The notes beneath the pieces were generated by a model that had not been told where the DNA came from, did no database searches, and was given only the letters and a program-made list of their open reading frames with translations. 64,000 bases of DNA, taken from positions 682,001-746,000 of the forward strand of contig DASXEW010000001.1 in the NCBI GenBank assembly GCA_036489885.1, given 5' to 3'. The first letter of the stretch is position 1; each line of letters starts with the position of its first letter. Origin of the DNA: Candidatus Baltobacteraceae bacterium. GTDB taxonomy: Bacteria > Vulcanimicrobiota > Vulcanimicrobiia > Vulcanimicrobiales > Vulcanimicrobiaceae. A program made the translations under genes and the position numbers. This document shows positions 1-64,000 of this stretch, piece after piece.

Positions 1-2121
1 GTGGGGATTCGGGCAATGCAGGCTGATCGCGCGGAGGCCCTGCGTGCGCGGCTGCTCGCCACCTTCCGGCTCGAAGCAGAAGAGCATTTGCAGACGATTG
101 CCGCCGAGCTCGAGGTTCTCTCGGACGATTCGTCATCCGATACTCCGACGCACGTCGAAACGCTCTTTCGTGTCATGCATACGCTCAAAGGCGCGTCGCG
201 CTCCGTAGGCCTCGAGTCATTCGAGGCGGCGGCGCATCGCTGCGAATCGATTCTGCGTTCGCACGTCGATGCCGGAACCGCCCCGGATGCGGGCACGATT
301 CGCTCGCTCCGTGAGGCCGCGGAGATGTTCGCGGGCTTCCTCGCCGGAGCGGTTGATGCGAAAGATCTCGCGCAGGTCGGCGGTGAGAAGAAGGCGGCTC
401 AGGTCGCGGATACGCCGGTTCGTACGCATGCCGTACCGATCACTCAGCCGGCGACTGACGTCATTCGCGTCGAGGCGTCGCGTCTCGACCGGCTCGTCGT
501 ATTAATGGAAGATCTGTTGAGTCCGAAGCTCGCCGTAGCTGCACATGCGACGCAGGCGATCGAAATCGCGGAAGAAATCGTCCGGTTGCGCGAAACCGCG
601 AAGGGCGAGGTTCTGGAAGGGCTGCGGACGCTCGAGGCACGCGCGCGTCGTCATTTGGATGCGCTTCGCTCGGACCAGCGCGCCCTGCAAACGACCATTG
701 ACGACCTTTACGATGAGTTATTGCGCGCACGCCTGACGCCGGCGCAGACGATACTCGAGGCTTTTCCCGCGATGGTTCGAGATTTGTGCCGCATGACCGG
801 GAAGGAAGTAGTCTGGAAGTCTTCGGGCGAGCACTTGGAAGTCGATCGGAAAGTGCTCAATCTCGTGAAGGACCCATTGATTCACATGGTTCGCAACGCG
901 ATCGATCACGGCATCGAATCGCCGGAGGAACGCGCTGCAAACGGGAAGCCGCGCGCGGGAAACGTCTCCGTAACGATCGCGCCCGCGGACGGAAACAAGG
1001 TCAGCATCGAAGTCCGCGACGACGGCCGCGGATTTGCGATTGATGCGATTCGCGGTGCTGCGCTGCGTTCGCATCTCTCGACACCCGACGCGGTCGCCGG
1101 TATGAGCGACGCCGAAGTAACGGAACTCGCGTTTAGTGCCGGCGTCAGCACGGCGCCCGTGGTGACCACGATCTCAGGTCACGGGCGTGGCCTTGCGATC
1201 GTCCGCGATTCGATCGAACGCGTCGGCGGACGTGTTTCGACCCGATCGTCGCCGGGGAAAGGCACGGCCATACGACTCGATCTTCCGGCGAGCATCGTCA
1301 CGTATCGTGCGTTGCTCGTCAGCGCGGGCGGACAGCAATTTCTTTTTCCAATTGAATCGGTCGAGCGGACGCTCCTGATCTCGCGCGAAGATGCGCTGCC
1401 TGCGCTTGAGGCCGGAACGTTCGTGCAGAAAGAGCGGTCTCTGCCGTTTGGAAGCCTCGATGCGACGCTCGGTCTGATCCGGCACGGCAGCGACGACGAG
1501 GTTCGGCGTGAGATGCCCGCGTTGGTAGTCGCGAACGGCGACCGTCGTGGCGTCGTGCTCGTCGATGACGTGATCGGTGAGCGCGAGATCGTCGTGAAGC
1601 CGCTCTTGCCGCCGTTGCGTCGCGTGCGAAACGTCCTCGCTGCGGGCCTCTTGGGATCGGGAGAGCTGGTCCTCGTTCTCCGTCCCCTCGACGTTCTGAC
1701 GTCCCTTGGTTCGCACGCAACCGTTCGCGATGAAAGCGACGCGCTCGCTCGACCGCGCATCCCGCGCGTTCTCATCGTCGACGATTCGATTACGACCCGC
1801 ACGATGGAACGGAATCTCTTCGAGGTTGCCGGCTATCTCGTCTCGCTTGCGGCCGACGGTATGGAGGCGTGGGAGCTGTTGCAAACACAAGAGTTCGATC
1901 TCATCGTCTCGGACATCGACATGCCGAGAATGGACGGTTTTGAACTGACGTCGCGCATTCGGGGACACGCAACGCTCGCGAACCTGCCGGTCGTGCTGGT
2001 GACAGCACGCGAAGCCCTCGAGGACCGAGAACGAGGTCTTGGGGCCGGGGCGAATTCGTACGTCCTGAAATCAGGTTTCGATCAAACCGTGTTGCTTGAG
2101 ATCGTTAGGAGGCTCCTGTGA
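1..2121 (+). CDS. cheA: Hybrid chemotaxis histidine kinase CheA with C-terminal receiver domain
   Basis: This is a CheA-type kinase that autophosphorylates on its Hpt domain and passes phosphate to receiver domains. Domains in order: Hpt (about residues 12-115) with phospho-accepting His60 in an HTLKG motif; an HATPase domain (about 270-425) with the N box around MVRNAIDHG, a DDGRG box and a GHGRGLAIV box; a CheW-like domain (about 430-570); and a receiver domain (about 580-706) with the phospho-acceptor Asp638 in SDIDMPRMDG. The reading frame opens with GTG at the first base of the window, so the 5' end could be cut. An in-frame ATG at position 16 is an equally good start because the Hpt helix begins right after it. 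It overlaps cheB by a 4-base GTGA. The fused receiver may act as a phosphate sink or output module; no cheY or cheR is visible here. Confidence 0.93.
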   Translation: MGIRAMQADRAEALRARLLATFRLEAEEHLQTIAAELEVLSDDSSSDTPTHVETLFRVMHTLKGASRSVGLESFEAAAHRCESILRSHVDAGTAPDAGTIRSLREAAEMFAGFLAGAVDAKDLAQVGGEKKAAQVADTPVRTHAVPITQPATDVIRVEASRLDRLVVLMEDLLSPKLAVAAHATQAIEIAEEIVRLRETAKGEVLEGLRTLEARARRHLDALRSDQRALQTTIDDLYDELLRARLTPAQTILEAFPAMVRDLCRMTGKEVVWKSSGEHLEVDRKVLNLVKDPLIHMVRNAIDHGIESPEERAANGKPRAGNVSVTIAPADGNKVSIEVRDDGRGFAIDAIRGAALRSHLSTPDAVAGMSDAEVTELAFSAGVSTAPVVTTISGHGRGLAIVRDSIERVGGRVSTRSSPGKGTAIRLDLPASIVTYRALLVSAGGQQFLFPIESVERTLLISREDALPALEAGTFVQKERSLPFGSLDATLGLIRHGSDDEVRREMPALVVANGDRRGVVLVDDVIGEREIVVKPLLPPLRRVRNVLAAGLLGSGELVLVLRPLDVLTSLGSHATVRDESDALARPRIPRVLIVDDSITTRTMERNLFEVAGYLVSLAADGMEAWELLQTQEFDLIVSDIDMPRMDGFELTSRIRGHATLANLPVVLVTAREALEDRERGLGAGANSYVLKSGFDQTVLLEIVRRLL

Positions 2122-3164
2122 TACGTGTCTTGCTCGCGGAAGACTCGGCAGTCCAGCGCGAGTTTTTGAGTTACGTGCTGGAAACCGCCGAAACATTCGA
2201 GATCGTCGGCAAGGCCGTCGACGGTGCCGAAGCAATAAAACTCGCGGGCGAAGTAAAGCCCGACGTAATCCTAATGGATTGCCACATGCCGAAGGTCGAT
2301 GGAATAGAAGCGACGCGGATCATCATGGAGACGTGTCCCGTCCCGATCGTCGTTGCCAGTGCGCGTTCGGAGGCGCGCGACGTTCAGATAACGTTCGAGG
2401 CGATCCAAAACGGTGCTCTCGCAGTCGTTAGCAAGCCGCCCGACCTCGGTTCGCCGGATTTCGACCGCGTCGCCGATGAGTTGGTCCGCACGCTGCGCCT
2501 CATGTCCGATGTAAAGGTCGTACGCCGGTGGCCACGCGATAAACGGCTGTCTGCGACTCGCGAGCGCGCAGCAATGCTTCCCAGCCCCAGAGTCATCGTG
2601 ATCGCCGGCTCGACCGGAGCGCCCGGTGCGATTGCGGAGATTTTGACCGGTCTTGGTCGCGGTACGTGGCCGCCGATATTGCTCGTGCAACACATTGCCG
2701 AAGGTTTCGTCGAAGGATTTGCACTGTGGCTGGCCGCGCACACGGGCGTCGACGTACACGTGGCTGCCGACGGCATGACTGCGAAGCCGGGGAACCTCTA
2801 CATTGCACCCGACGGTACGCAGATGTCTATCGAGCGTCCTTGCGTGATCCGGCTCGACTCGAGTGCACCGCCGGAGGACGGTTTTCGTCCGTCAGGGACG
2901 TTTTTGTTACGTTCTGCCGCGCATAATTTCGGACGGCTTGCAATGGGGATCGTGCTTACCGGAATGGGACGCGACGGTGTTGCCGGACTTGTCGAGCTGC
3001 AAGGTGCGGGCGCTGTTACCGTCGCGCAAGATGAGGAAAGCTGCGTCGTCTTCGGTATGTCAAAGGAAGCGATCGCAGCGAACGCGGCCGCTCATGTCCT
3101 CTCACCGGAGGGGATCGTCAACTTGATCAAAGATTTCTCGCCGACGCCGTTGACCCGGACGTGA
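2118..3164 (+). CDS. cheB: Chemotaxis response regulator protein-glutamate methylesterase CheB
   Basis: CheB removes methyl groups from (or deamidates) receptor glutamates once phosphorylated by CheA. The 348-residue protein has an N-terminal receiver domain with Asp54 in the LMDCHMPKVDG motif. A linker follows, then the CheB_methylest domain (about 155-340) with the expected Ser in IAGSTGAPG, His in LLVQHIAEGF and Asp in LTGMGRDGVAG. The GTG start overlaps the cheA stop (GTGA), implying translational coupling. Its 3' end overlaps the convergent chemoreceptor gene by 73 bases. All catalytic elements are present, so it should be active. Its likely targets include the receptor encoded next to it. 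Confidence 0.95.
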   Translation: MIRVLLAEDSAVQREFLSYVLETAETFEIVGKAVDGAEAIKLAGEVKPDVILMDCHMPKVDGIEATRIIMETCPVPIVVASARSEARDVQITFEAIQNGALAVVSKPPDLGSPDFDRVADELVRTLRLMSDVKVVRRWPRDKRLSATRERAAMLPSPRVIVIAGSTGAPGAIAEILTGLGRGTWPPILLVQHIAEGFVEGFALWLAAHTGVDVHVAADGMTAKPGNLYIAPDGTQMSIERPCVIRLDSSAPPEDGFRPSGTFLLRSAAHNFGRLAMGIVLTGMGRDGVAGLVELQGAGAVTVAQDEESCVVFGMSKEAIAANAAAHVLSPEGIVNLIKDFSPTPLTRT

Positions 3165-4924
3165 CGCTCGATCGTTTCGGTTAGCTTCTGTGCGAGGCGC
3201 GTGAGGTCGTGCGCAGCGTGCTCGACTTGTTGCGTCGCGGCGACCGACTGCATCGAGGCTTGCTCGATGCTTTGCATGGCAACTGCGATCTGATCCATTC
3301 CGATTTCTTGCTGAGCTGCAGATGCGCTGATCTGTTGCGCCGCGTCTGAGGCCGAGCCGATACTGGTTGCGAGAATCTCCATTGCTTGTCCCGAGCGTTT
3401 GGCGACTTCCATCCCGCTGTCGGCTACCTTCATGCCTTGCTCGGCCGCAAGGACGGCGTTTTGCGCGGACCGCTGAATATCGCTGACGATCCGGCGCACT
3501 TGCACGGTAGCCTCTTTGCTGCGTGAGCCGAGTTCCTTGACTTCGCCCGCAACGACGGCGAAGCCGCGGCCGGCTTCTCCCGCTTTTGCGGCTTCGATTC
3601 CCGCGTTGACTGCAAGGAGATTCGACTGTTCGGCTAACGTCGCGACCGTCGCGTTGATCTCGGCGATGGCTTGCGCTTGTTCGCTGAACGCGATGATGCG
3701 CTCGGCAAGAATCTCCATGCGCTCCTTCGCAGCTTCGCTGCCGCGCACGCTCTGCTCGACGGAGAGCTTTCCGTCTTCGGCCGTTTGCCGCACGCGCTGG
3801 GCGAGCTCGGCGACCATCTTCGTTTTTTGTGACGAGACTTCGGCGGTTTGCCGGACTTCCATTACCGTTACTGCGGTCTGACGCACCGCAGCCGCCTCTT
3901 CGGTCGCCGACGAGACCTGTTGACTCGTTGCAGCGAGAATCTGCGAGCTGGCGGACGCGAGGCTGGTTGCGGCTCGGCGGATTTCGCCGACCAGCCGTTC
4001 GAGAGACTCGGCCATTGCATTGAGGCTCGTTCCGAGCTGGCCGAGCTCGTCGTCAGGGTTTTCGACGGTGACGCGCGCGGACAGATTGCCTTCCGCAATC
4101 CAACCCGCGAGCAATCCGTACGAGCGTACGGAATGTTGCAAGCGTAGTTTCGCTTCGCGTGCCATCTCGAACATTTGCCGGTAGATGCGATCCAATTCGG
4201 TAATTTCGTCAGATCCGCGAAGCGGTTCCGCGGCTTCGCCCGCTGCCAGCCGGCGCGCATTATCCGCCAGATTTCCGAGCCGCCGTACGAATCGCAATCC
4301 GAAGAGCAACGCGAGCACGAGCGTGCTGAAGATGCCGACGGCTGCCGAGAGGAGCAGCACGCGTTCACCAACCGTAATGGCTCGATTTCCGGCGACGTTC
4401 AATGCAAAAGCAATCGCAGCCGCCTTCGTGCTCAGCGCGGCTTTGGCGCCCTCAAGCTCCGTCCCAAGGGCCTTTGACGACGGCGAAGTGATCAGCTTCG
4501 CCACATCTTTCATGCGATTTTGCTCCAAGAGCTGCCGTCCCGTGATGAAGAGCGCCACGACGGCCCTCGTGTCCTTTACGTAACGCTCGGCTTCCGGCTT
4601 CAGAACGGGATCGTTAGCGACAAGGTCCAGCATTTTGTTCTGCTGATCGGCAACGTCGCGCTGCGCGACAAACGAGCCGGCAAGGTCTTTGCGGTTATGC
4701 GTTTTTGCAAAGAGACTCGTGCTGCGGCTCATTGCGTCGAAGCCTTGCGTGATCAAATCCGATTCCTGAAGCACACGGGTCACGTGTTCCGAGATCTGGG
4801 TCGATTTTAGCGTCGTTCGAACCAGTCCCAATAGCAGCACGAGCGTCAGTACGAGAAATGCGAGCGGAACGATCGTGAGCAGGAGGATCTGAATGCGAAT
4901 GCCTGCGACGGATTTATTTTTCAT
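3092..4924 (-). CDS. Methyl-accepting chemotaxis protein
   Basis: This is a transmembrane chemoreceptor feeding CheA. The 610-residue protein has a first membrane segment at about residues 10-33, a predicted periplasmic helical sensor (about 35-185), a second membrane segment (about 190-213), HAMP-like segments (about 214-330) and a long coiled-coil signalling domain. The conserved hairpin tip reads EQSNLLAVNAGIEAAKAGE followed by GRGFAVVAGEVKELG, the canonical CheA/CheW-binding region. The ATG overlaps the stop of the upstream TonB receptor gene (ATGA), so the two are translated together. The gene converges on cheB with a 73-base 3' overlap. No C-terminal NWETF-type pentapeptide is present. 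The ligand is not evident; coupling to an outer-membrane receptor suggests it senses the same compound or its periplasmic carrier (inference). Confidence 0.95.
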   Translation of the reverse strand: MKNKSVAGIRIQILLLTIVPLAFLVLTLVLLLGLVRTTLKSTQISEHVTRVLQESDLITQGFDAMSRSTSLFAKTHNRKDLAGSFVAQRDVADQQNKMLDLVANDPVLKPEAERYVKDTRAVVALFITGRQLLEQNRMKDVAKLITSPSSKALGTELEGAKAALSTKAAAIAFALNVAGNRAITVGERVLLLSAAVGIFSTLVLALLFGLRFVRRLGNLADNARRLAAGEAAEPLRGSDEITELDRIYRQMFEMAREAKLRLQHSVRSYGLLAGWIAEGNLSARVTVENPDDELGQLGTSLNAMAESLERLVGEIRRAATSLASASSQILAATSQQVSSATEEAAAVRQTAVTVMEVRQTAEVSSQKTKMVAELAQRVRQTAEDGKLSVEQSVRGSEAAKERMEILAERIIAFSEQAQAIAEINATVATLAEQSNLLAVNAGIEAAKAGEAGRGFAVVAGEVKELGSRSKEATVQVRRIVSDIQRSAQNAVLAAEQGMKVADSGMEVAKRSGQAMEILATSIGSASDAAQQISASAAQQEIGMDQIAVAMQSIEQASMQSVAATQQVEHAAHDLTRLAQKLTETIERHVRVNGVGEKSLIKLTIPSGERT

Positions 4925-7782
4925 CGGACCGTTTCATGGAGCATGAGTTGAAAGCTGGTGGGACCTACGTTCGACCCCGCGATCGCTCCAAGCTTCCCAT
5001 TGATGAGCGGAACCGGCACTCCGCCGACCAGCGCGGAATAGGCGTTTCCGTAGATGTCGGTAAGGTTGTTGGCCGAGAGTTGTATCCATGCGCTGCGCGC
5101 GACCGGGAAGCGCAGCGACGCATTGAACACCTCGAAAGCGGGCTCGTTGTAACTGTTGTTCGGGCCGAAGTAGGTGCAGCCGAGGAGCGCCAGCATGCCG
5201 CCTGACGATCTGAAGTTCAGCTCGCCGTAGCCTTGACTGTACGGAACCCGGCCCGGTGAGATTGCATTGAAGCCGTTGCCGCTGGCTTGGAAATTGATGT
5301 TGGGAATCACGCCGAGGTTCGTCGTGAACGGACCCGATGTCGTGCTATAGAATCCGGGTGACAAATCATAGGCGAAGGCTCGTTGCAGCGAACCTTGTGC
5401 CTTGAACCCAAAGCCGGCGCGCGGCGCGTCGTCCAAATGGACTTCGACGCCTTCGTAACGAGCGTTGCCGAGGTTCTCCGTTTCCGTCACGTAGAGCGGC
5501 TCTGCAATTCCGGCGGAGGGACCCGTCGGAGCCGCGTACGTTCCTTGCTGAGACGTTTCGGTCAAGAACATGTTGCGCAGGTGCGTGAAATAGAAATCGG
5601 TCGAGAAACGTAATGTTGTTTGTAGACGGCGATCGTAGCCGAGATCGAAGCCGAAAGCTTGCTCGGGTGCGATTTGGCCGTTGTTTGCGTTGACGAAGTA
5701 GCCCTGCGCAGCGCCGGGCGGATCGTGAATCGGCGTGCTTCCCGGAGAAGATAAGAGCGAAATGTACGGTGGCGCGATCGATCCGCCGGCGGAGAAGCGC
5801 CACACGGAGTCGACGTCCGGATGCCACAGCAGCGCGAGCCGCGGAATCGTTTGCGTGTGGGTTGCATCGCTCCACGTCATGCCGCCGTTCCCCGTGTAGT
5901 GACTCGCGTACGACGTCAAGTACGTGCCGAGCGTCATCGAAAGGCCCGGAGTGAATTGCACGAGCGCGCGGCTCAAGAAGGTCGTGAATTGTTGCGAGGA
6001 GCCAGGCGGGAGGACGACAGTGTTCGGTGTTGTCGGTGAAATCGCGAATTCGTAGGAGTCGTGATTCGAGCGATCCGCTGCCAGGGTCAGAAGAACGTCG
6101 CCTACGAGACGATCCGCTTCGAGCGAATAACCGCGAACGTGATCGGTGAGGATCGTGTAGTTTGCGGAGTCGGCGGTTCCCAGTGTGACCGGCTGGCCGT
6201 TGAAGAACGTCTCGACCGAAGGCACCGGCGCTCCGCCCGGAGTCACACACGCGAGGATCGCGTTGATGTCCCCGGTCGGGCAGAGCGCGATTCCGCCCCA
6301 CGCCTTCTCGGTGACCGTCGCGGGTTGCCCCGGCGTATAGTCCTCGGCTACCGTGCTGTCGTATCCGCCGTAGGCGCGGGCCAGCAGCGTATTCTCACCG
6401 ATCGTCGTTCGCAGCTCGGCTTGAAAAAGATTCTGCTGCAAATACTCATAGTAATTCGTGTTGGCTTGCGTATCGAAGGGGATCGACACACCGGCCGGGA
6501 CCGACCCCGTGTATCCGGCCGGTGGCGCGAACGTCGAGAAGTTGAAGACAGGCGTGCCGGAGCCAAGAATCGACCCGGTGTAATTCTGTCCCGATTGTCC
6601 GCCGAGATAGCTCACGGTCAGCGTCGTTTGCTGCGAAAAATTGAAACGTAGCTTTGCGAGCTCGGCACGCGCGTTGTAGTCGGTGTTTACGGGCGTGCAG
6701 CACAGGTACACCGGTTCTGAAAAGTGTGAGGTTCCCGGTCCGCCGACATAGTTCGGTATTTGCGACGGCGTTATGTAGACGGGGATACCTAAGACTTGTT
6801 GGCCGTTGATCGTCCACGGCGCTTTCCCGAATGCGAGCCAAACCGGTGACCCGGCAATGGGATAGTTCTGAAGCGGTCCGGGCGTGCCCACCGTTCCGTA
6901 TGCCAGCGCGTACTCGACCTTGCCGTTGGAAAAGGAACCTGTGGCACGCGCCGACGTGTCGATTCCGCCGTACTGATCCGTGCCGATCGTAAATGACGAA
7001 ATTCGCGCAATCGTTGGGTCGAGCGTCCGATAGTTGATCGTCCCTCCGACCGCGTAGTTAATCTCATCCGGCATCGATCCGGGGCCCTCGGCGATCTCGA
7101 CGTTTTGCAAGAGTGCTGGCAGGACGAGCAACGGGTTGAACGTGCCGAGCGCGCCGACTGAAACCGGATGGCCGTCGATTAGCGATTCGGTTTCGTAATA
7201 AAGCGCACCGCGCAGCTGCGGGTATTCAGGCGCTCCAAGCGACGCGTTGTTCGAACCGCCGCCGGCAGCGTTTGAGGTCAATGTTACGCCTGGAGCCTCT
7301 TCGAGTAGCTTCGTGACTTGGGTGCTGCCTTGGTCAACGAAGTCTTGCACCGGAATTATTTGCAAGGCCGCAGGCGTTTGATTGAGCGGTATTTTCCCAC
7401 TCAATGCAGTTGAGACTTGCCCGATGACTTGCAGTGAGGAAAAGGACGAAGCCGTTAGCGTGACATCGACCGTCGCGTTTGTTCCCTGCGCAACGCTAAG
7501 GTCGTTACGGACGAATTCCGCGAATCCAGCTTTCGATATTCGTACCACGTACGTGCCGGGCTTCAGGTCTCCGAATGTGAACGTACCTCGGGCGTCGGTC
7601 TTCGTGGCGAGGTGAATCGCGCCGTCAAGCGCGACGGCTGCATCTGCGATCGGCTGGCCGCTCGACGTGCGAACGTGACCGGTCACCGTGGGAAGCGTCT
7701 GCGCCTGCGAAGTCCCGAACGTGCACACGCTGAGCGCGATGGTAAGAGCTGAGAATATGCTTCCGTGCCAAGTTCGGAACAT
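4921..7782 (-). CDS. TonB-dependent outer-membrane receptor with carboxypeptidase-regulatory-like domain
   Basis: This is an outer-membrane active transporter, energised by TonB, for an unidentified ligand. The 953-residue protein has a signal peptide (cleavage probably after SQA, about residue 27). A carboxypeptidase-regulatory-like beta-sandwich (about 32-112) with the typical DARGTFTFGDLKPGTYVV turn follows, then a plug domain (about 135-260, LLEEAPGV and a YPQLRG stretch) and a long beta-barrel rich in aromatic strands. The start is supported by an AGGAGGG Shine-Dalgarno just upstream (around 7787-7793). It is the promoter-proximal gene of a two-gene unit with the chemoreceptor. The N-terminal sandwich plus barrel layout is common in Acidobacteria and Bacteroidetes receptors. 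No neighbouring gene (siderophore, B12, glycan) points to the substrate. Confidence 0.93.
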   Translation of the reverse strand: MFRTWHGSIFSALTIALSVCTFGTSQAQTLPTVTGHVRTSSGQPIADAAVALDGAIHLATKTDARGTFTFGDLKPGTYVVRISKAGFAEFVRNDLSVAQGTNATVDVTLTASSFSSLQVIGQVSTALSGKIPLNQTPAALQIIPVQDFVDQGSTQVTKLLEEAPGVTLTSNAAGGGSNNASLGAPEYPQLRGALYYETESLIDGHPVSVGALGTFNPLLVLPALLQNVEIAEGPGSMPDEINYAVGGTINYRTLDPTIARISSFTIGTDQYGGIDTSARATGSFSNGKVEYALAYGTVGTPGPLQNYPIAGSPVWLAFGKAPWTINGQQVLGIPVYITPSQIPNYVGGPGTSHFSEPVYLCCTPVNTDYNARAELAKLRFNFSQQTTLTVSYLGGQSGQNYTGSILGSGTPVFNFSTFAPPAGYTGSVPAGVSIPFDTQANTNYYEYLQQNLFQAELRTTIGENTLLARAYGGYDSTVAEDYTPGQPATVTEKAWGGIALCPTGDINAILACVTPGGAPVPSVETFFNGQPVTLGTADSANYTILTDHVRGYSLEADRLVGDVLLTLAADRSNHDSYEFAISPTTPNTVVLPPGSSQQFTTFLSRALVQFTPGLSMTLGTYLTSYASHYTGNGGMTWSDATHTQTIPRLALLWHPDVDSVWRFSAGGSIAPPYISLLSSPGSTPIHDPPGAAQGYFVNANNGQIAPEQAFGFDLGYDRRLQTTLRFSTDFYFTHLRNMFLTETSQQGTYAAPTGPSAGIAEPLYVTETENLGNARYEGVEVHLDDAPRAGFGFKAQGSLQRAFAYDLSPGFYSTTSGPFTTNLGVIPNINFQASGNGFNAISPGRVPYSQGYGELNFRSSGGMLALLGCTYFGPNNSYNEPAFEVFNASLRFPVARSAWIQLSANNLTDIYGNAYSALVGGVPVPLINGKLGAIAGSNVGPTSFQLMLHETVR

Positions 7783-7882
7783 GCGTCGCCCTCCTGCACC
7801 CAGTTCAGGGGTAGCGACACCGTGGACATATTGACTAAGCGACGTCTATGACGCGCCTAATGTACATCCGGCTTGACCTGGG

Positions 7883-8005
7883 TTAAGACGTCTGTTCTCG
7901 GCGAAAGGGCCAGCTCCTCATGTGGCGATCACGCGAGTCGTTGCCGTAGCGGAGCGCGAGTGCCCCGAGCGCCGCTAGGGTGAGGGCAAAGGCGAGCAGT
8001 TCCAT
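7883..8005 (-). CDS. Candidate 40-residue single-span membrane protein
   Basis: A short ATG-initiated frame reads MELLAFALTLAALGALALRY and continues with GNDSRDRH and a basic tail ending in REQTS. It holds one hydrophobic helix (residues 2-18) followed by a charged polar tail, a layout seen in many uncharacterised small bacterial membrane proteins. It fills most of the otherwise empty 309 bases between the TonB receptor gene and the LysR gene and is divergent from lysR. There is no convincing Shine-Dalgarno, and the frame is supported only by its composition. It is too short for ordinary gene callers. I cannot assign a function. Confidence 0.45.
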   Translation of the reverse strand: MELLAFALTLAALGALALRYGNDSRDRHMRSWPFRREQTS

Positions 8006-8048
8006 ATGCATATTCTAGGGTATTTCATCCATCGCAAAGAACGAATAT

Positions 8049-8061
8049 TCTGATAGCATCA
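8049..8061. promoter_or_regulatory. Candidate LysR-type operator (T-N11-A)
   Basis: The inverted repeat TGAT-AGC-ATCA at 8051-8061, inside a T-N11-A frame, lies about 30 bases upstream of the LysR GTG and 45 bases from the divergent small ORF. LysR proteins commonly bind such sites to autoregulate. A GAATATTC palindrome sits immediately upstream at about 8043-8050. The lysR start itself is backed by a GGAGAG Shine-Dalgarno at about 8078-8083. No regulated partner other than lysR or the small ORF is obvious. Confidence 0.35.
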
Positions 8062-8091
8062 ATCTCAAAACAAGATTGGAGAGATGCGCCC

Positions 8092-8976
8092 GTGCTGGAG
8101 CTCAAAGAGCTGCGAACCTTTCGCGAGGTCGCCCGGACCCTGAATTTCACGCGGGCGGCCGAGCACTTGAGCTATGCCCAGTCCGCCGTGACGACACAGA
8201 TCCAGTCCCTCGAGCGGGAGCTCGGGCAGCCCCTCTTCAGGCGCCTTGGCCGACGCGTCGAGCTGACCGCGGCCGGGGAAAAGCTCGAATCCTATGCGGC
8301 CCGCATGGTCGAGCTGGCTGAGGAAGCTGTCAACGCCCTGCGGGAAGAGGAGGCGACCGAGACGCTACGGGTCGGTACGGCCGAGTCGCTGTGCACGTAC
8401 CGCTTGCCGCCGATCGTCCAGGCGCTTCGTAAGCGGCATCCGCGCGCGAGCGTTTACGTCGAGGTCGAGGAGTGCGGCGTCGTCCGCAACGGCATTCAGA
8501 GCTGCCGCTACGACATCGGCCTGTTCATTGATGAACCGAAAGACTATGCGGGCTTCCGCACGCACAATTTCGGCGAGGTCGAGTTGGTGTTGATCGCTCC
8601 CAAGGGACATCGGCTCGAGGACCGCGCGAACGTACGTCCTGCCGATCTCGTGCGCGAAACGATTCTGGTTCTGGAGCCGACCTGCGCGTATCGCACGCTG
8701 TTCGAAGCGTTTCTCGCGCGCGCCGGACGGCGCGCGTCGGTCGTTTCGGAATTCAACTCGATTGAAGCCGTGAAGCAGTGCGTAGCAGCCGGAATCGGTA
8801 TCGGCCTCTTACCGCGCTTTACTATCGAACGCGAGCTTTTGGACGGAAAGTACGCAATACTCCCGATCAATTTGCGCGGCAACGTCGCGACGCTACTCGC
8901 GTATCGAGAGGACAAATGGCTCTCGCCCGCGCTCTCGACGTTTATCGAGTGTTCGGCTACGGGGCTCGTCGTCTAG
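8092..8976 (+). CDS. LysR-family transcriptional regulator
   Basis: The 294-residue protein has the N-terminal winged helix-turn-helix of LysR (about residues 1-60, with NFTRAAEHLSYAQSAVTTQI and a basic LFRRLGRRVELT wing) and a periplasmic-binding-protein-like effector domain (about 88-290). The start is a GTG with a GGAGAG ribosome-binding site; an ATG eight bases upstream is out of frame. It ends directly against the convergent peptide-binding-protein gene, with the two stop codons adjacent. Several cysteines (in VEECG, SCRY, TCAY and QCV contexts) lie in the effector domain; whether they sense redox is unknown. The target genes cannot be named. Confidence 0.92.
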   Translation: MLELKELRTFREVARTLNFTRAAEHLSYAQSAVTTQIQSLERELGQPLFRRLGRRVELTAAGEKLESYAARMVELAEEAVNALREEEATETLRVGTAESLCTYRLPPIVQALRKRHPRASVYVEVEECGVVRNGIQSCRYDIGLFIDEPKDYAGFRTHNFGEVELVLIAPKGHRLEDRANVRPADLVRETILVLEPTCAYRTLFEAFLARAGRRASVVSEFNSIEAVKQCVAAGIGIGLLPRFTIERELLDGKYAILPINLRGNVATLLAYREDKWLSPALSTFIECSATGLVV

Positions 8977-10584
8977 CTAGATATCCAGCTCCATCGGATC
9001 ACCCCAGTAGGAAAACGGATGGGGATGATACCCCGTGATACGGCCATCGTAGACGGAGAAAAACGCGCGATCGTAAAGGATGATCGCCGGAGCGTCCTCG
9101 TCGATGATGCGCTGGAACTGGGTTGCGGCGGCCTCCTGCACTTTGGGATCGTACGAATGCAAGTAGCGATCGTCGAGTGCATCGACCTTGTGATTGCAGT
9201 AATGCGAAGCGTTCGCTCCGTTGGGAGGAGCGCCGGCGCAATCGTACACGCCGTTGATGTTCGCAAACACCGGGCCCATCGACTGCGAAAAGAGCGCGAC
9301 ATCGAACTTGCCCGTTTGGATGATTCCACCATTCGCATAGATTGCAAAGAACTGCGATGTCGACCACGTGTGAATCGTGATGCCGACGTTGATTTGCGCC
9401 CAGTCTTCTTTCAAGATCGCGGCGAGCGTCGCGCTCGGCTGATAACCCGAAGGAATCGCCATGTCGAGGTTGAGGGCAACCCCGTTTTTGTGGCGGATTC
9501 TGTCAGGGCCGACTTTCCATCCATCGGCATCCAGCATCTTCGCAGCAGCGGCGGGATCGTACTTGGTTAGTGGAAGTTCGAGATAGTTACGCGTGATAAC
9601 CGGGACCACCGATTCCGTCATCCTCCCATTACGAAGAAAGACCTTATCGAACGACGTCGCGCGATCGGTCGCCATGCGTAACGCACGCCGAACGACTGCC
9701 TCCGAGACTGCGGGGTGTGTCACGTTGAAGAACAGCCCGCCCATGAATTGACTTAAGCGCGTTGCGTTTTTCTTGCCGGGTACGGCTTTGGCGGTTGCCA
9801 CCTGCGTGCCGTTGATCAAGTCCGACAAGGAAAGTTCACCCGACTGCAATTCCGTGAGTCGCGTATTGTCGTCCGTGATGATCTTATAGATGACCTTGTG
9901 CAGCTTCGGCAGGCCACGCCAATAGTATGGATTCGCTTCCATCTCGACGTCGCTGCCGCGATTGTAGGCGGTGAAACGGAAGGGGCCGATACCAACCGGA
10001 AGCCCATTGTAGGCAGCGGTGTTGATCAACGTACTCCCGCCAAGGATGTGTTTAGGGAGAATCGCAGAGCCGCTTTGCGTCGAGAAATAATCGGAAATAA
10101 ACGTCGCGTAGGGTTCTTTGAAGTGAAAAACGACGGTATATTTGTTCGGCGCGCTCGCGCTGATGAGCCGGTCCCACGGGTCGCGAACGAAGATGTTATT
10201 GCCGGGATTCTTTCCAACGGCGACGCTGTAGAGCACGTCGGATGAGTCGAATGGCTGCCCGTCGCTCCATTTGACGTTGTGACGCAGATGGTAGGTGATC
10301 GACTTCCCGTCTTTGCTAATCCCGTGATTGGCCGCAGTTGGTACCTCGGTGGCCAGCTCCGGAATGGGATTGCCGTGCGCGTCGAAGCGAAAGAATTCCG
10401 CCGCGGTCAACTCCACGAGCGCGGTGATGTTGCCTGACGACGCGAACCAAGGATTCAGCGACGAGACGTCGAGGCCGTCGGAATAGCTGAGGACATGCGC
10501 CTCGTAAGCATCCGCGCGTGGCGTAACCGCAGGGCCGAAAAGGAGCGCGAGAAGCGCGACAAAAGCGATCGTGCGTCGAATCAT
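8977..10584 (-). CDS. Periplasmic peptide/nickel-type ABC transporter substrate-binding protein (SBP_bac_5)
   Basis: This 535-residue secreted protein belongs to the DppA/OppA/NikA family and would deliver an oligopeptide or similar solute to an ABC permease. It has a signal peptide ending about residue 26 (cleavage near ADA) and the family signature region YHLRHNVKWSDGQPFDSSDV. Conserved blocks also include GIGPFRF and the closing-hinge region near RRALRMATDR. No permease or ATPase genes are adjacent, so it is an orphan in this window and must use a permease encoded elsewhere or act in sensing. It is followed 12 bases upstream (in its own transcription direction) by the MASE1-SpoIIE gene, so both may share a transcript. 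Confidence 0.93.
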   Translation of the reverse strand: MIRRTIAFVALLALLFGPAVTPRADAYEAHVLSYSDGLDVSSLNPWFASSGNITALVELTAAEFFRFDAHGNPIPELATEVPTAANHGISKDGKSITYHLRHNVKWSDGQPFDSSDVLYSVAVGKNPGNNIFVRDPWDRLISASAPNKYTVVFHFKEPYATFISDYFSTQSGSAILPKHILGGSTLINTAAYNGLPVGIGPFRFTAYNRGSDVEMEANPYYWRGLPKLHKVIYKIITDDNTRLTELQSGELSLSDLINGTQVATAKAVPGKKNATRLSQFMGGLFFNVTHPAVSEAVVRRALRMATDRATSFDKVFLRNGRMTESVVPVITRNYLELPLTKYDPAAAAKMLDADGWKVGPDRIRHKNGVALNLDMAIPSGYQPSATLAAILKEDWAQINVGITIHTWSTSQFFAIYANGGIIQTGKFDVALFSQSMGPVFANINGVYDCAGAPPNGANASHYCNHKVDALDDRYLHSYDPKVQEAAATQFQRIIDEDAPAIILYDRAFFSVYDGRITGYHPHPFSYWGDPMELDI

Positions 10585-10596
10585 GGGCCCTCGTTC

Positions 10597-12264
10597 CTAG
10601 TGCGTCGTTATTGCTCCCGCTCCGAGGGGTGACGGCGCGAGCCGGACGAGCATCAAGACGACGTCATCGACCGGCTGCGACGTGCCCATCACTCGGCGTT
10701 GCACGAGCGCCGCAGGATTCGCAAGTGGCTCACTGACGAATGCATCGACCGCCGTCAGCAGCTCTGCTTCAGCCGCCTCGATGTTGCGGTTGAATTCGGT
10801 AACACCATCCGTATAAAAAAGCACGGCGGCGTTCGCTTCGAGCGCGACAGCATGCGTCTCGTAGTCAGCATTCGCGAGCACGCCTAGCGGCAGGCCGCCA
10901 TAGGGTAGAAAGTGCGCACGGATTGTCGGACCTGCGACGATCGGCGGTGGATGGCCGGCGCTGGCGACGCGCATGGCCGTTCCCTTGGGATCGATGAACG
11001 CAACGAGAGCGGTCGCGATCGTCTGCTCCTCGTCGCGGAGCGTGCGATTCACTTTGGTCAGAATCTCGGCGGGATCGGTCGTGCTGAACGCCGTTGCAAG
11101 AATCCGCTGTCGAATTTCAGCTGCGGTGACGGCCGCGCTTACGCCATGCCCGAGCATGTCGCCGATCGAGACGACGATGTGACCGTCCGGTATCGTGAAT
11201 GCATCGTACCAATCACCGCCGACGAGCGCTTCCCGGCCGGCCGTAAGGTAGAGCGCGTCGAAGGTGACGTCGCGATGTTCCGGCAGACGCTTGGGCAGGA
11301 ACGCGCCTTGCAGGGTGCGCGCGATCTGCTCGGCATTTTCCAACTCACGCCGTTCCGCCTCGCGTTGCATCTGCTCGGCGAGCGAACGTTCCGAAGTGAC
11401 CGCGCCGAGAATGAGTCCGGTAATCGACAATACGGCCATCAGCGTCATCAGATACGCGAGCCGTTGATCGAGCGTGCCGCCGGCGAAAGGCCCGATCTCG
11501 TGCTGCGTTCCGATGATCGCGATCAGCGATACGACGATGACGGACAGTGAGGTGACGCGTTGCGTGAAACGCAGTCCCGACCAAATGATGGCTGGGAAGA
11601 CCAAGAAGCCCAGCCGCAGATTGTTGAGAAATCCCAGCCACGCGACCACCAACAACATAAATGGGAAGAGGGCAATCTCGAACTTCCGGCCGCTTGCCAC
11701 GCGCAAGTCGCGCGACGTCAGCCATGTCAGCAAGAACGGTGCGAACAGCAAGACGCCCATCGCGTCGCCGTCCCACCAGGTACGCCAGACGATCCCGTAA
11801 TCGTGCCAAGGGACGATACCCGCGCTCGCCAGCCACGTGACGCCGTTTGAGGCTGTGACGATCATCGCAACCGCGCCGAAGATCGCGAGCACGAGGACGT
11901 CGTTGACGCGTTCGAGCCGCGGATCGAAGCCGGCCCGCCGGAGAAAATAGGCGGCCAAGAACGGCCCGAGCGTGTTTCCAACTGCAATTCCCGCGGCGGT
12001 GAGCACGGGTTCGTGCGTCATCAGATTCGCGAGGAATGCACCGAGCGCCACGCCCGGCCATAGAGCCATCCCTCCGAGCACGAGGGCGCAAACGGCGATA
12101 CCGCTCGGCGGCCAAACCGCGGTGACCTGGCGGACGGAAAATGCGAGCGAGAAGCCGATCTTCGCAAAGACGACGTACGCGACTGCGACCATGAGGATCG
12201 CGAGCGCGTAACGAACGCCGTTTTCTCGGCCGGAAAATGAAAAACTCGACACGTCTTTACTCAC
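10597..12264 (-). CDS. MASE1 membrane-sensor SpoIIE-type serine phosphatase
   Basis: This is an integral-membrane PP2C-family phosphatase of the RsbU/SpoIIE class, expected to dephosphorylate an STAS anti-anti-sigma protein in a partner-switching pathway. Residues about 18-305 form a MASE1 domain with eight or so hydrophobic helices, including the signature around QVTAVWPPSGIAV and the WWDGDAMGVLLFAPFLLTW stretch. A short coiled linker (about 305-330) leads to the SpoIIE domain (about 335-545) with metal-binding acidic residues in VGGDWYDAF, SIGDMLGHG and the VDDVVLMLV end motif. The start lies only 19 bases from the divergent TPR gene start, so their promoters must overlap the partner coding regions. 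No cognate STAS protein is in the window. Confidence 0.93.
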   Translation of the reverse strand: MSKDVSSFSFSGRENGVRYALAILMVAVAYVVFAKIGFSLAFSVRQVTAVWPPSGIAVCALVLGGMALWPGVALGAFLANLMTHEPVLTAAGIAVGNTLGPFLAAYFLRRAGFDPRLERVNDVLVLAIFGAVAMIVTASNGVTWLASAGIVPWHDYGIVWRTWWDGDAMGVLLFAPFLLTWLTSRDLRVASGRKFEIALFPFMLLVVAWLGFLNNLRLGFLVFPAIIWSGLRFTQRVTSLSVIVVSLIAIIGTQHEIGPFAGGTLDQRLAYLMTLMAVLSITGLILGAVTSERSLAEQMQREAERRELENAEQIARTLQGAFLPKRLPEHRDVTFDALYLTAGREALVGGDWYDAFTIPDGHIVVSIGDMLGHGVSAAVTAAEIRQRILATAFSTTDPAEILTKVNRTLRDEEQTIATALVAFIDPKGTAMRVASAGHPPPIVAGPTIRAHFLPYGGLPLGVLANADYETHAVALEANAAVLFYTDGVTEFNRNIEAAEAELLTAVDAFVSEPLANPAALVQRRVMGTSQPVDDVVLMLVRLAPSPLGAGAITTH

Positions 12265-12283
12265 CGGGAAGTTCGCGTTAAGT

Positions 12284-13720
12284 ATGGGGCCTCTCCCGTT
12301 TAGCGCGACCGTCGAAAACGCGTTACGTGACGTCGAGGAACGGCTCAGCGCCGATCCGGCGTCAATCGATTTGCGTTACGAACGCGCAAGCTTGCTCCAA
12401 ATCCTCGGGCACACAGAGCTGGCGCGTATGGAATACGTCGGTATTCTTGCAAAACAACCCGGTGACGCTCGAGCCCTCAATGCGCTTGGGCTGCTTCTCT
12501 ACAAATCTGGTGCGAGGACGGCGGCGCAGGCTGCGTTTGCCGAGGCAGCGAGCAAGCATCCGGATGACGTCGCAAGTCACCTTAATCTCGCGTACACGTT
12601 CGTCTTCGGTAGCAAGTTCGATCACGCGCGCCGGCACTACGAGCGTGTCCTTGAGCTCGATCCCGAGCACCCCATGGCGCATCAAGGACTCGCGTACGTT
12701 CTTGACGAGCTGGGCGATTCCGAAGGCGCAAACCGTCACCGCGGTTCGGGCTTTCGCGAGGCGATCATGGAAGGCTCGTATCGCGGCGACGGCGAGCCCG
12801 TGCGCGTGTTGTTGTTATGTTCGACGCTGGGCGGAACTGTTTCGACCGCGCAGTTTCTCGACGAACGCATCTTTCTCACGACCGCGCTCGTGGTCGAACT
12901 GTTCGACGATGAGGTTTCGCTCCCGCCGCATCACGTCGTCTTCAATGCGATCGGCGATGCGGATCGCTGTGCGGAAGCACTCGTTCGCGCAAAAGAAATT
13001 CTCGCACGAACGGATGCACCGGTCGTGAACCATCCCGATCACGTGCTCGTGACGGGACGCCTGGAGAACGCGGCGAGGTTGCGCGCCCTCGAAGGAGTTG
13101 TGGCTCCGCAGGTCCGTCAATTTTCGCGCTCGTCCGGCACGCAGATCGCACTCGCATATCCGATCTTGTTGCGCGCTCCCGGTTTTCACACCGGCCGCTT
13201 TTTCGTCAAAGTTGATCGTGCTGAAGAGCTTGCCCCGGCGCTCGAGAGTCTTCCGGGCGACACCATTCTTGCGATCGAATATCTCGACGGACGCGGTGCA
13301 GATGGGAAATATCGCAAGTTCCGTGCCATCATGGTCGATGGCGATCTATATCCGCTGCACCTCGCGATATCGCCCGATTGGAAAGTTCACTACGGATCCG
13401 CACAAATGAACGACGCAGCGCACCGGGCGGAAGAAGAGCGCTTCCTCTCGGACATGCCGGCGTTTCTCGGTGAGCGTACGATGCATGCCTTGCGGAACAT
13501 CGTGCGGGCAATGAATCTCGAGTTCGGCGGCATCGACTTCGGCATCGATGCGAACGGAAACGTTCTGCTCTACGAGTCCAATGCGACGATGACAGTTGTC
13601 ATCCCGGAACAACACGACACCGCGACCTACCGCCGGCTTCCGGCCGAGCGGATCGTGGTCGCGGTTATCAAGATGTTAGCGCGACTAAGCGCGCGCGTTG
13701 ACCGTCTGCGAAGCCCCTGA
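12284..13720 (+). CDS. TPR protein fused to an ATP-grasp-like C-terminal domain
   Basis: The 478-residue protein begins with tetratricopeptide repeats (about residues 20-160; clear helices in ALNALGLLLYKSGARTAAQ and HYERVLELDPEHPMAHQGLA). The rest (about 170-470) resembles an ATP-grasp ligase fold: a VRVLLLCSTLGGT opening, a central segment with FFVKVDRA, and a C-terminal metal/nucleotide motif GGIDFGIDANGNVLLYESNA. That last motif matches the acidic plus Asn pattern (DFG...E.NA) of RimK/D-Ala-D-Ala-ligase-type enzymes. The substrate is unknown; carboxylate-amine ligation is the family's usual chemistry. It is transcribed divergently from the phosphatase gene and overlaps the convergent small gene by 36 bases. 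The function is inferred from motifs only. Confidence 0.88.
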   Translation: MGPLPFSATVENALRDVEERLSADPASIDLRYERASLLQILGHTELARMEYVGILAKQPGDARALNALGLLLYKSGARTAAQAAFAEAASKHPDDVASHLNLAYTFVFGSKFDHARRHYERVLELDPEHPMAHQGLAYVLDELGDSEGANRHRGSGFREAIMEGSYRGDGEPVRVLLLCSTLGGTVSTAQFLDERIFLTTALVVELFDDEVSLPPHHVVFNAIGDADRCAEALVRAKEILARTDAPVVNHPDHVLVTGRLENAARLRALEGVVAPQVRQFSRSSGTQIALAYPILLRAPGFHTGRFFVKVDRAEELAPALESLPGDTILAIEYLDGRGADGKYRKFRAIMVDGDLYPLHLAISPDWKVHYGSAQMNDAAHRAEEERFLSDMPAFLGERTMHALRNIVRAMNLEFGGIDFGIDANGNVLLYESNATMTVVIPEQHDTATYRRLPAERIVVAVIKMLARLSARVDRLRSP

Positions 13721-14059
13721 GAAAACTGCGTCGGTCGCTGCGCCTTGCGAATTGTAGCTCGGCAGCGCGCCTGCGAGCGACTCCTGCGGGAGCGGCAGCT
13801 CGTAGTACTGCTGGAGCGGCACGCTATCGTGCGAGGCCGAGATCGTTTGTGGCGTCGAGGTTTGGCCGCCTGACGCTTGTTGCGGGGCACTCGCAATCGC
13901 CGCGATTTGTGCGCGTGCTTCGATCGGGCTGAGCATCCCGGATTGCAGCTCTGAGAGGATTTGCTGGATCTGCGCGCTTTGGGCGCTGGACAGATTCAGA
14001 TCCGCTAGGGTGTTGCTCCCGACGCTCGATGTGGTTCCGTTAACTACCGCGAGGGACAT
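13685..14059 (-). CDS. Uncharacterised 124-residue Gln/Ser/Ala-rich protein
   Basis: I do not recognise this protein. Residues about 20-65 form an amphipathic helical segment (LSSAQSAQIQQILSELQSG then SPIEARAQIAAIAS). The remainder is low-complexity, rich in Gln, Ser and Ala, and ends in VNARA. There is no signal peptide or membrane segment. I place the start at the ATG at 14059 because a GAGAG Shine-Dalgarno lies seven bases upstream; a TTG four codons earlier is possible. Its 3' end overlaps the convergent TPR/ATP-grasp gene by 36 bases. It is divergent from the RsbW-like gene, sharing a 123-base promoter region. The helical part resembles linker proteins of secretion or flagellar hook-length type only in composition. 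Confidence 0.7.
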   Translation of the reverse strand: MSLAVVNGTTSSVGSNTLADLNLSSAQSAQIQQILSELQSGMLSPIEARAQIAAIASAPQQASGGQTSTPQTISASHDSVPLQQYYELPLPQESLAGALPSYNSQGAATDAVFSGASQTVNARA

Positions 14060-14182
14060 AGTTGCTCTCAAACTTCCGTGTAATAGAGTCAGCTGGTCTT
14101 GCTATTGGTATCGGCGTCCCAAGGTGGGTTCTTTAGCCTTCCGGGGGATGATTTTAGGGGTAGACTGAACCGGGGGCGGGGG

Positions 14183-14608
14183 ATGGCGAGCGGGGCACCA
14201 GCTGACTCGATTTGCAGTGACGGAGTCGCGATCGTCCGCGAGTTTTTAGCCGTGCCTAAGAACGCTGCCGCGGGGAGGGCTGTCCTGCGGTCGTTCCTCG
14301 AGGAATGCGCGGTTCGGTCGGAGTGGATCCACGAGGTCATGATCGCGGGCGGCGAAGCGCTGGCCAACACGGTCCAGCACGCCTACCCGGCGGGGACGCG
14401 CGGCAAGATGGTGCTCTCGATCTACTGCTGCACGGAGCACAAGATCATCGCGCTCCAGGTCCGCGATCGCGGAAAAGGCACGATGACCGAAGAAGGCGAC
14501 CTGCCCTCAAGGCGAGGGTTCGGTCTCTTGATCATGCGGGCGTTGGCCGAGGCCGTCTCGATCGAGACCGTCGATGGGACGACGGTGACGATGGTCTTTA
14601 AAAAATAG
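14183..14608 (+). CDS. RsbW/SpoIIAB-like serine kinase ATP-binding protein
   Basis: This is a small stand-alone GHKL ATPase of the anti-sigma-factor type, likely a switch kinase that phosphorylates an STAS protein or binds a sigma factor. The 141-residue protein shows the N box in EALANTVQHAY, the G1 box in VRDRGKG and a G2 box in RRGFGLLIMRAL. The ATG at 14183 is preceded by a purine-rich GGGGGCGGGGG run that can act as ribosome-binding site. An upstream in-frame start (14099) would add a poorly conserved leader. It overlaps the convergent unknown gene by 11 bases. Two SpoIIE phosphatases elsewhere in the window (10597-12264 and 33472-35007) belong to the same type of signalling network, but no partner is adjacent. 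Confidence 0.85.
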   Translation: MASGAPADSICSDGVAIVREFLAVPKNAAAGRAVLRSFLEECAVRSEWIHEVMIAGGEALANTVQHAYPAGTRGKMVLSIYCCTEHKIIALQVRDRGKGTMTEEGDLPSRRGFGLLIMRALAEAVSIETVDGTTVTMVFKK

Positions 14609-15455
14609 AGGCCGGCGCTTCGACCACGATGGCGAAGCTGGGCGCTTCCTCTTCGAAGGGCTTACTGAATTCAGGCATCGCCTGGGCGGCGGGTGCTGCC
14701 GGCTGCGGGTCGCGGACGCGGCGCTTCCGCAGCATCTTGGCACGGCTCGGATTCGCGCGAACGAGCTCGAGCGTCGCGCGCAAATAGGCGTCGACGACGT
14801 TGAGCAACTGTCCCGTCGTAAGCGAAAGCCGCATGACGCCGTTGGATGAACCATTGCTGCCCGGCGTGTTGTCGGTGTGCGCGATCATCAAATCGCTCGG
14901 TGATTGCGCGACACGTGAATCGTTGGTCGCCGATTCCGATTGGTGCGTAAACACCATGTCGTGAACATGCGCAAAAGTCGGGTTAAAACCGTCTGGAATA
15001 ACGATTCCGCGGCGTAGCGCGAACTCAGAAAAGTTGGCGCGGAGCTTGTCGTGCGAGCGCACCGAGAGCTTCGGTTCGGAGCCGAAGTAGAGCTCGATAT
15101 ACTGCGCAACGCGCTCGAGAACGACTTTGGCAAAAAGATAGAACGTTTCGAGATCGATGTGCGCGACATCGAGCAGATCGGCCATGTCGGTGTCCATCGT
15201 CGCCATCTCGTCGTCGTACGTGATCGCGCCGCCCTCGAAGGCGGGGTCCATGCGTGCAATCAGTTGAGCCAAAAGCTCTTTATAGTGTTTGGCCGTCGGG
15301 ACGTGGCGCTCGTGGACCAGCTCGAGGTAACGATAACCGCGCAGGATGTGGCCAAACTGCCCGTGCAGGGCGGCGGCATCCCGGCTGGAGTGGCTCGAGA
15401 GCCGATCCCATTCAGCCTTCTGAAAAGAAAAGAGCTCGTCGCCTAGAGCTTCCAT
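14598..15455 (-). CDS. Uncharacterised 285-residue mostly helical protein
   Basis: I do not recognise a family. The N-terminal two-thirds (about 1-165) looks all-helical with many charged residues (HGQFGHILRGYRYLELVHER; ITYDDEMATMDTDMADLLDV). A Ser/Asn/Gly-rich break sits near residue 190-200. A second helical segment (about 200-235) precedes an Ala/Pro/Glu-rich tail. There is no signal peptide or membrane segment, so it is probably cytoplasmic. I chose the ATG at 15455, which has a GAAGGGCG ribosome-binding site; a TTG at 15470 would overlap the upstream protease gene. It follows that gene by 11 bases on the same strand, so the two probably form an operon. It converges on the RsbW-like gene. 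Confidence 0.75.
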   Translation of the reverse strand: MEALGDELFSFQKAEWDRLSSHSSRDAAALHGQFGHILRGYRYLELVHERHVPTAKHYKELLAQLIARMDPAFEGGAITYDDEMATMDTDMADLLDVAHIDLETFYLFAKVVLERVAQYIELYFGSEPKLSVRSHDKLRANFSEFALRRGIVIPDGFNPTFAHVHDMVFTHQSESATNDSRVAQSPSDLMIAHTDNTPGSNGSSNGVMRLSLTTGQLLNVVDAYLRATLELVRANPSRAKMLRKRRVRDPQPAAPAAQAMPEFSKPFEEEAPSFAIVVEAPASIF

Positions 15456-15466
15456 TAAAACGCCCT

Positions 15467-16879
15467 TCAACGAGGCGGACGCACGCTCATGCGGAGTTCT
15501 GTATAGTCCAGGTCAAAGGCGAAACGCGATAGGAATGCATTCCCGACGCGCGATGCCGGCGACCCGGGGCTCTTCGTTATGTCGGCGAGGACGCTCGTCA
15601 GCGAAATGCCGGCGAATTCGACGTGGCCGATGTGCCCGATTGCGCGCGTTCCGAGACCGCCCACGCCGACGACATGGCCGCGCATCTTCGTAGTGACCAG
15701 ATCGGGGTGGGTCCGTGCGAAGTCCTCAGAAAGATCGATCGAGGCGTTATCACCTGTGTCGAGGACCAGGTTTTCAGCCAAGGTCTCGAGCCGGAACGCG
15801 ACCGAGGGCGTGAACCCATCGAAGCTGAGCGCGACATGGGTACCGTCGATCGCCGACCCCGGCGGTTCGAAGGCAATCGTCCGAAGTTTGGGATCGACGC
15901 GAACGACCGCCCGGGCGAGGACGTCCGTCCCGATCAGGACGTCGGCTCCAAAACCGCCGACGTCAGGCAAGATCGCGAACAGTGCGGGACCCAGGTGCAT
16001 CGAGCCGAGCGAGAGCGAATCGGCGCGGACGATGCCGCTGCTCATCGTCCCGAGCCCCGCGATCTCGAACGAACCGACGAGCTTCTTGCCCAGCCGGTCG
16101 GCAAGGTCCAAACTCATTGCGAGTCCGGGCGATCCTGTGTCGAGGACGCAGCGCGCGGCGATGTTCTCGACCCTGCACGGGAAACGCGGAAGATCGCCGG
16201 GTTCGAGCCCGAGCGTTTGGGCGCTCGGGGCAAAGGTGACCGGGGGGCCCGCCGGCGGCGATAGTGGGGCGTCCGCGATGTGCCGGTCATCGAACGTCTC
16301 GCTGCTCCCGTCGCCGCGGGCGACACTAAAAGGAAGCATGAGCGGCCCGACGCGTCGCTGATCCTCGTAGCGGTAGATGACGTCGTTGCCTTGCGCGACC
16401 GCGACCAAGAGCCCCGTAGCCGGGTCGAGCAGCGCGGCAAGTTGAGCGCCGTGCGGCGCCGTGACGGCGTACGGCGCAACAGACGCGTCACCCAGACGCC
16501 GCTCGGCGAGCGCCACGACCGTGCCGCCGTTCGCCGTGAATGTGGGTGACGTAAACGCATACGAAACGATCGCGCGCAGTGTGATCTGGAACGGATCGAG
16601 CAGCGTCGACTGCAAAATCGGCGTTTCGTTGTACCAAAAAAACGAAACACGTCCGCGCGCGGAGTTCACGACTGTTCCTCGGCAAACGACGCCGCGGCAA
16701 CTTTGCGTTACGACGAGATCGCGTTGTTCGTCGATTTGCGTTTGCGTGTCCGCGATGCGGCTGACGACGTGGAAGCGCCAGGGCGCGCCCGATGACTGCA
16801 TCGCGCGTTCAAGCAAGTCCGATTTGGCCGGCGTTGCGCCAACCAGGAGCATGACTGCGAACAGGCACAACCAACGCAT
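15467..16879 (-). CDS. Secreted retropepsin-like aspartic protease with two DTG motifs
   Basis: The 470-residue protein begins with a signal peptide (MRWLCLFAVMLLVGATPAKS). An N-terminal beta-rich region of unknown role (about 25-215) precedes two retropepsin-type lobes. The first carries LDTGS at about residue 247 and the second LDTGD at about residue 374. Each is followed by the hydrophobic and Gly-rich strands expected of the fold (VLIGTDVLAR; VGVGGLGTRAIGH). Pepsin-like activity needs two such lobes, here supplied by a single chain. The second motif has Asp instead of Ser/Thr after DTG. I chose ATG 16879 because it starts the signal peptide; an upstream in-frame start would overlap the divergent gene. 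The start codon lies three bases from the divergent gene's start. Confidence 0.87.
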   Translation of the reverse strand: MRWLCLFAVMLLVGATPAKSDLLERAMQSSGAPWRFHVVSRIADTQTQIDEQRDLVVTQSCRGVVCRGTVVNSARGRVSFFWYNETPILQSTLLDPFQITLRAIVSYAFTSPTFTANGGTVVALAERRLGDASVAPYAVTAPHGAQLAALLDPATGLLVAVAQGNDVIYRYEDQRRVGPLMLPFSVARGDGSSETFDDRHIADAPLSPPAGPPVTFAPSAQTLGLEPGDLPRFPCRVENIAARCVLDTGSPGLAMSLDLADRLGKKLVGSFEIAGLGTMSSGIVRADSLSLGSMHLGPALFAILPDVGGFGADVLIGTDVLARAVVRVDPKLRTIAFEPPGSAIDGTHVALSFDGFTPSVAFRLETLAENLVLDTGDNASIDLSEDFARTHPDLVTTKMRGHVVGVGGLGTRAIGHIGHVEFAGISLTSVLADITKSPGSPASRVGNAFLSRFAFDLDYTELRMSVRPPR

Positions 16880-16882
16880 GAG

Positions 16883-17176
16883 ATGGACTTGCGGCCGCTG
16901 GACGGATACCTCCTCGATGGAAAGCCTTCGAAGCGCGAAGCGATCGAGCACATCCTTCGCGATCGTCTCGATGATCCGCGCGCAGCGCCATTTTATCGGG
17001 CATTTGAGGCGATTGGTGAGCGCGCGGCTGACGAAGCGCTGATCGCGATTCGGGCGCTGGCTGCCGGTAAGGCGCCGGAGGACGAGCTGATCCGGCGGTT
17101 GCGTGATCTTGTCCGGGCCGCCCGTGCCGGTCAGGGAGAAGACCCACGCGAAGCGTTTCTGCGCGAGCTTTCGTGA
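16883..17176 (+). CDS. Uncharacterised 97-residue protein preceding nagZ
   Basis: This is a short charged helical protein (DGYLLDGKPSKREAIEHILR near the start; EDELIRRLRDLVRAARAG near the end). It has no signal peptide and no known motif that I can see. It ends in a 4-base GTGA overlap with nagZ, so it is translationally coupled to the murein-recycling operon. Its ATG lies three bases from the ATG of the divergent protease. The frame is credible because of that coupling and its consistent codon use. The function is unknown. Confidence 0.72.
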   Translation: MDLRPLDGYLLDGKPSKREAIEHILRDRLDDPRAAPFYRAFEAIGERAADEALIAIRALAAGKAPEDELIRRLRDLVRAARAGQGEDPREAFLRELS

Positions 17177-18630
17177 CGTCGGAGCTCGCAGCGCAAGTCA
17201 TCTGCACGGGCTTTACCGGAACGAGTGACGTGGATGCGCCGCTCGACCGTATCGCCCGCCTCGGTATTCGCGCAACGATTCTCTTTCCGCGAAATCTCGA
17301 GCATCCCAATCAAGTTCGGAATCTGACGTCCGCATTGCAGCACGCGCTCGGCGATACGATGCCGGCGCTCATCGGCATCGATCAGGAAGGCGGTGCGGTT
17401 GCGCGACTACGCGACGGCGTCGTTGCCCTGCCCTCGATGATGGCGCTTGGTGCGACGGGCGACATCGACTTGGCGCGCCGGGCGGCGCACCGCTTGGGCA
17501 GCGACTTACGTGCGCTCGGCGTCAATCTCGACTTTGCACCGGTTCTCGATCTTGCGCTCGAGCCGTGCAACACGGTTATCGGAACGCGTTCGTTCGGAAG
17601 CGATCCGCACCGCGTCTCTGAATTCGGGCGTGCCTTTGCGCAAGGCTTGCAAGCCGGAGGCGTTGTCCCGGTCGGCAAGCACTTCCCCGGACATGGCGCG
17701 ACGTCGACCGACTCTCACGTCGCGCAACCGGTCGTGACGGTCGATGCGACGACGTTGCGCAAACGCGACCTTGTACCGTTCGCAAACGTGATTCGGGCCG
17801 GGATTCCGGCCATTATGACCGCGCACGTGGTCGTGCCGGCGCTGGATCCGGATTCGCCCGCCACGATGTCGCGCGCGATTCTATACGATCTTTTGCGTGA
17901 GGAGATGCAGTTCGGCGGCGTCGTGTTCAGCGATTGTGTCGAAATGGCCGCGCTCGGCGAAGCCGATGCGGCGGTCGCACCGCGCGCACTGCGGGCGGGC
18001 GTCGATTGCATTTTGATTTCGCATCGGCTCGATCTGGCCGAGGCGTCGATCGAAGCGATCGTCGCATCGGTCGAAAGCGGCGCGCTGTCATCCGAGCGGC
18101 TCGCGGAAGCGGCGGCGCGGATGCGCGCTTTACGTGCTTCTATCCCCTCGAACGGGCCGTATGACGCGGATGCGGAAGTTGGTCGAGAGATCGCCCGTAA
18201 GGCAGTTACGATCGTGCGCGGTGGCATCGCCCTCGAAGCGCGCGTACCGGTTACCGTGATCTCGTTCGAACAAGGTGAATCCGCCTCGCTCTCGGCCGCG
18301 CTTCGCAAGCGCGGGCACAAGAGCGAGATCATGCGCGTCTCCGTCGAGCCGCGCGACGACGAGCTCGAGCTGCTTGCGATGGTTCTCGCCGGAATGCCCG
18401 GAAGGCAGATCGTGATCGTGATGCGACGCGCTCATGTGCATTCGGGTCAAGCCGCAGCCATAAGGCGTTTGTTGCAGGCTGTGCCCAGTGCGATCCTGAT
18501 CTCGGCGCGCGAGCCGTATGACGCTGCACTGTTCGAGACCGCCGAGAATCTTGTGTGCATCTACAACGACACGGAGGTCAGTATCGAAGGCGTTGCCGAC
18601 GTGATGACTGCGCGTTCTGCGAACTCCTGA
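17173..18630 (+). CDS. nagZ: Beta-N-acetylhexosaminidase NagZ (glycoside hydrolase family 3)
   Basis: NagZ removes GlcNAc from GlcNAc-anhydroMurNAc(-peptide) during murein recycling. The GH3 barrel occupies about residues 1-325. Visible are the sugar-binding DQEGGAVARL, the NagZ-specific His/Asp loop KHFPGHGATSTDSH that carries the acid/base His, and the nucleophile Asp in VVFSDCVEMAA. An extra C-terminal GH3-type domain (about 340-485) makes it longer than the roughly 340-residue E. coli enzyme, like Gram-positive NagZ. No signal peptide is seen, so it may be cytoplasmic. The GTG start overlaps the preceding small gene (GTGA). The neighbours AnmK and the amino-sugar kinase support the murein-recycling role. 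Confidence 0.93.
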   Translation: MTSELAAQVICTGFTGTSDVDAPLDRIARLGIRATILFPRNLEHPNQVRNLTSALQHALGDTMPALIGIDQEGGAVARLRDGVVALPSMMALGATGDIDLARRAAHRLGSDLRALGVNLDFAPVLDLALEPCNTVIGTRSFGSDPHRVSEFGRAFAQGLQAGGVVPVGKHFPGHGATSTDSHVAQPVVTVDATTLRKRDLVPFANVIRAGIPAIMTAHVVVPALDPDSPATMSRAILYDLLREEMQFGGVVFSDCVEMAALGEADAAVAPRALRAGVDCILISHRLDLAEASIEAIVASVESGALSSERLAEAAARMRALRASIPSNGPYDADAEVGREIARKAVTIVRGGIALEARVPVTVISFEQGESASLSAALRKRGHKSEIMRVSVEPRDDELELLAMVLAGMPGRQIVIVMRRAHVHSGQAAAIRRLLQAVPSAILISAREPYDAALFETAENLVCIYNDTEVSIEGVADVMTARSANS

Positions 18631-18676
18631 CGTCGCGCTGCGTGCCGCTGTCGGAGCGCGCCTGTCCGCAGCGGTC

Positions 18677-19666
18677 GTGCGTGTCGAGCACGGTGGACGG
18701 CTAGCCTTCGAGGGCGCCTACGGCAGGACGCGTCGAGACGACGGCGATCCAGTTTTTGTCGACACGCGATTTGACTTGGCATCGCTCACAAAGATCGTGG
18801 TGTCGACGGTCGCGCTTGCGCACGTATCGAGCGGTAGGATCGAGCTCGATGCTCCACTCACCGGTCTCATCCCGGAATGGCGTAACACGCCGCACGCTCC
18901 GATTACGTTGCGCATGATTCTCTCGCACGACGCGGGCTTCGCGTCGGGTGCCGACTATCGAGGGCTGCTGGAAAGCGGCGTTCGGGTCGAAGAATACGCG
19001 TTGACACGCGAGCTCGTCGCCGCACCGCGCGAAAAAGTTGTGTACAGCGATCTCGGTTTTATTACGCTCGGCGTCATTATCGAACGACTGCGCTCGCGCT
19101 CACTGCAGTCGATCGTCGCGGAAACGCTGGCGGGAAGCGGCACGCCATCGCTCGGTTTTCGACCGCCGCAAGCGGAGCGCAAACGCATTCCCGCGACCGA
19201 ACGCGACGAGTGGCGCGGTCTCGTACAGGGAAGCGTGCACGACGAGAAGGCGCACGTGATGGGCGGCGTCGCGGGACACGCGGGACTCTTCGGCGATGCA
19301 CGTGACGTCGCGCGCGTCGCGGAGATCTATCTCGGCGCGCTGCGAGGTGGCGAGGCTGCGCCGCTCGACCTCGATATCGTCCGCGAGTCGCTCAAAGAGC
19401 AGGCGTTCGATCCGATTGCAAGGCGAGGACTCGGCTGGGTGCTGCGAACGTCGAACGAGAACTCGTGCGGGACGAAAATGGGATCGCGTGCGTTCGGCCA
19501 CACGGGTTTCACCGGGACGTCGCTGTGGTGCGATCCCGATCTCGACGTGGGCGTCGTCTTGCTCACCAATGCGGTGCACTTCGAACGCGGCGATCTTCGC
19601 GCGCTTCGCGCAGCAGTTTGTGATGAAGCAGTCGACTTTGTGGAGCGATGCGCGCACTCGGCCTGA
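18677..19666 (+). CDS. Serine hydrolase of the beta-lactamase/class C family
   Basis: This belongs to the class C beta-lactamase/DD-peptidase-like fold. It has the Ser-x-x-Lys motif SLTK (Ser36, Lys39 counted from the GTG), a Tyr motif YSDLGF and a C-terminal HTGFTG in place of KTG. No signal peptide is seen from this start. The start is uncertain: the frame is open upstream to 18608, and that stretch (LRAAVGARLSAAVVRVEHGG) looks like the normal N-terminal helix of the family. It lacks an ATG, GTG or TTG, so initiation may use a CTG. It sits between nagZ and anmK and overlaps anmK by 19 bases. Beta-lactamase, esterase or murein-peptide hydrolase activity cannot be distinguished; the context favours the last. 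Confidence 0.85.
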   Translation: MRVEHGGRLAFEGAYGRTRRDDGDPVFVDTRFDLASLTKIVVSTVALAHVSSGRIELDAPLTGLIPEWRNTPHAPITLRMILSHDAGFASGADYRGLLESGVRVEEYALTRELVAAPREKVVYSDLGFITLGVIIERLRSRSLQSIVAETLAGSGTPSLGFRPPQAERKRIPATERDEWRGLVQGSVHDEKAHVMGGVAGHAGLFGDARDVARVAEIYLGALRGGEAAPLDLDIVRESLKEQAFDPIARRGLGWVLRTSNENSCGTKMGSRAFGHTGFTGTSLWCDPDLDVGVVLLTNAVHFERGDLRALRAAVCDEAVDFVERCAHSA

Positions 19667-20802
19667 TGTCCGGCACATCGCTGGACGGGATCGACGCCGC
19701 GCTCGTCGAGCTCGAGCCGCGCGGCGAGGGCTACGCCGTAACGGTCCAGCGTTTCATCAGCCAACCATTTGACGCTCGGCTTCGCGAGCGATTGGAAGCC
19801 GCACTGCCGCCCGAGCGCGGAAGCACGGCGGCGGTCGCGCAGCTTCACGCGGATCTGGGCGCTGCCTTTACCGCGACTGCCGTCGCCGCAATAGAAGGTG
19901 ACCGCATCGATTTCATCGCGACGCACGGCTTGACGTTGTATCACGATGGTCCGCGCTCGACGACGCTGCAAATCGGCCGTCCGTACGAGTTGCGCGATGA
20001 GCTGCGGGCGAGTGTCGTGTGGGATTTCCGTTCTGCGGATTGCGCACTTGGCGGCTCAGGGGCGCCCTTGGTGCCGTTCGTCGATGCGATCGTGTTCGGG
20101 TCGAGCGAAGAAGATCGCGTCGCGGTCAACATCGGCGGGATCTGCAACCTGACGATTCTCCCACGCGGCGGCACACCAAACGACGCCGTCGCGTTCGATG
20201 CGGGTCCCGGTACGATATTGCTCGATGCATTCGTTCGCGAGCGAACCGGCGAGGTTATGGATTTTGACGGCATGCTCACGTCGAAGGGGACCGTCGACGA
20301 GAGCCTGCTCGACGCGTTGCTCGCCGATCCATACTTTGCGCTCGAGCCGCCGAAATCAACCGGCCGCGAACAGTTCGGCCGGCAAATTCTCGATGCGCAT
20401 CGGCAAACGCTGGGTGGGCTTTGCGTTGAAGATGGATGCGCAACGCTGGCTGCCTTTACGATTCGTCCGCTGGCAGATGCAATTCGCCGCTACGGTGCTC
20501 GCGGAGCGCGCGTGATTCTCGGCGGCGGAGGTTCACGCAACCCCGCGCTGGTGCAAATGTTGCGCCATGCACTCGACGACGCACCACGCATCGCGCAATC
20601 CGACGACTTCGGAATAAGCGCGGATGCGAAGGAAGCCGTTGCATTTGCGATTCTCGGATACGAGACGCTGCGTGGACGTCCCGCAAATCTGCCGCGCGTA
20701 ACGGGCGCGCGCGCACCCGTGGTTCTTGGTTCGATCGTGCCCTACGAACTTGCGGTGCTCCTCGCAAAGATCGGGCGCGAGACGGGAGGCACGCGTGGCT
20801 AG
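19648..20802 (+). CDS. anmK: Anhydro-N-acetylmuramic acid kinase AnmK
   Basis: AnmK opens the 1,6-anhydro ring of anhydroMurNAc while phosphorylating it to MurNAc-6-phosphate. The 384-residue length matches the family. Motifs are the N-terminal MSGTSLDGIDAALVELE, the substrate region HDGPRSTTLQIGRPYEL, NIGGICNLTIL, FDAGPGTILLDAFV and the ATP-binding GGGGSRNPALVQML. The ATG has a GGAG ribosome-binding site inside the end of the serine hydrolase gene. The product is the substrate of MurQ, encoded at 28772-29662. The next kinase overlaps this gene by eight bases. Confidence 0.95.
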   Translation: MRALGLMSGTSLDGIDAALVELEPRGEGYAVTVQRFISQPFDARLRERLEAALPPERGSTAAVAQLHADLGAAFTATAVAAIEGDRIDFIATHGLTLYHDGPRSTTLQIGRPYELRDELRASVVWDFRSADCALGGSGAPLVPFVDAIVFGSSEEDRVAVNIGGICNLTILPRGGTPNDAVAFDAGPGTILLDAFVRERTGEVMDFDGMLTSKGTVDESLLDALLADPYFALEPPKSTGREQFGRQILDAHRQTLGGLCVEDGCATLAAFTIRPLADAIRRYGARGARVILGGGGSRNPALVQMLRHALDDAPRIAQSDDFGISADAKEAVAFAILGYETLRGRPANLPRVTGARAPVVLGSIVPYELAVLLAKIGRETGGTRG

Positions 20803-21706
20803 CGTCGTGGTCGGTGTCGATGCGGGTGCTACGAAGACCTCAGCGGCGCTCGCGAGCGGCAAAATGATCGTGCGCCGCGCGCAAGGCGCCGGCGCGAACG
20901 CCACGATCGCGGGCATCGATGCTGCAGCCGTCGTCATCTTACGCACGATTCGCGAAGCGTGCGGCGACCAGACGTCCGAAACGATTTCGGCGATTCATAT
21001 CGGAGCTGCGGGCGCTGGTAGCCCCGACGTCGCGCGTGACCTCGAAGCAATCGTTCGCGTCGCTTTCCCTTCATCGAACGTGCGCGTTGGCGACGACGTC
21101 GAAATAGCTCTGCGGGCTGCGATTCCGCAGGGACCAGGTATCGTGATCGTCGCGGGGACCGGATCGATCGCCCTCGCGAGCGATCCCGAGGGGAATCTTC
21201 ACCGCGCGGGCGGTCTCGGGTATCTACTCGGTGACGAGGGTTCGGCGGGTTGGATTGGATTCGAAGCTCTTCGTTTGCTCGGCCGCGTCTACGACGGACG
21301 TGCGCGTGCCGAAGAGACGAGCCGGCTGGTTGCGCGGCATCTCGGTGTGGCGAACCGGTCTTCACTCATACGCGCCGTCTACCACGAACGAATCGACGTC
21401 GCAAAAATAGCGGCACTTGCACCGAGCATACTCGCGTTTGCCGGCAAAGGGAATCGTGCCTCAAAGACGATCGTCGAAGCCGCTGCCGGTCAGCTGGCGC
21501 AGCTCGTCATCGACGTCGCTTCCGCCGCTCATCTTACGGAAGCAAGAACCAACGTGGCGCTATCGGGCGGATTATTGCGTGAAGAGAATTTGCTGACCGC
21601 ATTGCTCAAGAGCAAGATCGTATCGTCGCTCCCGAACGCAGCGATCGTTGCGGGTGGCGATCCGGTAGAGGGTGCCGTCCGTCTTGCAGAAAGAGGTTGC
21701 GGATGA
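20795..21706 (+). CDS. BadF/BcrA-type N-acetylglucosamine/MurNAc kinase
   Basis: This is an ASKHA-fold sugar kinase of the BadF/BadG/BcrA/BcrD ATPase family, close in layout to GlcNAc kinase and the clostridial MurNAc/GlcNAc kinase MurK. It shows the phosphate-1 motif VVGVDAGATKTSAAL, a VAGTGSIAL block, GGLGYLLGDEGSAGWIG and the adenosine motif VALSGGLLREENLL. I place the start at GTG 20795, which has a GGGAGG ribosome-binding site and overlaps the anmK stop by eight bases; a longer frame from 20726 lies inside anmK. In this operon it would phosphorylate the free amino sugars released by NagZ. Substrate preference is inference. Confidence 0.9.
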   Translation: MASVVVGVDAGATKTSAALASGKMIVRRAQGAGANATIAGIDAAAVVILRTIREACGDQTSETISAIHIGAAGAGSPDVARDLEAIVRVAFPSSNVRVGDDVEIALRAAIPQGPGIVIVAGTGSIALASDPEGNLHRAGGLGYLLGDEGSAGWIGFEALRLLGRVYDGRARAEETSRLVARHLGVANRSSLIRAVYHERIDVAKIAALAPSILAFAGKGNRASKTIVEAAAGQLAQLVIDVASAAHLTEARTNVALSGGLLREENLLTALLKSKIVSSLPNAAIVAGGDPVEGAVRLAERGCG

Positions 21707-22263
21707 GTCCGGATTTCTGGACCGCCGTTTTCAGCGGACTGACACTCGTTGTGTTTGGGCTGACGGCGATCGTCGGCATCATTCAGCTTCGCCATTTGCG
21801 TGTGGCGAACAGTCTTACGGGTTTGGTAACGATTCTGCAAGATTGGCAGAAGCCGGAAATGCAGAGCTGGGTTTCGTACGTGCGCAACGAGCTTCGCGAA
21901 CGCTTGAAAGATGTGTCATATCTGGACAACATCGCAAAACCGGGGCCGGTACTGCGCTCAGAACATCCCGAGTTCCACATCTGCGACTACTACGAACAAG
22001 TCGGGTCGTACGTGAAATATGGGATGATCGATCGCGAGGCCTATCTCGACGTTGGGTGCGTTCCGATCGTCGCCATGTGGGAAGTTCTTTGGCCGCTGAT
22101 CGACGTGATGCGCAAGAAGCGGAAGACCGAGAGAGTGTACGAGAATTTTGAATATCTTGCGGTCATCTCGCGGCAATTTATTGAAAAGTATCCCAACGGC
22201 ACGTATCCGCGCACGTTACCGCGTTGGCGTCAACTCAAGAAGAGCGAGAGTTCAAGCACCTAA
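21703..22263 (+). CDS. Uncharacterised membrane-anchored 186-residue protein
   Basis: One N-terminal membrane helix (about residues 5-28, ending before QLRHLRVAN) precedes a soluble helical domain with many aromatic and charged residues (HICDYYEQVGSYVKYGMIDR; WEVLWPLIDVMRKKRK). The layout resembles the DUF4760 group of single-span proteins, but I do not claim membership. The ATG overlaps the kinase stop (ATGA), so it is the last gene of the murein operon. Its 3' end overlaps the convergent flavoprotein gene by 29 bases. The function is unknown. Confidence 0.78.
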   Translation: MSPDFWTAVFSGLTLVVFGLTAIVGIIQLRHLRVANSLTGLVTILQDWQKPEMQSWVSYVRNELRERLKDVSYLDNIAKPGPVLRSEHPEFHICDYYEQVGSYVKYGMIDREAYLDVGCVPIVAMWEVLWPLIDVMRKKRKTERVYENFEYLAVISRQFIEKYPNGTYPRTLPRWRQLKKSESSST

Positions 22264-23473
22264 CATGCTCGGGACGCGGACCGATCCCGACCAAATACGC
22301 CGGTATGCGCCGTAACAGCGCGACCTTGTCGAGGACGCGTAAGATCATCGGCGGCTTGAAGTTCTGCTTCGTGTTCAGAATCTGGGTCATCGCCCGGTTT
22401 TGAACGAGGAGCTGCGCGCCCTGAATCACTTTCGTCGGAAACTCACGACGGCGTTGAACGGCATTGAGATCGCTCATGCGCAGCATATGATTCTTGAGCG
22501 GCCCGGCGAGAATGTTCGCGCCGGCAACGGCATCTTGAATCGCGAGGTTGATTCCGACGCCGCCGATCGGCGACATCGCGTGCGCGGCATCACCGATGAA
22601 GAGTAAACCCGGTCGCGCCCAGACCGGTAAGCGGTTGATGCTGACCGTAAGGAGCTTGACGTCATCGAAGCTCTTCAGATCGTCGACCCGAGCGGCGACA
22701 TAGGGCGCAAGCTCCGCGATTCTATCTCGGAGGTACTGAATGCCGCGCTGTTTGATCTCTTCGAAGCCACCCTTCTTGATCACGAACGCGCACTGAAAGT
22801 AATCGCCGCGCGGGATCGTGACGAGGATGCCGCCCGGGGCGATGTTTCCGAAACTTGGCGGCGGGTCGTCCTTTTCATGAGGAAGCCTGAACCATAGAAC
22901 ATCGATCGGGACGCCGTGATCGATGGGTTGCATGTGTGCGCGCTCGCGCAAAATCGAGTCGCGTCCGTCGGCAGCCACGACGAGCGACGCCCGAATCTCG
23001 AGCGTGCCTGAAGGCGTCCGTGCGCGAACGCCGGCGACGGTCTCGCCATCGAACAGCAGATCGATTACCTCGGTCTTCATCTCCAAACGAAACGTCGAGA
23101 GTCGCCGGCCGCGCTCCGCGAGAAAATTCAGGAAATCCCATTGCGGCATCATTCCTATGAACTTGCACGGCCCCGGGACGTAACGAAGATCGACGATCTT
23201 CAGATCGACACCGCTGATGCGTCCTCTCAGCTGGCTGATCTCATCGTGTGGTACCTTCAGAAAGTCATCGAGCAGTCCAAGCTCCTGCATGACCGTGAAC
23301 GTCGACGGGTGGATGGTATCGCCGCGAAAGTCACGGAAAAAATCCTCGTGCTTCTCGAGCACCATGACATCGACGCCGGCGCGCGCGAGAATGTACCCGA
23401 GCATCACGCCGGCGGGGCCTCCGCCGGCGATACAGCATTGTGTACTAGTGCTTTGCGGCTGCGTCGATTGCAC
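22235..23473 (-). CDS. FAD-dependent group A monooxygenase (UbiH/PHBH superfamily)
   Basis: This is a flavoprotein hydroxylase-like enzyme that would use NAD(P)H and O2 on an aromatic or related ring. It has the N-terminal dinucleotide motif IAGGGPAGVMLGYILARAG, the middle DG motif in AADGRDSIL and the C-terminal FAD-ribityl motif GLLFIGDAAHAMSPIGGVG. The GTG at 23473 fits a compact N-terminus just before the beta-alpha-beta fold and overlaps the coxM stop by 29 bases; a longer frame from 23557 would lie in coxM. Being last in the coxS-coxL-coxM unit, it may act on the same substrate as the molybdenum hydroxylase. The substrate is unknown. Confidence 0.9.
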   Translation of the reverse strand: MQSTQPQSTSTQCCIAGGGPAGVMLGYILARAGVDVMVLEKHEDFFRDFRGDTIHPSTFTVMQELGLLDDFLKVPHDEISQLRGRISGVDLKIVDLRYVPGPCKFIGMMPQWDFLNFLAERGRRLSTFRLEMKTEVIDLLFDGETVAGVRARTPSGTLEIRASLVVAADGRDSILRERAHMQPIDHGVPIDVLWFRLPHEKDDPPPSFGNIAPGGILVTIPRGDYFQCAFVIKKGGFEEIKQRGIQYLRDRIAELAPYVAARVDDLKSFDDVKLLTVSINRLPVWARPGLLFIGDAAHAMSPIGGVGINLAIQDAVAGANILAGPLKNHMLRMSDLNAVQRRREFPTKVIQGAQLLVQNRAMTQILNTKQNFKPPMILRVLDKVALLRRIPAYLVGIGPRPEHVRCLNSRSS

Positions 23474-24296
23474 GCGCGGCGTATACTTCCGCCATCGCGG
23501 CGCGGTATCGGCCGGAGGCGAAGACGTCGGAACGCGCTTCAATCCCCGCGCCTGCATCGACGCACGCGGCCTTCACCGCTGCCGCGTCGCTGGGATCAAC
23601 GCCGGTGAGCGCTTTCTCGACATTCGATGCACGGAAAGCGTGATCGCCGACGCCGGTGATCGCGATGCGTGCCGAGCTAATCACGTTTCCGTTCAGCGTC
23701 AGGTTCGCTGCAGCCCCGACGACCGCGTAGTGCGAGGCTGGATGCGGGAACTTTGCGTATGCGGATTTCGGCGCGGCCTTCAGCGTGATTTCGACGAGCA
23801 GGGCGTCCGGTTCGAGCGCCGTTTCGAACATGCCACGGAAGAAGTCGCCTGCATTGACGGTTTTCTTGCCCGAGCGAGATTGTAACGTCAATGATGCGTC
23901 GAGCGCGAGCATGACGGCGGGATAATCCGCCGAGGGATCGCCATGCGCGCACGAACCACCAATCGTCCCGCGGTTGCGAACCTGGGTATCGCCGATGTGG
24001 CTTGCGGCATCGGCAAGGGCCGGAACCAGTTTGCGAACGTTCGCATCCGCAGCGATTGCAGCGTGCGTTGCGAGCGCGCCGATCGTGATCGAATCGCCCG
24101 AGGCTCGAATCCCGTCGAGGCCGGCGATGCGCGAGATGTCGATGAGCATCGCCGGAGTTGCGAGACGCAACTTCATCATCGGAAGCAAGCTGTGTCCGCC
24201 TGCAATCAGCTTGGCGTCGGCTCCGTGCTCGGCGAGGAGTGCGAATGCTTCGTCGAGCGAGCGTGGTCGCGAATAGTCGAAAGCTGCCGGAATCAT
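23445..24296 (-). CDS. coxM: FAD-binding medium subunit of a molybdenum hydroxylase (CoxM-like)
   Basis: This is the flavin subunit of the CO-dehydrogenase/xanthine-oxidase family, which takes electrons from the iron-sulphur subunit to an acceptor. The 283-residue length is typical. It has the FAD-binding AGGHSLLPMMKLR motif, the second motif near IGDTQVRNRGTIGGSCAHGDPSAD (shown in parts) and a C-terminal CO_deh_flav_C domain. The ATG overlaps the coxL stop (ATGA). The gene order S-L-M differs from the M-S-L order of the Oligotropha cox operon. Confidence 0.95.
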   Translation of the reverse strand: MIPAAFDYSRPRSLDEAFALLAEHGADAKLIAGGHSLLPMMKLRLATPAMLIDISRIAGLDGIRASGDSITIGALATHAAIAADANVRKLVPALADAASHIGDTQVRNRGTIGGSCAHGDPSADYPAVMLALDASLTLQSRSGKKTVNAGDFFRGMFETALEPDALLVEITLKAAPKSAYAKFPHPASHYAVVGAAANLTLNGNVISSARIAITGVGDHAFRASNVEKALTGVDPSDAAAVKAACVDAGAGIEARSDVFASGRYRAAMAEVYAARAIDAAAKH

Positions 24297-26623
24297 AGCC
24301 CACCTGCTTGTTGGATTGCGGTCCAGACTTTTTCGGGTTTGAGCGGCATGTCGAGATGCGTGATGCCGAACGGTGCAAGCGCATCGATGACCGCGTTGAC
24401 GACCGCCGGAGTCGATCCGATCGTGCCTGCTTCGCCGACGCCTTTCACGCCGAGCGGGTTGACGTCGGTCGGGGTGACCGTATGGTCGAGTTCGAAATTC
24501 AGAAGATGCTCGGCACGCGGAACCGCATAGTCCAGCAGCGTCCCGGTGAGCAGCTGACCGTCTTCGTCATAGACGACTTCCTCGAAGAGTGCCTGCGCGA
24601 TGCCTTGCGCAAGTCCGCCGTGAACTTGTCCCGCCACGATCATCGGATTGATGACTTTGCCGCAATCATCCGTTGCGAGGTAGCGCACGATCTTGGTCGA
24701 GCCGGTTTGCGGATCGATCTCGACGACGCAGATGTGCGTCCCGAACGGATACACGAAGTTCGGCGGCTCGAACCGGCGCGTCGCATCGAGTCCCGGTTCG
24801 AGGCCGGGCGGCAACTTGTCGCCCATAAATGCCAGGAAGCCGGCTTCGGCGGTCGTCATCGCCTTCGACGGATCGCCTTTGACCATGATCTTGCCGTCAC
24901 GATACTCGACGTCGTCGGGGCTCGCTTCCCACTGATGGGCTGCGATCTTCATCGCCTTTTCTCTTATCACATCGAGTGCGAGCTTGAGCGCAGCGCCTCC
25001 GACTGCGGTACCGCGTGAGCCGAAGGTTCCGACACCATATTGCACTCGGTCAGTATCGCCGTGCACGATGATGATCTGTTCGATCGGAACGCCGAGCTCG
25101 TCGGCGACGATCTGCGCGAATGTCGTCTCCTCGCCTTGTCCGTGCGGCGAGATACCGGTGAGCACCGTGACGGCGCCCGTGGGCTCGACACGCACGGTTG
25201 CGGAGTCCCAACCCGCGGCCGGCATCGCAGCCGACGGGCCCATCCCGCACACCTCGACATACGTCGACAAACCGATCCCGAGTAACCGGCCCGCCTTACG
25301 GGCTTCGGCCTGCGCTTTGCGCAAACCGGGATAGTCGGCCGCTTTGAGTGCTTGATCCATCGTGGCTTCGTAGTTGCCGGAATCGTACGTCAAGCCCATC
25401 GCGGTTGTATGCGGGAACGAATCGGCTTTGATGAAGTTGCGCCGTCGCACTTCGACCGGATCGAGATTGAGCTTACGCGCGATCAGGTCCAGCGTTCGCT
25501 CGATCAAATACGTCGCTTCCGGACGGCCGGCGCCGCGATATGCGTCGGTCGACATCGTGTTGGTGAAGACGCCGATGCACTCCGTCGAGATGTTCTTGAT
25601 CGCGTAGCACCCCGGGGCCATGAGCAGCGTCAACGTCGGAATGACCGGCGTCAGCAGCTGAAAGTATGCACCGAGATTTGCGACCACGCGTAAGCGTAGG
25701 CCGAGGATCGTGCCGTCGTTTTTGACGGCGACCTCGACGTCGTCGACTTGATCGCGGCCGTGGATCATGGCGGTAAAACATTCGGAGCGCGTCTCGGTGA
25801 ATTTCACCGGACGCCCGAGCTGCATCGCGATCCAGCCGCACGCGATTTCTTCGGCGTAGACGTTCAGCTTCGCGCCGAAACCGCCGCCGACTTCGGGCGC
25901 GATGACACGAATGTGATTCTCGGGCATGCCGAGCGCAACCGCGAGCTGCGTTCGCAGCAAGTGCGGAATCTGTGTCGAGGTCGTTATCGTCAGCCCTTCC
26001 TCGCCGGGATTCCACTGTGCAAGCACCGCGCGCGTTTCTATCGGAACCGGCGCCAAGCGCTGGTTGATGAAGCGCTGTTTGATGACGACGTCTGCCGATT
26101 TGAAGGCTGCATCGGTATCGCCTGCGGCGATCGGGAGGCGGAACGCAATGTTCGTTCCGAACGCTTCGTGAACGAGCGTCTTTCCTTCGAGCGCTTGGAG
26201 TGGATCGACGACGACAGGCTGCTCGTCGTATGCGATCTCCACGAGCTCGGCAGCGTCACGTGCAACATAAGGATCGTCGGCAATGACGACCGCGACCGGC
26301 TCGCCGACGTAACGGACCTCGCCGATCGCGAGCGCCGGGTGCGGGGGGACGTTGAGCTCGGGAAGTTTATGCGCGCACGGCAAACCCTTGACACCGGCGT
26401 CGGCCAGATCGGTGCCAACGTATACGGCGATGACGCCTGGATGATCTTTAGCACCGGACGTATCGATTGCGCGAATCTTCGCGTGTCCGTATGGGCTGCG
26501 CACGAAGCTCGCGTACAAGGTCCCAATCGTTTTGAAATCGTCGGTATAGCTTGCGCGTCCGGTTATGAGGCGCGGATCCTCGCGGCGCCGAATGCGCGCG
26601 CCGACCATCGTCGTGAATGCCAT
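24293..26623 (-). CDS. coxL: Molybdenum-binding large subunit, form II CO dehydrogenase-like
   Basis: This is the catalytic subunit carrying the molybdopterin cofactor; 776 residues, the usual length. The active-site loop reads AYRGAGR (about residues 359-365), the form II signature. Form I, proven to oxidise CO, has AYXCSFR with a copper-binding Cys, so CO oxidation is not supported and another aldehyde, purine or N-heterocycle substrate is as likely. The proton-abstracting Glu appears in GVGEAGT (about residue 729). Other family motifs are GGGFGAK near the cofactor and GTGQG-like SPHGQGEET. The stop of coxS and this ATG share one base. XdhC and CoxG, needed for cofactor insertion, are encoded divergently at 27226-28775. 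Confidence 0.95.
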   Translation of the reverse strand: MAFTTMVGARIRRREDPRLITGRASYTDDFKTIGTLYASFVRSPYGHAKIRAIDTSGAKDHPGVIAVYVGTDLADAGVKGLPCAHKLPELNVPPHPALAIGEVRYVGEPVAVVIADDPYVARDAAELVEIAYDEQPVVVDPLQALEGKTLVHEAFGTNIAFRLPIAAGDTDAAFKSADVVIKQRFINQRLAPVPIETRAVLAQWNPGEEGLTITTSTQIPHLLRTQLAVALGMPENHIRVIAPEVGGGFGAKLNVYAEEIACGWIAMQLGRPVKFTETRSECFTAMIHGRDQVDDVEVAVKNDGTILGLRLRVVANLGAYFQLLTPVIPTLTLLMAPGCYAIKNISTECIGVFTNTMSTDAYRGAGRPEATYLIERTLDLIARKLNLDPVEVRRRNFIKADSFPHTTAMGLTYDSGNYEATMDQALKAADYPGLRKAQAEARKAGRLLGIGLSTYVEVCGMGPSAAMPAAGWDSATVRVEPTGAVTVLTGISPHGQGEETTFAQIVADELGVPIEQIIIVHGDTDRVQYGVGTFGSRGTAVGGAALKLALDVIREKAMKIAAHQWEASPDDVEYRDGKIMVKGDPSKAMTTAEAGFLAFMGDKLPPGLEPGLDATRRFEPPNFVYPFGTHICVVEIDPQTGSTKIVRYLATDDCGKVINPMIVAGQVHGGLAQGIAQALFEEVVYDEDGQLLTGTLLDYAVPRAEHLLNFELDHTVTPTDVNPLGVKGVGEAGTIGSTPAVVNAVIDALAPFGITHLDMPLKPEKVWTAIQQAGGL

Positions 26624-27132
26624 TACTTCTTGACCGCCTTCGCGGCTGCTTTGACCGCGCGCACGATGTTGTGATAGCCGGTGCAGCGGCAGATGTTGCC
26701 GCCTAATCCTTCACGGATCTGCTCGTCAGATGGATCGGGGTTGCGTGCGATCAGGTCGAGGGATGCCATGATCATGCCGGTAGTGCAATAACCGCACTGC
26801 AGCCCGTGCTCGGCCCAAAACGCTTCTTGCATCGGATGCAGCGAACGCGACGTACCGATGCCTTCGATCGTCGTCACGGCTCGACCATCGGCTTGCACCG
26901 CAAGAACCGTACAGCTTTTGACGGACTTGCCCTCGAGAAGCACGGTGCACGCACCACAGCTGGACGTGTCGCATCCAATGTGCGTCCCGGTCAGACCAAG
27001 GCGCTCGCGTAGCATGTGCGCGAGTAGAAGACGCGGTTCGACGGTAAGTGCGTGTTTCTCGCCGTTAACCTCGACTTCGATCGCGGTTTGCGCGGGCGCC
27101 GTAGAAGAAGAAATGGAAGGTTTCGTCTGCAT
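26623..27132 (-). CDS. coxS: 2Fe-2S small subunit of a molybdenum hydroxylase (CoxS-like)
   Basis: This electron-transfer subunit carries two [2Fe-2S] clusters. The N-terminal plant-ferredoxin-like cluster uses the cysteines in CDTSSCGACTVLLEG. The C-terminal cluster uses QCGYCTTGM and CRCTGYH. It has 169 residues including a short Ser/Ala-rich N-terminal extension. The ATG has a GGAGAG ribosome-binding site. It is the first gene of the coxS-coxL-coxM-flavoprotein unit and is divergent from xdhC. Confidence 0.96.
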   Translation of the reverse strand: MQTKPSISSSTAPAQTAIEVEVNGEKHALTVEPRLLLAHMLRERLGLTGTHIGCDTSSCGACTVLLEGKSVKSCTVLAVQADGRAVTTIEGIGTSRSLHPMQEAFWAEHGLQCGYCTTGMIMASLDLIARNPDPSDEQIREGLGGNICRCTGYHNIVRAVKAAAKAVKK

Positions 27133-27225
27133 GGACGCTCTCCAAAATCACACGCGTGGGGTCCGCAAACTCGCACCCCTTGAAAGGAAAATCCTCCCTG
27201 GACGCGGAGCCTGGATGAACCGCCA
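27133..27225. promoter_or_regulatory. Divergent promoter region between coxS and xdhC with an imperfect palindrome
   Basis: These 93 bases must carry the promoters of both divergent units. An inverted repeat, GGGGT at 27158-27162 facing ACCCC at 27175-27179 with partly matching inner bases, lies near the middle and could be an operator serving both. I see no convincing -35/-10 pair. A weak GGATG precedes the xdhC ATG. Confidence 0.35.
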
Positions 27226-28338
27226 ATGATCGACATTCTGGAAACGTTGGAGCGCTGGCAGGGCGACGGTCGCCGGGTCGCGATCGCGACTGTCGTTGCG
27301 GTCGAGTTTTCAGCGCCGCGCGATCCCGGCGCCGCGATGGCCGTCAACGATCGTGGTGAAGTTGCCGGGTCGGTAAGTGGCGGTTGCGTCGAAGGCGCGG
27401 TGTACGAAGAAACACAGGACGTTCTGCGCACTGGGCGGGCGCGTTTGGTTACCTACGGTATCAGCGATGCGCAAGCGATTTCGGTTGGCCTGACGTGCGG
27501 CGGCACGATTCACATCTTCGTCGAGATGCTCGATGCGCAGATTCTCCGCCGCATCGCGGAAGCAGTCGGCCGTGATGCGCCGATCGCGCTCGCAATCGGT
27601 CTCGACGGAGCGATTGCCGGACGCGTGCGTCTCGTGAGCCATAACGACGACGCGTATGGCTCGATGGGTAACGATGGTCTCGACCATGCGGTGAGCGGGG
27701 AAGCACGCGCGCTGCTCGCGGCAGGCGATACCGTCGTTCGCACCTTCGGCGACGAGGGTGAACCGGTCGGGACGGACGTTCGCGTGTTCATCCGTTCGTT
27801 CGCGCCGAAGCCGAATATGTACATTTTCGGCGCCATCGACTTTTCGCGCGCGATGGTCCACGTCGGAAAAGATCTCGGATATCGCGTCAGCGTCATCGAT
27901 GCGCGTCCCATCTTTGCGACGCGGCAGCGTTTTCCGCAGGCTGACGAAGTCGTGGTCGAATGGCCCGATGAATTTCTGAACAAGGCCCCGATCGACGAAC
28001 GCACCGCGCTCGTGATTCTCACGCACGACGCCAAGTTCGACATTCCGCTTTTACAGGTTGCTCTGCGCACGCAAGCCGGCTACATCGGTGCGATGGGGAG
28101 CCGCCGCACGCACGCCGAGCGGGTCGAGCAGCTTCGCGCCGCGGGCGTTACGGCAGATGACCTCGCAAGGATCCATGCGCCGATTGGACTCGACATCGGG
28201 TCGCGTACGCCTGAAGAAACCGCCATCTCGATCGCGGCCGAGATCATAGCGACGCGTTCCGGCCGTAAAGGCGGCAGTCTCTCAAAAGGCACCGAGCCCG
28301 TACACGGGACTCTTCGGGCTCCGATCGCGGCGCGATGA
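27226..28338 (+). CDS. XdhC/CoxF family molybdenum-cofactor insertion factor
   Basis: XdhC-type proteins bind molybdenum cofactor and help sulphurate and insert it into xanthine-dehydrogenase-family enzymes. The 370-residue protein has the N-terminal XdhC/CoxI domain (SAPRDPGAAMAVNDRGEVAG then SVSGGCVEGAV) and a C-terminal Rossmann-like domain (MYIFGAIDFSRAMVHVGK, YIGAMGSRRTHAERVEQL, IGLDIGSRTPEETAISIAAE). It is divergent from coxS and overlaps coxG by ATGA. The partner is almost certainly the CoxL-like protein across the promoter. Confidence 0.94.
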   Translation: MIDILETLERWQGDGRRVAIATVVAVEFSAPRDPGAAMAVNDRGEVAGSVSGGCVEGAVYEETQDVLRTGRARLVTYGISDAQAISVGLTCGGTIHIFVEMLDAQILRRIAEAVGRDAPIALAIGLDGAIAGRVRLVSHNDDAYGSMGNDGLDHAVSGEARALLAAGDTVVRTFGDEGEPVGTDVRVFIRSFAPKPNMYIFGAIDFSRAMVHVGKDLGYRVSVIDARPIFATRQRFPQADEVVVEWPDEFLNKAPIDERTALVILTHDAKFDIPLLQVALRTQAGYIGAMGSRRTHAERVEQLRAAGVTADDLARIHAPIGLDIGSRTPEETAISIAAEIIATRSGRKGGSLSKGTEPVHGTLRAPIAAR

Positions 28339-28775
28339 TCATCGAGGATTCCTTTGAAGTCGACGCGCCGGTCGATCGCGTCTGGGGTGTGCTCAAAGAC
28401 ATCCCTCGTGTCGCCGGTTGCATCCCGGGCGCAAAGATCACGGAGACCGTCGACGACCGGACGTATCGCGCGAACGTCGGTCTCAAAGTCGGTCCCGTCA
28501 ACGTGAACTACGATGCGACGATCACGGTCGAACAGCTCGATGATGCAGCACGCCACGCGCAGTTTTCGGTCAACGGTAACGAGGCGCGCGGGCGGGGCGG
28601 CGTTCGCGCGAAGATTTCCACGGACGTCGAAGCTGCCGGCTCTGGTTCGCGCGTCAAGCTGCGCGCGGATGCGAAGATCAGCGGCGTCATCGCGACGGTC
28701 GGCGGACGCCTGATCGAAGGTGTTGCCAAAAAACAAATCGCGACGTTTGCGGATAATCTGAGCAAGCTCTTGTGA
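28335..28775 (+). CDS. CoxG-like SRPBCC-domain protein
   Basis: This 146-residue START/Bet v1-fold protein matches the CoxG family (carbon monoxide dehydrogenase subunit G). The fold is indicated by the opening FEVDAPVDRVWGVLKDIPRV, then the CIPGAKITE and YRANVGLKVGPV strands, and a C-terminal helix (GGRLIEGVAKKQIATFADNL). CoxG anchors Cox to the membrane in Oligotropha. It lacks the long hydrophobic C-terminal extension of that protein, so it is a core-domain version. It is coupled to xdhC (ATGA) and to murQ (GTGA). Confidence 0.9.
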   Translation: MIIEDSFEVDAPVDRVWGVLKDIPRVAGCIPGAKITETVDDRTYRANVGLKVGPVNVNYDATITVEQLDDAARHAQFSVNGNEARGRGGVRAKISTDVEAAGSGSRVKLRADAKISGVIATVGGRLIEGVAKKQIATFADNLSKLL

Positions 28776-29662
28776 CGGAAGGCTTGCCGCCAACCGAAGC
28801 CGTCGATGAGGCTACGCGCGGACTCGACCGCATGCCGACCACCGATCTCGTTGCCGCCTTGATCGCAGCGCAAGGGCGGGCGTTCGATGCCGCGCGCGCC
28901 GCAGTGCCGCAGATCGCACGTGCGGCGGATGCGATCAGCGCCCGCCTGCGTTCCGGTGGAACACTGCACTATGTCGGGGCCGGGACGAGCGGACGGCTCG
29001 GTGTCCTCGATGCGGCTGAGCTACCGCCGACGTTCGGCGTACCGCCGTCGCTTGCGCTCGCGCACATCGCGGGCGGATTCGAGGCGATCAGTGGAGCCGT
29101 TGAAGGCGCTGAAGATGATACGCACGGATTCGAGGCCGATATCCACGCAAAGGATGCGGTGATCGGAATCTCCGCAAGCGGTGGTGCGCCGTTTGTGTGT
29201 GCGAGTTTGGATCGAGCCAAAGCGAAGGGTGCGCTGACCGTTGCGATCACGAGCGCTCCCGATTCGCGCCTCGCCAAGCACGCGGACGTCGCGATCGTCA
29301 CGCCGACCGGCGCGGAGCCGCTTTCCGGCTCGACGCGGATGCTAGCGGGAACGGCTCAGAAAATCGTGCTATCCGCGCTTTCGACGGCCGTGATGGTGCG
29401 CTTGGGAAAGGTCTACGACAATCTCATGGTCGACGTTGCCGCCACGAGCGAAAAGCTTCGAGCCCGCGCGCTGCGTCTCGTGCGCGAGCTTTGCAGTGTC
29501 AGTGAGGAGCGCGCCCGCGAGTTGCTCGAGCGTTCGGGCGGAAGCGTGAAGCGAGCGGTCGTGATGGAACGCCTGGGCATCGATTCGGATTCGGCGCAAA
29601 CGTTGCTCGATCTCAACAACGCGTCGCTTCGCGATGTTTTGGAGCGCTCGCCTAAACGGTAA
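28772..29662 (+). CDS. murQ: N-acetylmuramic acid 6-phosphate etherase MurQ
   Basis: MurQ cleaves the lactyl ether of MurNAc-6-phosphate to give GlcNAc-6-phosphate and D-lactate. The 296-residue length fits. It has the SIS-domain signature GAGTSGRLGVLDAAELPPTF, including the catalytic-site Glu, GISASGGAPFV, and the GSTRMLAGTAQK motif. The C-terminal UBA-like helical tail is also present. The GTG start overlaps the coxG stop (GTGA), so a murein-recycling enzyme is translated from a molybdenum-hydroxylase accessory operon. It uses the product of AnmK, about 8 kb away on the same strand. It converges on bioB with an 11-base overlap. Confidence 0.96.
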   Translation: MTEGLPPTEAVDEATRGLDRMPTTDLVAALIAAQGRAFDAARAAVPQIARAADAISARLRSGGTLHYVGAGTSGRLGVLDAAELPPTFGVPPSLALAHIAGGFEAISGAVEGAEDDTHGFEADIHAKDAVIGISASGGAPFVCASLDRAKAKGALTVAITSAPDSRLAKHADVAIVTPTGAEPLSGSTRMLAGTAQKIVLSALSTAVMVRLGKVYDNLMVDVAATSEKLRARALRLVRELCSVSEERARELLERSGGSVKRAVVMERLGIDSDSAQTLLDLNNASLRDVLERSPKR

Positions 29663-30596
29663 AGCCGAGCCGCTCGAGCATTGCGAAGTCGTCTTCGTCC
29701 GATCGGCCTTGCGTTGTGAGATAGTTGCCGAGAATCAAGCCGTTCGCGCCGGCGCGGAAGCCCAGATCTTGCATGCCGCGCAGCGTGATCTCGCGGCCGC
29801 CCGCAAGACGAATCAACGCGTTTGGCAGCGCAAAGCGTGTTAGCGCAATGAATTGCAACGCTTCGTTCGGCTCCAGGACCGGCCGATCGGCAAGCGGCGT
29901 TCCCGGTCGCGGATTGAGGAAGTTGACCGGGACTTCCTGGGGCTCTAGCTCTTGCAAAGAAAGTAAGAAATCAATGCGGTCGTCGAGCGTCTCGCCCATT
30001 CCGATGATGCCGCCGCAGCAAAGCTCGAGTCCGTGCGCTTTCACAAGCAAGCACGTGTCCCAGCGTTCCTGGAACGTGTGCGTCGTGCAAATTGCCGGAA
30101 AGTGCCGGCGCGACGTCTCCAAATTGTGATTGACCTTGTCGACGCCGGCGTCGTGCAGCGCCGCAACATCAGCGTCGGTAAGAATTCCGAGCGAGACTGC
30201 AACGTTCAATGGCAGCTCGGCCTTGATCCGGCGCGTAGCTTCAAGGATACGCTCGAGGAGACGCGGCGACGGTCCGCGGACCGCCACGACCATGCAATAC
30301 TCGCTCGCACCGCGGCGGGCGGCTTCGCGAGCCGACGCGAGGAATTCGTCGACGCCGGCGAGCTGCTCCGGCTCGACACCGGTCGAGTAGCGTGCAGCCT
30401 GCGAGCAGAATGCACAATCTTCCGAGCATCCGCCTTTCTTCGCGTTGTAGAGGATCTCGAGCGAGATGCGTTTTCCGGACGCGGCGTTGCGAACGTCACC
30501 GGCCAGTGCCAAGAGTTCCGGCACGCGCTCGGACGGCCAACTTGCGATCTCGCGCAATTGCTCCGCGCCCAGCGGGAGCCGATCGATGATACTCAT
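29652..30596 (-). CDS. bioB: Biotin synthase BioB
   Basis: BioB is a radical-SAM enzyme that inserts sulphur into dethiobiotin to make biotin. The 314-residue protein has the CxxxCxxC cluster motif at Cys57, Cys61 and Cys64 (KKGGCSEDCAFCSQAARY). Later family motifs include YCMVVAVRGPSP, NVAVSLGIL, VDKVNHNLETSRRHFP, CCGGIIGMGET and VNFLNPRPGTPL. It is coupled to the MATE gene upstream (ATGA). No other bio gene is nearby. Biotin is needed by the acyl-CoA carboxylase encoded at 36969-38711. Confidence 0.96.
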   Translation of the reverse strand: MSIIDRLPLGAEQLREIASWPSERVPELLALAGDVRNAASGKRISLEILYNAKKGGCSEDCAFCSQAARYSTGVEPEQLAGVDEFLASAREAARRGASEYCMVVAVRGPSPRLLERILEATRRIKAELPLNVAVSLGILTDADVAALHDAGVDKVNHNLETSRRHFPAICTTHTFQERWDTCLLVKAHGLELCCGGIIGMGETLDDRIDFLLSLQELEPQEVPVNFLNPRPGTPLADRPVLEPNEALQFIALTRFALPNALIRLAGGREITLRGMQDLGFRAGANGLILGNYLTTQGRSDEDDFAMLERLGFTV

Positions 30597-31969
30597 CGGA
30601 TTGCGCGCAGCGGCTTACGACGCCACACCAGCTCGTAGTAGGCAAACTGCAGCGCGACGTTCACGACGAACGCCGCCGGATAGCCCCACCACACGCCGGG
30701 AAGGCCGATGCGATGCGAGAGTACCCAAGCGACTGGAACCTCGATCCCCCAAATCGAGAAGATCGTAATGCACATCGGAACGAGAACGGTGCCGCTCGAG
30801 CGGACGATGCCGGAGATGACGGTTGCGTTTCCAAAGATCGCGTAGCTCCAAAGCGTGATGTTGAGCAGATCGCGCGCGATGTGGTGCGTGTGCTCGCTCG
30901 TCAAAAACATTCCGAGGATCACATTCGCGAAGCCGTACACGATCAAGATCAAGACTCCCTCTACGATATAGTTCAGGGCGACGCTGGACCGAATGACCGC
31001 TCCAAGAAGTTCGGTTCGTCCGGCCCCGATCGCTTGTGCACCGAAGATCGAAGCTGCGATGCCGATCGAGAGTGCTGGAAACTGCACGTAGCTTCCGATC
31101 TGGTTGACGGCTGCGTACGCTGCCGTGGCATCCGAGCCGAAGCGGTTTACGAAGGTGATGACCGCGATCTCAGCCAGCGATACCATGATCATTTGGACGC
31201 CCATCGGCGCGCCGAGCCGAAGCAGCGTCACCACGAGCCGCATGTTCGGGGCCATGGCTCGGAGTAGTTCGCGGCTCGGCGCGAGCGGATTGTGCTCGCG
31301 CACCAGCGTTATTCCAAGGATGATGAGCGTGAGCGCGGTTGCGATTATGCTGCCGGCGGCGGCGGCGACGACGCCAAGTTTGGGAAGCCCAAACCATCCC
31401 AAGATGAGCGCCGGCGTGATCACCATGGTGAGCACGGTGCTTACGATCAACGAGTAGAACGGAGTCTTTGAATCGCCGGTACCGCGCAGGAACGTCGAGT
31501 ACAAGAGGTACGTAAAGAGCAACGGAAACCCTGCGAAGAAGACCCGCGCGTAATCGGCGGATATTTCGAAGATGTCGGCCGGCGTGCCGATCAGGTGCAG
31601 CAGCGGTCGCACGAAGATCACGCACAACGCACCGCCGGCTACGCCGAGCGAGAGCCCTACGCCGAGCGTCGTTCCGGCCACGCGTTTCATTCGTTCCGTG
31701 TCGCCGGCGCCGTGGGCTTGACCGATCAGAATGCTGCTCGCGTTTCCGACGCCGATCAAAAACGAGATCATCAGGAAGATGATCGGAAACAGATTGCCGG
31801 CCGCCGCAAGCGCTTGTGGTCCGAGAAAGCGTCCGAGGTAGATGAAGCCGATCGTTTGACCGAGCGATTGCAGCACGTTGCTGAGCATGAGCGGTACGAG
31901 AAAGACAAGCAGCGATTGCCACATCGGCCGCGAATCATCAAGGGGTGAGGGTCGTCGCGTTTGGCGCAC
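30593..31969 (-). CDS. MATE-family multidrug/toxin exporter
   Basis: This is an inner-membrane antiporter with about twelve hydrophobic helices in two similar halves. MATE signatures include FLVPLMLSNVLQSLGQTIGF, GVGNASSILIGQAHGA and the second-half GAPMGVQMIMVSLAEIAVI. The start is uncertain: GTG 31969 keeps the LDDSRPMWQSLLVF stretch that I associate with this subgroup but overlaps the divergent DUF4127 gene by 25 bases. ATG 31924 would avoid that overlap; neither has a clear ribosome-binding site. A longer open frame to 32251 is Arg/Ser-rich and antisense to DUF4127, so I reject it. It is coupled to bioB. Confidence 0.92.
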   Translation of the reverse strand: MRQTRRPSPLDDSRPMWQSLLVFLVPLMLSNVLQSLGQTIGFIYLGRFLGPQALAAAGNLFPIIFLMISFLIGVGNASSILIGQAHGAGDTERMKRVAGTTLGVGLSLGVAGGALCVIFVRPLLHLIGTPADIFEISADYARVFFAGFPLLFTYLLYSTFLRGTGDSKTPFYSLIVSTVLTMVITPALILGWFGLPKLGVVAAAAGSIIATALTLIILGITLVREHNPLAPSRELLRAMAPNMRLVVTLLRLGAPMGVQMIMVSLAEIAVITFVNRFGSDATAAYAAVNQIGSYVQFPALSIGIAASIFGAQAIGAGRTELLGAVIRSSVALNYIVEGVLILIVYGFANVILGMFLTSEHTHHIARDLLNITLWSYAIFGNATVISGIVRSSGTVLVPMCITIFSIWGIEVPVAWVLSHRIGLPGVWWGYPAAFVVNVALQFAYYELVWRRKPLRAIR

Positions 31970-33483
31970 TGTTGTCGTTTCTGTTCGGCTTTGGCGTCGC
32001 ATCGGCGCAATCGGCTGCCCCGGTTGTAATCGTTCCGATCGACGATCGTCCCGTGACTCGACAATTGCCGATGATGCTGGGTCGGATTGCCGGAATCCCT
32101 GTCGTTGAGCCCCCGCGCGCGCTGGTCGGTAACTATTTGACCCCCGGCGATCCGGAAGGACTTTATCGCTGGTTGACGTCCGACGCGACCGTGGGAGCCG
32201 ACGCGTTCGTTCTTTCGAGCGACATGATGGTGTACGGCGGACTCGTCGCATCGCGCATTCCCGGTGTCCCCGCCTGGCTCGGATATTCGCGCCTACGCTA
32301 TGTGACGGCGCTGCGCGCCTTGCGTCCGAACGCGCTCTACTATGGTTTCGGCACCGTCATGCGTCTCGCACCGACCGGTGTCCCCGCAATCGGCGGTGCG
32401 GCCTCGTTCTTTGCGGCCGGTAGGCCCTACGAGCTCATCACGCAGTACGCGAACACTCCGAGCCCCGAATTGGCAGAGCGCATCGGGCCGATATTGGACG
32501 CATACGTCGCAACGCGCAGACGCAATCTCGACGTCGACTTATTCGCGTTGCAGCTTACTGCCGAAGGCGGCTTCGATCGTTTTGTGCTTGGACAAGACGA
32601 CGCCGGACCACACGGTTTACACATCGCGGATCTGGAATCGCTCGAGCGAGCGCGCGCGCACTATGGGTCAGGTCTCTTGCAGCGTACCTCGATCGAACCC
32701 GGCGCCGATGAGCTTGCGATGATCATGGAGGCAAATGCGTTCGCAGCCCGCGTGAGCTGGGTGCCGCGCTTCAGCATCACATGGTCGCAGCCCAAGGGTC
32801 CGGGATTGGAGGATTCGATCGAATATGCGCCGTTCGAAAAAATCGTACGTGAAGTGATCCGCTCGTCGGGCGGGACGGTGGTCTCGAGCGGTCCCGACAT
32901 CCAGCTCTTTGTGCGCGTGCGCGATACGAACGCAGCGCAAGAGAAAGCGTTTGCCGATCAGATTGCGAGCGCAATAGGTGACGGGAAGCTCGTAACCGTC
33001 GTCGATCTCACCTTCTTCGGCGCGCCGCTCGAAGAACAGCGTCTGCTCGTCGAGGAGTTGATTGGGCGTAAGGTTGCCGGGAAACTGGCGGGATTTGCCT
33101 CGTGGAATACGGCTGCGAATTCACTCGGCACGGCGATTCCGGCTGCAATTGCAGTCGGCGTCGGGCAGCGCCTGGGAACGTTCAATAGGCTCGCCCTCGC
33201 GGATTTCTTGCTGGACCGTTACATCGACGACTACGCGTTTCATGATTTCGTTCGTCCCGTCCTCAACGACGAGCTGACGAAAGACGACGTCGACCATACG
33301 TATCTTTTGCCGGACATTGCCGCGCGGACGGCGAGTGAAAATCGCGCGCTGCTATGGCCGCACGCGGTCGATCTGTTGAATTCGGTTTTCCCGGATTACC
33401 GCGACGGCGGTTTGACGATTACGTTGCCGTGGAACCGCACCTTCGAAACCGAGATCGACGTACGCTTAGGGTTACGCGGCTAG
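31945..33483 (+). CDS. Secreted DUF4127 family protein
   Basis: The 512-residue protein starts with a signal peptide (VVAFGALLSFLFGFGVASA, cleavage before QSA). A DUF4127-type domain fills the rest; recognisable blocks are VPIDDRPVTRQLP near the N-terminus, LSSDMMVYGGLVASR, YYGFGTVMRLAP and FASWNTAANSLGTAIPAAIA. The family is uncharacterised; its fold is thought to relate to alpha/beta hydrolase-like or glycan-active enzymes, which I cannot confirm. It begins with GTG just after AAGGG. It overlaps the convergent phosphatase gene by 12 bases. Confidence 0.88.
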   Translation: MRVVAFGALLSFLFGFGVASAQSAAPVVIVPIDDRPVTRQLPMMLGRIAGIPVVEPPRALVGNYLTPGDPEGLYRWLTSDATVGADAFVLSSDMMVYGGLVASRIPGVPAWLGYSRLRYVTALRALRPNALYYGFGTVMRLAPTGVPAIGGAASFFAAGRPYELITQYANTPSPELAERIGPILDAYVATRRRNLDVDLFALQLTAEGGFDRFVLGQDDAGPHGLHIADLESLERARAHYGSGLLQRTSIEPGADELAMIMEANAFAARVSWVPRFSITWSQPKGPGLEDSIEYAPFEKIVREVIRSSGGTVVSSGPDIQLFVRVRDTNAAQEKAFADQIASAIGDGKLVTVVDLTFFGAPLEEQRLLVEELIGRKVAGKLAGFASWNTAANSLGTAIPAAIAVGVGQRLGTFNRLALADFLLDRYIDDYAFHDFVRPVLNDELTKDDVDHTYLLPDIAARTASENRALLWPHAVDLLNSVFPDYRDGGLTITLPWNRTFETEIDVRLGLRG

Positions 33484-35007
33484 ACGGAGCGCGAGCCGGA
33501 CCGTCGTGCCGTCTTCGGTTCGCTCCAATTGAACCTCGTCGCTCAGCGCGTACATCAGCGTCAAGCCTCGCCCGCGATCGGCGAGTATGTCGAATCCGGG
33601 AGGCGGCTCGAGCTTCGGCAACCACATTCCCTGATCGCTGATCTCGACCGTTATCGAGTTTGTACGGCGACGCGCACGGAGGAAGAACTCTTCGCTTCCG
33701 AGCGCTCCGGCGTGCTCGATCGCATTGTTCACGGCTTCGCCGACGGCGACTTGCAGATCGAAGCGCCGTTCTTCGTCGATGCCCGCCTCGCTGACGACGC
33801 GGTTGATGATATGCCGCGCGCGGCGCGCCGAAGCCGGCGTCGCCGGCAAACTCACTTCGATCTCGCGCAGCGGAGCTTGCGCGGTTGAGACCGTGAGGAG
33901 CGCGATGTCGTCACGTTGACGTCCGATGATCGTGCTTGCGACGAGCGAGAGTGCCGAGCGTTGCTGCGTCCCGCGCGCTTGTCGTGAGAGCGCAGCTTTC
34001 ATGCGTTCTTCCGCGGCTTCGAGCTCGCGATCTGATTCGATGAGACCGTCCGTATAGAACACAAGAATCGATCCGGGCGAAAGTGCGACGCTACGCGTCT
34101 CCCATCCGGGTACGGTACTGCCCGGCATGCCGAGTCCGAGCGGGATGCCGATGCCTTCGAGCGTGCGGATCGTCCCGTCAGACGATGCGAGGAACGGCGG
34201 CGGATGTCCGGCCGAGGCGTAGCTCAAGCGCAGTGTGTAACGATCCAAGATCGCGAACATCGCAGTGACCATCGTCTTGTTGTCGGAAAGCTCGACGGCC
34301 GCATTGGCAATGTGCAACACGCGCGCAGGTTCGAGCTCGTCGATCGCAGCCGAGCGCAGCGCTTCGCGAACACGCCCCATCAGAACCGCGGCCTCGAGTC
34401 CGTGGCCGCCGACGTCGCCGATCGAGAACGCGATGCGGCCGTCGCCGAGATCGAACGCGTCATACCAATCACCACCGACATTGGCTTCGTTGGTGTCCGG
34501 TTGATAAACCGCATCGAGCGTCAAACCCGGGACGTGTGGAAGCATGGGCGGAAGAAGCGCGCGTTGCAGCGTGTCGGCAATTCGGCGTTCGCGCTGATAA
34601 AGCTCTGCATAGGCTTCCTCGCTGCGCTTTTGATGATCGATGTCGGTGCACGTCCCGAACCAGCGCGCGATACGGCCCTGCTTGTCGCGGACAGGATTGG
34701 CGCGCGTCAAAAACCATCGGTACTCGCCGTCGCCCCGCCGGAAGCGAAGCTCCGCTTCGAAAGCGCTCCCCAGTAAGATCGCGGTTCGCCAGTTGTGAAG
34801 CGTGCTGGTGAAATCATCGGGATGAACGGCGCGAAGCCATCCTTCGGCGAGCGATTGCTCGCGATCCATACCGCTATAGTCGTACCAGCGCTGATTGAAA
34901 AAAATCGCGTAGCCGTTCGGACGCGTTGCCCAGACGATCGTGGGCAGTGCTTCCGCGATCTGCCGCCACTCCGGAAGGTGCGGGGCGCCGCTTATGTTCG
35001 CTGGCAT
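33472..35007 (-). CDS. PAS-SpoIIE phosphatase-RsbW-type kinase fusion
   Basis: A single 511-residue polypeptide combines three parts. First is a PAS/PAC sensor (about residues 10-130; AIFFNQRWYDYSGM and RWFLTRANPVRDKQGRIARW). Second is a SpoIIE/PP2C phosphatase (about 155-365; NVGGDWYDAFDLGDG, GDVGGHGLEAAVLMG). Third is a GHKL anti-sigma-type ATPase (about 385-510; N box GEAVNNAIEHA, G1 SDQGMW, G2 DRGRGLTLMYAL). Opposing phosphatase and kinase activities for an STAS switch protein are thus joined. It has no membrane segment, so it senses a cytoplasmic ligand or redox state. It overlaps the epimerase gene by 16 bases and is the last gene of the long catabolic block, which suggests a sensory role tied to that pathway. 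Confidence 0.93.
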   Translation of the reverse strand: MPANISGAPHLPEWRQIAEALPTIVWATRPNGYAIFFNQRWYDYSGMDREQSLAEGWLRAVHPDDFTSTLHNWRTAILLGSAFEAELRFRRGDGEYRWFLTRANPVRDKQGRIARWFGTCTDIDHQKRSEEAYAELYQRERRIADTLQRALLPPMLPHVPGLTLDAVYQPDTNEANVGGDWYDAFDLGDGRIAFSIGDVGGHGLEAAVLMGRVREALRSAAIDELEPARVLHIANAAVELSDNKTMVTAMFAILDRYTLRLSYASAGHPPPFLASSDGTIRTLEGIGIPLGLGMPGSTVPGWETRSVALSPGSILVFYTDGLIESDRELEAAEERMKAALSRQARGTQQRSALSLVASTIIGRQRDDIALLTVSTAQAPLREIEVSLPATPASARRARHIINRVVSEAGIDEERRFDLQVAVGEAVNNAIEHAGALGSEEFFLRARRRTNSITVEISDQGMWLPKLEPPPGFDILADRGRGLTLMYALSDEVQLERTEDGTTVRLALRLAA

Positions 35008-35396
35008 AACTCGATCAAGACCCCGCCGGTCGACTTTGGATGCAGGAAAGCAATGAGATTTCCGTGTGCACCTTTGCGCGGCGTGGGATCGATCAGCTGG
35101 ATTCCGGCGCCGAGAAGGCGCGACAATTCAGCCGGTAAATCCGGAACGCGATACGCAATGTGATGCAGTTTCGTCGGCGCATCTCCTCGATAACGTGCGA
35201 TTGCGGAGCTCGGGTCGAGGGGACGCAGTAGCTCGATGACCGCCTCTCCGGCGCGCAAGCCGACCGCCTCGACGCCCTGATCCGCAATTACTTCGCGATA
35301 AACTTGTTCGAATCCCAAAACATCGATGTAAAGCTTTAGCGTAGCGTCGAGATCTGCGACGACGATTGCCACGTGATCGATTGGATACGAATTCAC
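34992..35396 (-). CDS. mce: Methylmalonyl-CoA epimerase
   Basis: This vicinal-oxygen-chelate-fold metalloenzyme interconverts (S)- and (R)-methylmalonyl-CoA. The 134-residue protein has the metal-binding His in [12 protein letters not shown], the mid-chain LHHIAYRV His and the C-terminal Glu in GGVLIELCQ. The loop with [12 protein letters not shown] is the family signature. The GTG start overlaps the mutase stop (GTGA). The position between the mutase and carboxylase fits the propionyl-CoA to succinyl-CoA route. Confidence 0.94.
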
Positions 35397-36967
35397 GCAA
35401 CGACCTCGCCGGCTGTATACCGGCCGAAGACCGCGCGTAACACACTCGAAATCTCGCCGACCGTCGCGCCCGCATCCAACGCCTCGACAAACGTCGGCAT
35501 CAAATTCGCTTTCCCTTGCGCGGCGGCGCGAACGTCGGCAAGTCGCGCCTCGACACGAGCCGCATCGCGCTCCGCACGATAGCGGCGGACGTTTTCGATC
35601 TGGTCGCGCTCGAGCGATGCGTCGACGCGATGTAAGCGTACAGGCACGCCGTCGCTTGAATCGGTGAATGCGTTGACGCCAACGACGACTTGCTTGCCCT
35701 CTTCAATTGCAATTTGCGCGCGATAGGCCGAGTCTGCAATGCGCGCCTGCATCCAACCCCTCTCGATCGCGCTGACACTACCGCCTTCGCAATCGACCTC
35801 CGTAATAAGCTCCCTTGCTCGCTCGAAAATCTCACTCGTTAATGCTTCCACGTAATACGAGCCGGCAATCGGATCGACCACGTCGGCGGCGCCGCTTTCG
35901 AAAGCGATGATCTGTTGCGTGCGCAGCGCGGTTCGAACCGACTGTTCGGTCGGTAGGGCAAGCGCTTCGTCTTTAGCATTGGTGTGGAGCGATTGGGTCC
36001 CGCCGAGAACTGCAGCGAGCGCCTGAATGGTGACGCGAACGATGTTGTTCTCAGGCTCTTGTGCGGTGAGTGTCGACCCGCCGGTTTGCGTGTGAAAGCG
36101 TAGCATCTGCGAGCGAGCGTCGCTCGAGCCGAACTCATCGCGGACGATAGTGGCCCAAAGCTGCCGGGCTGCCCGGAACTTTGCAATCTCCTCGAAGAAG
36201 TCGTTATGCGCGTTCCAGAAGAAAGAGATGCGCGGCGCAACGTCTTCGACACGCAAGCCGCTCTCGAGCGCTGCCCGCAAATACGCTTTGGCGTTCGAAA
36301 GAGTGAATGCGACTTCTTCGACTGCGGTCGAACCGGCTTCGCGGATGTGGTAGCCCGAGATCGAGATCGTGTTCCACTGCGGAACCTCGCGCGCGCAGTA
36401 TGCCATTACATCCGTGACCAAACGCATCGAAGGCCGCGGCGGAAACATGTAGGTGCCGCGTGCGGCGTACTCTTTGAGCACGTCATTTTGGACGGTGCCA
36501 CCCAGCTTTGCGAACGGTATTCCGCGGCGGCGCGCAACGACCAGATACGTTGCCAAGATGATCGACGCCGGCGCATTGATCGTCATCGAAACGGTGACGT
36601 TGTCGAGCGGGATGTCCGCAAAGAGGCGTTCGGTGTCTTGGACCGCGTCGATCGCGACGCCGACTTTACCGACCTCTCCGCGGGCTTCAGGCGCGTCCGA
36701 ATCGTAGCCGAGCTGCGTCGGAAGATCGAACGCTACCGAAAGACCGGTGGTGCCTTGCGAAAGCAGATAAAGATAGCGCGCGTTTGATTCCGCGGCGGTG
36801 CCGAATCCGGCGTATTGCCGCATCGTCCAAAGACGGCCGCGGTACATATCGGAGCGGATCCCGCGTGTGAACGGAAACGCCCCCGGCGCTGCGGCTTCGG
36901 GTGGCGCGTCGCTTGCATCGTACACCGGTTCGAGGGGGATGCCGCTGGCGTTGGATTCGCGTGCCAT
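35393..36967 (-). CDS. Methylmalonyl-CoA mutase large (substrate-binding) subunit
   Basis: This is the TIM-barrel subunit of a coenzyme B12-dependent acyl-CoA mutase. The 524-residue protein covers only the catalytic barrel and lacks the C-terminal B12-binding domain, as in archaeal-type two-subunit mutases; the small B12 subunit is not in this window. Key stretches are [20 protein letters not shown] with the Tyr diagnostic of methylmalonyl-CoA, [24 protein letters not shown] and [11 protein letters not shown] with the active-site His. Isobutyryl-CoA mutases have Phe at the Tyr site, so methylmalonyl-CoA is favoured. It begins one base after the carboxylase stop. Confidence 0.95.
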
Positions 36968-36968
36968 A

Positions 36969-38711
36969 TTAATTGAAGGTTACCAGAACGGCGCCCGTTT
37001 CGACGGTTTGTCCGGCGCTGACCTTGACCTCTGCGACGGTCCCGGCGCGCGGCGAGCGGATCTCGTTCATCATCTTCATAGCCTCGATGACGGCCACGAG
37101 CGCGCCCGGCTCGACGGCGTCGTTCGGCTTGACCTTCATCTCGACGACGACGCCGTGCATCGGCGCGACGACCGCGTTTGCGCTCGAGGCCACTTTGCCG
37201 CTGCGGCTTTCGAGTTTCGGTGCGCGTCGCGGGGGCGCTGCGGCAGCCCCGCTTTGCGGACGGTCGAGCATGCGCACGCGAAAGAGCTTGCCGTTGACCT
37301 CGATACGAACGACGGAATCCTCGGTCGAAGCGGCTTCGCCGGCGGCGGCAGGTGCGGTCGCTTCGAGCTTGAGCGACGCCGCAAACGGTTCGAGCGTTGC
37401 CGTCCCGTACGTTGCGCTTTGAACCGATGGTTCATCGACGAGCGCGCGCAGGAGCGGGATCGTCGTCGCGACACCCTCGACCGTGAATTCGTCGAGCGCA
37501 CGACGCAAACGCGTGCGTGCTTCATCGCGCGTCGGCGCCCAAACGACGAGCTTTGCGATTAGTGAATCGTAATCGGGCGTGATCATCATCCCGCCAAAGG
37601 CAGCCGAGTCGACGCGCACGCCGGGGCCCCCGGGTTCACGGTATCGCACGATCGTCCCGGGCGCGGGCGCAAAGTTGTTGGCCGGATCCTCTGCGTTGAC
37701 GCGGACTTCGATCGAGTGACCGCGCAGCTCGATTGCGTCTTGTTTGTAGCCGAGGGGTTCGCCGGCCGCAACGCGGATTTGCTCGCGCACCAGATCGAGT
37801 CCCGAAATCATCTCGCTTACCGTATGCTCGACCTGAATGCGCGTGTTCATCTCGAGGAAGAAGAACTCATCGCCTGCGACGAGACATTCGATCGTACCAG
37901 CGCTGTCGTAACCGATTGTCTTTGCTGCGCGCAAGCCGGCTTCGCGCATTCCGCGGCGCACCCGTTCGCTGATCGTGGCCGGAGTTTCTTCCCAAACCTT
38001 TTGATGCCGGCGCTGCAGCGAGCAGTCGCGTTCGCCGACGTGGACGACGTTGCCGTGTTTGTCGGCGAGGACTTGCAGCTCGACGTGTTTCGGATTGTCG
38101 AGATAGCGCTCGGCGTAAATGGTCGAGTCTTTGAAGTAGGCCTCGGCCTCGCGCTTGGCGACGGCTAGCGCCGATTCAATTTCATCCTCAGAACGCGCGA
38201 CGCGTAAGCCTTTGCCACCGCCACCGGCCGCGGCCTTGAGCGCGAGCGGTAACCCGAACTCCTTGGCGGCGCGTTTCGCGTCGTCGAGATCTTTGATCGG
38301 ATCGAGTCTGCCGGGGACGACGGGAACGCCGGCTTTGACCATCGCGGTACGCGCGCGCAATTTGTCGCCCATCGCATCGATTGCGTCGGGATGAGGACCA
38401 ACCCATACGAGTCCGGCTGCAATGACGCTACGAGCAAAGTTCGCGTTCTCGGCGAAGAATCCGTAACCGGGATGCAGTGCATCGGCGCCGGCGCGCTTTG
38501 CGACGTCGAGAAGCTTCTCGGCGTTCAAGTAGCTTTGCGAGGGCGAGGAGCCGCCCAGCGCAAACGCTTCATCCGCGTAGCGCACGTGCAGCGCGTCGCG
38601 ATCCGGATCGCTGTAGACTGCAACCGTCGCGATGCCCATTTCTTTAGCCGTTCGCATCACGCGCAGTGCGATCTCGCCGCGGTTAGCGACTAGGAGCTTC
38701 GTAATCTTCAT
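36969..38711 (-). CDS. pccA: Acyl-CoA (propionyl-CoA) carboxylase, biotin carboxylase plus biotin carrier
   Basis: This subunit carboxylates its own biotin with ATP and bicarbonate. Residues about 1-450 form the ATP-grasp biotin carboxylase ([53 protein letters not shown]). A linker follows, and a C-terminal biotinyl domain with Lys546 in EAMKMMNE. The 580-residue length is shorter than proteobacterial PccA (about 670) and matches actinobacterial AccA. The carboxyltransferase partner is at 45524-47038 and a candidate epsilon subunit overlaps this gene's start by 29 bases. With the epimerase and mutase directly downstream, propionyl-CoA is the most likely substrate. Confidence 0.95.
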
Positions 38712-38844
38712 CGTATTGACGACCGCTCATTATCCATCGCGATTGAACGGCGGGCGTGGGCGGATCTTCCTCATCGTGCAGCGCGATCATGATCGCCGCG
38801 GCTTCGTCGTCGCTTGGCGCAGGCGTGATTTTGACTTCGCTCAA
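38683..38844 (-). CDS. Candidate acyl-CoA carboxylase epsilon subunit (53 residues)
   Basis: A 53-codon frame lies between the fabI-like gene and pccA. It starts with TTG overlapping the fabI stop (TTGA) and ends 29 bases inside pccA. The product has an acidic, helical N-terminal half (PSDDEAAAIMIALHDEED), a Pro-rich break (PPTPAVQ) and then [15 protein letters not shown]. The order of these elements matches what I know of the ACC-epsilon family (PF13822), small proteins that stabilise actinobacterial acyl-CoA carboxylases: an acidic helix, a Pro linker and a W/R-containing tail. The position directly beside a biotin carboxylase supports this. Absence of an ATG and Shine-Dalgarno, and lack of a profile search, limit confidence. 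Confidence 0.62.
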   Translation of the reverse strand: MSEVKITPAPSDDEAAAIMIALHDEEDPPTPAVQSRWIMSGRQYDEDYEAPSR

Positions 38845-39626
38845 GATTTTTGCTCGAGCGTCATCCCCATCGCGTGGTAGCCAGCATCGACGAAATGGAC
38901 GTCCGCGGTTACGGCTTTCGAGAGATCGCTCGCGAGATAGACGGCGGTGTTCCCGACGTCTTCGGCGGTGACGTTTCGATGCAACGGCGCAGCCGCGCCG
39001 ACCGCGTCGAGCATCGATGAGAAGCCTTTGACTTGCCGCGAGCTGGCCGTCTTGATCGGTCCGGCCGAGATTGCGTTGACGCGAATCCCGCGATCGCCGA
39101 GATCGTAGGCAAGGTATCGAACGATCGACTCGAGCGCGGCTTTGGCGATGCCCGCGATATTGTAATTCGGGACGATTGAGGTCGAGCCGTAATACGTAAG
39201 CGCCACGACGCTGGCGTTATCGTGCAGCGTCGTTCGCAACGCCCCTACGAGCGCGATCAACGAGTACGATGAGATGTCGAGAGCCAGCGAGAAACCCGCG
39301 CGCGACGTGTCGTAGACTTTTCCGGCGAGATCTTCTTTGTTTACGAAAGCGATCGAATGGACGAGGACGTCGAGTCCACCGAGCTCATGCTGCGCCGCAT
39401 CGGCAACGCGCCGCAGGTCATCGTCCGAGGTTACGTCGCAGGGCCAGCACGGGCCGCCACCCAGGTCGGCAGCCAGCTTGCGAACTTCGTCTTCAACGCG
39501 CTCACCCTGATAGATGAAGGATAGGCGTGCGCCGTGCTCGTGCAGCGCGCGCGCAATTCCCGTTGCGATCGACCAGCGGTTTGCGACGCCGGTGACGAGC
39601 GCAGTCTTCCCCTCTAAGAGCTTCAC
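38841..39626 (-). CDS. fabI: FabI-type enoyl-ACP/enoyl-thioester reductase
   Basis: This is an NAD(P)H-dependent short-chain dehydrogenase of the FabI type. The 261-residue protein has the nucleotide-binding GKTALVTGVANRWSIATGIA (the FabI-type GVAN..SIA loop). The catalytic Tyr155-x6-Lys162 lies in VPNYNIAGIAKAALE, and the substrate loop is RVNAISAGPIKTASS. GTG 39626 gives the normal N-terminus; a TTG at 39656 would overlap the upstream gene. Fatty-acid synthesis is the standard role. Inside a catabolic operon it could instead reduce a double bond in a CoA-thioester intermediate (inference). It is followed by the epsilon-like ORF by TTGA overlap. Confidence 0.93.
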   Translation of the reverse strand: MKLLEGKTALVTGVANRWSIATGIARALHEHGARLSFIYQGERVEDEVRKLAADLGGGPCWPCDVTSDDDLRRVADAAQHELGGLDVLVHSIAFVNKEDLAGKVYDTSRAGFSLALDISSYSLIALVGALRTTLHDNASVVALTYYGSTSIVPNYNIAGIAKAALESIVRYLAYDLGDRGIRVNAISAGPIKTASSRQVKGFSSMLDAVGAAAPLHRNVTAEDVGNTAVYLASDLSKAVTADVHFVDAGYHAMGMTLEQKS

Positions 39627-39634
39627 AGCGGCGT

Positions 39635-40327
39635 TTATTGCGAGGCGCCCGTCCAAAATCCCGTGGGATCGGCGGTTCGAATCGCTTCGAGCTCCCTGTC
39701 GTTCGGTTCGGGAGTCACCGTTGCACCCTGGAATTCCACGACAAATCCGGTCTCATCGATGACGTGTTCGCGTGTGACGCCGGGATGCAACGACAGGACG
39801 CGTGGTGGACCGGCATTCAACGCGAAGACGCCCAGCGTCGTGATCAGCGTAACCGCCCCTTTGGGGCGTGACGTAATGTAGGAAACGCGCTCGACGAAGC
39901 GCCGGCGCTCGTGCTCCATGATAAAGACGCAGCGCTGCGCGTGCGCCGCGATATCCGAGCCGCCGCCGGAGCCCGGAAGGCGTGTCGCTCCTACTTTCGT
40001 CGTGTTGAGATTTCCGAGCGCGTCAACTTCGGCACCGCCGAGGAATCCGACGTTCACGCGGCCGCGTTGCAACATCCCCATTACGTCGAGCAAACCGGTA
40101 GCGAACGTTGCGTCGCGTTGGTTCGGCCCGTCGCCCATAGTGACGACGGTTCCGCTTGCCGGGACTTCGCGGATCAAGCCGTTTTCGAATAGTCCTACGG
40201 CATTGGGAGCGTGCGTCGATTTTGCGACCGCAAAACCGACGAGCGGAAGGCGCATCCCAGCGAAGACGACGTCCCCGTCGTTGATCTGACGCGCCGCTGC
40301 GACGACCATCAGCGTTCGCGCGTTCAC
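39635..40327 (-). CDS. CoA-transferase family subunit B (GctB/IpdB-like)
   Basis: This is the beta subunit of a class I CoA-transferase-fold enzyme; 230 residues. It contains the Glu in GLFENGLI at the position of the catalytic glutamate of glutaconate CoA-transferase B, and Gly-rich GFLGGAEVDALGN and GSGGGSDIAAHAQR motifs. GTG 40327 overlaps the stop of subunit A (GTGA); a longer frame from 40390 would sit inside subunit A. Related IpdAB of steroid degraders is a ring-opening hydrolase rather than a transferase, so either chemistry is possible. Confidence 0.92.
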   Translation of the reverse strand: MNARTLMVVAAARQINDGDVVFAGMRLPLVGFAVAKSTHAPNAVGLFENGLIREVPASGTVVTMGDGPNQRDATFATGLLDVMGMLQRGRVNVGFLGGAEVDALGNLNTTKVGATRLPGSGGGSDIAAHAQRCVFIMEHERRRFVERVSYITSRPKGAVTLITTLGVFALNAGPPRVLSLHPGVTREHVIDETGFVVEFQGATVTPEPNDRELEAIRTADPTGFWTGASQ

Positions 40328-41172
40328 GCGCGCAGCTTCTGCATGTAGGCCGCGCGATCGAAGAGATTTTCGATCCATTCTCCCCGCCATGCATCGAAGC
40401 CGTCGCGTGTTCGCGTCGCACGGTGATACGTTTCGAAGGCTGCGTGATCGCGCTCGCGGTAGCCTTCGACCGGCGACGGATGCGCGGCTCCTGGTTCGAG
40501 AACGACCGCATCCACGAGCAATCCGGGAATCAGCGTACGGTTGGGCTCCCTTCGGATGACTTCGGGCTCAGCAAGTTCTTCCGTCAACACGATCACGCGG
40601 TCGGCGGCGCGTACGCTCTCGACGGTCGTCCCGAGATTTCCCCAAACATGCGCGTTCCCGTGCGCGTCGGCGCGTTGCACGACGACGATTGCGACGTCGA
40701 CCTTGATCGCGCGCACCGCATAAATACGTTCGCCGCCGAACGGATCGTCGATCTCGCGAAACGCGTCGCGCTGCGAGGCGATGTCGGTGCCGAAGAGCGA
40801 GTGTGTGATGCCGAAGGGAACGCCCTCAGCCGCCGCGCGCAAACCGGTTGCGTAAGTCAGATTCGTGTAGTCGGTGATCGTGATCTGCGAAGGACTAGCT
40901 TCGGCGGCTCGCCGGAAATTGTGTCCCAAACCCGCGCCGACGTTCCCGACCCAGGCGACCTCGAGGGCCTGCACGCAACCTGCGCCGATCAGCTGATCGT
41001 AGAGCATGTCGCTAATCGGTCCAACCAGCGTGAGATCGTGCTTGCGCTGACGAATGATCTCGTGCCCGGCGGAGAACGGAATCCGCGCTTCGAGGCCACA
41101 GGCAGCGCTGACGCGATCGCCGTCGCGTACCAAACGCGCAACAGCATCGGCGGTTGTTGTGAGCTTGCTCAA
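40324..41172 (-). CDS. CoA-transferase family subunit A (GctA/IpdA-like)
   Basis: This is the alpha subunit partnering the preceding entry; 282 residues. Family features are the N-terminal GDRVSAACGLEARIPF, a central YATGLRAAAEGVPFGITHSL region, DVAIVVVQRADAHGNAHVWG and the C-terminal VDAVVLEPGAAHPSPVEGY followed by an RDH. It starts with TTG overlapping the ligase stop (TTGA). In the operon it would transfer CoA to an acid or hydrolytically open a CoA-bound ring product. The IpdA-like C-terminal half fits either; no residue that I can see decides. Confidence 0.92.
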   Translation of the reverse strand: MSKLTTTADAVARLVRDGDRVSAACGLEARIPFSAGHEIIRQRKHDLTLVGPISDMLYDQLIGAGCVQALEVAWVGNVGAGLGHNFRRAAEASPSQITITDYTNLTYATGLRAAAEGVPFGITHSLFGTDIASQRDAFREIDDPFGGERIYAVRAIKVDVAIVVVQRADAHGNAHVWGNLGTTVESVRAADRVIVLTEELAEPEVIRREPNRTLIPGLLVDAVVLEPGAAHPSPVEGYRERDHAAFETYHRATRTRDGFDAWRGEWIENLFDRAAYMQKLRA

Positions 41173-42641
41173 ACCTCAGTCTTTGTTTCGCGCAGGACGA
41201 AGCGCTGAGTCTTCCCCGTCGCGGTCTTCGGCAGCGAATTGACGACGGTTACCCAGCGAGGGTATTTGTGCGGCGTCAGGCGCTCTTTCACAAAGGCTTG
41301 CAGCTCGGTTTCGAGATCGCTGGTTTGAAGAGTCGCGGCGCGTAACACGACATACGCGTGCGGCTTGACGAGTCCGTCATCGTCTTCGCGTCCAACGACC
41401 GCGCATTCGAGAACGGCGTCGTGCTCCGCGATGACGTTTTCGACCTCAACCGGCGAGACCCACATTCCGCTGACCTTGAGCATGTCGTCGCTGCGGCCGG
41501 CGTGCCAGTAGACGCCCTGACTGTCACGGCGGTATTTGTCGCCGGTTCGAATCCAATCGCCGAATAACGTCGCTTTGGTTCGCTCGTGCTTGTTCCAGTA
41601 GAAAGCCATCGTCGAATCGCCGCGTACCAGCAGATCGCCGATCTCGTCGTCGGCGCAATCGTCGTCGTTTTCGTCGACGATCCGCACCTCGTAGCCGGGA
41701 ACGGTGCGTCCGCTAGCGCCGGGCGTTGCCGCGCCGGGCATGTTGGCCATAAACATGTGCGTGATCTCGGTCGTGCCGATGCCGTCGCAAATCTCTAGCC
41801 CCATTTGCGCCTGCCAGCGATTGAAAAGTGCGGGTGGCAGCGCTTCGCCGGCGCTGACGCAGACGCGAACGCTCGAGAAATCGGCTTTGGCGCCTTCGTC
41901 GATGGCTGCGAGCATTTGCGCGTAGGCGGTCGGCACCGCGAAAAACAGCGTCGGCTTGTGACGGCGGACTTGATCGAAGACGGCTTGCGGAGTCGGACGC
42001 TCGGGGAAGAGAATCGCGGCGGCTCCGACGTCCATCGGATAGTACTGCGCGTTGCCGAGACCGTACGCGAAGAACAGTTTTGCCACGCTGAAGGCGCGAT
42101 CCGAAGTGCGCGTGCACAGCACTTGCTCGCCGTACGTGCGCGCGCAAACCCACATGTCGTGCTGCAAATGCACGACGCCTTTCGGTTCGCCGGTCGTTCC
42201 GCTCGAATACAAGAAGAAGCAAAAGCCGTCGCGATGCGTCGGTGCATAATCGACCGGTGCGGCTTTGGAATCTTCGAGAACCCCAGCCGGTTCGTCGAGA
42301 ACGGCGAAGGGTGCACAATCACTCAGGATCATCTCGCGTTCGGCTTCGCGTAAGGAGGTGTTGAGCGGGACTGCAACGCCGCCAGCTGCGATCGTCCCCC
42401 AAAACGCGATCGACCAGGCCGGCGAATCGGGGAGGAAGATGACGACGCGCTCCCCGTTTCGCAAGCCGCGTTCGATCAAGCTGCCCGCGTAGCCGCGCAC
42501 CGCGCGATCGAGCTCCCGGTATGTCATGGTCGTTTGATCCGTGATCAGCGCGGGCGAATCGCCGCGTCCGAGTGCGACGTTGCGGCCGACGAAATACTGC
42601 GCGGCGTTGAAGCGCTCGGGAAGATGGTCGGCCGCGCGCAA
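41169..42641 (-). CDS. Benzoate-CoA ligase family acyl-CoA synthetase
   Basis: This AMP-forming ligase would activate an aromatic acid to its CoA thioester. The 490-residue protein has the family N-terminus LPERFNAAQYFVGRN typical of benzoate/4-hydroxybenzoate-CoA ligases. It also has the P-loop YSSGTTGEPKGVVH, the FFAYGLGN region, the DGIGTTEITH A5 motif, the RTGDKYRRDSQG hinge and a C-terminal Lys in PKTATGKTQRF. I place the start at TTG 42641, right after the enoyl-CoA hydratase stop; the longer frame from 42758 runs antisense-style through that gene's end. Benzoate itself, a substituted benzoate or another aromatic acid remain possible. Confidence 0.92.
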   Translation of the reverse strand: MRAADHLPERFNAAQYFVGRNVALGRGDSPALITDQTTMTYRELDRAVRGYAGSLIERGLRNGERVVIFLPDSPAWSIAFWGTIAAGGVAVPLNTSLREAEREMILSDCAPFAVLDEPAGVLEDSKAAPVDYAPTHRDGFCFFLYSSGTTGEPKGVVHLQHDMWVCARTYGEQVLCTRTSDRAFSVAKLFFAYGLGNAQYYPMDVGAAAILFPERPTPQAVFDQVRRHKPTLFFAVPTAYAQMLAAIDEGAKADFSSVRVCVSAGEALPPALFNRWQAQMGLEICDGIGTTEITHMFMANMPGAATPGASGRTVPGYEVRIVDENDDDCADDEIGDLLVRGDSTMAFYWNKHERTKATLFGDWIRTGDKYRRDSQGVYWHAGRSDDMLKVSGMWVSPVEVENVIAEHDAVLECAVVGREDDDGLVKPHAYVVLRAATLQTSDLETELQAFVKERLTPHKYPRWVTVVNSLPKTATGKTQRFVLRETKTEV

Positions 42642-42645
42642 AAGT

Positions 42646-43500
42646 CTAGCGGTTTTCGAAGCGTGCGACGCGCTGTTCGGTGAAGGCCGCGATCCCTTCG
42701 TGCGCATCATGGCTGCGGAAGAGAATCGATTGCAGCTCGCGTTCGAGCGCGAGCGCATCTTGCAGCGGCATCTCCGCGCCGGTTTGGATGCTGCGTTTCA
42801 CGAGACCGACCGCCATCGGGGCTTTGTTGGGCGAGCAAAATTGTCGCGCATACGTGAGGATTTGCTCCGCGAACGACGCTCCATCGCCTTCGTAAATCTC
42901 GTTGACGATGCCCATTTCCTCGGCCAGCTCGAAGCTGAACGTGCGCCCGGTCGCGATCAGCTCGATGGCTTTGGCCTTCCCGATGAGGCGCGCCAGACGC
43001 TGTGTTCCGCCGGTGCCGGGAAGCACGCCGAGACCGACTTCGGGCAGCCCGATCTTTCCGCCGTCACGGCGCGCGATCCGAATGTCACAGGCCATCGCGA
43101 TCTCGAGGCCGCCGCCGACTGCGTGTCCGTTAAGTGCGGCGATCACAAGCTTCGGTGTCTGCTCGAGGCGCGCCAGCGTCTCGTTGGCGTGCAAGCAGAA
43201 GTAATACTTGAATTGGGGCGTTACGGCGTTGAGCATACCGACGTTGGCGCCGGCCGAGAAGAAGCGTTCGCCTTTTCCGGTTAGGACGATCACCTCGACG
43301 CCGTCGTCGAAGCGCGCGTCGAGAATCGCTTCGTCGAGCTGCCGCATCATCTCGTGCGTGTAGGTGTTCGCCGGCGGATCATCCATCGTGATGATCGCGA
43401 CGTGTCCGTCTTTTGCGTAATGAATGACGCGTTTGCCGCTCTGCTCGTGGTGTTCGCGGCCGAATGGTGTCGGCTCGGCTTTCTTCGTATCGATCGCCAT
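42646..43500 (-). CDS. Enoyl-CoA hydratase/isomerase family protein
   Basis: This single crotonase-fold domain has 284 residues. It has the oxyanion-hole strands GERFFSAGANVGML and NGHAVGGGLEIAMACDIRIA, and the PEVGLGVLPGTGGTQRL motif with the catalytic Glu of hydratases. An N-terminal extension of about 25 residues is polar. A strong GAGGG ribosome-binding site overlaps the stop of the BoxB-like gene two bases upstream. It is not BoxC, which is about 550 residues long with two crotonase regions. It may hydrate the epoxidation product or an acyclic intermediate. Confidence 0.95.
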   Translation of the reverse strand: MAIDTKKAEPTPFGREHHEQSGKRVIHYAKDGHVAIITMDDPPANTYTHEMMRQLDEAILDARFDDGVEVIVLTGKGERFFSAGANVGMLNAVTPQFKYYFCLHANETLARLEQTPKLVIAALNGHAVGGGLEIAMACDIRIARRDGGKIGLPEVGLGVLPGTGGTQRLARLIGKAKAIELIATGRTFSFELAEEMGIVNEIYEGDGASFAEQILTYARQFCSPNKAPMAVGLVKRSIQTGAEMPLQDALALERELQSILFRSHDAHEGIAAFTEQRVARFENR

Positions 43501-43502
43501 TG

Positions 43503-44630
43503 CTATCCCTCGTTTGTCCGTCCCTTAGGTGCAATCCAATTCGGATTCTTGAACAATTCGGCCAAGCACGCTTCATCGTCGAGCGTCGGAAGGACGCTCG
43601 GTGCGTAAGCCGCCCATTCGTCGTCGCTCAGCCGTCGCCCGTCGACGCTCCAGTGGTCGCCCGCATGATCGCCGATCTTGCGATTGAAGCGCGCGTCGGG
43701 AACGTAAAGCTCTTCGACCGGATTGACGCTGTTGACCTGATCGACGGTCCTTCGTATCTCTTCGTAGAACCGGTCGCGCGCACGTTCGTTGAGCGCTTCG
43801 ACGTTGACGGGTTCCGTCGTTTTGCCCTCGTCATCGCGGCCTTTGATCCCCCACGCATAGGCCCATCGCGCCGAGCGCGAGTGATCGGTTCCAAACAGGT
43901 CGAGCGAACCCGATATCCATTTGTTGTAGTATTTCTGCTGCAACGCCACCGGGATCACGGCGGCTTGCACGATGCGCCGGAGTCCGGAGATACCGGTGCC
44001 CATGTGAAAAGATTCTTCACGCAGCATCGGAAGCATCGAACGTGAAAGCGGCGCGAACGCCGAGTGCGAGAGCATCGTCAGCTGAAACTTGCCGTCACGA
44101 TCCATGAAGTTCGTGTACGTGAAAAAGTCGAGCCAGTGGGTAACGTCTTCATTAAAGGCCCGCAGCAAGCGGTTCTTCTTACCAAAGGCTCGGCGCTCGA
44201 GCATTTTTTGCGCCTCGATCTTTCCGTCGGCTCCGAAATGCGTGATCAAGAGATGACACATTTGGAAACCGTGCCGCGTCTCTTCGAGCATAATCCTCGC
44301 GAGCGACGCAAGATCGTATTCGCTCGGTGCATTGTTCAAGAGAAACCGCTGCTGTTCGTTGGACGCAAACTCCGTGTCGCCCTGATAGATCACCATGTTG
44401 AGGATCGAATCGCGGATACGTTGATCGGGAACATCGAGCAGCCGTTCCCACTTCTTGTCCCCGGCGAAGGAGCCGAAGCTGATTTCGTCGCTCGGTAAGT
44501 CGCCGTATTTGGCCTCGAGCTTGTAGCCTGGGACGTAGCGGTCGATAAGGTCGAGATCCAGGCCGATCTCGGCTTGCCAATCCTTGAGCAGGTCGACCCA
44601 GTCGTCGAACGTCGAGATCCGCGCTGCCAC
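43503..44630 (-). CDS. BoxB-like diiron acyl-CoA ring epoxidase
   Basis: This ferritin-like diiron protein belongs with BoxB (benzoyl-CoA 2,3-epoxidase) and more distantly PaaA. Probable iron ligands are Glu87 (in GDTEFASNEQQ), Glu116/117 and His120 (EETRH), Glu161 (FNEDVTHW) and Glu205/206 with His209 (REESFH). The blocks THFGADGK, DRDGKFQL and SLDLFGTDHS are BoxB-like. At 375 residues it is roughly 100 shorter than the characterised BoxB. The shortening appears to lie at the N-terminus and in the insert after SLDLFG. GTG 44630 has an AAGG site. It is the first gene of an eleven-gene block, divergent from paaX. The reductase BoxA is not in the window, so the electron donor is unknown. Confidence 0.92.
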   Translation of the reverse strand: MAARISTFDDWVDLLKDWQAEIGLDLDLIDRYVPGYKLEAKYGDLPSDEISFGSFAGDKKWERLLDVPDQRIRDSILNMVIYQGDTEFASNEQQRFLLNNAPSEYDLASLARIMLEETRHGFQMCHLLITHFGADGKIEAQKMLERRAFGKKNRLLRAFNEDVTHWLDFFTYTNFMDRDGKFQLTMLSHSAFAPLSRSMLPMLREESFHMGTGISGLRRIVQAAVIPVALQQKYYNKWISGSLDLFGTDHSRSARWAYAWGIKGRDDEGKTTEPVNVEALNERARDRFYEEIRRTVDQVNSVNPVEELYVPDARFNRKIGDHAGDHWSVDGRRLSDDEWAAYAPSVLPTLDDEACLAELFKNPNWIAPKGRTNEG

Positions 44631-44696
44631 TGCCTTAAGCCCTCACTAGACGGTATTTGACACGGTCGTTAAATTATCGTCATATTAGGGAGAGCC
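44631..44696. promoter_or_regulatory. Divergent boxB-like/paaX promoter region with candidate PaaX operator
   Basis: The 66 bases separate two divergent starts. On the plus strand TTGACA (44657-44662) stands 18 bases before CATATT (44681-44686), a plausible promoter for paaX. The 13-base near-palindrome CGTTAAATTATCG (44667-44679; ten of twelve paired positions match) lies between these elements, a position where a bound repressor would block transcription. A GGGAGAG ribosome-binding site at about 44688-44694 precedes the paaX GTG. The AT-rich stretch contrasts with the GC-rich surroundings. Confidence 0.5.
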
Positions 44697-45527
44697 GTGG
44701 AGCCTGTCAAGGGAAACCGCCCCGTCACGCGTCCCAACTCGTTCATCTTCACGGTGTTCGGGGACTTCGTCCACGGCTACGGGGACGCGATCTGGGTTGG
44801 GAGCCTGGTGCGGCTGATGGCCGAGTTCGGGCTATCGGAACAAGCGGTCCGCGCCGCGCTCTCGCGGATGTCGCGCCAAGGTTGGCTGGAGAGTTCCCGT
44901 ATCGGGCCGCGGTCGTTCTATTCTCCGACGCCGCTTGGGAAGCGGCGGGTCGACGAGGTCAGCAAACGCATCTACGTGGCTCCGCAAGACGCGTGGGACG
45001 GCCGGTGGCGGATGCTCAGCTACACGATTCCGGAGTCGAAGCGCGAGCTTCGCGATCGCCTGCGCAAAGATCTCACCGTGCTTGGACTCGGGCCGCTCTC
45101 GGCGTCACTTTGGATTTCGCCGCGGGACGTTGCGGACGCCGTGCGCGATGCCATTCACGCGCTCGGACTCAATGAACGCGCAGACATGTTCGTTGCGCGT
45201 TACGAGGGGCCGCTCGCCGACGCGGACCTCGTGATCAAATGCTGGGACCTGGATGCGATCGGCCGCGCCTATGAGGAGTTCATTGCTCGCTACTCGGGCT
45301 ACGCGCGTTCGCTGAGCGACACGCAGGCGTTCGTCACACGTATTTGGCTCGTCCACGATTTTCGAAAATTCGCATATCTCGACCCAGGTTTGCCGGCCGC
45401 TCTTTTGCCTGCGGATTGGCCCGGGGTGCGTGCCGGCGCGCTGTTTCGCGAATTCTATGCGGCGCTACGTCCCGGCGCGGTGCGGTTCTTCGAGTCGGTG
45501 TTCAGCGCGCCAAACGAAGCGGCTTAG
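44697..45527 (+). CDS. PaaX-family transcriptional repressor
   Basis: PaaX proteins are winged-helix repressors released by an aryl-CoA thioester (phenylacetyl-CoA in E. coli). The 276-residue protein has the N-terminal HTH region with [20 protein letters not shown] and [19 protein letters not shown], and the middle [19 protein letters not shown]. The C-terminal domain contains [20 protein letters not shown] and LLPADWPG, all family features. It begins at a GTG with a strong ribosome-binding site, divergent from the BoxB-like operon. It most likely senses a CoA intermediate of that pathway. Its stop overlaps the convergent pccB gene by four bases. Confidence 0.94.
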
Positions 45528-47038
45528 AGCGGAATGTTGCCGTGCTTGCGGCGCGGACGCTCGACGCGTTTGTTTTGGAGCATCTCGAGCGAGGTCGAGA
45601 TAACGCGGCGCGTCTCTCGCGCTTCGATGACGTCGTCGATATAGCCACGCTGTGCCGCGACGAACGGGTTGGCGAAGCGCTTGCGATACTCTTCGATCAA
45701 CTCCGCGGTCTTCGCAACCGGGTCGGCCGCATCCGCAATCTCGCGCCGGAAAAGTATCTTGGCTGCACCCTCGGCGCCCATCACCGCAATCTCCGAGGTC
45801 GGCCACGCGACGTTGATGTCGGCGCGAATGTGTTTTGACGACATGACGTCGTATGCGCCGCCGTAGGCTTTGCGCGTGATGATCGTGATCTTGGGAACCG
45901 TGGCTTCGGCGAATGCGTAGAGCAGCTTGGCGCCGTGCGTGATGATGCCTCCGTATTCTTGTGCCGTGCCGGGTAAGAAGCCCGGAACGTCGACGAAGGT
46001 CACGAGCGGGATGTTGAATGCGTCGCAAAAACGCACGAATCGTGCAGCTTTGATCGAGCTCTCGATGTCGAGCACCCCGGCGAGCACTTCGGGCTGATTG
46101 GCGACGATCCCGATGGAGCGCCCCGCGACGCGTCCGAAACCGATGACGATGTTCCGCGCGTAGAACGGTAAGATCTCGAGAAACTCGCCGTCGTCAACGA
46201 CCGACTCGATCGCGCGCTTGATATCGTACGGCTTGTTGGGCGCATCCGGAACGAGATCGTCGAGCTCAGGGCACAAGCGGCGCGGGTCGTCGTCGCTCGC
46301 AAAGACGGGCGGATCATCAAGATTGTTCTGCGGCATAAACGAGAGCAGAGCGCGCGTTTGCGCGTTCATTTCATCTTCGTCGGCAGCCACGAGCTGCGCG
46401 ACGCCGCTCTTCGTCGCGTGTGTCATCGCCCCGCCGAGTTCTTCAAAGGTAACGTCTTCGCCCGTCACGGTCTTGATGATCTCCGGTCCCGTGATGAACA
46501 TCTGCGAGATCTCTTCGACCATGATCGTGAAGTCGGTAATCGCCGGTGAGTAGACGGCGCCGCCCGCGCACGGTCCCGCGATCAAGCTGATCTGCGGAAT
46601 GACGCCTGAAGCTTGCACGTTGCGCCAGAAAATCTCGGCGTACCCACCCAGGCTGACGACGCCCTCTTGAATGCGTGCACCGCCGGAATCGTTGATGCCG
46701 ATGACGGGGGAACCCGTACGTACGGCGAGATCCATGACCTTGCAGATTTTCTCGGCGAAGGCTTCACCGAGCGAGCCGCCGAGCACCGTGAAATCTTGCG
46801 AGAAGAGGAAAACTTGCCGGCCGTCGATCAGGGCACGCCCCGTTACGACGCCGTCGCCCAGAAATTCGCGTTCACCCAAACCGAACGCGGAGGTTCGGTG
46901 CACGACGAACGTGTCGAACTCGACGAACGAATCGGGATCGACCAGCGCGTCGATGCGTTCGCGCGCCGTGCGCTTACCGCGCGCGTGTTGACGCTCGACC
47001 GCCTCTTCACCAGCGGGCGCTTGCGCAAGTTCGCGCAT
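45524..47038 (-). CDS. pccB: Acyl-CoA (propionyl-CoA) carboxylase, carboxyltransferase subunit
   Basis: This subunit moves CO2 from carboxybiotin to an acyl-CoA. The 504-residue protein has the crotonase-like carboxyltransferase halves with [20 protein letters not shown] near the start, [31 protein letters not shown] and the second-half [20 protein letters not shown] and [13 protein letters not shown]. The open frame continues about 15 codons upstream of ATG 47038 with a plausible EQLLK sequence, so a CTG start is possible; that ATG has no clear ribosome-binding site. The biotin subunit lies 7 kb away in the opposite-side block. It converges on paaX. Confidence 0.95.
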
Positions 47039-47087
47039 CTTTAGGAGCTGCTCGCGGACGTCCGGCGAGCCGTTTGTCGTCAGTGGC

Positions 47088-48266
47088 TCAGCCGCCGATC
47101 AGTGGTTCTTCACGCGGGAACGCGGCTTGCGCAATCTTGCTCAGCAGATCGGTCCCCTTGGGCGCGCTCGGCGGTTGCGTCCCGTGAAATTCGCGATAGG
47201 CTTCTTGCAACAGCGTTTCGGGAGCGATCTCTTTGCTCGGCTGACGTGTTGCGACGCCGTGCCGCACGCGCAGATCGCCGGCCCATATGCTCGCCGAGGG
47301 AACGTCGAGCGCCGCAATCGTGGCATCCATCTCGTCGGCGATCGCCTTGGCGCCGTCCGGCGTCGTGTTGGGAAGGATCGCGACGAATTCTTTGTCATGC
47401 CGCGCCAAAAGATCGGAAGCACGCGACGCGCAGGATCCGAGGGCGATTGCGACCTGCGTGAGCATCTCGTCGGTCCAGCGGCGATTGTAGCGATCCTCGA
47501 TTTGCGCAACGACCAGCGAAAGGGGCGACGGCGAGCGGATCGCGCGCGACCACTCCATGTGCAAGCGGGCTTCGAACGCGCGGCGATTCGCAACACCGGT
47601 CGCTTCGTCGACGTCGGTAAGTGCTTTGAGCTTCTCCAGTTGAGTCGTACGCTCGTTGATCATGCTGCCGAGCAGATGCGTGTCTTGCAGAAGCCGTCGC
47701 GTAATCAAGCGTACGAGATAGAGGCCAAATTCCGGATTCTGGTAGTAGAGCTTGAGAACCGCGTCGGTCGGCATGTGGAGGCTCTCGACGTCGGTGACGC
47801 ACACCGCGGAGAGGCTACGCTCCATGGTCGGTGAGAAGATCGCCATCTCGCCCAGCAGCTCGCCGGCGCTGACCGTAACCTCGATCTCCGGAAGCCGCAC
47901 CGTTCCGCTTACAATGTAGAGAACGTCGGTTTGCGGATCGCTCTTGCGGAAAATGAACTCGCCGGCCACAAACTTTCGCGGCGTCATGAACGGCCGAAGC
48001 CAATCGACCGAAAGGTCGTTGCTGAGCGCGGATTGCACCTTTTGCGTGAGCAGCTTGAGCTCGCGCAGGCGCCAAATGTTGAGCGCGAACAAGATTGCAA
48101 AGAGCGCCGCGATCGGCCAGGCTTTCGTCCACACGCCGTAGACGATGAACATCGCGTTGCTCGCGATCGCAAACTGACGCAGACGGACCGGCGCGCGCAT
48201 TAAGAACGTCGCCAGCACAAGTGCGGCGGCGAAGAAACCAAGGATGTCCGGAACGTATGACATCAT
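47088..48266 (-). CDS. Membrane cNMP-binding protein with degenerate GGDEF domain
   Basis: The 392-residue protein starts with about three membrane helices (residues 5-70, a Popeye-like layout). It then has a Crp-type cyclic-nucleotide-binding domain (about 85-200; [20 protein letters not shown] and [12 protein letters not shown]) and a GGDEF-type domain (about 225-350; [16 protein letters not shown]). The signature position reads RHDKEF instead of GG(D/E)EF, so diguanylate cyclase activity is unlikely. The pocket also lacks the RAAL-type Arg of cAMP-specific sites. It sits between the DUF59 gene and pccB on the same strand. A sensory role is inferred. Confidence 0.87.
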
Positions 48267-48331
48267 CGCCGGTTAGCTCTCGCCGGTCCCTTTAGCCGGA
48301 CCGTGCCCGACGCCTGCCCATAACGCAGCTG

Positions 48332-48643
48332 CTACCAGATGCCCAGCTGAAGCTTAACGTCGTCGCTCGCCATCTCGCGCGGATCCCACGGCGGGTCGAA
48401 CGTTATGTCCACTTTGGCGCTCTGCACGCCCTCGACGGACTCGACCTTGGAGAGGACCGCTTGCTTGAACATCGGGCCGACGGGGCACATCGGCGACGTC
48501 AACGTCATCGTGACCGTGACGTTTTCTTGCTGCTGTCCTTCGCAGTCGATTCCATAGACGAGACCTAGGTCCAGGATCGGGATCCCGAGCTCCGGGTCCA
48601 TAACTTCCGCCAGTGATTCACGGACTTGCTCTGGTGTGGGCAT
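48332..48643 (-). CDS. MIP18/DUF59-family iron-sulphur assembly protein
   Basis: This 103-residue protein of the DUF59 (SufT/PaaD-like) fold has VRESLAEVMDPELGIPILDL at the N-terminus, a central MTLTSPMCPVGPMF and the C-terminal TFDPPWDP motif. Members help mature Fe-S proteins; PaaD serves the phenylacetyl-CoA epoxidase cluster. ATG 48643 is preceded by GGAGG six bases away; a TTG two codons upstream is less likely. It lies 25 bases after livF. Service to the reductase of the BoxB-like enzyme or to SufB-type assembly are both possible. Confidence 0.93.
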   Translation of the reverse strand: MPTPEQVRESLAEVMDPELGIPILDLGLVYGIDCEGQQQENVTVTMTLTSPMCPVGPMFKQAVLSKVESVEGVQSAKVDITFDPPWDPREMASDDVKLQLGIW

Positions 48644-48668
48644 CAGCAACCTCCGCCGCTCAGAACCG

Positions 48669-49364
48669 TCATACGGCTAAGTACCGTTGCATCAGCTCAG
48701 GATCGGCGCGCAGTTGGTCGATCGGGCCGCTTGCCATGACGCGTCCATTAGAAAGGATGTAGCCGCGATCCGCGAGGCTCATGGCTACCTCCGCATTCTG
48801 CTCGACGAGCAGAATCGTGTTGCCCTCGTTTTTGATGTTGCGCACGACCTCTTCGACGTTCCGGGCGATCATCGGGGCCAGACCTTCCATTGGCTCGTCC
48901 AATAAGATGATCTCGGGGTTCGCGATGAGGGCCCGGGCGATCGCGAGCATCTGCTGCTCGCCCCCAGAGAGCCGCGCGAGCGAATTTCGGCGCTCGCCGA
49001 GGACGGCGAAGTATTCGAAGACGCGCTTTTCGTTCCACGGTCCTTTGCGTCCGGAGAGCGTAGCGAGACGCAGGTTCTCGGCGACGGTCAGGTTTGGGAA
49101 AATGCGTCGGTCCTCGGGAACGAACGCGATCCCCCGGCGCGCGAGCGTGAACGGGTTCTTGCGCTCGATCGGCGCACCGTCAAAGTGAATCGTCCCGGTC
49201 TTGGGAGGGACGACGCCCATGATCGTCTTGAGCGTCGTCGAACGGCCGCTGCCGTTGCGTCCGAGCAGCGCGACGACTTCGCCTTTGGCAACTTCGAGGG
49301 CGACGTTCTTGAGGACGTGGCTCTTGCCGTAGAACGTATTGATGTCGTCGAGCGCAAGCAGCAC
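48669..49364 (-). CDS. livF: Branched-chain-type ABC transporter ATPase LivF
   Basis: This is one of two ATPases of a HAAT-family (leucine/isoleucine/valine-type) importer. The 231-residue protein has Walker A LLGRNGSGRSTTLKTI, the signature LSGGEQQMLAIARALI, Walker B IILLDEPMEGLAP and the His switch. An unusual Arg replaces Lys in the Walker A (GSGRST instead of GxGKST), which may reduce ATP hydrolysis. The GTG start shares one base with the livG stop. Confidence 0.95.
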   Translation of the reverse strand: MLLALDDINTFYGKSHVLKNVALEVAKGEVVALLGRNGSGRSTTLKTIMGVVPPKTGTIHFDGAPIERKNPFTLARRGIAFVPEDRRIFPNLTVAENLRLATLSGRKGPWNEKRVFEYFAVLGERRNSLARLSGGEQQMLAIARALIANPEIILLDEPMEGLAPMIARNVEEVVRNIKNEGNTILLVEQNAEVAMSLADRGYILSNGRVMASGPIDQLRADPELMQRYLAV

Positions 49365-50125
49365 TAGGTCATGTCTCCGAGATACGCACGGCGGACCGTC
49401 TCGTTGTTGCGAATCTCAGCCGGCGTTCCGACCGCAAGGATGCCACCCGTTTGCATGACGGTAATCGTGTCGGAGATCGCCATTACCGTATCGATGTCGT
49501 GTTCGACCAAAACGACGGTGCGGTTCGCGACGATGCGCTTGATCAGCTCGACCGTCGATTGCGTCTCGGCTGGTGACATTCCGGCCAACGGTTCGTCGAG
49601 CAGCAGCACTTTCGGCTCGACCGCGAGGACGAGCCCGATTTCGAGACGGCGCTGATCGCCGTGCGAAAGATTTTCGGCGCGCGAGCCTTGCACGTCGGTG
49701 AGGCCAATGTCGTTCAATATCTCTTGTGTGCGCTCACCGATGCTGCCAAGCGCCGTCGGTAAGAAGAAGCTGGCCTTCCCATCGTAGACGGCTTGAACTG
49801 CGAGCCGTACGTTTTCGCCGACGGTCAACTTCCCAAAGATGTTCGTAATCTGAAACGAGCGTGCGATTCCAAGCCGCGCACGTCGATAAGGCGGCAAATC
49901 GGTGATGTCGCGATCTTCAAACCAAATGCGTCCGTGCGTCGGCGGAAGCAATCCCGAAAGCAAGTTGAAGAATGTCGTCTTGCCGGCGCCGTTTGGTCCT
50001 ATGATGGTGCGAACGCCGCCTGAGGGTATCTCGATCGTGATGTCGTTGACGGCACGGAATCCCGCGAAATGCCGCGAGAGATTCTCGGTGCGAAAGGCGT
50101 ACCCGGTCCCCAGCGTGGCCGTCAT
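49364..50125 (-). CDS. livG: Branched-chain-type ABC transporter ATPase LivG
   Basis: The second ATPase of the importer has 253 residues, with Walker A IGPNGAGKTTFFNLLSG, the LivG-type FEDRDITDLPPYRRARLGIA and ARSFQIT blocks, signature LSHGDQRRLEIGLVLA and Walker B VLLLDEPLAGMSPAET. All catalytic residues are intact, so it can energise transport even if LivF is weak. The ATG overlaps the livM stop (ATGA). Confidence 0.96.
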   Translation of the reverse strand: MTATLGTGYAFRTENLSRHFAGFRAVNDITIEIPSGGVRTIIGPNGAGKTTFFNLLSGLLPPTHGRIWFEDRDITDLPPYRRARLGIARSFQITNIFGKLTVGENVRLAVQAVYDGKASFFLPTALGSIGERTQEILNDIGLTDVQGSRAENLSHGDQRRLEIGLVLAVEPKVLLLDEPLAGMSPAETQSTVELIKRIVANRTVVLVEHDIDTVMAISDTITVMQTGGILAVGTPAEIRNNETVRRAYLGDMT

Positions 50126-51159
50126 GGCGAGAACACTCGCCGCAGCGCGTTACGCAAGCCGTGGTGCTCGACGTCTTCCACCGCGCCCCAAATGCCACGC
50201 GGCGCGATCAGCACGAAAACGACGAACACTGCGCCGATCACGGCTTCCCAATATTTCGTCAGTTGCGAAACGTCGTTTTGCAGCTGCCAATAAATGAACG
50301 AGCCCAGCATCGGTCCGAAAAACGTCTGAATACCGCCGAGCAGCGACATCATCACGACGCGCCCGCTGTATTCGATCGAACCGGCATCGGGCGTAATCGA
50401 CTGCTGGTAGTACGTCCACAAGCATCCGGCGATCGCCGGGAAGAGCGCGGAGATGAAGAACGCATTGACGCGATATTTGCGCACGTCGTAACCGAGAAAT
50501 TCAGCGCGCTGCTCGTTTTCCCGGATGGCGTGGCAGACTGAACCGAACGGTGACTCGATCACCCACCAAATGATTGCGAGCGCAACGAAGATGATGATCG
50601 CCGCAAAGTAGTAGAAGTGCCACGACTGGGTGAGAAAGCCGGCGGGAAAACCCGGCAAGCTCGGACGCGTGATGGCCTGTAAGCCGTCCTCGCCGCCGGT
50701 GAACGCGTCGAATTTGTAGGTGACGAAGTAGATGACTTGCGCGAACGCCAGCGTGATCATCGAAAAATAGATCCCGCTCGAACGTGGGACGATCAGCCGC
50801 GCGAGTAAGAACGCAATCGCGGCAACGAGACCCAGCGAGAGCACCATGCTTCCGGCAAGACTATCTGCGCCGGCCCAAACGAGATTCGCGCTGCCGATCG
50901 TAACGTTGAAGCCCTTGGTGAGCAGTGCCGTCGCATACGCGCCGAGCGTAAAGAACATCGCGTGTCCGAACGAGAGATCGCCGACATGCCCGAAGAGCAG
51001 ATTGAAGCCCATCGCGAAGAGCGCAAAGATCGCGATCGTCGTTCCGAGATCGATGAATCCCGCCCGTCCGGCGAAGGGATTTGCGCCCGGCAACAGCCAC
51101 GGCAAAATCCCCAGGACGATCGCCGTCCACAAAAGTGGGTGTCGCAGGACCCTATTCAA
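50122..51159 (-). CDS. livM: Branched-chain-type ABC transporter permease LivM
   Basis: This inner-membrane permease has eight to nine hydrophobic helices over 345 residues. It has the LivM region FNLLFGHVGDLSFGHAMFFT near the start and the EAA-like loop GSVCHAIRENEQRAEFLGYD. The C-terminal part has ITPDAGSIEYSGRVVMMSLLGG. I place the start at TTG 51159, giving an 8-base overlap with livH; an upstream TTG at 51177 is possible. It forms the channel with LivH. Confidence 0.94.
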   Translation of the reverse strand: MNRVLRHPLLWTAIVLGILPWLLPGANPFAGRAGFIDLGTTIAIFALFAMGFNLLFGHVGDLSFGHAMFFTLGAYATALLTKGFNVTIGSANLVWAGADSLAGSMVLSLGLVAAIAFLLARLIVPRSSGIYFSMITLAFAQVIYFVTYKFDAFTGGEDGLQAITRPSLPGFPAGFLTQSWHFYYFAAIIIFVALAIIWWVIESPFGSVCHAIRENEQRAEFLGYDVRKYRVNAFFISALFPAIAGCLWTYYQQSITPDAGSIEYSGRVVMMSLLGGIQTFFGPMLGSFIYWQLQNDVSQLTKYWEAVIGAVFVVFVLIAPRGIWGAVEDVEHHGLRNALRRVFSP

Positions 51160-52039
51160 AGAGGCCTTCGACGCCAAACAAACCGCGCGGGCGAATCAGC
51201 AGAATGATCCCCATGATGAGGAAGCCGGTCATCTCGACCGCGGGCGGCCAGATCAAGTCCATCAAGCTCGAGACGATTCCAATCAACAGTCCGCCGACGA
51301 CGGCACCCCAAAAGGACCCGATCCCACCGACGATCACGATAACAAAGGTTAAGATGACCCACTCCGACGCCAGCGTCGGCTGAATCGCGTAGACGGGGGC
51401 GGCAAGCGCGCCGGCGAGACCGGCCATGAACGAGCCGATTCCGAAAACCAGCGTAAACATCATCGGCATGTTGATTCCGAGGATGCGCACCATCTCGGCG
51501 TCGCGAGTCCCGGCCCGAATTATCATTCCGATGTTGGTGCGATTGACGAGAAACCACACGAGCGCCAGCACGACGATCGTGATTCCGACCAGCATCACGT
51601 CCTTATAGAGCGGAAACTGCGAGTTGCCGACCGCGAGCGTTCCGCTGAATTTATCAGGAAGCTCGAAGCGGACGGCGTCGTCGCCCCAGATTCGACGCAC
51701 CATCTGCTCGAAGATCAGCGCAGTGCCGAACGTTAGCAGCAACGTATATTCGGGAATGCGCTTGTAGAGCGGACGAATCAACGTTGATTCGAACAACATT
51801 CCGAAGATGCCGATGATCAGAGCCGCGAGCAAAATGCTCGCCCAGAAACCGACGACGGGATCGAGCGAGTATGCGACGTAGGCGCCGAGCATGAAGAACG
51901 AGCCATGTGAATAATTGATAACGCCCATGAGCCCGAGGATGATGTTGAGCCCGAGCGCAACGAGGATATATAGCATCCCCAGCGTTACACCGTTGATGAA
52001 CTGATCCGTAAATTGGTGAAGCGTCAGGGCTAAAAACAA
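51152..52039 (-). CDS. livH: Branched-chain-type ABC transporter permease LivH
   Basis: This is the partner permease, 295 residues with about eight membrane helices. Motifs are GVTLGMLYILVALGLNIILG, INYSHGSFFMLGAYVAY and the EAA-like loop RTNIGMIIRAGTRDAEMVRI. TTG 52039 is chosen because a GAGGAG site lies six bases upstream; a TTG at 52057 would include that site. No binding-protein gene lies at either end of this four-gene cluster. Transporters of this family also carry aromatic acids and amides, which would suit the neighbouring catabolic genes (inference). Confidence 0.94.
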   Translation of the reverse strand: MFLALTLHQFTDQFINGVTLGMLYILVALGLNIILGLMGVINYSHGSFFMLGAYVAYSLDPVVGFWASILLAALIIGIFGMLFESTLIRPLYKRIPEYTLLLTFGTALIFEQMVRRIWGDDAVRFELPDKFSGTLAVGNSQFPLYKDVMLVGITIVVLALVWFLVNRTNIGMIIRAGTRDAEMVRILGINMPMMFTLVFGIGSFMAGLAGALAAPVYAIQPTLASEWVILTFVIVIVGGIGSFWGAVVGGLLIGIVSSLMDLIWPPAVEMTGFLIMGIILLIRPRGLFGVEGLFE

Positions 52040-52084
52040 AAAAAGCTCCTCAGACAACCAAGCTTGCGCTTTTTTCGTTCACCT

Positions 52085-52137
52085 GAGCCTGCATGACCTT
52101 CGGACTGTTGTCGGAAGGACACGCGGGAAACAGGCTC
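52085..52137. repeat. Nested inverted repeats between livH and the RHH pair
   Basis: An outer perfect 7-base stem, GAGCCTG (52085-52091) with CAGGCTC (52131-52137), encloses an inner 9-base stem with one mismatch. The inner stem is CCTTCGGAC (52097-52105), loop TGTT, GTCGGAAGG (52110-52118). Together they could fold into a 53-base hairpin in RNA of either strand or serve as protein-binding sites. The TTACGTAA palindrome lies just beyond at 52146-52153. There is no U-run, so a factor-independent terminator is not supported. Confidence 0.5.
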
Positions 52138-52165
52138 CTCATTTCTTACGTAATAGAAAACGATT

Positions 52166-52453
52166 ATGGCCCGAAGAACCACCACCGTCTCGATTGCTGC
52201 CGGTCCTAAACGCGCCGGCGGAAATCACCGTTCCAATCCAACGGCTACGCGTACCGCCGTTCGTATCGCCACCGTCTCGCATACGCTCGATCTTCGTCTT
52301 GCCGAGCGCTTGCGTGAGTTTGCCTTCCGCCAACGGATTAGCGAGAGCGCCGTCATCGAACACGCTTTGCGCTCCTTCTTTGATGGAGGCAGCGATACCG
52401 AGCTCGGCTCTCAGCTTCGGCGCGCCGGCGCAAGCCTGCGCCGCCGAGCCTAG
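52166..52453 (+). CDS. Ribbon-helix-helix-like small protein, copy 1
   Basis: The 95-residue protein has a basic, Thr/Arg-rich N-terminal tail and a C-terminal half reading LDLRLAERLREFAFRQRISE then SAVIEHALRSFF. That is a strand followed by two helices, as in MetJ/Arc-type DNA-binding proteins. The last part, ELGSQLRRAGASLRRR, is shared with the next gene. The ATG follows AT-rich sequence without a clear ribosome-binding site. It is divergent from livH and preceded by nested inverted repeats, a likely autoregulatory site. The DNA target is unknown. Confidence 0.78.
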   Translation: MARRTTTVSIAAGPKRAGGNHRSNPTATRTAVRIATVSHTLDLRLAERLREFAFRQRISESAVIEHALRSFFDGGSDTELGSQLRRAGASLRRRA

Positions 52454-52502
52454 TCCATAGGCCAATCGAGGGCTTTACCGCCTGCTAGGCTAAGGGCCGG
52501 GC

Positions 52503-52736
52503 ATGCCGAGGCGTCTTGCCGCGCCCGCCGCGCCGGAAGTGGTAAAGCTGTCCGTGAACGTCTCCGAGGAGATCGGCACGCGGTTGCGCCAGGTCGCATT
52601 CGAGCAACGATTGAGCGAAAGCTCGATCGTAGAAGTCGCATTGGGATTGCTTTTCCGGCGCAGTGACGGTCCGACGCTCGGTTCGGTTTTGCGCCAGCAC
52701 GGCGCGACGTTAAGGCGCAAGCGACAGAAGACGTAG
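52503..52736 (+). CDS. Ribbon-helix-helix-like small protein, copy 2
   Basis: The 77-residue paralogue of the preceding gene aligns throughout its C-terminal 60 residues: VKLSVNVSEEIGTRLRQVAF with EQRLSESSIVEVALGLLF, then LGSVLRQHGATLRRKRQ. The pattern of beta-strand, S-E-S-x-(I/V) turn and second helix is conserved in both. The ATG is preceded by AAGGG. It lies 49 bases after copy 1 and may share its transcript. The two could form a heterodimer. There is no toxin gene nearby, so an antitoxin role is not supported. Confidence 0.78.
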   Translation: MPRRLAAPAAPEVVKLSVNVSEEIGTRLRQVAFEQRLSESSIVEVALGLLFRRSDGPTLGSVLRQHGATLRRKRQKT

Positions 52737-52895
52737 GAAGAGGCGTCTTTCGGTTCCGAAACTCGTTGCACGGGCATAGGGTCATGGAGTCACTGCCCCT
52801 TGAGATTAGCTTTGGATGTGCTCGCGAACGGGACCGTATCGACGGACGTTTCGGGTACAGAAGGTATCGAGGGGCCCTCTACGGAGTATCGCGGT

Positions 52896-55397
52896 ATGTC
52901 AATGTGGGAGCCGTTCACCGAGAGAGCACGACGTAGCATCGTGCTTGCGCAAGAAGAAGCGCAGCGGCTCGGAAACAACTATATAGGAACCGAGCATATT
53001 CTGCTCGGCATCATCTCTGAGGGCGAGAGCCTTGCGGCTAAAGTCCTCGAGACGCTTGGCGTCAATCTTGCTAAGGTTCGACAGGAAGTCGAGGCCATCG
53101 TCGGCCGCGGCGGTCAAACCGTACAGCAAGAGATGGTCTTCACGCCTCGTGCGAAGCGCGTCATCGAGCTAGCCTTCGAAGAAGCTCGACAGCTGAATCA
53201 TAATTACATCGGCACCGAACACTTGCTGCTTGGATTGATTCGAGAAGGCGAGGGCGTCGCCGCGCGCGTGCTCACGAACTTGGGTGTCGATCCGGCCAAG
53301 GTGCGCGTGCAAACGACCTCGCTGCTCGGAGCCGAAGGTCAGCCGCCTGCGCCGAAAGGCAAGTCGAAGACGCCGACCCTCGATGCCTACGGACGCGATC
53401 TCACCGCACTTGCGCGTGAGAACAAGCTCGATCCGGTTATCGGGCGCGCCAGCGAAATCGAGCGCGTCATTCAAATTCTCTCGCGCCGTACGAAAAACAA
53501 TCCGGCATTGATCGGCGAGCCCGGCGTCGGGAAAACGGCTATTGCCGAAGGTTTGGCGCAACGCGTCATCAAGGGCGAGATTCCGGAACCGCTGCGCGAT
53601 CGTCGCGTGATCACGCTCGACCTCGCGGGCCTGGTCGCCGGTACGAAGTATCGCGGCGAGTTCGAGGAGCGCATGAAGCGCGTCATGGACGAGATCCGCG
53701 GCGCAGCCGGTGAGATCATCCTGTTCATCGACGAGCTGCACACGCTGGTCGGTGCGGGCGCCGCCGAAGGCGCAATCGACGCCAGCAATATCATAAAGCC
53801 GGCGCTGGCGCGCGGCGAGCTGCAGTGCATCGGCGCGACCACGCTCAACGAGTTCCGCAAGCACATCGAAAAAGACTCGGCGCTCGAGCGGCGCTTTCAG
53901 CCGATCATGGTCGGCGAGCCATCTATCGATGAAACAATCGAGATCCTCAAGGGTCTGCGCGATCGTTACGAAGCCCACCATAAGGTGCAAATCACGGACG
54001 AAGCGCTGGCGGCTGCCGCAAAGCTGTCCGACCGTTACATCTCCGACCGGTTCCTGCCCGACAAGGCCGTCGATCTCGTTGATGAAGCCTCGTCGCGTGT
54101 TCGTCTGCAAGCCATGTTGCCGCCTGCGGAAATCCGCGAGGTCGAAGCCGAGATTCGCAAGGTCAAGGCCGAGAAAGAATCGGTCGTCAAGTCGCAAGAG
54201 TTCGAGAAGGCTGCCGCGATCCGGGATCGCGAGGAAAAGCTGCGCCTCGAAAAACAGCGGCTCGAAGCCGAGTGGCAAGAGAAGAAAACACAAGTCGACA
54301 AAACGCTCAAGGTCACCGAAGACGACATTGCTCACATCGTTGCTTCATGGACAAAGATTCCGGTCAGCAAGCTCGCGCAAGCTGAAACCGAGAAGCTGCT
54401 CTCGATGGAAGATGCGCTACACAAACGCGTCATCGGCCAGCATCAAGCCATCTCGGTCCTCACGCGCGCCATCCGGCGTTCGCGAGCCGGACTCAAGAAT
54501 CCGAAGCGTCCGATCGGAGCGTTCTTATTCCTCGGACCGACCGGCGTCGGCAAGACCGAAGTCGCGCGCAGCGTGGCAGAGTTTCTTTTTGACGATTCCG
54601 AGGCAATGATCCGCATCGATATGTCCGAGTACATGGAGAAATACTCCGTGTCGCGACTGGTCGGCGCGCCTCCGGGATACGTCGGTTACGAGGAAGGCGG
54701 ACAGCTCACCGAAGCCGTCCGTCGCCGTCCGTACTGCGTCGTGTTGCTCGATGAGATCGAGAAAGCGCATCCAGACGTTTTCAACTTGCTGCTGCAAGTG
54801 TTCGAAGACGGGCGTCTGACCGATTCGCAAGGCCGCACCGTCGACTTCAAAAACTCCGTCATCATCATGACTTCGAACGTCGGCGCCGTCGGAATGCAGA
54901 CGAACACCGACGTCGGCTTCCGTCCGCAGCGCGATTCAGGACAAAGCGACGACCAAGCCTACGAGCGGATGAAGAACAAGGTGTTGGAAGAGGTCAAGCA
55001 CACGTTCCGTCCCGAGTTCCTCAATCGTCTCGACGAGACGGTTGTCTTCCATCAGCTCACGCGTCCGGAGATCGAACAGATCGTCGGCCTCGAGTTCGAG
55101 AAAGTCATCCGCGAAGTCAAAGCGCAAGAGATGTTCCTCGAAGCAACCGAAGAAGCCAAGGTGCTCTTGGCCAAAAAAGGTTGGGATCCGCAATTCGGCG
55201 CACGGCCGTTGCGGCGCGCGATCCAGCGCGAAGTCGAGGACGAGCTCGCGGAAGAGATGCTGCGCGGCAAGTTCGGCGCGGGCGACCGTATCCTGTGCGA
55301 AGTCGATCCGGACAATCCTGACAAACTGCGCTTCAGTAAGATCCCGACGATCGAACCGCCCGCGGCGCCATCGGCGCCGGAGATTCAACCGGCGTAA
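52896..55397 (+). CDS. clpC: AAA+ unfoldase ClpC
   Basis: This chaperone unfolds proteins for the ClpP protease. The 833-residue protein has two N-terminal Clp repeats (about 5-145; [19 protein letters not shown] and [20 protein letters not shown]), the first AAA+ module with Walker [16 protein letters not shown], a UVR-type segment (about 420-455, [17 protein letters not shown]), the second AAA+ module with [18 protein letters not shown] and a C-terminal small domain. ATG 52896 has a GGAG site nine bases upstream; a longer frame from 52800 adds an unconserved leader. No CtsR box or CIRCE element is visible in the 160 bases upstream. No mcsA/mcsB genes follow. A hairpin closes the unit. Confidence 0.96.
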
Positions 55398-55438
55398 GAG
55401 CCCTGTGCGCAGGCTCCACTGACTGGGTTTGTTACGTG

Positions 55439-55465
55439 GCGATCGAGGCTTCCGGCCTCGATCGC
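55439..55465 (+). terminator. Hairpin downstream of clpC
   Basis: A perfect 11-base stem, GCGATCGAGGC with GCCTCGATCGC, encloses the five-base loop TTCCG, 41 bases after the clpC stop. It is followed by TTCGTGGTTT, only weakly U-rich, so it could be a leaky terminator or an RNA 3'-end stabiliser. It lies before the helicase gene on the same strand. Confidence 0.55.
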
Positions 55466-55508
55466 TTCGTGGTTTGCACGTGATATAGTCCGCCCCGCGC
55501 TCGAACTC

Positions 55509-58500
55509 GTGGAAGCCGGCGGCGTTACGCTGCGCAGCGTCGATGATGCGCGTATCGAGGCTGTCGTTCGCTCCAACGGACACGCGCCCGACGTCGCGAT
55601 CGAATGGGCCGGCGGAACGGGTCCGCAGGGTTTGCGCGCCGTCTGCGGTTGCTCGGGATCGGGAATCTGCGCACACGTCGTGGCTGCGCTCGAGGCCGTG
55701 CGCGTGCACGGCGACGCCTATACCGAGACGGCGGAAGCTGCGCCGGAAAACGGCTCGCTGGATTGGCTGCCGCAGGTTGCGCTCGCCTCGGATAGCCGCG
55801 CGCGAAAGATTTGGCCGGTGTTTTCATTTACCGCTGTAGCGAATGGCGATGCGCCGGCTTTGTCGTGCTCGTTGTTCTTGGACACGCCGCGTCTCCACGG
55901 TGTGATGCGCGAAGGCGAAGCGATCGCGACGATGCTCGATCAAACGCCTCTCGATGATTGGGATGAGCACGATCGCAATCTCGTGCGCGACGGAATCCTC
56001 GGTGATGCGTTCGGTCCTCGCCCCAGCTCGCGTGCGCTCGCTCAGATCATGTTTCGGCTCTCGCGCCATCCGCGTGTGCGATACGACGATCAGCCCGATG
56101 CGCGGCGGCATCCGCAAGAGCTGCCCTCGTTCATCATCGATCCGCGTGGTGTGCGTCTCGTTGCGAACTTGCGCGGTGCAACGCCGGTTCCAGGATTCGA
56201 AACATCCGACGGACGCCGGTTGAACGTGCGCGAGCTCGTCATCCTCGAGGGTCCGCCTGCCTGGATTGCGGACCAGCAAGGCGCGTATCTGCTGGACGCG
56301 ACGCTTGATGCGGCGCGCGCAGAGCGCGCGATCACTGCGGCGCGCAACGCGGAGGAGGCCCCACTCGACGCCCAGCCGTCGCTCGAAACGCTCGCGAAGG
56401 TCGCACCGTATTTAGCGCTCGAGGAACGTACGCGTTTCGGCATCGAGGACGTTCGCGCCCCGAAAGGCCGTCTAACGATGGCATGGCGCGACGGCGCGCT
56501 CGCCATCCGTGCGCAACTCTACGACGAAACTTCGGGCGCAATCGCCGGGCTCTCCGCGAATGGTGCGATCGCGACGATCGGGGACCGGCTCGTGCGATTT
56601 CCGTCCGAAGACGCACGCGCGCTGGCGGATCGATTGACCGAGGCTGGCTGCGTCCCGCGCTTCGATGGAACGTTTTCGCTGCACGGCGCCGAGCGCGCTG
56701 CAGAATTTGTCCGCGAAACCTTGCCGCAGTGGAGCGACCTCGACGTCGAACTCGATGCGACCCTCGGGAGCGTCGGAACGCCGACGCGGCTCGACGTGCG
56801 CGTCGGTGCGCGTCCGCCGACCGGCGCGGAGGAATGGTTCGAGCTTGATATCGACGTGCTCGTCGATGAGGGCGACCCGCTTTCGGCGGAGGAGTTGCGC
56901 GCGATTCTGAGCGGCGGCGGGCGCTATGCGGACGTTCGCGGACGGCTCGTCGACGTCGGGGCGCTGCGCGAACGCGAAGAGCTCTTACAAGATTTACTTG
57001 GACGCCGCAAGAGCGGACTGGCCGCGCTCGTCGCGTTGCGGGATGAGATCCATGAATCGTTCGGCAGCGTACGGTTGCCACAAGAAGTCGAAGAGTTACG
57101 CGAGCGTCTTCGAAATTTCTCCGGTCTTGCGGTTGTCGAACCGCCGAAATCGCTCAGCGGCATATTGCGCCACTACCAAGAGCGGGGCCTGGACTACCTC
57201 AGCTATCTTTCGACCTTCCGTTTCGGCGGAATCCTCGCGGACGAGATGGGCGTCGGAAAGACTGCGGTTGCGCTCGCGTATCTGTTGCGGCGCAAGGAGC
57301 TCGATGGTACGGTACCGTCGCTCGTCATTGCTCCGACTTCGGTAACGCACACCTGGCTGAACGAGATCGCAAAATTCACGCCGGAGCTGCGCGCGCTCAA
57401 GTTGTCGTCCGGCAACGATCGCGCGGCGCTCTACGATGAGATCGAACAATACGACGTCGTCATTACGTCATATGCACTGGCGCGCATCGATGCGGAGAAG
57501 CTGGCTCAATTCAAGTTCCGCACCATCATTCTCGACGAAGCGCAGAACGCCAAGAATCCGAGCTCGCAAATCTCAAGAGTCGTGCGCAGCTTGCGTGCCG
57601 AGCACCGCCTTGCCTTGACCGGTACGCCGGTCGAAAACTCGCTACGCGATCTCTGGGCAATCTTCGCGTTTCTCGAGCCCGGATTGCTCGGGACGGAAAG
57701 TTCGTTCCGGCGGCGCTTCGAAGTGCCGATTGCGGGTGGCGATCAGAGAGCCGTCTCGCGCTTGCACGCGCGACTCGAACCGTTCATGTTGCGTCGCACC
57801 AAAGAAGACGTCGCCCCTGAGCTGCCCGAGCGCACCGAAGCAGAGATCGTCGTCGATCTCTCGCCGGTCCAGCGTCAGCTCTATCGCGCAATCGCCGAGG
57901 CGGCGCGCCGCGAAATTCTCGACGGCGATCTGCCGCAAGAAAAGGCCAGCATTCACGTGCTCGCGGCGCTGACGCGTCTGCGGCAGGTCTGCGCGCATCC
58001 GGGCCTGCTGGCGAAACGATATCTCGAGGAACCCGAGAGCAGCGCCAAGTTCGAAGCGTTGCGTGAAACGATCGACGAGATCCGCGACGGCGGTCACCGG
58101 CTGCTCGTGTTCTCCGCGTTCGCTTCCATGCTGCGCCTCATCCGCGACGATCTGCAAAGTCGCGATGTCGGGTTCGCGTATCTCGACGGCTCCGTCAAGG
58201 ACCGGGATCGGCAGGCCGAGGTTTCGCGCTTCATGAGCGATGATGGTCCGCCGGTGTTCCTGTGCTCGCTCAAAGCCGGCGGCGTCGGCCTTACGCTAAC
58301 CGCTGCCGACTACGTCATCCTATACGATCCGTGGTGGAACCCCGCCGTCGAACGTCAAGCCATCGACCGTACGCACCGCATCGGGCAACGCCATCCGGTG
58401 ACCGCCTATCGGATGCTCACGCGGGGCACCGTCGAAGAAAAGATTCGCGCGCTGGCGGCGCGCAAACGGGAGCTTTCCGAGAGCGTGATCCGCGCCGACT

Positions 58501-58580
58501 CGGCGATCGCCAAGGCGCTCACGCGCGAAGATCTGGAATTTCTTCTCAGCGAACCGGATGAGGTGCGAGCGGGGAGATGA
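55509..58580 (+). CDS. SWIM zinc-finger SNF2-family DNA-dependent ATPase
   Basis: This 1023-residue protein belongs to the bacterial SNF2/Rad54-like helicases (HepA-like group). The N-terminus has a SWIM motif C-x-C...C-x-H in [14 protein letters not shown] (about residues 47-60). A long middle region of the SNF2-associated type follows. The motor has motif [20 protein letters not shown] (about 576-594), DEAQ box [26 protein letters not shown], and the C-terminal lobe with [19 protein letters not shown] and [16 protein letters not shown]. The GTG start follows a TATAGT-like -10 element (around 55485). It probably remodels nucleoprotein complexes or recycles RNA polymerase. It is coupled to the downstream acyl-CoA synthetase by ATGA. 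Confidence 0.94.
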
Positions 58581-60247
58581 GCAGCGAGCTGAGCTACGTC
58601 CACGGCGCAAGTGACGTCGCGTTCATCGGCACGACGATCGGCGCGTATTTCGATGGGATTGTAAAGCGATTTCCCGATCGCGACGCTATCGTTTCCCGTC
58701 ATCAAGACGTTCGTCTCACCTATCTCGAGCTGAAGCGAGCGGTCGAGGAATTCGCGCGGGGCTTGATCGCGCTGGATGTTGCGCACGGCGATCGCGTCGG
58801 CATTTGGTCGACCAACAACGCCGAGTGGATCATCGCGCAGTTCGCAACTGCGAAGATCGGTGCAATCCTCGTCAACGTCAACCCCGCCTATCGCACGTCG
58901 GAGGTTTCCTACGCGCTGCAGCAGAGCGGCGTATCCGTGCTGCTCGCGCAGGTTCGGCACAAAACGAGTGAGTACGCGCGGATGCTTGCCGAGGTACGCA
59001 ACGCGCTGCCGGATCTCCGCAAAATCGTTTTGATCGGCGAGGACGACCCCGGCGTCGAGCTCGACGCGATCCGCTGGAACGACGTTCGCACGCTCGCCGC
59101 CGGCGTTTCTCTCGAAACATTGACCGGGCGTCAGAACCGTACGCAGCCGGACGACGCGATCAACATTCAATACACGTCGGGGACGACGGGCTTCCCCAAG
59201 GGCGCGACGCTCTCGCATCATAGCCTGCTCAACAACGGCTTTTTCATTGGAGAAGGCTGCGGCTACGCGGAGCTTGACCGCGTCTGCATTCCGGTACCGT
59301 TCTATCACTGTTTCGGAATGGTGCTGGGGAATCTCGCGTGTGTCACCCACGGCGCCGCGATGGTGATTCCCGGTCCGACGTTCGAACCGGCCGCGACGCT
59401 GGAAGCCGTCAGCGCCGAACGTTGCACCGCGCTGTACGGCGTGCCGACGATGTTCATCGCCGAGCTGGCGCTTGCAAATTTCAGAGACTACGATTTGAGC
59501 TCGCTGCGCACCGGAATCATGGCGGGCTCGCCCTGCCCCGTCGAAGTAATGAAGCGCGTTCAAGCCGAGATGCACATGCCTGAGGTGACAATCTGCTACG
59601 GCATGACGGAGACGTCGCCGGTCAGCTTTCAAACCGGAAAGCACGACTCGATCGAAAAGCGGACGACGACGGTCGGTCGCGTCCACCCGCACGTCGAGTG
59701 CAAGATCGTCGACGAGCAAGGCCACATCGTCCCGCGTGGAACGCCGGGCGAGCTATGCACGCGCGGCTACCTCGTGATGCTTGGATACTGGAACGACCCG
59801 GAAAACACGGCAAAAGCGATCGACGCCGCGCGCTACATGCACACCGGTGATATCGCGGTTCTGGATGCCGAAGGCTACGCCAACATCAGCGGCCGCATCA
59901 AGGACATGGTGATTCGCGGCGGCGAGAACATTTATCCGCGCGAGATCGAGGAGTTTCTCTACACGCACCCTGCCGTCAAAGACGTCGCCGTCGTCGGCGT
60001 CCCGGATGCGAAATACGGCGAGGAGCTGTGCGCGTGGATCATCACACGAGAAAATGCGACGGTCGATCTCGCGTCAATCCAAGAATTTTGCAAAGGCATG
60101 ATCGCGCATTACAAGATCCCGCGCTACGTTAAGACCGTCGAGGCGTTCCCGATGACCGTGACGGGAAAAATCCAAAAATATAAGATGCGCGAAGCATCGA
60201 TCGCAGATTTAGGACTCGAGGCGGCAGCGAAGATCGCCACCGCCTAG
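58577..60247 (+). CDS. Medium/long-chain acyl-CoA synthetase (AMP-forming)
   Basis: This ANL-superfamily enzyme activates a carboxylic acid through an acyl-adenylate. The 556-residue protein has P-loop [20 protein letters not shown]5 motif [15 protein letters not shown], the hinge region [20 protein letters not shown] then [16 protein letters not shown], and the catalytic Lys in [15 protein letters not shown]. It resembles the ACSF2/FadD-like group ([12 protein letters not shown]). Its ATG overlaps the helicase stop (ATGA), an odd functional pairing. It converges on the porin gene with 11 bases between the stops. Confidence 0.95.
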
Positions 60248-60258
60248 TTTTCCGAGTG

Positions 60259-61821
60259 CTAGAAGCTGAAGGTGAGGCCGACCGACGCACCTTGGAGACG
60301 TCCGCCCGCGTAGCAGTGCGGGCCGTTTCCGCTGACCGGCGGATTGACCGTCGGATCGAAAGCGGCGAGGATGCTGGCGTCGTGACAGTCCGTCGTTACG
60401 CTGCGTCCGCCCGCACCCAGGTCGTAGTGCGCCGCTGAGTGGTTGAGCGTCTCGGCATAGTCGACATACCAACCAACATGACGATCCATGTTGTGCTTGT
60501 ACGCGACCGTCCACATGTTGGACATGTTGTCCGGGTTCGCGGTCGTCGGCGTATTGTGTTGGCCCGGATCGCCCGGCGTCGGATTCGCACGTGCCCAACC
60601 TAAGTTGATGTTCGAGGACGTGTTGAGCCACTGCGTCAGCGCAAACCAGAACCCGGTACGCGTTCGCTCGTTCTGATACATGAGATACGCCGGTACGTAG
60701 CGGCGCATGCTCTCGTAGATACCACTGAACGTCGTTTCTTTCGAGAAGCTATATTGCGCGCCGACTTTCCACGCGTCTTCGTCGGCGACGTCGTTCGGAT
60801 CCAGATTCGGAAGGTCACTGCTGCGGTTCACGCGTTTGTGCAGCTCGTAAGCGCCCGTAATGTAGAACGGGCCCGTTTTATAATCGACGTCGTAGCTGTA
60901 CAACGATCCGAAGGAGCCGTCGTTACAGAATGGCGGAAGAGCGCCGCTGCCAGGGATGTTTCCGCCGCTGCAGTCGGACTCGCCCGCTGCCAGACCGCTG
61001 TCGTCGTAGGAGCGGTTCTGTCCGGGTGAGACGAGCGCATTGACGTGCAAGCCACCCCAGTTCGGCGATTCGTACCAGATGGCGTGATCGACGCGCGTAC
61101 CAAACTCGACGCGGTTGTCACCGCCGGTGTTGCCCATGATGACGCCGTAGTCGCCCCATTCGCCGCTGAACGGATTCATGCGATTGGTTGAGATCTTGTA
61201 AGGCGCGTCGGTTTTACCGATCTTGACCGCGCCCCAGTCACCGGCAATTCCGATGAAGCTGTTGCGTGACGTCAGAGCACCCTTGACCTGATCGCTCTCG
61301 TTGGAGCTGGTCTCGGTAATGCCCGCCGTCGACGATACGTCGATTTGCGTCTCGAGTTGATACACGAGGCGGCTCTTGTTGCTGAGCTCGTGAAAACCGC
61401 GAACTCCGACGTACGAAAGGTTTGTCGAGATGTCGGTCATCCAACCAATGTTGCCGACCGGACTCGAGCCGTTGAACGGATAGAAGGGCGCAAGACCCTT
61501 CGACGCATCATCGAACGAAAGATCGAGATGCCCATACAGCGTGACCTCGTCTTTCTTTCCGACGAGGAACGTGGCGGTATTGCCCGGCTTCAACCGCACG
61601 TACTGCGGCGCGGGTGACGCGGGCGTGGCTTTCGCCTGCTGCGCTTGCTGAAGTTGTTGCGCTTTGATCGCCTCGATCTGCGCTTTTAATGCATCAAGCT
61701 GCGCTTGTAGTGCTTGCAGCTGCGCATCCGTGCTGGTTTGTGCGGTGGTCTGCGCCGTCTGTGCGTATGCCGGCGCGCCAAGCAGTGCGAAAGAAAGAAC
61801 TGCCGCCAGGAGAGTCTTCAT
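60259..61821 (-). CDS. Outer-membrane porin with periplasmic coiled-coil segment
   Basis: This is a general diffusion porin. It has a signal peptide (MKTLLAAVLSFALLGAPAYA, cleavage before QTA). A Gln/Ala-rich heptad region (about residues 30-65, LQALQAQLDALKAQIEAIKA) could trimerise or contact peptidoglycan. A 16-strand-type beta-barrel rich in Gly, Asn and aromatic residues follows and ends with Phe (VGLTFSF), the signature of outer-membrane insertion. Four Cys in two short loops (DCSGG, PFCNDG) may form disulphides. A strong GGAGGA site precedes the ATG. It is last in a minus-strand set with two binding proteins and an MFS carrier. Confidence 0.93.
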   Translation of the reverse strand: MKTLLAAVLSFALLGAPAYAQTAQTTAQTSTDAQLQALQAQLDALKAQIEAIKAQQLQQAQQAKATPASPAPQYVRLKPGNTATFLVGKKDEVTLYGHLDLSFDDASKGLAPFYPFNGSSPVGNIGWMTDISTNLSYVGVRGFHELSNKSRLVYQLETQIDVSSTAGITETSSNESDQVKGALTSRNSFIGIAGDWGAVKIGKTDAPYKISTNRMNPFSGEWGDYGVIMGNTGGDNRVEFGTRVDHAIWYESPNWGGLHVNALVSPGQNRSYDDSGLAAGESDCSGGNIPGSGALPPFCNDGSFGSLYSYDVDYKTGPFYITGAYELHKRVNRSSDLPNLDPNDVADEDAWKVGAQYSFSKETTFSGIYESMRRYVPAYLMYQNERTRTGFWFALTQWLNTSSNINLGWARANPTPGDPGQHNTPTTANPDNMSNMWTVAYKHNMDRHVGWYVDYAETLNHSAAHYDLGAGGRSVTTDCHDASILAAFDPTVNPPVSGNGPHCYAGGRLQGASVGLTFSF

Positions 61822-61918
61822 CCAAATTTCCTCCTCGGGTCTGGCAGGCAGTTCAAGCGGCGCACGCCCTGCTCCTGTATCCAGAATACCAAACGCCAGG
61901 TTTAGGAAAGATGAAGGC

Positions 61919-62923
61919 TTAGTTTAGTCTGACAACCCGAACGGCGCCCGATACAGGGTCTCCGTCTGCCGCGAACCTCATCGGGCCCAGAATCGTAGAA
62001 AACGTCTGCGTCCGCAGAACGGCGGCCAGCTTCTGCGTGCTCCCGGCACGCCGGATCGCTTGCACGCCGATTTGGACCGCAGCATACGTCCGGAGCGCCG
62101 CATCGTCCGGGAGAACGAAGGCGCGGGCATGATAGCGCTGCGCCACTGCAAGCATTGCGGGCGTGCGGGCGAGCGGGGTAGCCTCGGCACGGAACAACGG
62201 CCCAGCGCGGATGAAATCGGTGGGGTCGAAGCCTCTGTGCGAGACCTCGACGAGCAACCGGTGAGGACCGGCGCGCGTGGCCGTCCGCGCCGAGCAGAAG
62301 ACTGGCTCGCGGCTGGTGGTGCTGAAGTACACGGCATCTGCTTGCGCGACGCAGTTGCCGCGTACGATAACGCCCGGCAAGGCGCTGATGATTGCGGCCC
62401 GCCGTCGACCGTCGTCCGATCCGTCGTTGAGAACGCAGATGCGCGAACCAAACGAGCGGCGCATGGCGCGATACGCGGTAAGCGCCAGCCGTTGCTCGCT
62501 CGGCGCGAGCCGGAAGACCGGCGAAGAAGGCTCGCTGGGACCGCCCGCGGTTCCGCTGATTGCGACCTCATGTAAACGCCGCAGCGTCGGCGCCTCCGCA
62601 ACGGCGACGTTGGTCCGTAGCGGCCCGATCACGACGTGCGCGTTTTCGCGGGCAGCCGCGCGTGCAATCGACGGCGCCGCCGCGACGTCCATCGAATTGT
62701 CGGTTCCTTCGTCTTGGTGCGCGTTTTCAACGGCCTCGGCGCCGTGCGGTGAGATGACGCTGACGTTCACGCCTTGAGCGCGTAAATCGTCGACGGCCAG
62801 CGTAACGGCCTCGCGCAAACGCAGCCCCGTACCGCCGTCGTCGCCCGTGACCGGAAGGTTGAGTGCGAGAGACATGAGCGCGGCGCCGAGAAGCGCCGCG
62901 CCCGTTATGAATCCGAAGAGCAA
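61919..62923 (-). CDS. Divergent LivK-like periplasmic binding protein (Peripla_BP_6 fold)
   Basis: The 334-residue protein has an N-terminal hydrophobic segment (about 3-22, signal or anchor). The fold of branched-chain amino-acid binding proteins follows: GLRLREAVTLAVDDLRAQG near the N-terminus, HVVIGPLRTNVAVAEAPTLR for the first ligand loop, and SGTAGGPSEPSSPVFRLAPS. The ligand-gripping residues of LivK are not clearly retained, and the C-terminal TILGPMRFAADGDPVSGAV matches the family end. TTG 62923 is the apparent start, two bases after the ModA-like stop. It is the only LivK-like gene in the window, while a LivHMGF cluster without one lies 9 kb away. Confidence 0.85.
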   Translation of the reverse strand: MLFGFITGAALLGAALMSLALNLPVTGDDGGTGLRLREAVTLAVDDLRAQGVNVSVISPHGAEAVENAHQDEGTDNSMDVAAAPSIARAAARENAHVVIGPLRTNVAVAEAPTLRRLHEVAISGTAGGPSEPSSPVFRLAPSEQRLALTAYRAMRRSFGSRICVLNDGSDDGRRRAAIISALPGVIVRGNCVAQADAVYFSTTSREPVFCSARTATRAGPHRLLVEVSHRGFDPTDFIRAGPLFRAEATPLARTPAMLAVAQRYHARAFVLPDDAALRTYAAVQIGVQAIRRAGSTQKLAAVLRTQTFSTILGPMRFAADGDPVSGAVRVVRLN

Positions 62924-62925
62924 GC

Positions 62926-63699
62926 CTACTTCGTGGGAGGTGGCATGTAGTTGAACTTTTTCAACGTTGCCAAACCAACCGGGCCCGAAGCAAAATCGAC
63001 GAAGTCTTTCGCTGCCGCTGCGTTCTTGGACGCTTTGACGACCGCGATTTGATAGGTCGAGACGACGTTGTATTTATCGTCGATCGGAATCGTTTGATAT
63101 TTGGACGGATCGACGTCGGATGCGAACGTGATCGTTGCGTCGGCTTTCGGACCGAGCGCGGCTAACACGTCGCTGCCTTTGTCTTCCTGAACGACGATAT
63201 TCTTACGAACGTTCTGGACGAAGTCGAATCCCCACTCGGCTGCCCCTTTTTGGATGACTTGACTCGCGATCGTGCCGACCGCCGATGACGGCGTCCCGAG
63301 CGAGAGCTTGACACCGGGATTGGCGAGATCTTTGAGACCCGTGACTTTACCCGGATTGCCTTTGGGAACGAGGATGACTTCTTTGTTCTGTAAGATGTCG
63401 ATGGGCTTCTCGAGGAGGCTTGCCTCGCGCTTGAGGATCGTGCTGCCGGCCATCGCGACGTCGGCGGGTTTTGCTTCGTCGACCATCTTCGCGATCGTCG
63501 CCCCGCCGAGCCATTTGGCTTTGACCTCGACGTTCGGATGCCTGGCCTCGTAGTCTTTGATGATGTCCGTGAATGCATGCTGCGCGTTCGACGCGATCAG
63601 CGCGTCGAGCTGAACCTTGTCGGCCGCGCGTGTCGGCACCGCCGATGCGGCGACGACAAGCGCGAGCGCAACGGCGAGAAACAGGTAGCGTTTCATCAT
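62926..63699 (-). CDS. ModA-like periplasmic substrate-binding protein
   Basis: The 257-residue protein has a signal peptide (cleavage near TRAADK) and the two-lobe fold of molybdate/tungstate-type binding proteins. Lobe features are LIASNAQHAFTDIIKDYEAR, PADVAMAGSTILKREASL and GKVTGLKDLANPGVKLSLGT. The pattern VQEDKGSDVLAALGPKADA is as in ModA relatives. The typical Ser/Thr pair that binds the oxyanion is only partly recognisable, so an organic acid is possible. The ATG has an AAGGA site. It follows the MFS carrier by eight bases with no ModB/ModC in view. Molybdate would be needed for CoxL. Confidence 0.88.
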   Translation of the reverse strand: MMKRYLFLAVALALVVAASAVPTRAADKVQLDALIASNAQHAFTDIIKDYEARHPNVEVKAKWLGGATIAKMVDEAKPADVAMAGSTILKREASLLEKPIDILQNKEVILVPKGNPGKVTGLKDLANPGVKLSLGTPSSAVGTIASQVIQKGAAEWGFDFVQNVRKNIVVQEDKGSDVLAALGPKADATITFASDVDPSKYQTIPIDDKYNVVSTYQIAVVKASKNAAAAKDFVDFASGPVGLATLKKFNYMPPPTK

Positions 63700-63707
63700 T
63701 ATTTTCC

Positions 63708-64000
63708 TTAACTAGCCGGCACTGCTGCCGGAACAGCTTGTTCCGGGGGAGGTTGTTTGTTATCCCAGAGGCGGACGGGTTTGAGAACGCCGATCGCCAT
63801 GACGGCCGCTACGATGTTCATGACTGCGGCAATCTCGAGCGCCGCAGTCCAACTGCCGGTTGCTTTGGTGATGACGCTCGCGAGCGGCACGATTAATGCC
63901 GCCGTGCCTTTTGCGGTGTAGAGCATCCCGTAGTTGGTGGTGGCGTACTTTTGACCGAAATGGTCGCGCGTCGTCGATGGGAAGATGCTGAAAATCTCGC
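63708..64000 (-). CDS. MFS transporter of the oxalate/formate antiporter type (3' part only)
   Basis: Only the C-terminal 97 or so residues are in the window; the 5' part lies beyond base 64000. The visible part starts EIFSIFPSTTRDHFGQKYAT and continues TNYGMLYTAKGTAAL, then two more membrane helices (IVPLASVI; LEIAAVMNIVAAVMAIGVL). It ends in a polar tail with PPPEQAVPAAVPAS. The stretch FPSTTRD...KYATTNYGMLYTAKGTA is characteristic of the OFA (OxlT-like) family. It leads a same-strand set with a ModA-like and a LivK-like binding protein. Confidence 0.85.
   Translation of the reverse strand, partial: EIFSIFPSTTRDHFGQKYATTNYGMLYTAKGTAALIVPLASVITKATGSWTAALEIAAVMNIVAAVMAIGVLKPVRLWDNKQPPPEQAVPAAVPAS

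Follow-up and report, generated by a model that had tools for sequence, protein, structure and literature searches.

Acyl-CoA carboxylases that depend on a small epsilon subunit have been described as an actinobacterial feature (PMC13118682). In Streptomyces, AccE, PccE and AccE2 are small subunits that work with an alpha subunit of the BC-BCCP type (biotin carboxylase plus biotin carrier) and a PccB-type beta subunit, and the activity of the epsilon-containing complex is strongly dependent on AccE2 (PMC13118682). In mycobacteria, AccE used as bait recovers AccA3, AccD4 and AccD5 (PMC4347857), and AccE5 appears in several complex structures (PDB 30hu, 9t97, 9tdm, 9yx1, 9yx2, 9yx4 and 9yx5), for which no open-access paper describing them was found. 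According to a proposal made in a 2011 study, alpha subunits that have no BT domain use AccE in its place (PMC3199775).

In this report, we mainly consider a short open reading frame (ORF) in a 64,000-nucleotide stretch of DNA, hereafter the window, whose host is assigned to the Vulcanimicrobiota (Eremiobacterota), the latter being the name borne by the top-ranking relatives of its alpha gene. The ORF is read here, with a probability of about 0.86, as a genuine protein of the AccE/PccE family that most likely bridges an alpha subunit without a BT domain and a PccB-type beta subunit for acyl-CoA carboxylation. The host had been taken for a diderm organism in an earlier, sequence-only reading, and an Omp85 gene in its genome is consistent with a diderm envelope.

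The epsilon locus and its probable partner subunits

The features relevant to this reading are as follows.

34992-35396, minus strand: glyoxalase-fold protein (PF13669), probable methylmalonyl-CoA epimerase
35393-36967, minus strand: methylmalonyl-CoA mutase, large (catalytic) subunit, the next gene after alpha
36969-38711, minus strand: alpha subunit of 580 aa, with biotin carboxylase (residues 3-441) and biotinyl domain (residues 514-578) matched by Pfam
37260-37316, minus strand: alpha residues 466-484, hairpin-like element between BC and BCCP, proposed to be epsilon-linked
38683-38844, minus strand: proposed epsilon-subunit gene, 53 codons plus stop, with predicted helix, Pro-rich linker and SRW-x3-GR motif
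38683-38711, minus strand: 29-base stretch shared by the epsilon 3' end and the alpha 5' end
38841-38844, minus strand: TTGA overlap of the fabI-like stop with the epsilon start, 4 bases
38841-39656, minus strand: FabI-like enoyl-ACP reductase, immediately upstream of epsilon
45524-47038, minus strand: PccB/MmdA-type carboxyltransferase (beta) of 504 aa, likely partner (PF01039, E 2.5e-198)

The epsilon ORF starts with TTG at 38844-38842 and stops with TAA at 38685-38683, giving a product of 53 aa, and is framed by the end of the fabI-like gene at 38841 and the alpha ATG at 38711. The sequence-only reading had reported an in-frame ORF with a TTGA overlap to the fabI-like gene and a 29-base overlap into the biotin carboxylase gene; its coordinates agree with ours, to which the minus strand is added. 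In L036, the nearest relative, the overlap between epsilon and alpha amounts to 26 bases. Of 82 loci, duplicates counted, 63 have a start overlap with the fabI stop of the form NTGA (TTGA, ATGA or GTGA), and this recurrence among relatives backs the TTG start assigned to the window ORF. Scans around the ORF returned no promoter-like site and a single terminator-like site, which lies on the opposite strand and is at chance level.

Within alpha, no BT domain was matched by Pfam, and about 70 residues separate the BC and biotinyl domains. Linkage to both carboxylase genes is seen in the window, as epsilon overlaps alpha and the beta gene, in the same orientation, is found 7 kb upstream; in Streptomyces, by contrast, the epsilon genes are close to the beta genes. 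Downstream, the mutase gene encodes 524 aa that match the N-terminal catalytic domain only, and the B12-binding small subunit must be encoded elsewhere; the glyoxalase-fold protein is probably methylmalonyl-CoA epimerase, judging from its position. Beside the carboxylase genes, the interval 41169-45527 encodes a protein of the benzoate-CoA ligase family, scoring above cut-off, and a BoxB-like protein whose match is to part of the model and below cut-off. It also contains genes for a PaaX-like regulator (plus strand), for an enoyl-CoA hydratase and for two proteins resembling CoA-transferases, and these genes possibly form an aromatic-acid degradation cluster.

Conservation and family assignment of the short frame

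For comparison, 80 loci encoding alpha relatives were collected, and a homologous frame was recognised with a profile of the family between fabI and alpha in nearly every Eremiobacterota locus. A profile was required, since single-sequence searches of relatives with the window protein gave mostly sub-threshold matches. Among the good-quality genomes of the phylum, the family profile matches 52 of 85 (E up to 0.001), and the match lies immediately upstream of alpha in 40 of the 51 family genomes that have a full-length alpha orthologue; two further, diverged copies (in G041 and G085) were recognised by eye, and the remaining nine genomes are epsilon-less. Conservation of the ORF beside alpha, which the sequence-only reading had suggested as a check, is thereby borne out. 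The host genome itself contains one strong copy only, the one in the window. In G041 (loci L052 and L188), the alpha subunit keeps its hairpin and the epsilon frame is strongly diverged (PSDEEIAAIL...NPWLRAEF), so that the profile barely scores it; this frame is either decaying or affected by sequencing error.

Across an alignment of 39 homologues, W37 is the single invariant column, and E14, A17 and R42 are near-invariant. The Pro-rich linker and the segment SRWIMSGR, to which attention had already been drawn, are recovered as a linker followed by an SRW-x3-GR box. By alignment and model, the protein is short and acidic and comprises a helix of the form PT-x-[DE]E-x-AA, a linker and a Trp; in the AlphaFold2 model, a helix is predicted with confidence for residues 12-24 (pLDDT about 95 at residues 11-20), and a short helical turn is placed at the Trp box.

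The assignment to the ACC epsilon family (PF13822) emerges at the level of the family and not from the window sequence. Taken alone, the window protein has no Pfam match and leaves PF13822 unmatched up to E 10; a six-frame search of the host genome with PF13822 returned noise only, with the window ORF absent from the list, and an NCBIfam search matched no epsilon model. Among the 39 homologues, however, 27 match ACC_epsilon (E up to 1) and any other family is matched by at most one, whereas the same 39 sequences, when shuffled, yield no match to PF13822. Most of ten homologues scanned singly fall below the gathering threshold, and two of them, L036 and L040, are above it, with 25.5 and 28.8 bits, respectively, against a gathering score of 25. 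The HMM check thus succeeds for homologues and fails for the window protein itself. When the family profile was compared with all PDB chains, mycobacterial AccE5 was the sole significant match (E 8e-5), and the epsilon identity put forward by the sequence-only reading finds its support in this match and in the PF13822 result. Epsilon-like frames directly upstream of alpha were also observed in a Thermomicrobiota MAG (L085:675-893, 15.0 bits) and in Rubrobacter (L078:3785-3988, 18.0 bits), both below the PF13822 cut-off.

AccE5 shares the PT-x-E-E-x-AA helix motif followed by a linker and a Trp, but its chain has 94 residues, compared with 53 in the window epsilon, which ends soon after the Trp/Arg box. 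A second C-terminal Trp box, which canonical AccE has as AWRAS (L130 and L131), is absent from the window protein and present in L046, L049, L067 and the Rubrobacter frame. We do not take this box as defining, because L036 and L040 pass the PF13822 cut-off without it. As a separate observation, L046, L049, L067, L011 and L189 have a second SRWxxxGRL box at the epsilon C-terminus that recalls canonical actinobacterial AccE. On sequence grounds, the window epsilon is best regarded as a new and divergent member of a known family, one that is easy to overlook and that occurs in another phylum than those covered by the papers cited.

The BT domain of PCC/MCC alpha subunits, for which an equivalent role has been proposed (PMC3199775), resembles epsilon in having a W-R motif after a helix, but the two show no significant profile similarity: hhalign of the epsilon profile against 13 Eremiobacterota MCC-type alpha linker regions gave a probability of 2.3% over 7 columns. 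Homology to the BT domain was dropped on this result, and only a functional analogy is kept.

Epsilon-less relatives and alternative explanations

Nine genomes of genus g5, which belongs to the same family, were examined: fabI and alpha are adjacent in them, only a few tens of bases apart, and no epsilon was found. Also missing from the g5 alphas is the hairpin of roughly 20 residues which epsilon-bearing alphas, Rubrobacter included, have between BC and BCCP. When a tree was built from BC domains, the alphas lacking epsilon and hairpin grouped in a single clade (support 100/98) within the epsilon-bearing alphas, which implies a single event of co-loss; the beta gene is retained in all three epsilon-less genomes checked. 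One event is no proof of contact, but the co-loss points to the alpha hairpin as a site of epsilon action, and it lends support to the view that epsilon and hairpin may together act as a substitute for the BT domain.

Among other explanations, the ORF might be a translational-coupling leader or regulatory peptide for alpha that is conserved for its position, in keeping with its overlap with both neighbours and the conserved start overlap; this is improbable, however, as the invariant Trp and the helix motif common to AccE5 imply function at the protein level, and co-loss with an internal element of alpha is unexpected of a leader. It is less probable still that the ORF product belongs, as a small MmdE/OadG-like accessory subunit, to a methylmalonyl-CoA decarboxylase that pumps sodium and not to a carboxylase. 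The best NCBIfam match of beta is indeed TIGR01117 (mmdA), which scores well though below cut-off, and one homologue weakly matches OAD_gamma (E 0.13), but ACC_epsilon is matched by 27 homologues, the gene adjoining epsilon encodes an ATP-grasp biotin carboxylase fused to its carrier, and the 96% complete genome has no match to the OAD_beta membrane subunit (PF03977), whose absence led us to set this reading aside.

Whether the ORF is a gene at all depends on more than its openness: its frame is stop-free for 177 codons in the window, which by itself is weak evidence in such GC-rich DNA, and conservation is what exceeds chance. In 26 pairs of epsilon homologues, picked by nucleotide identity only, first, second and third codon positions show 0.16, 0.19 and 0.30 differences per site, respectively (p 1.5e-15), and the same pattern was obtained when pairs were conditioned on protein identity. 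In addition, dN is lower than dS in 21 of 23 homologue pairs, with many dS values close to saturation. An unconserved frame or missing coding constraint had been named beforehand as grounds for abandoning the gene; the frame proved conserved, and third positions show an excess of changes. The reading of the ORF as a frame left open by chance between two genes of GC-rich DNA, suggested by the commonness of such long frames in this DNA, the rare TTG start and the lack of a Pfam match by the window protein alone, is hardly credible and already refuted by the conservation of frame and motif across the phylum, the coding constraint, the conserved NTGA overlap and the clean absence in one genus in which both flanking genes close up. 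On this evidence, the window ORF is a real gene under coding constraint.

Proposed role and significance

In the proposed mechanism of the AccE/PccE-type subunit, epsilon would bridge alpha and the PccB-type beta, and the bridged complex would carboxylate propionyl-CoA or another acyl-CoA, with methylmalonyl-CoA as a product that could pass to the epimerase and mutase encoded next door. Docking onto the linker hairpin of alpha, onto beta or onto both may involve the conserved helix together with the Trp/Arg box, and the docked peptide would then stand in for the BT domain that is built into larger alpha subunits. Physical binding, bridging, substrate and the need of epsilon for activity are what we infer for this enzyme. 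The window data fit the BT-substitute proposal of 2011 (PMC3199775) and add the co-loss to it. Weighing against the epsilon reading are the PF13822-negative window protein, the sub-threshold scores of most homologues scanned singly, the absence of the second Trp box, the position of the gene beside alpha and not beta, and the restriction of the co-loss to one event.

A further idea, offered tentatively and at somewhat less than even odds, is that epsilon and the alpha linker hairpin constitute a split BT-like module, consisting of a free 53-residue peptide and a roughly 20-residue alpha element, both of which lineages can discard together; epsilon-dependence would then be an evolvable, removable trait reaching beyond Actinomycetota.

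With the window protein as an AccE/PccE-family member, the epsilon-dependent carboxylase type would reach a diderm phylum as well, and the Thermomicrobiota MAG and Rubrobacter have similar frames. Metabolic models of such uncultured bacteria that leave out epsilon would assume a two-subunit enzyme, and heterologous expression of the carboxylase without the epsilon peptide could fail. The epsilon-less genus provides a natural comparison that could reveal what epsilon does and where it binds, and the co-loss makes the mechanism of epsilon testable.
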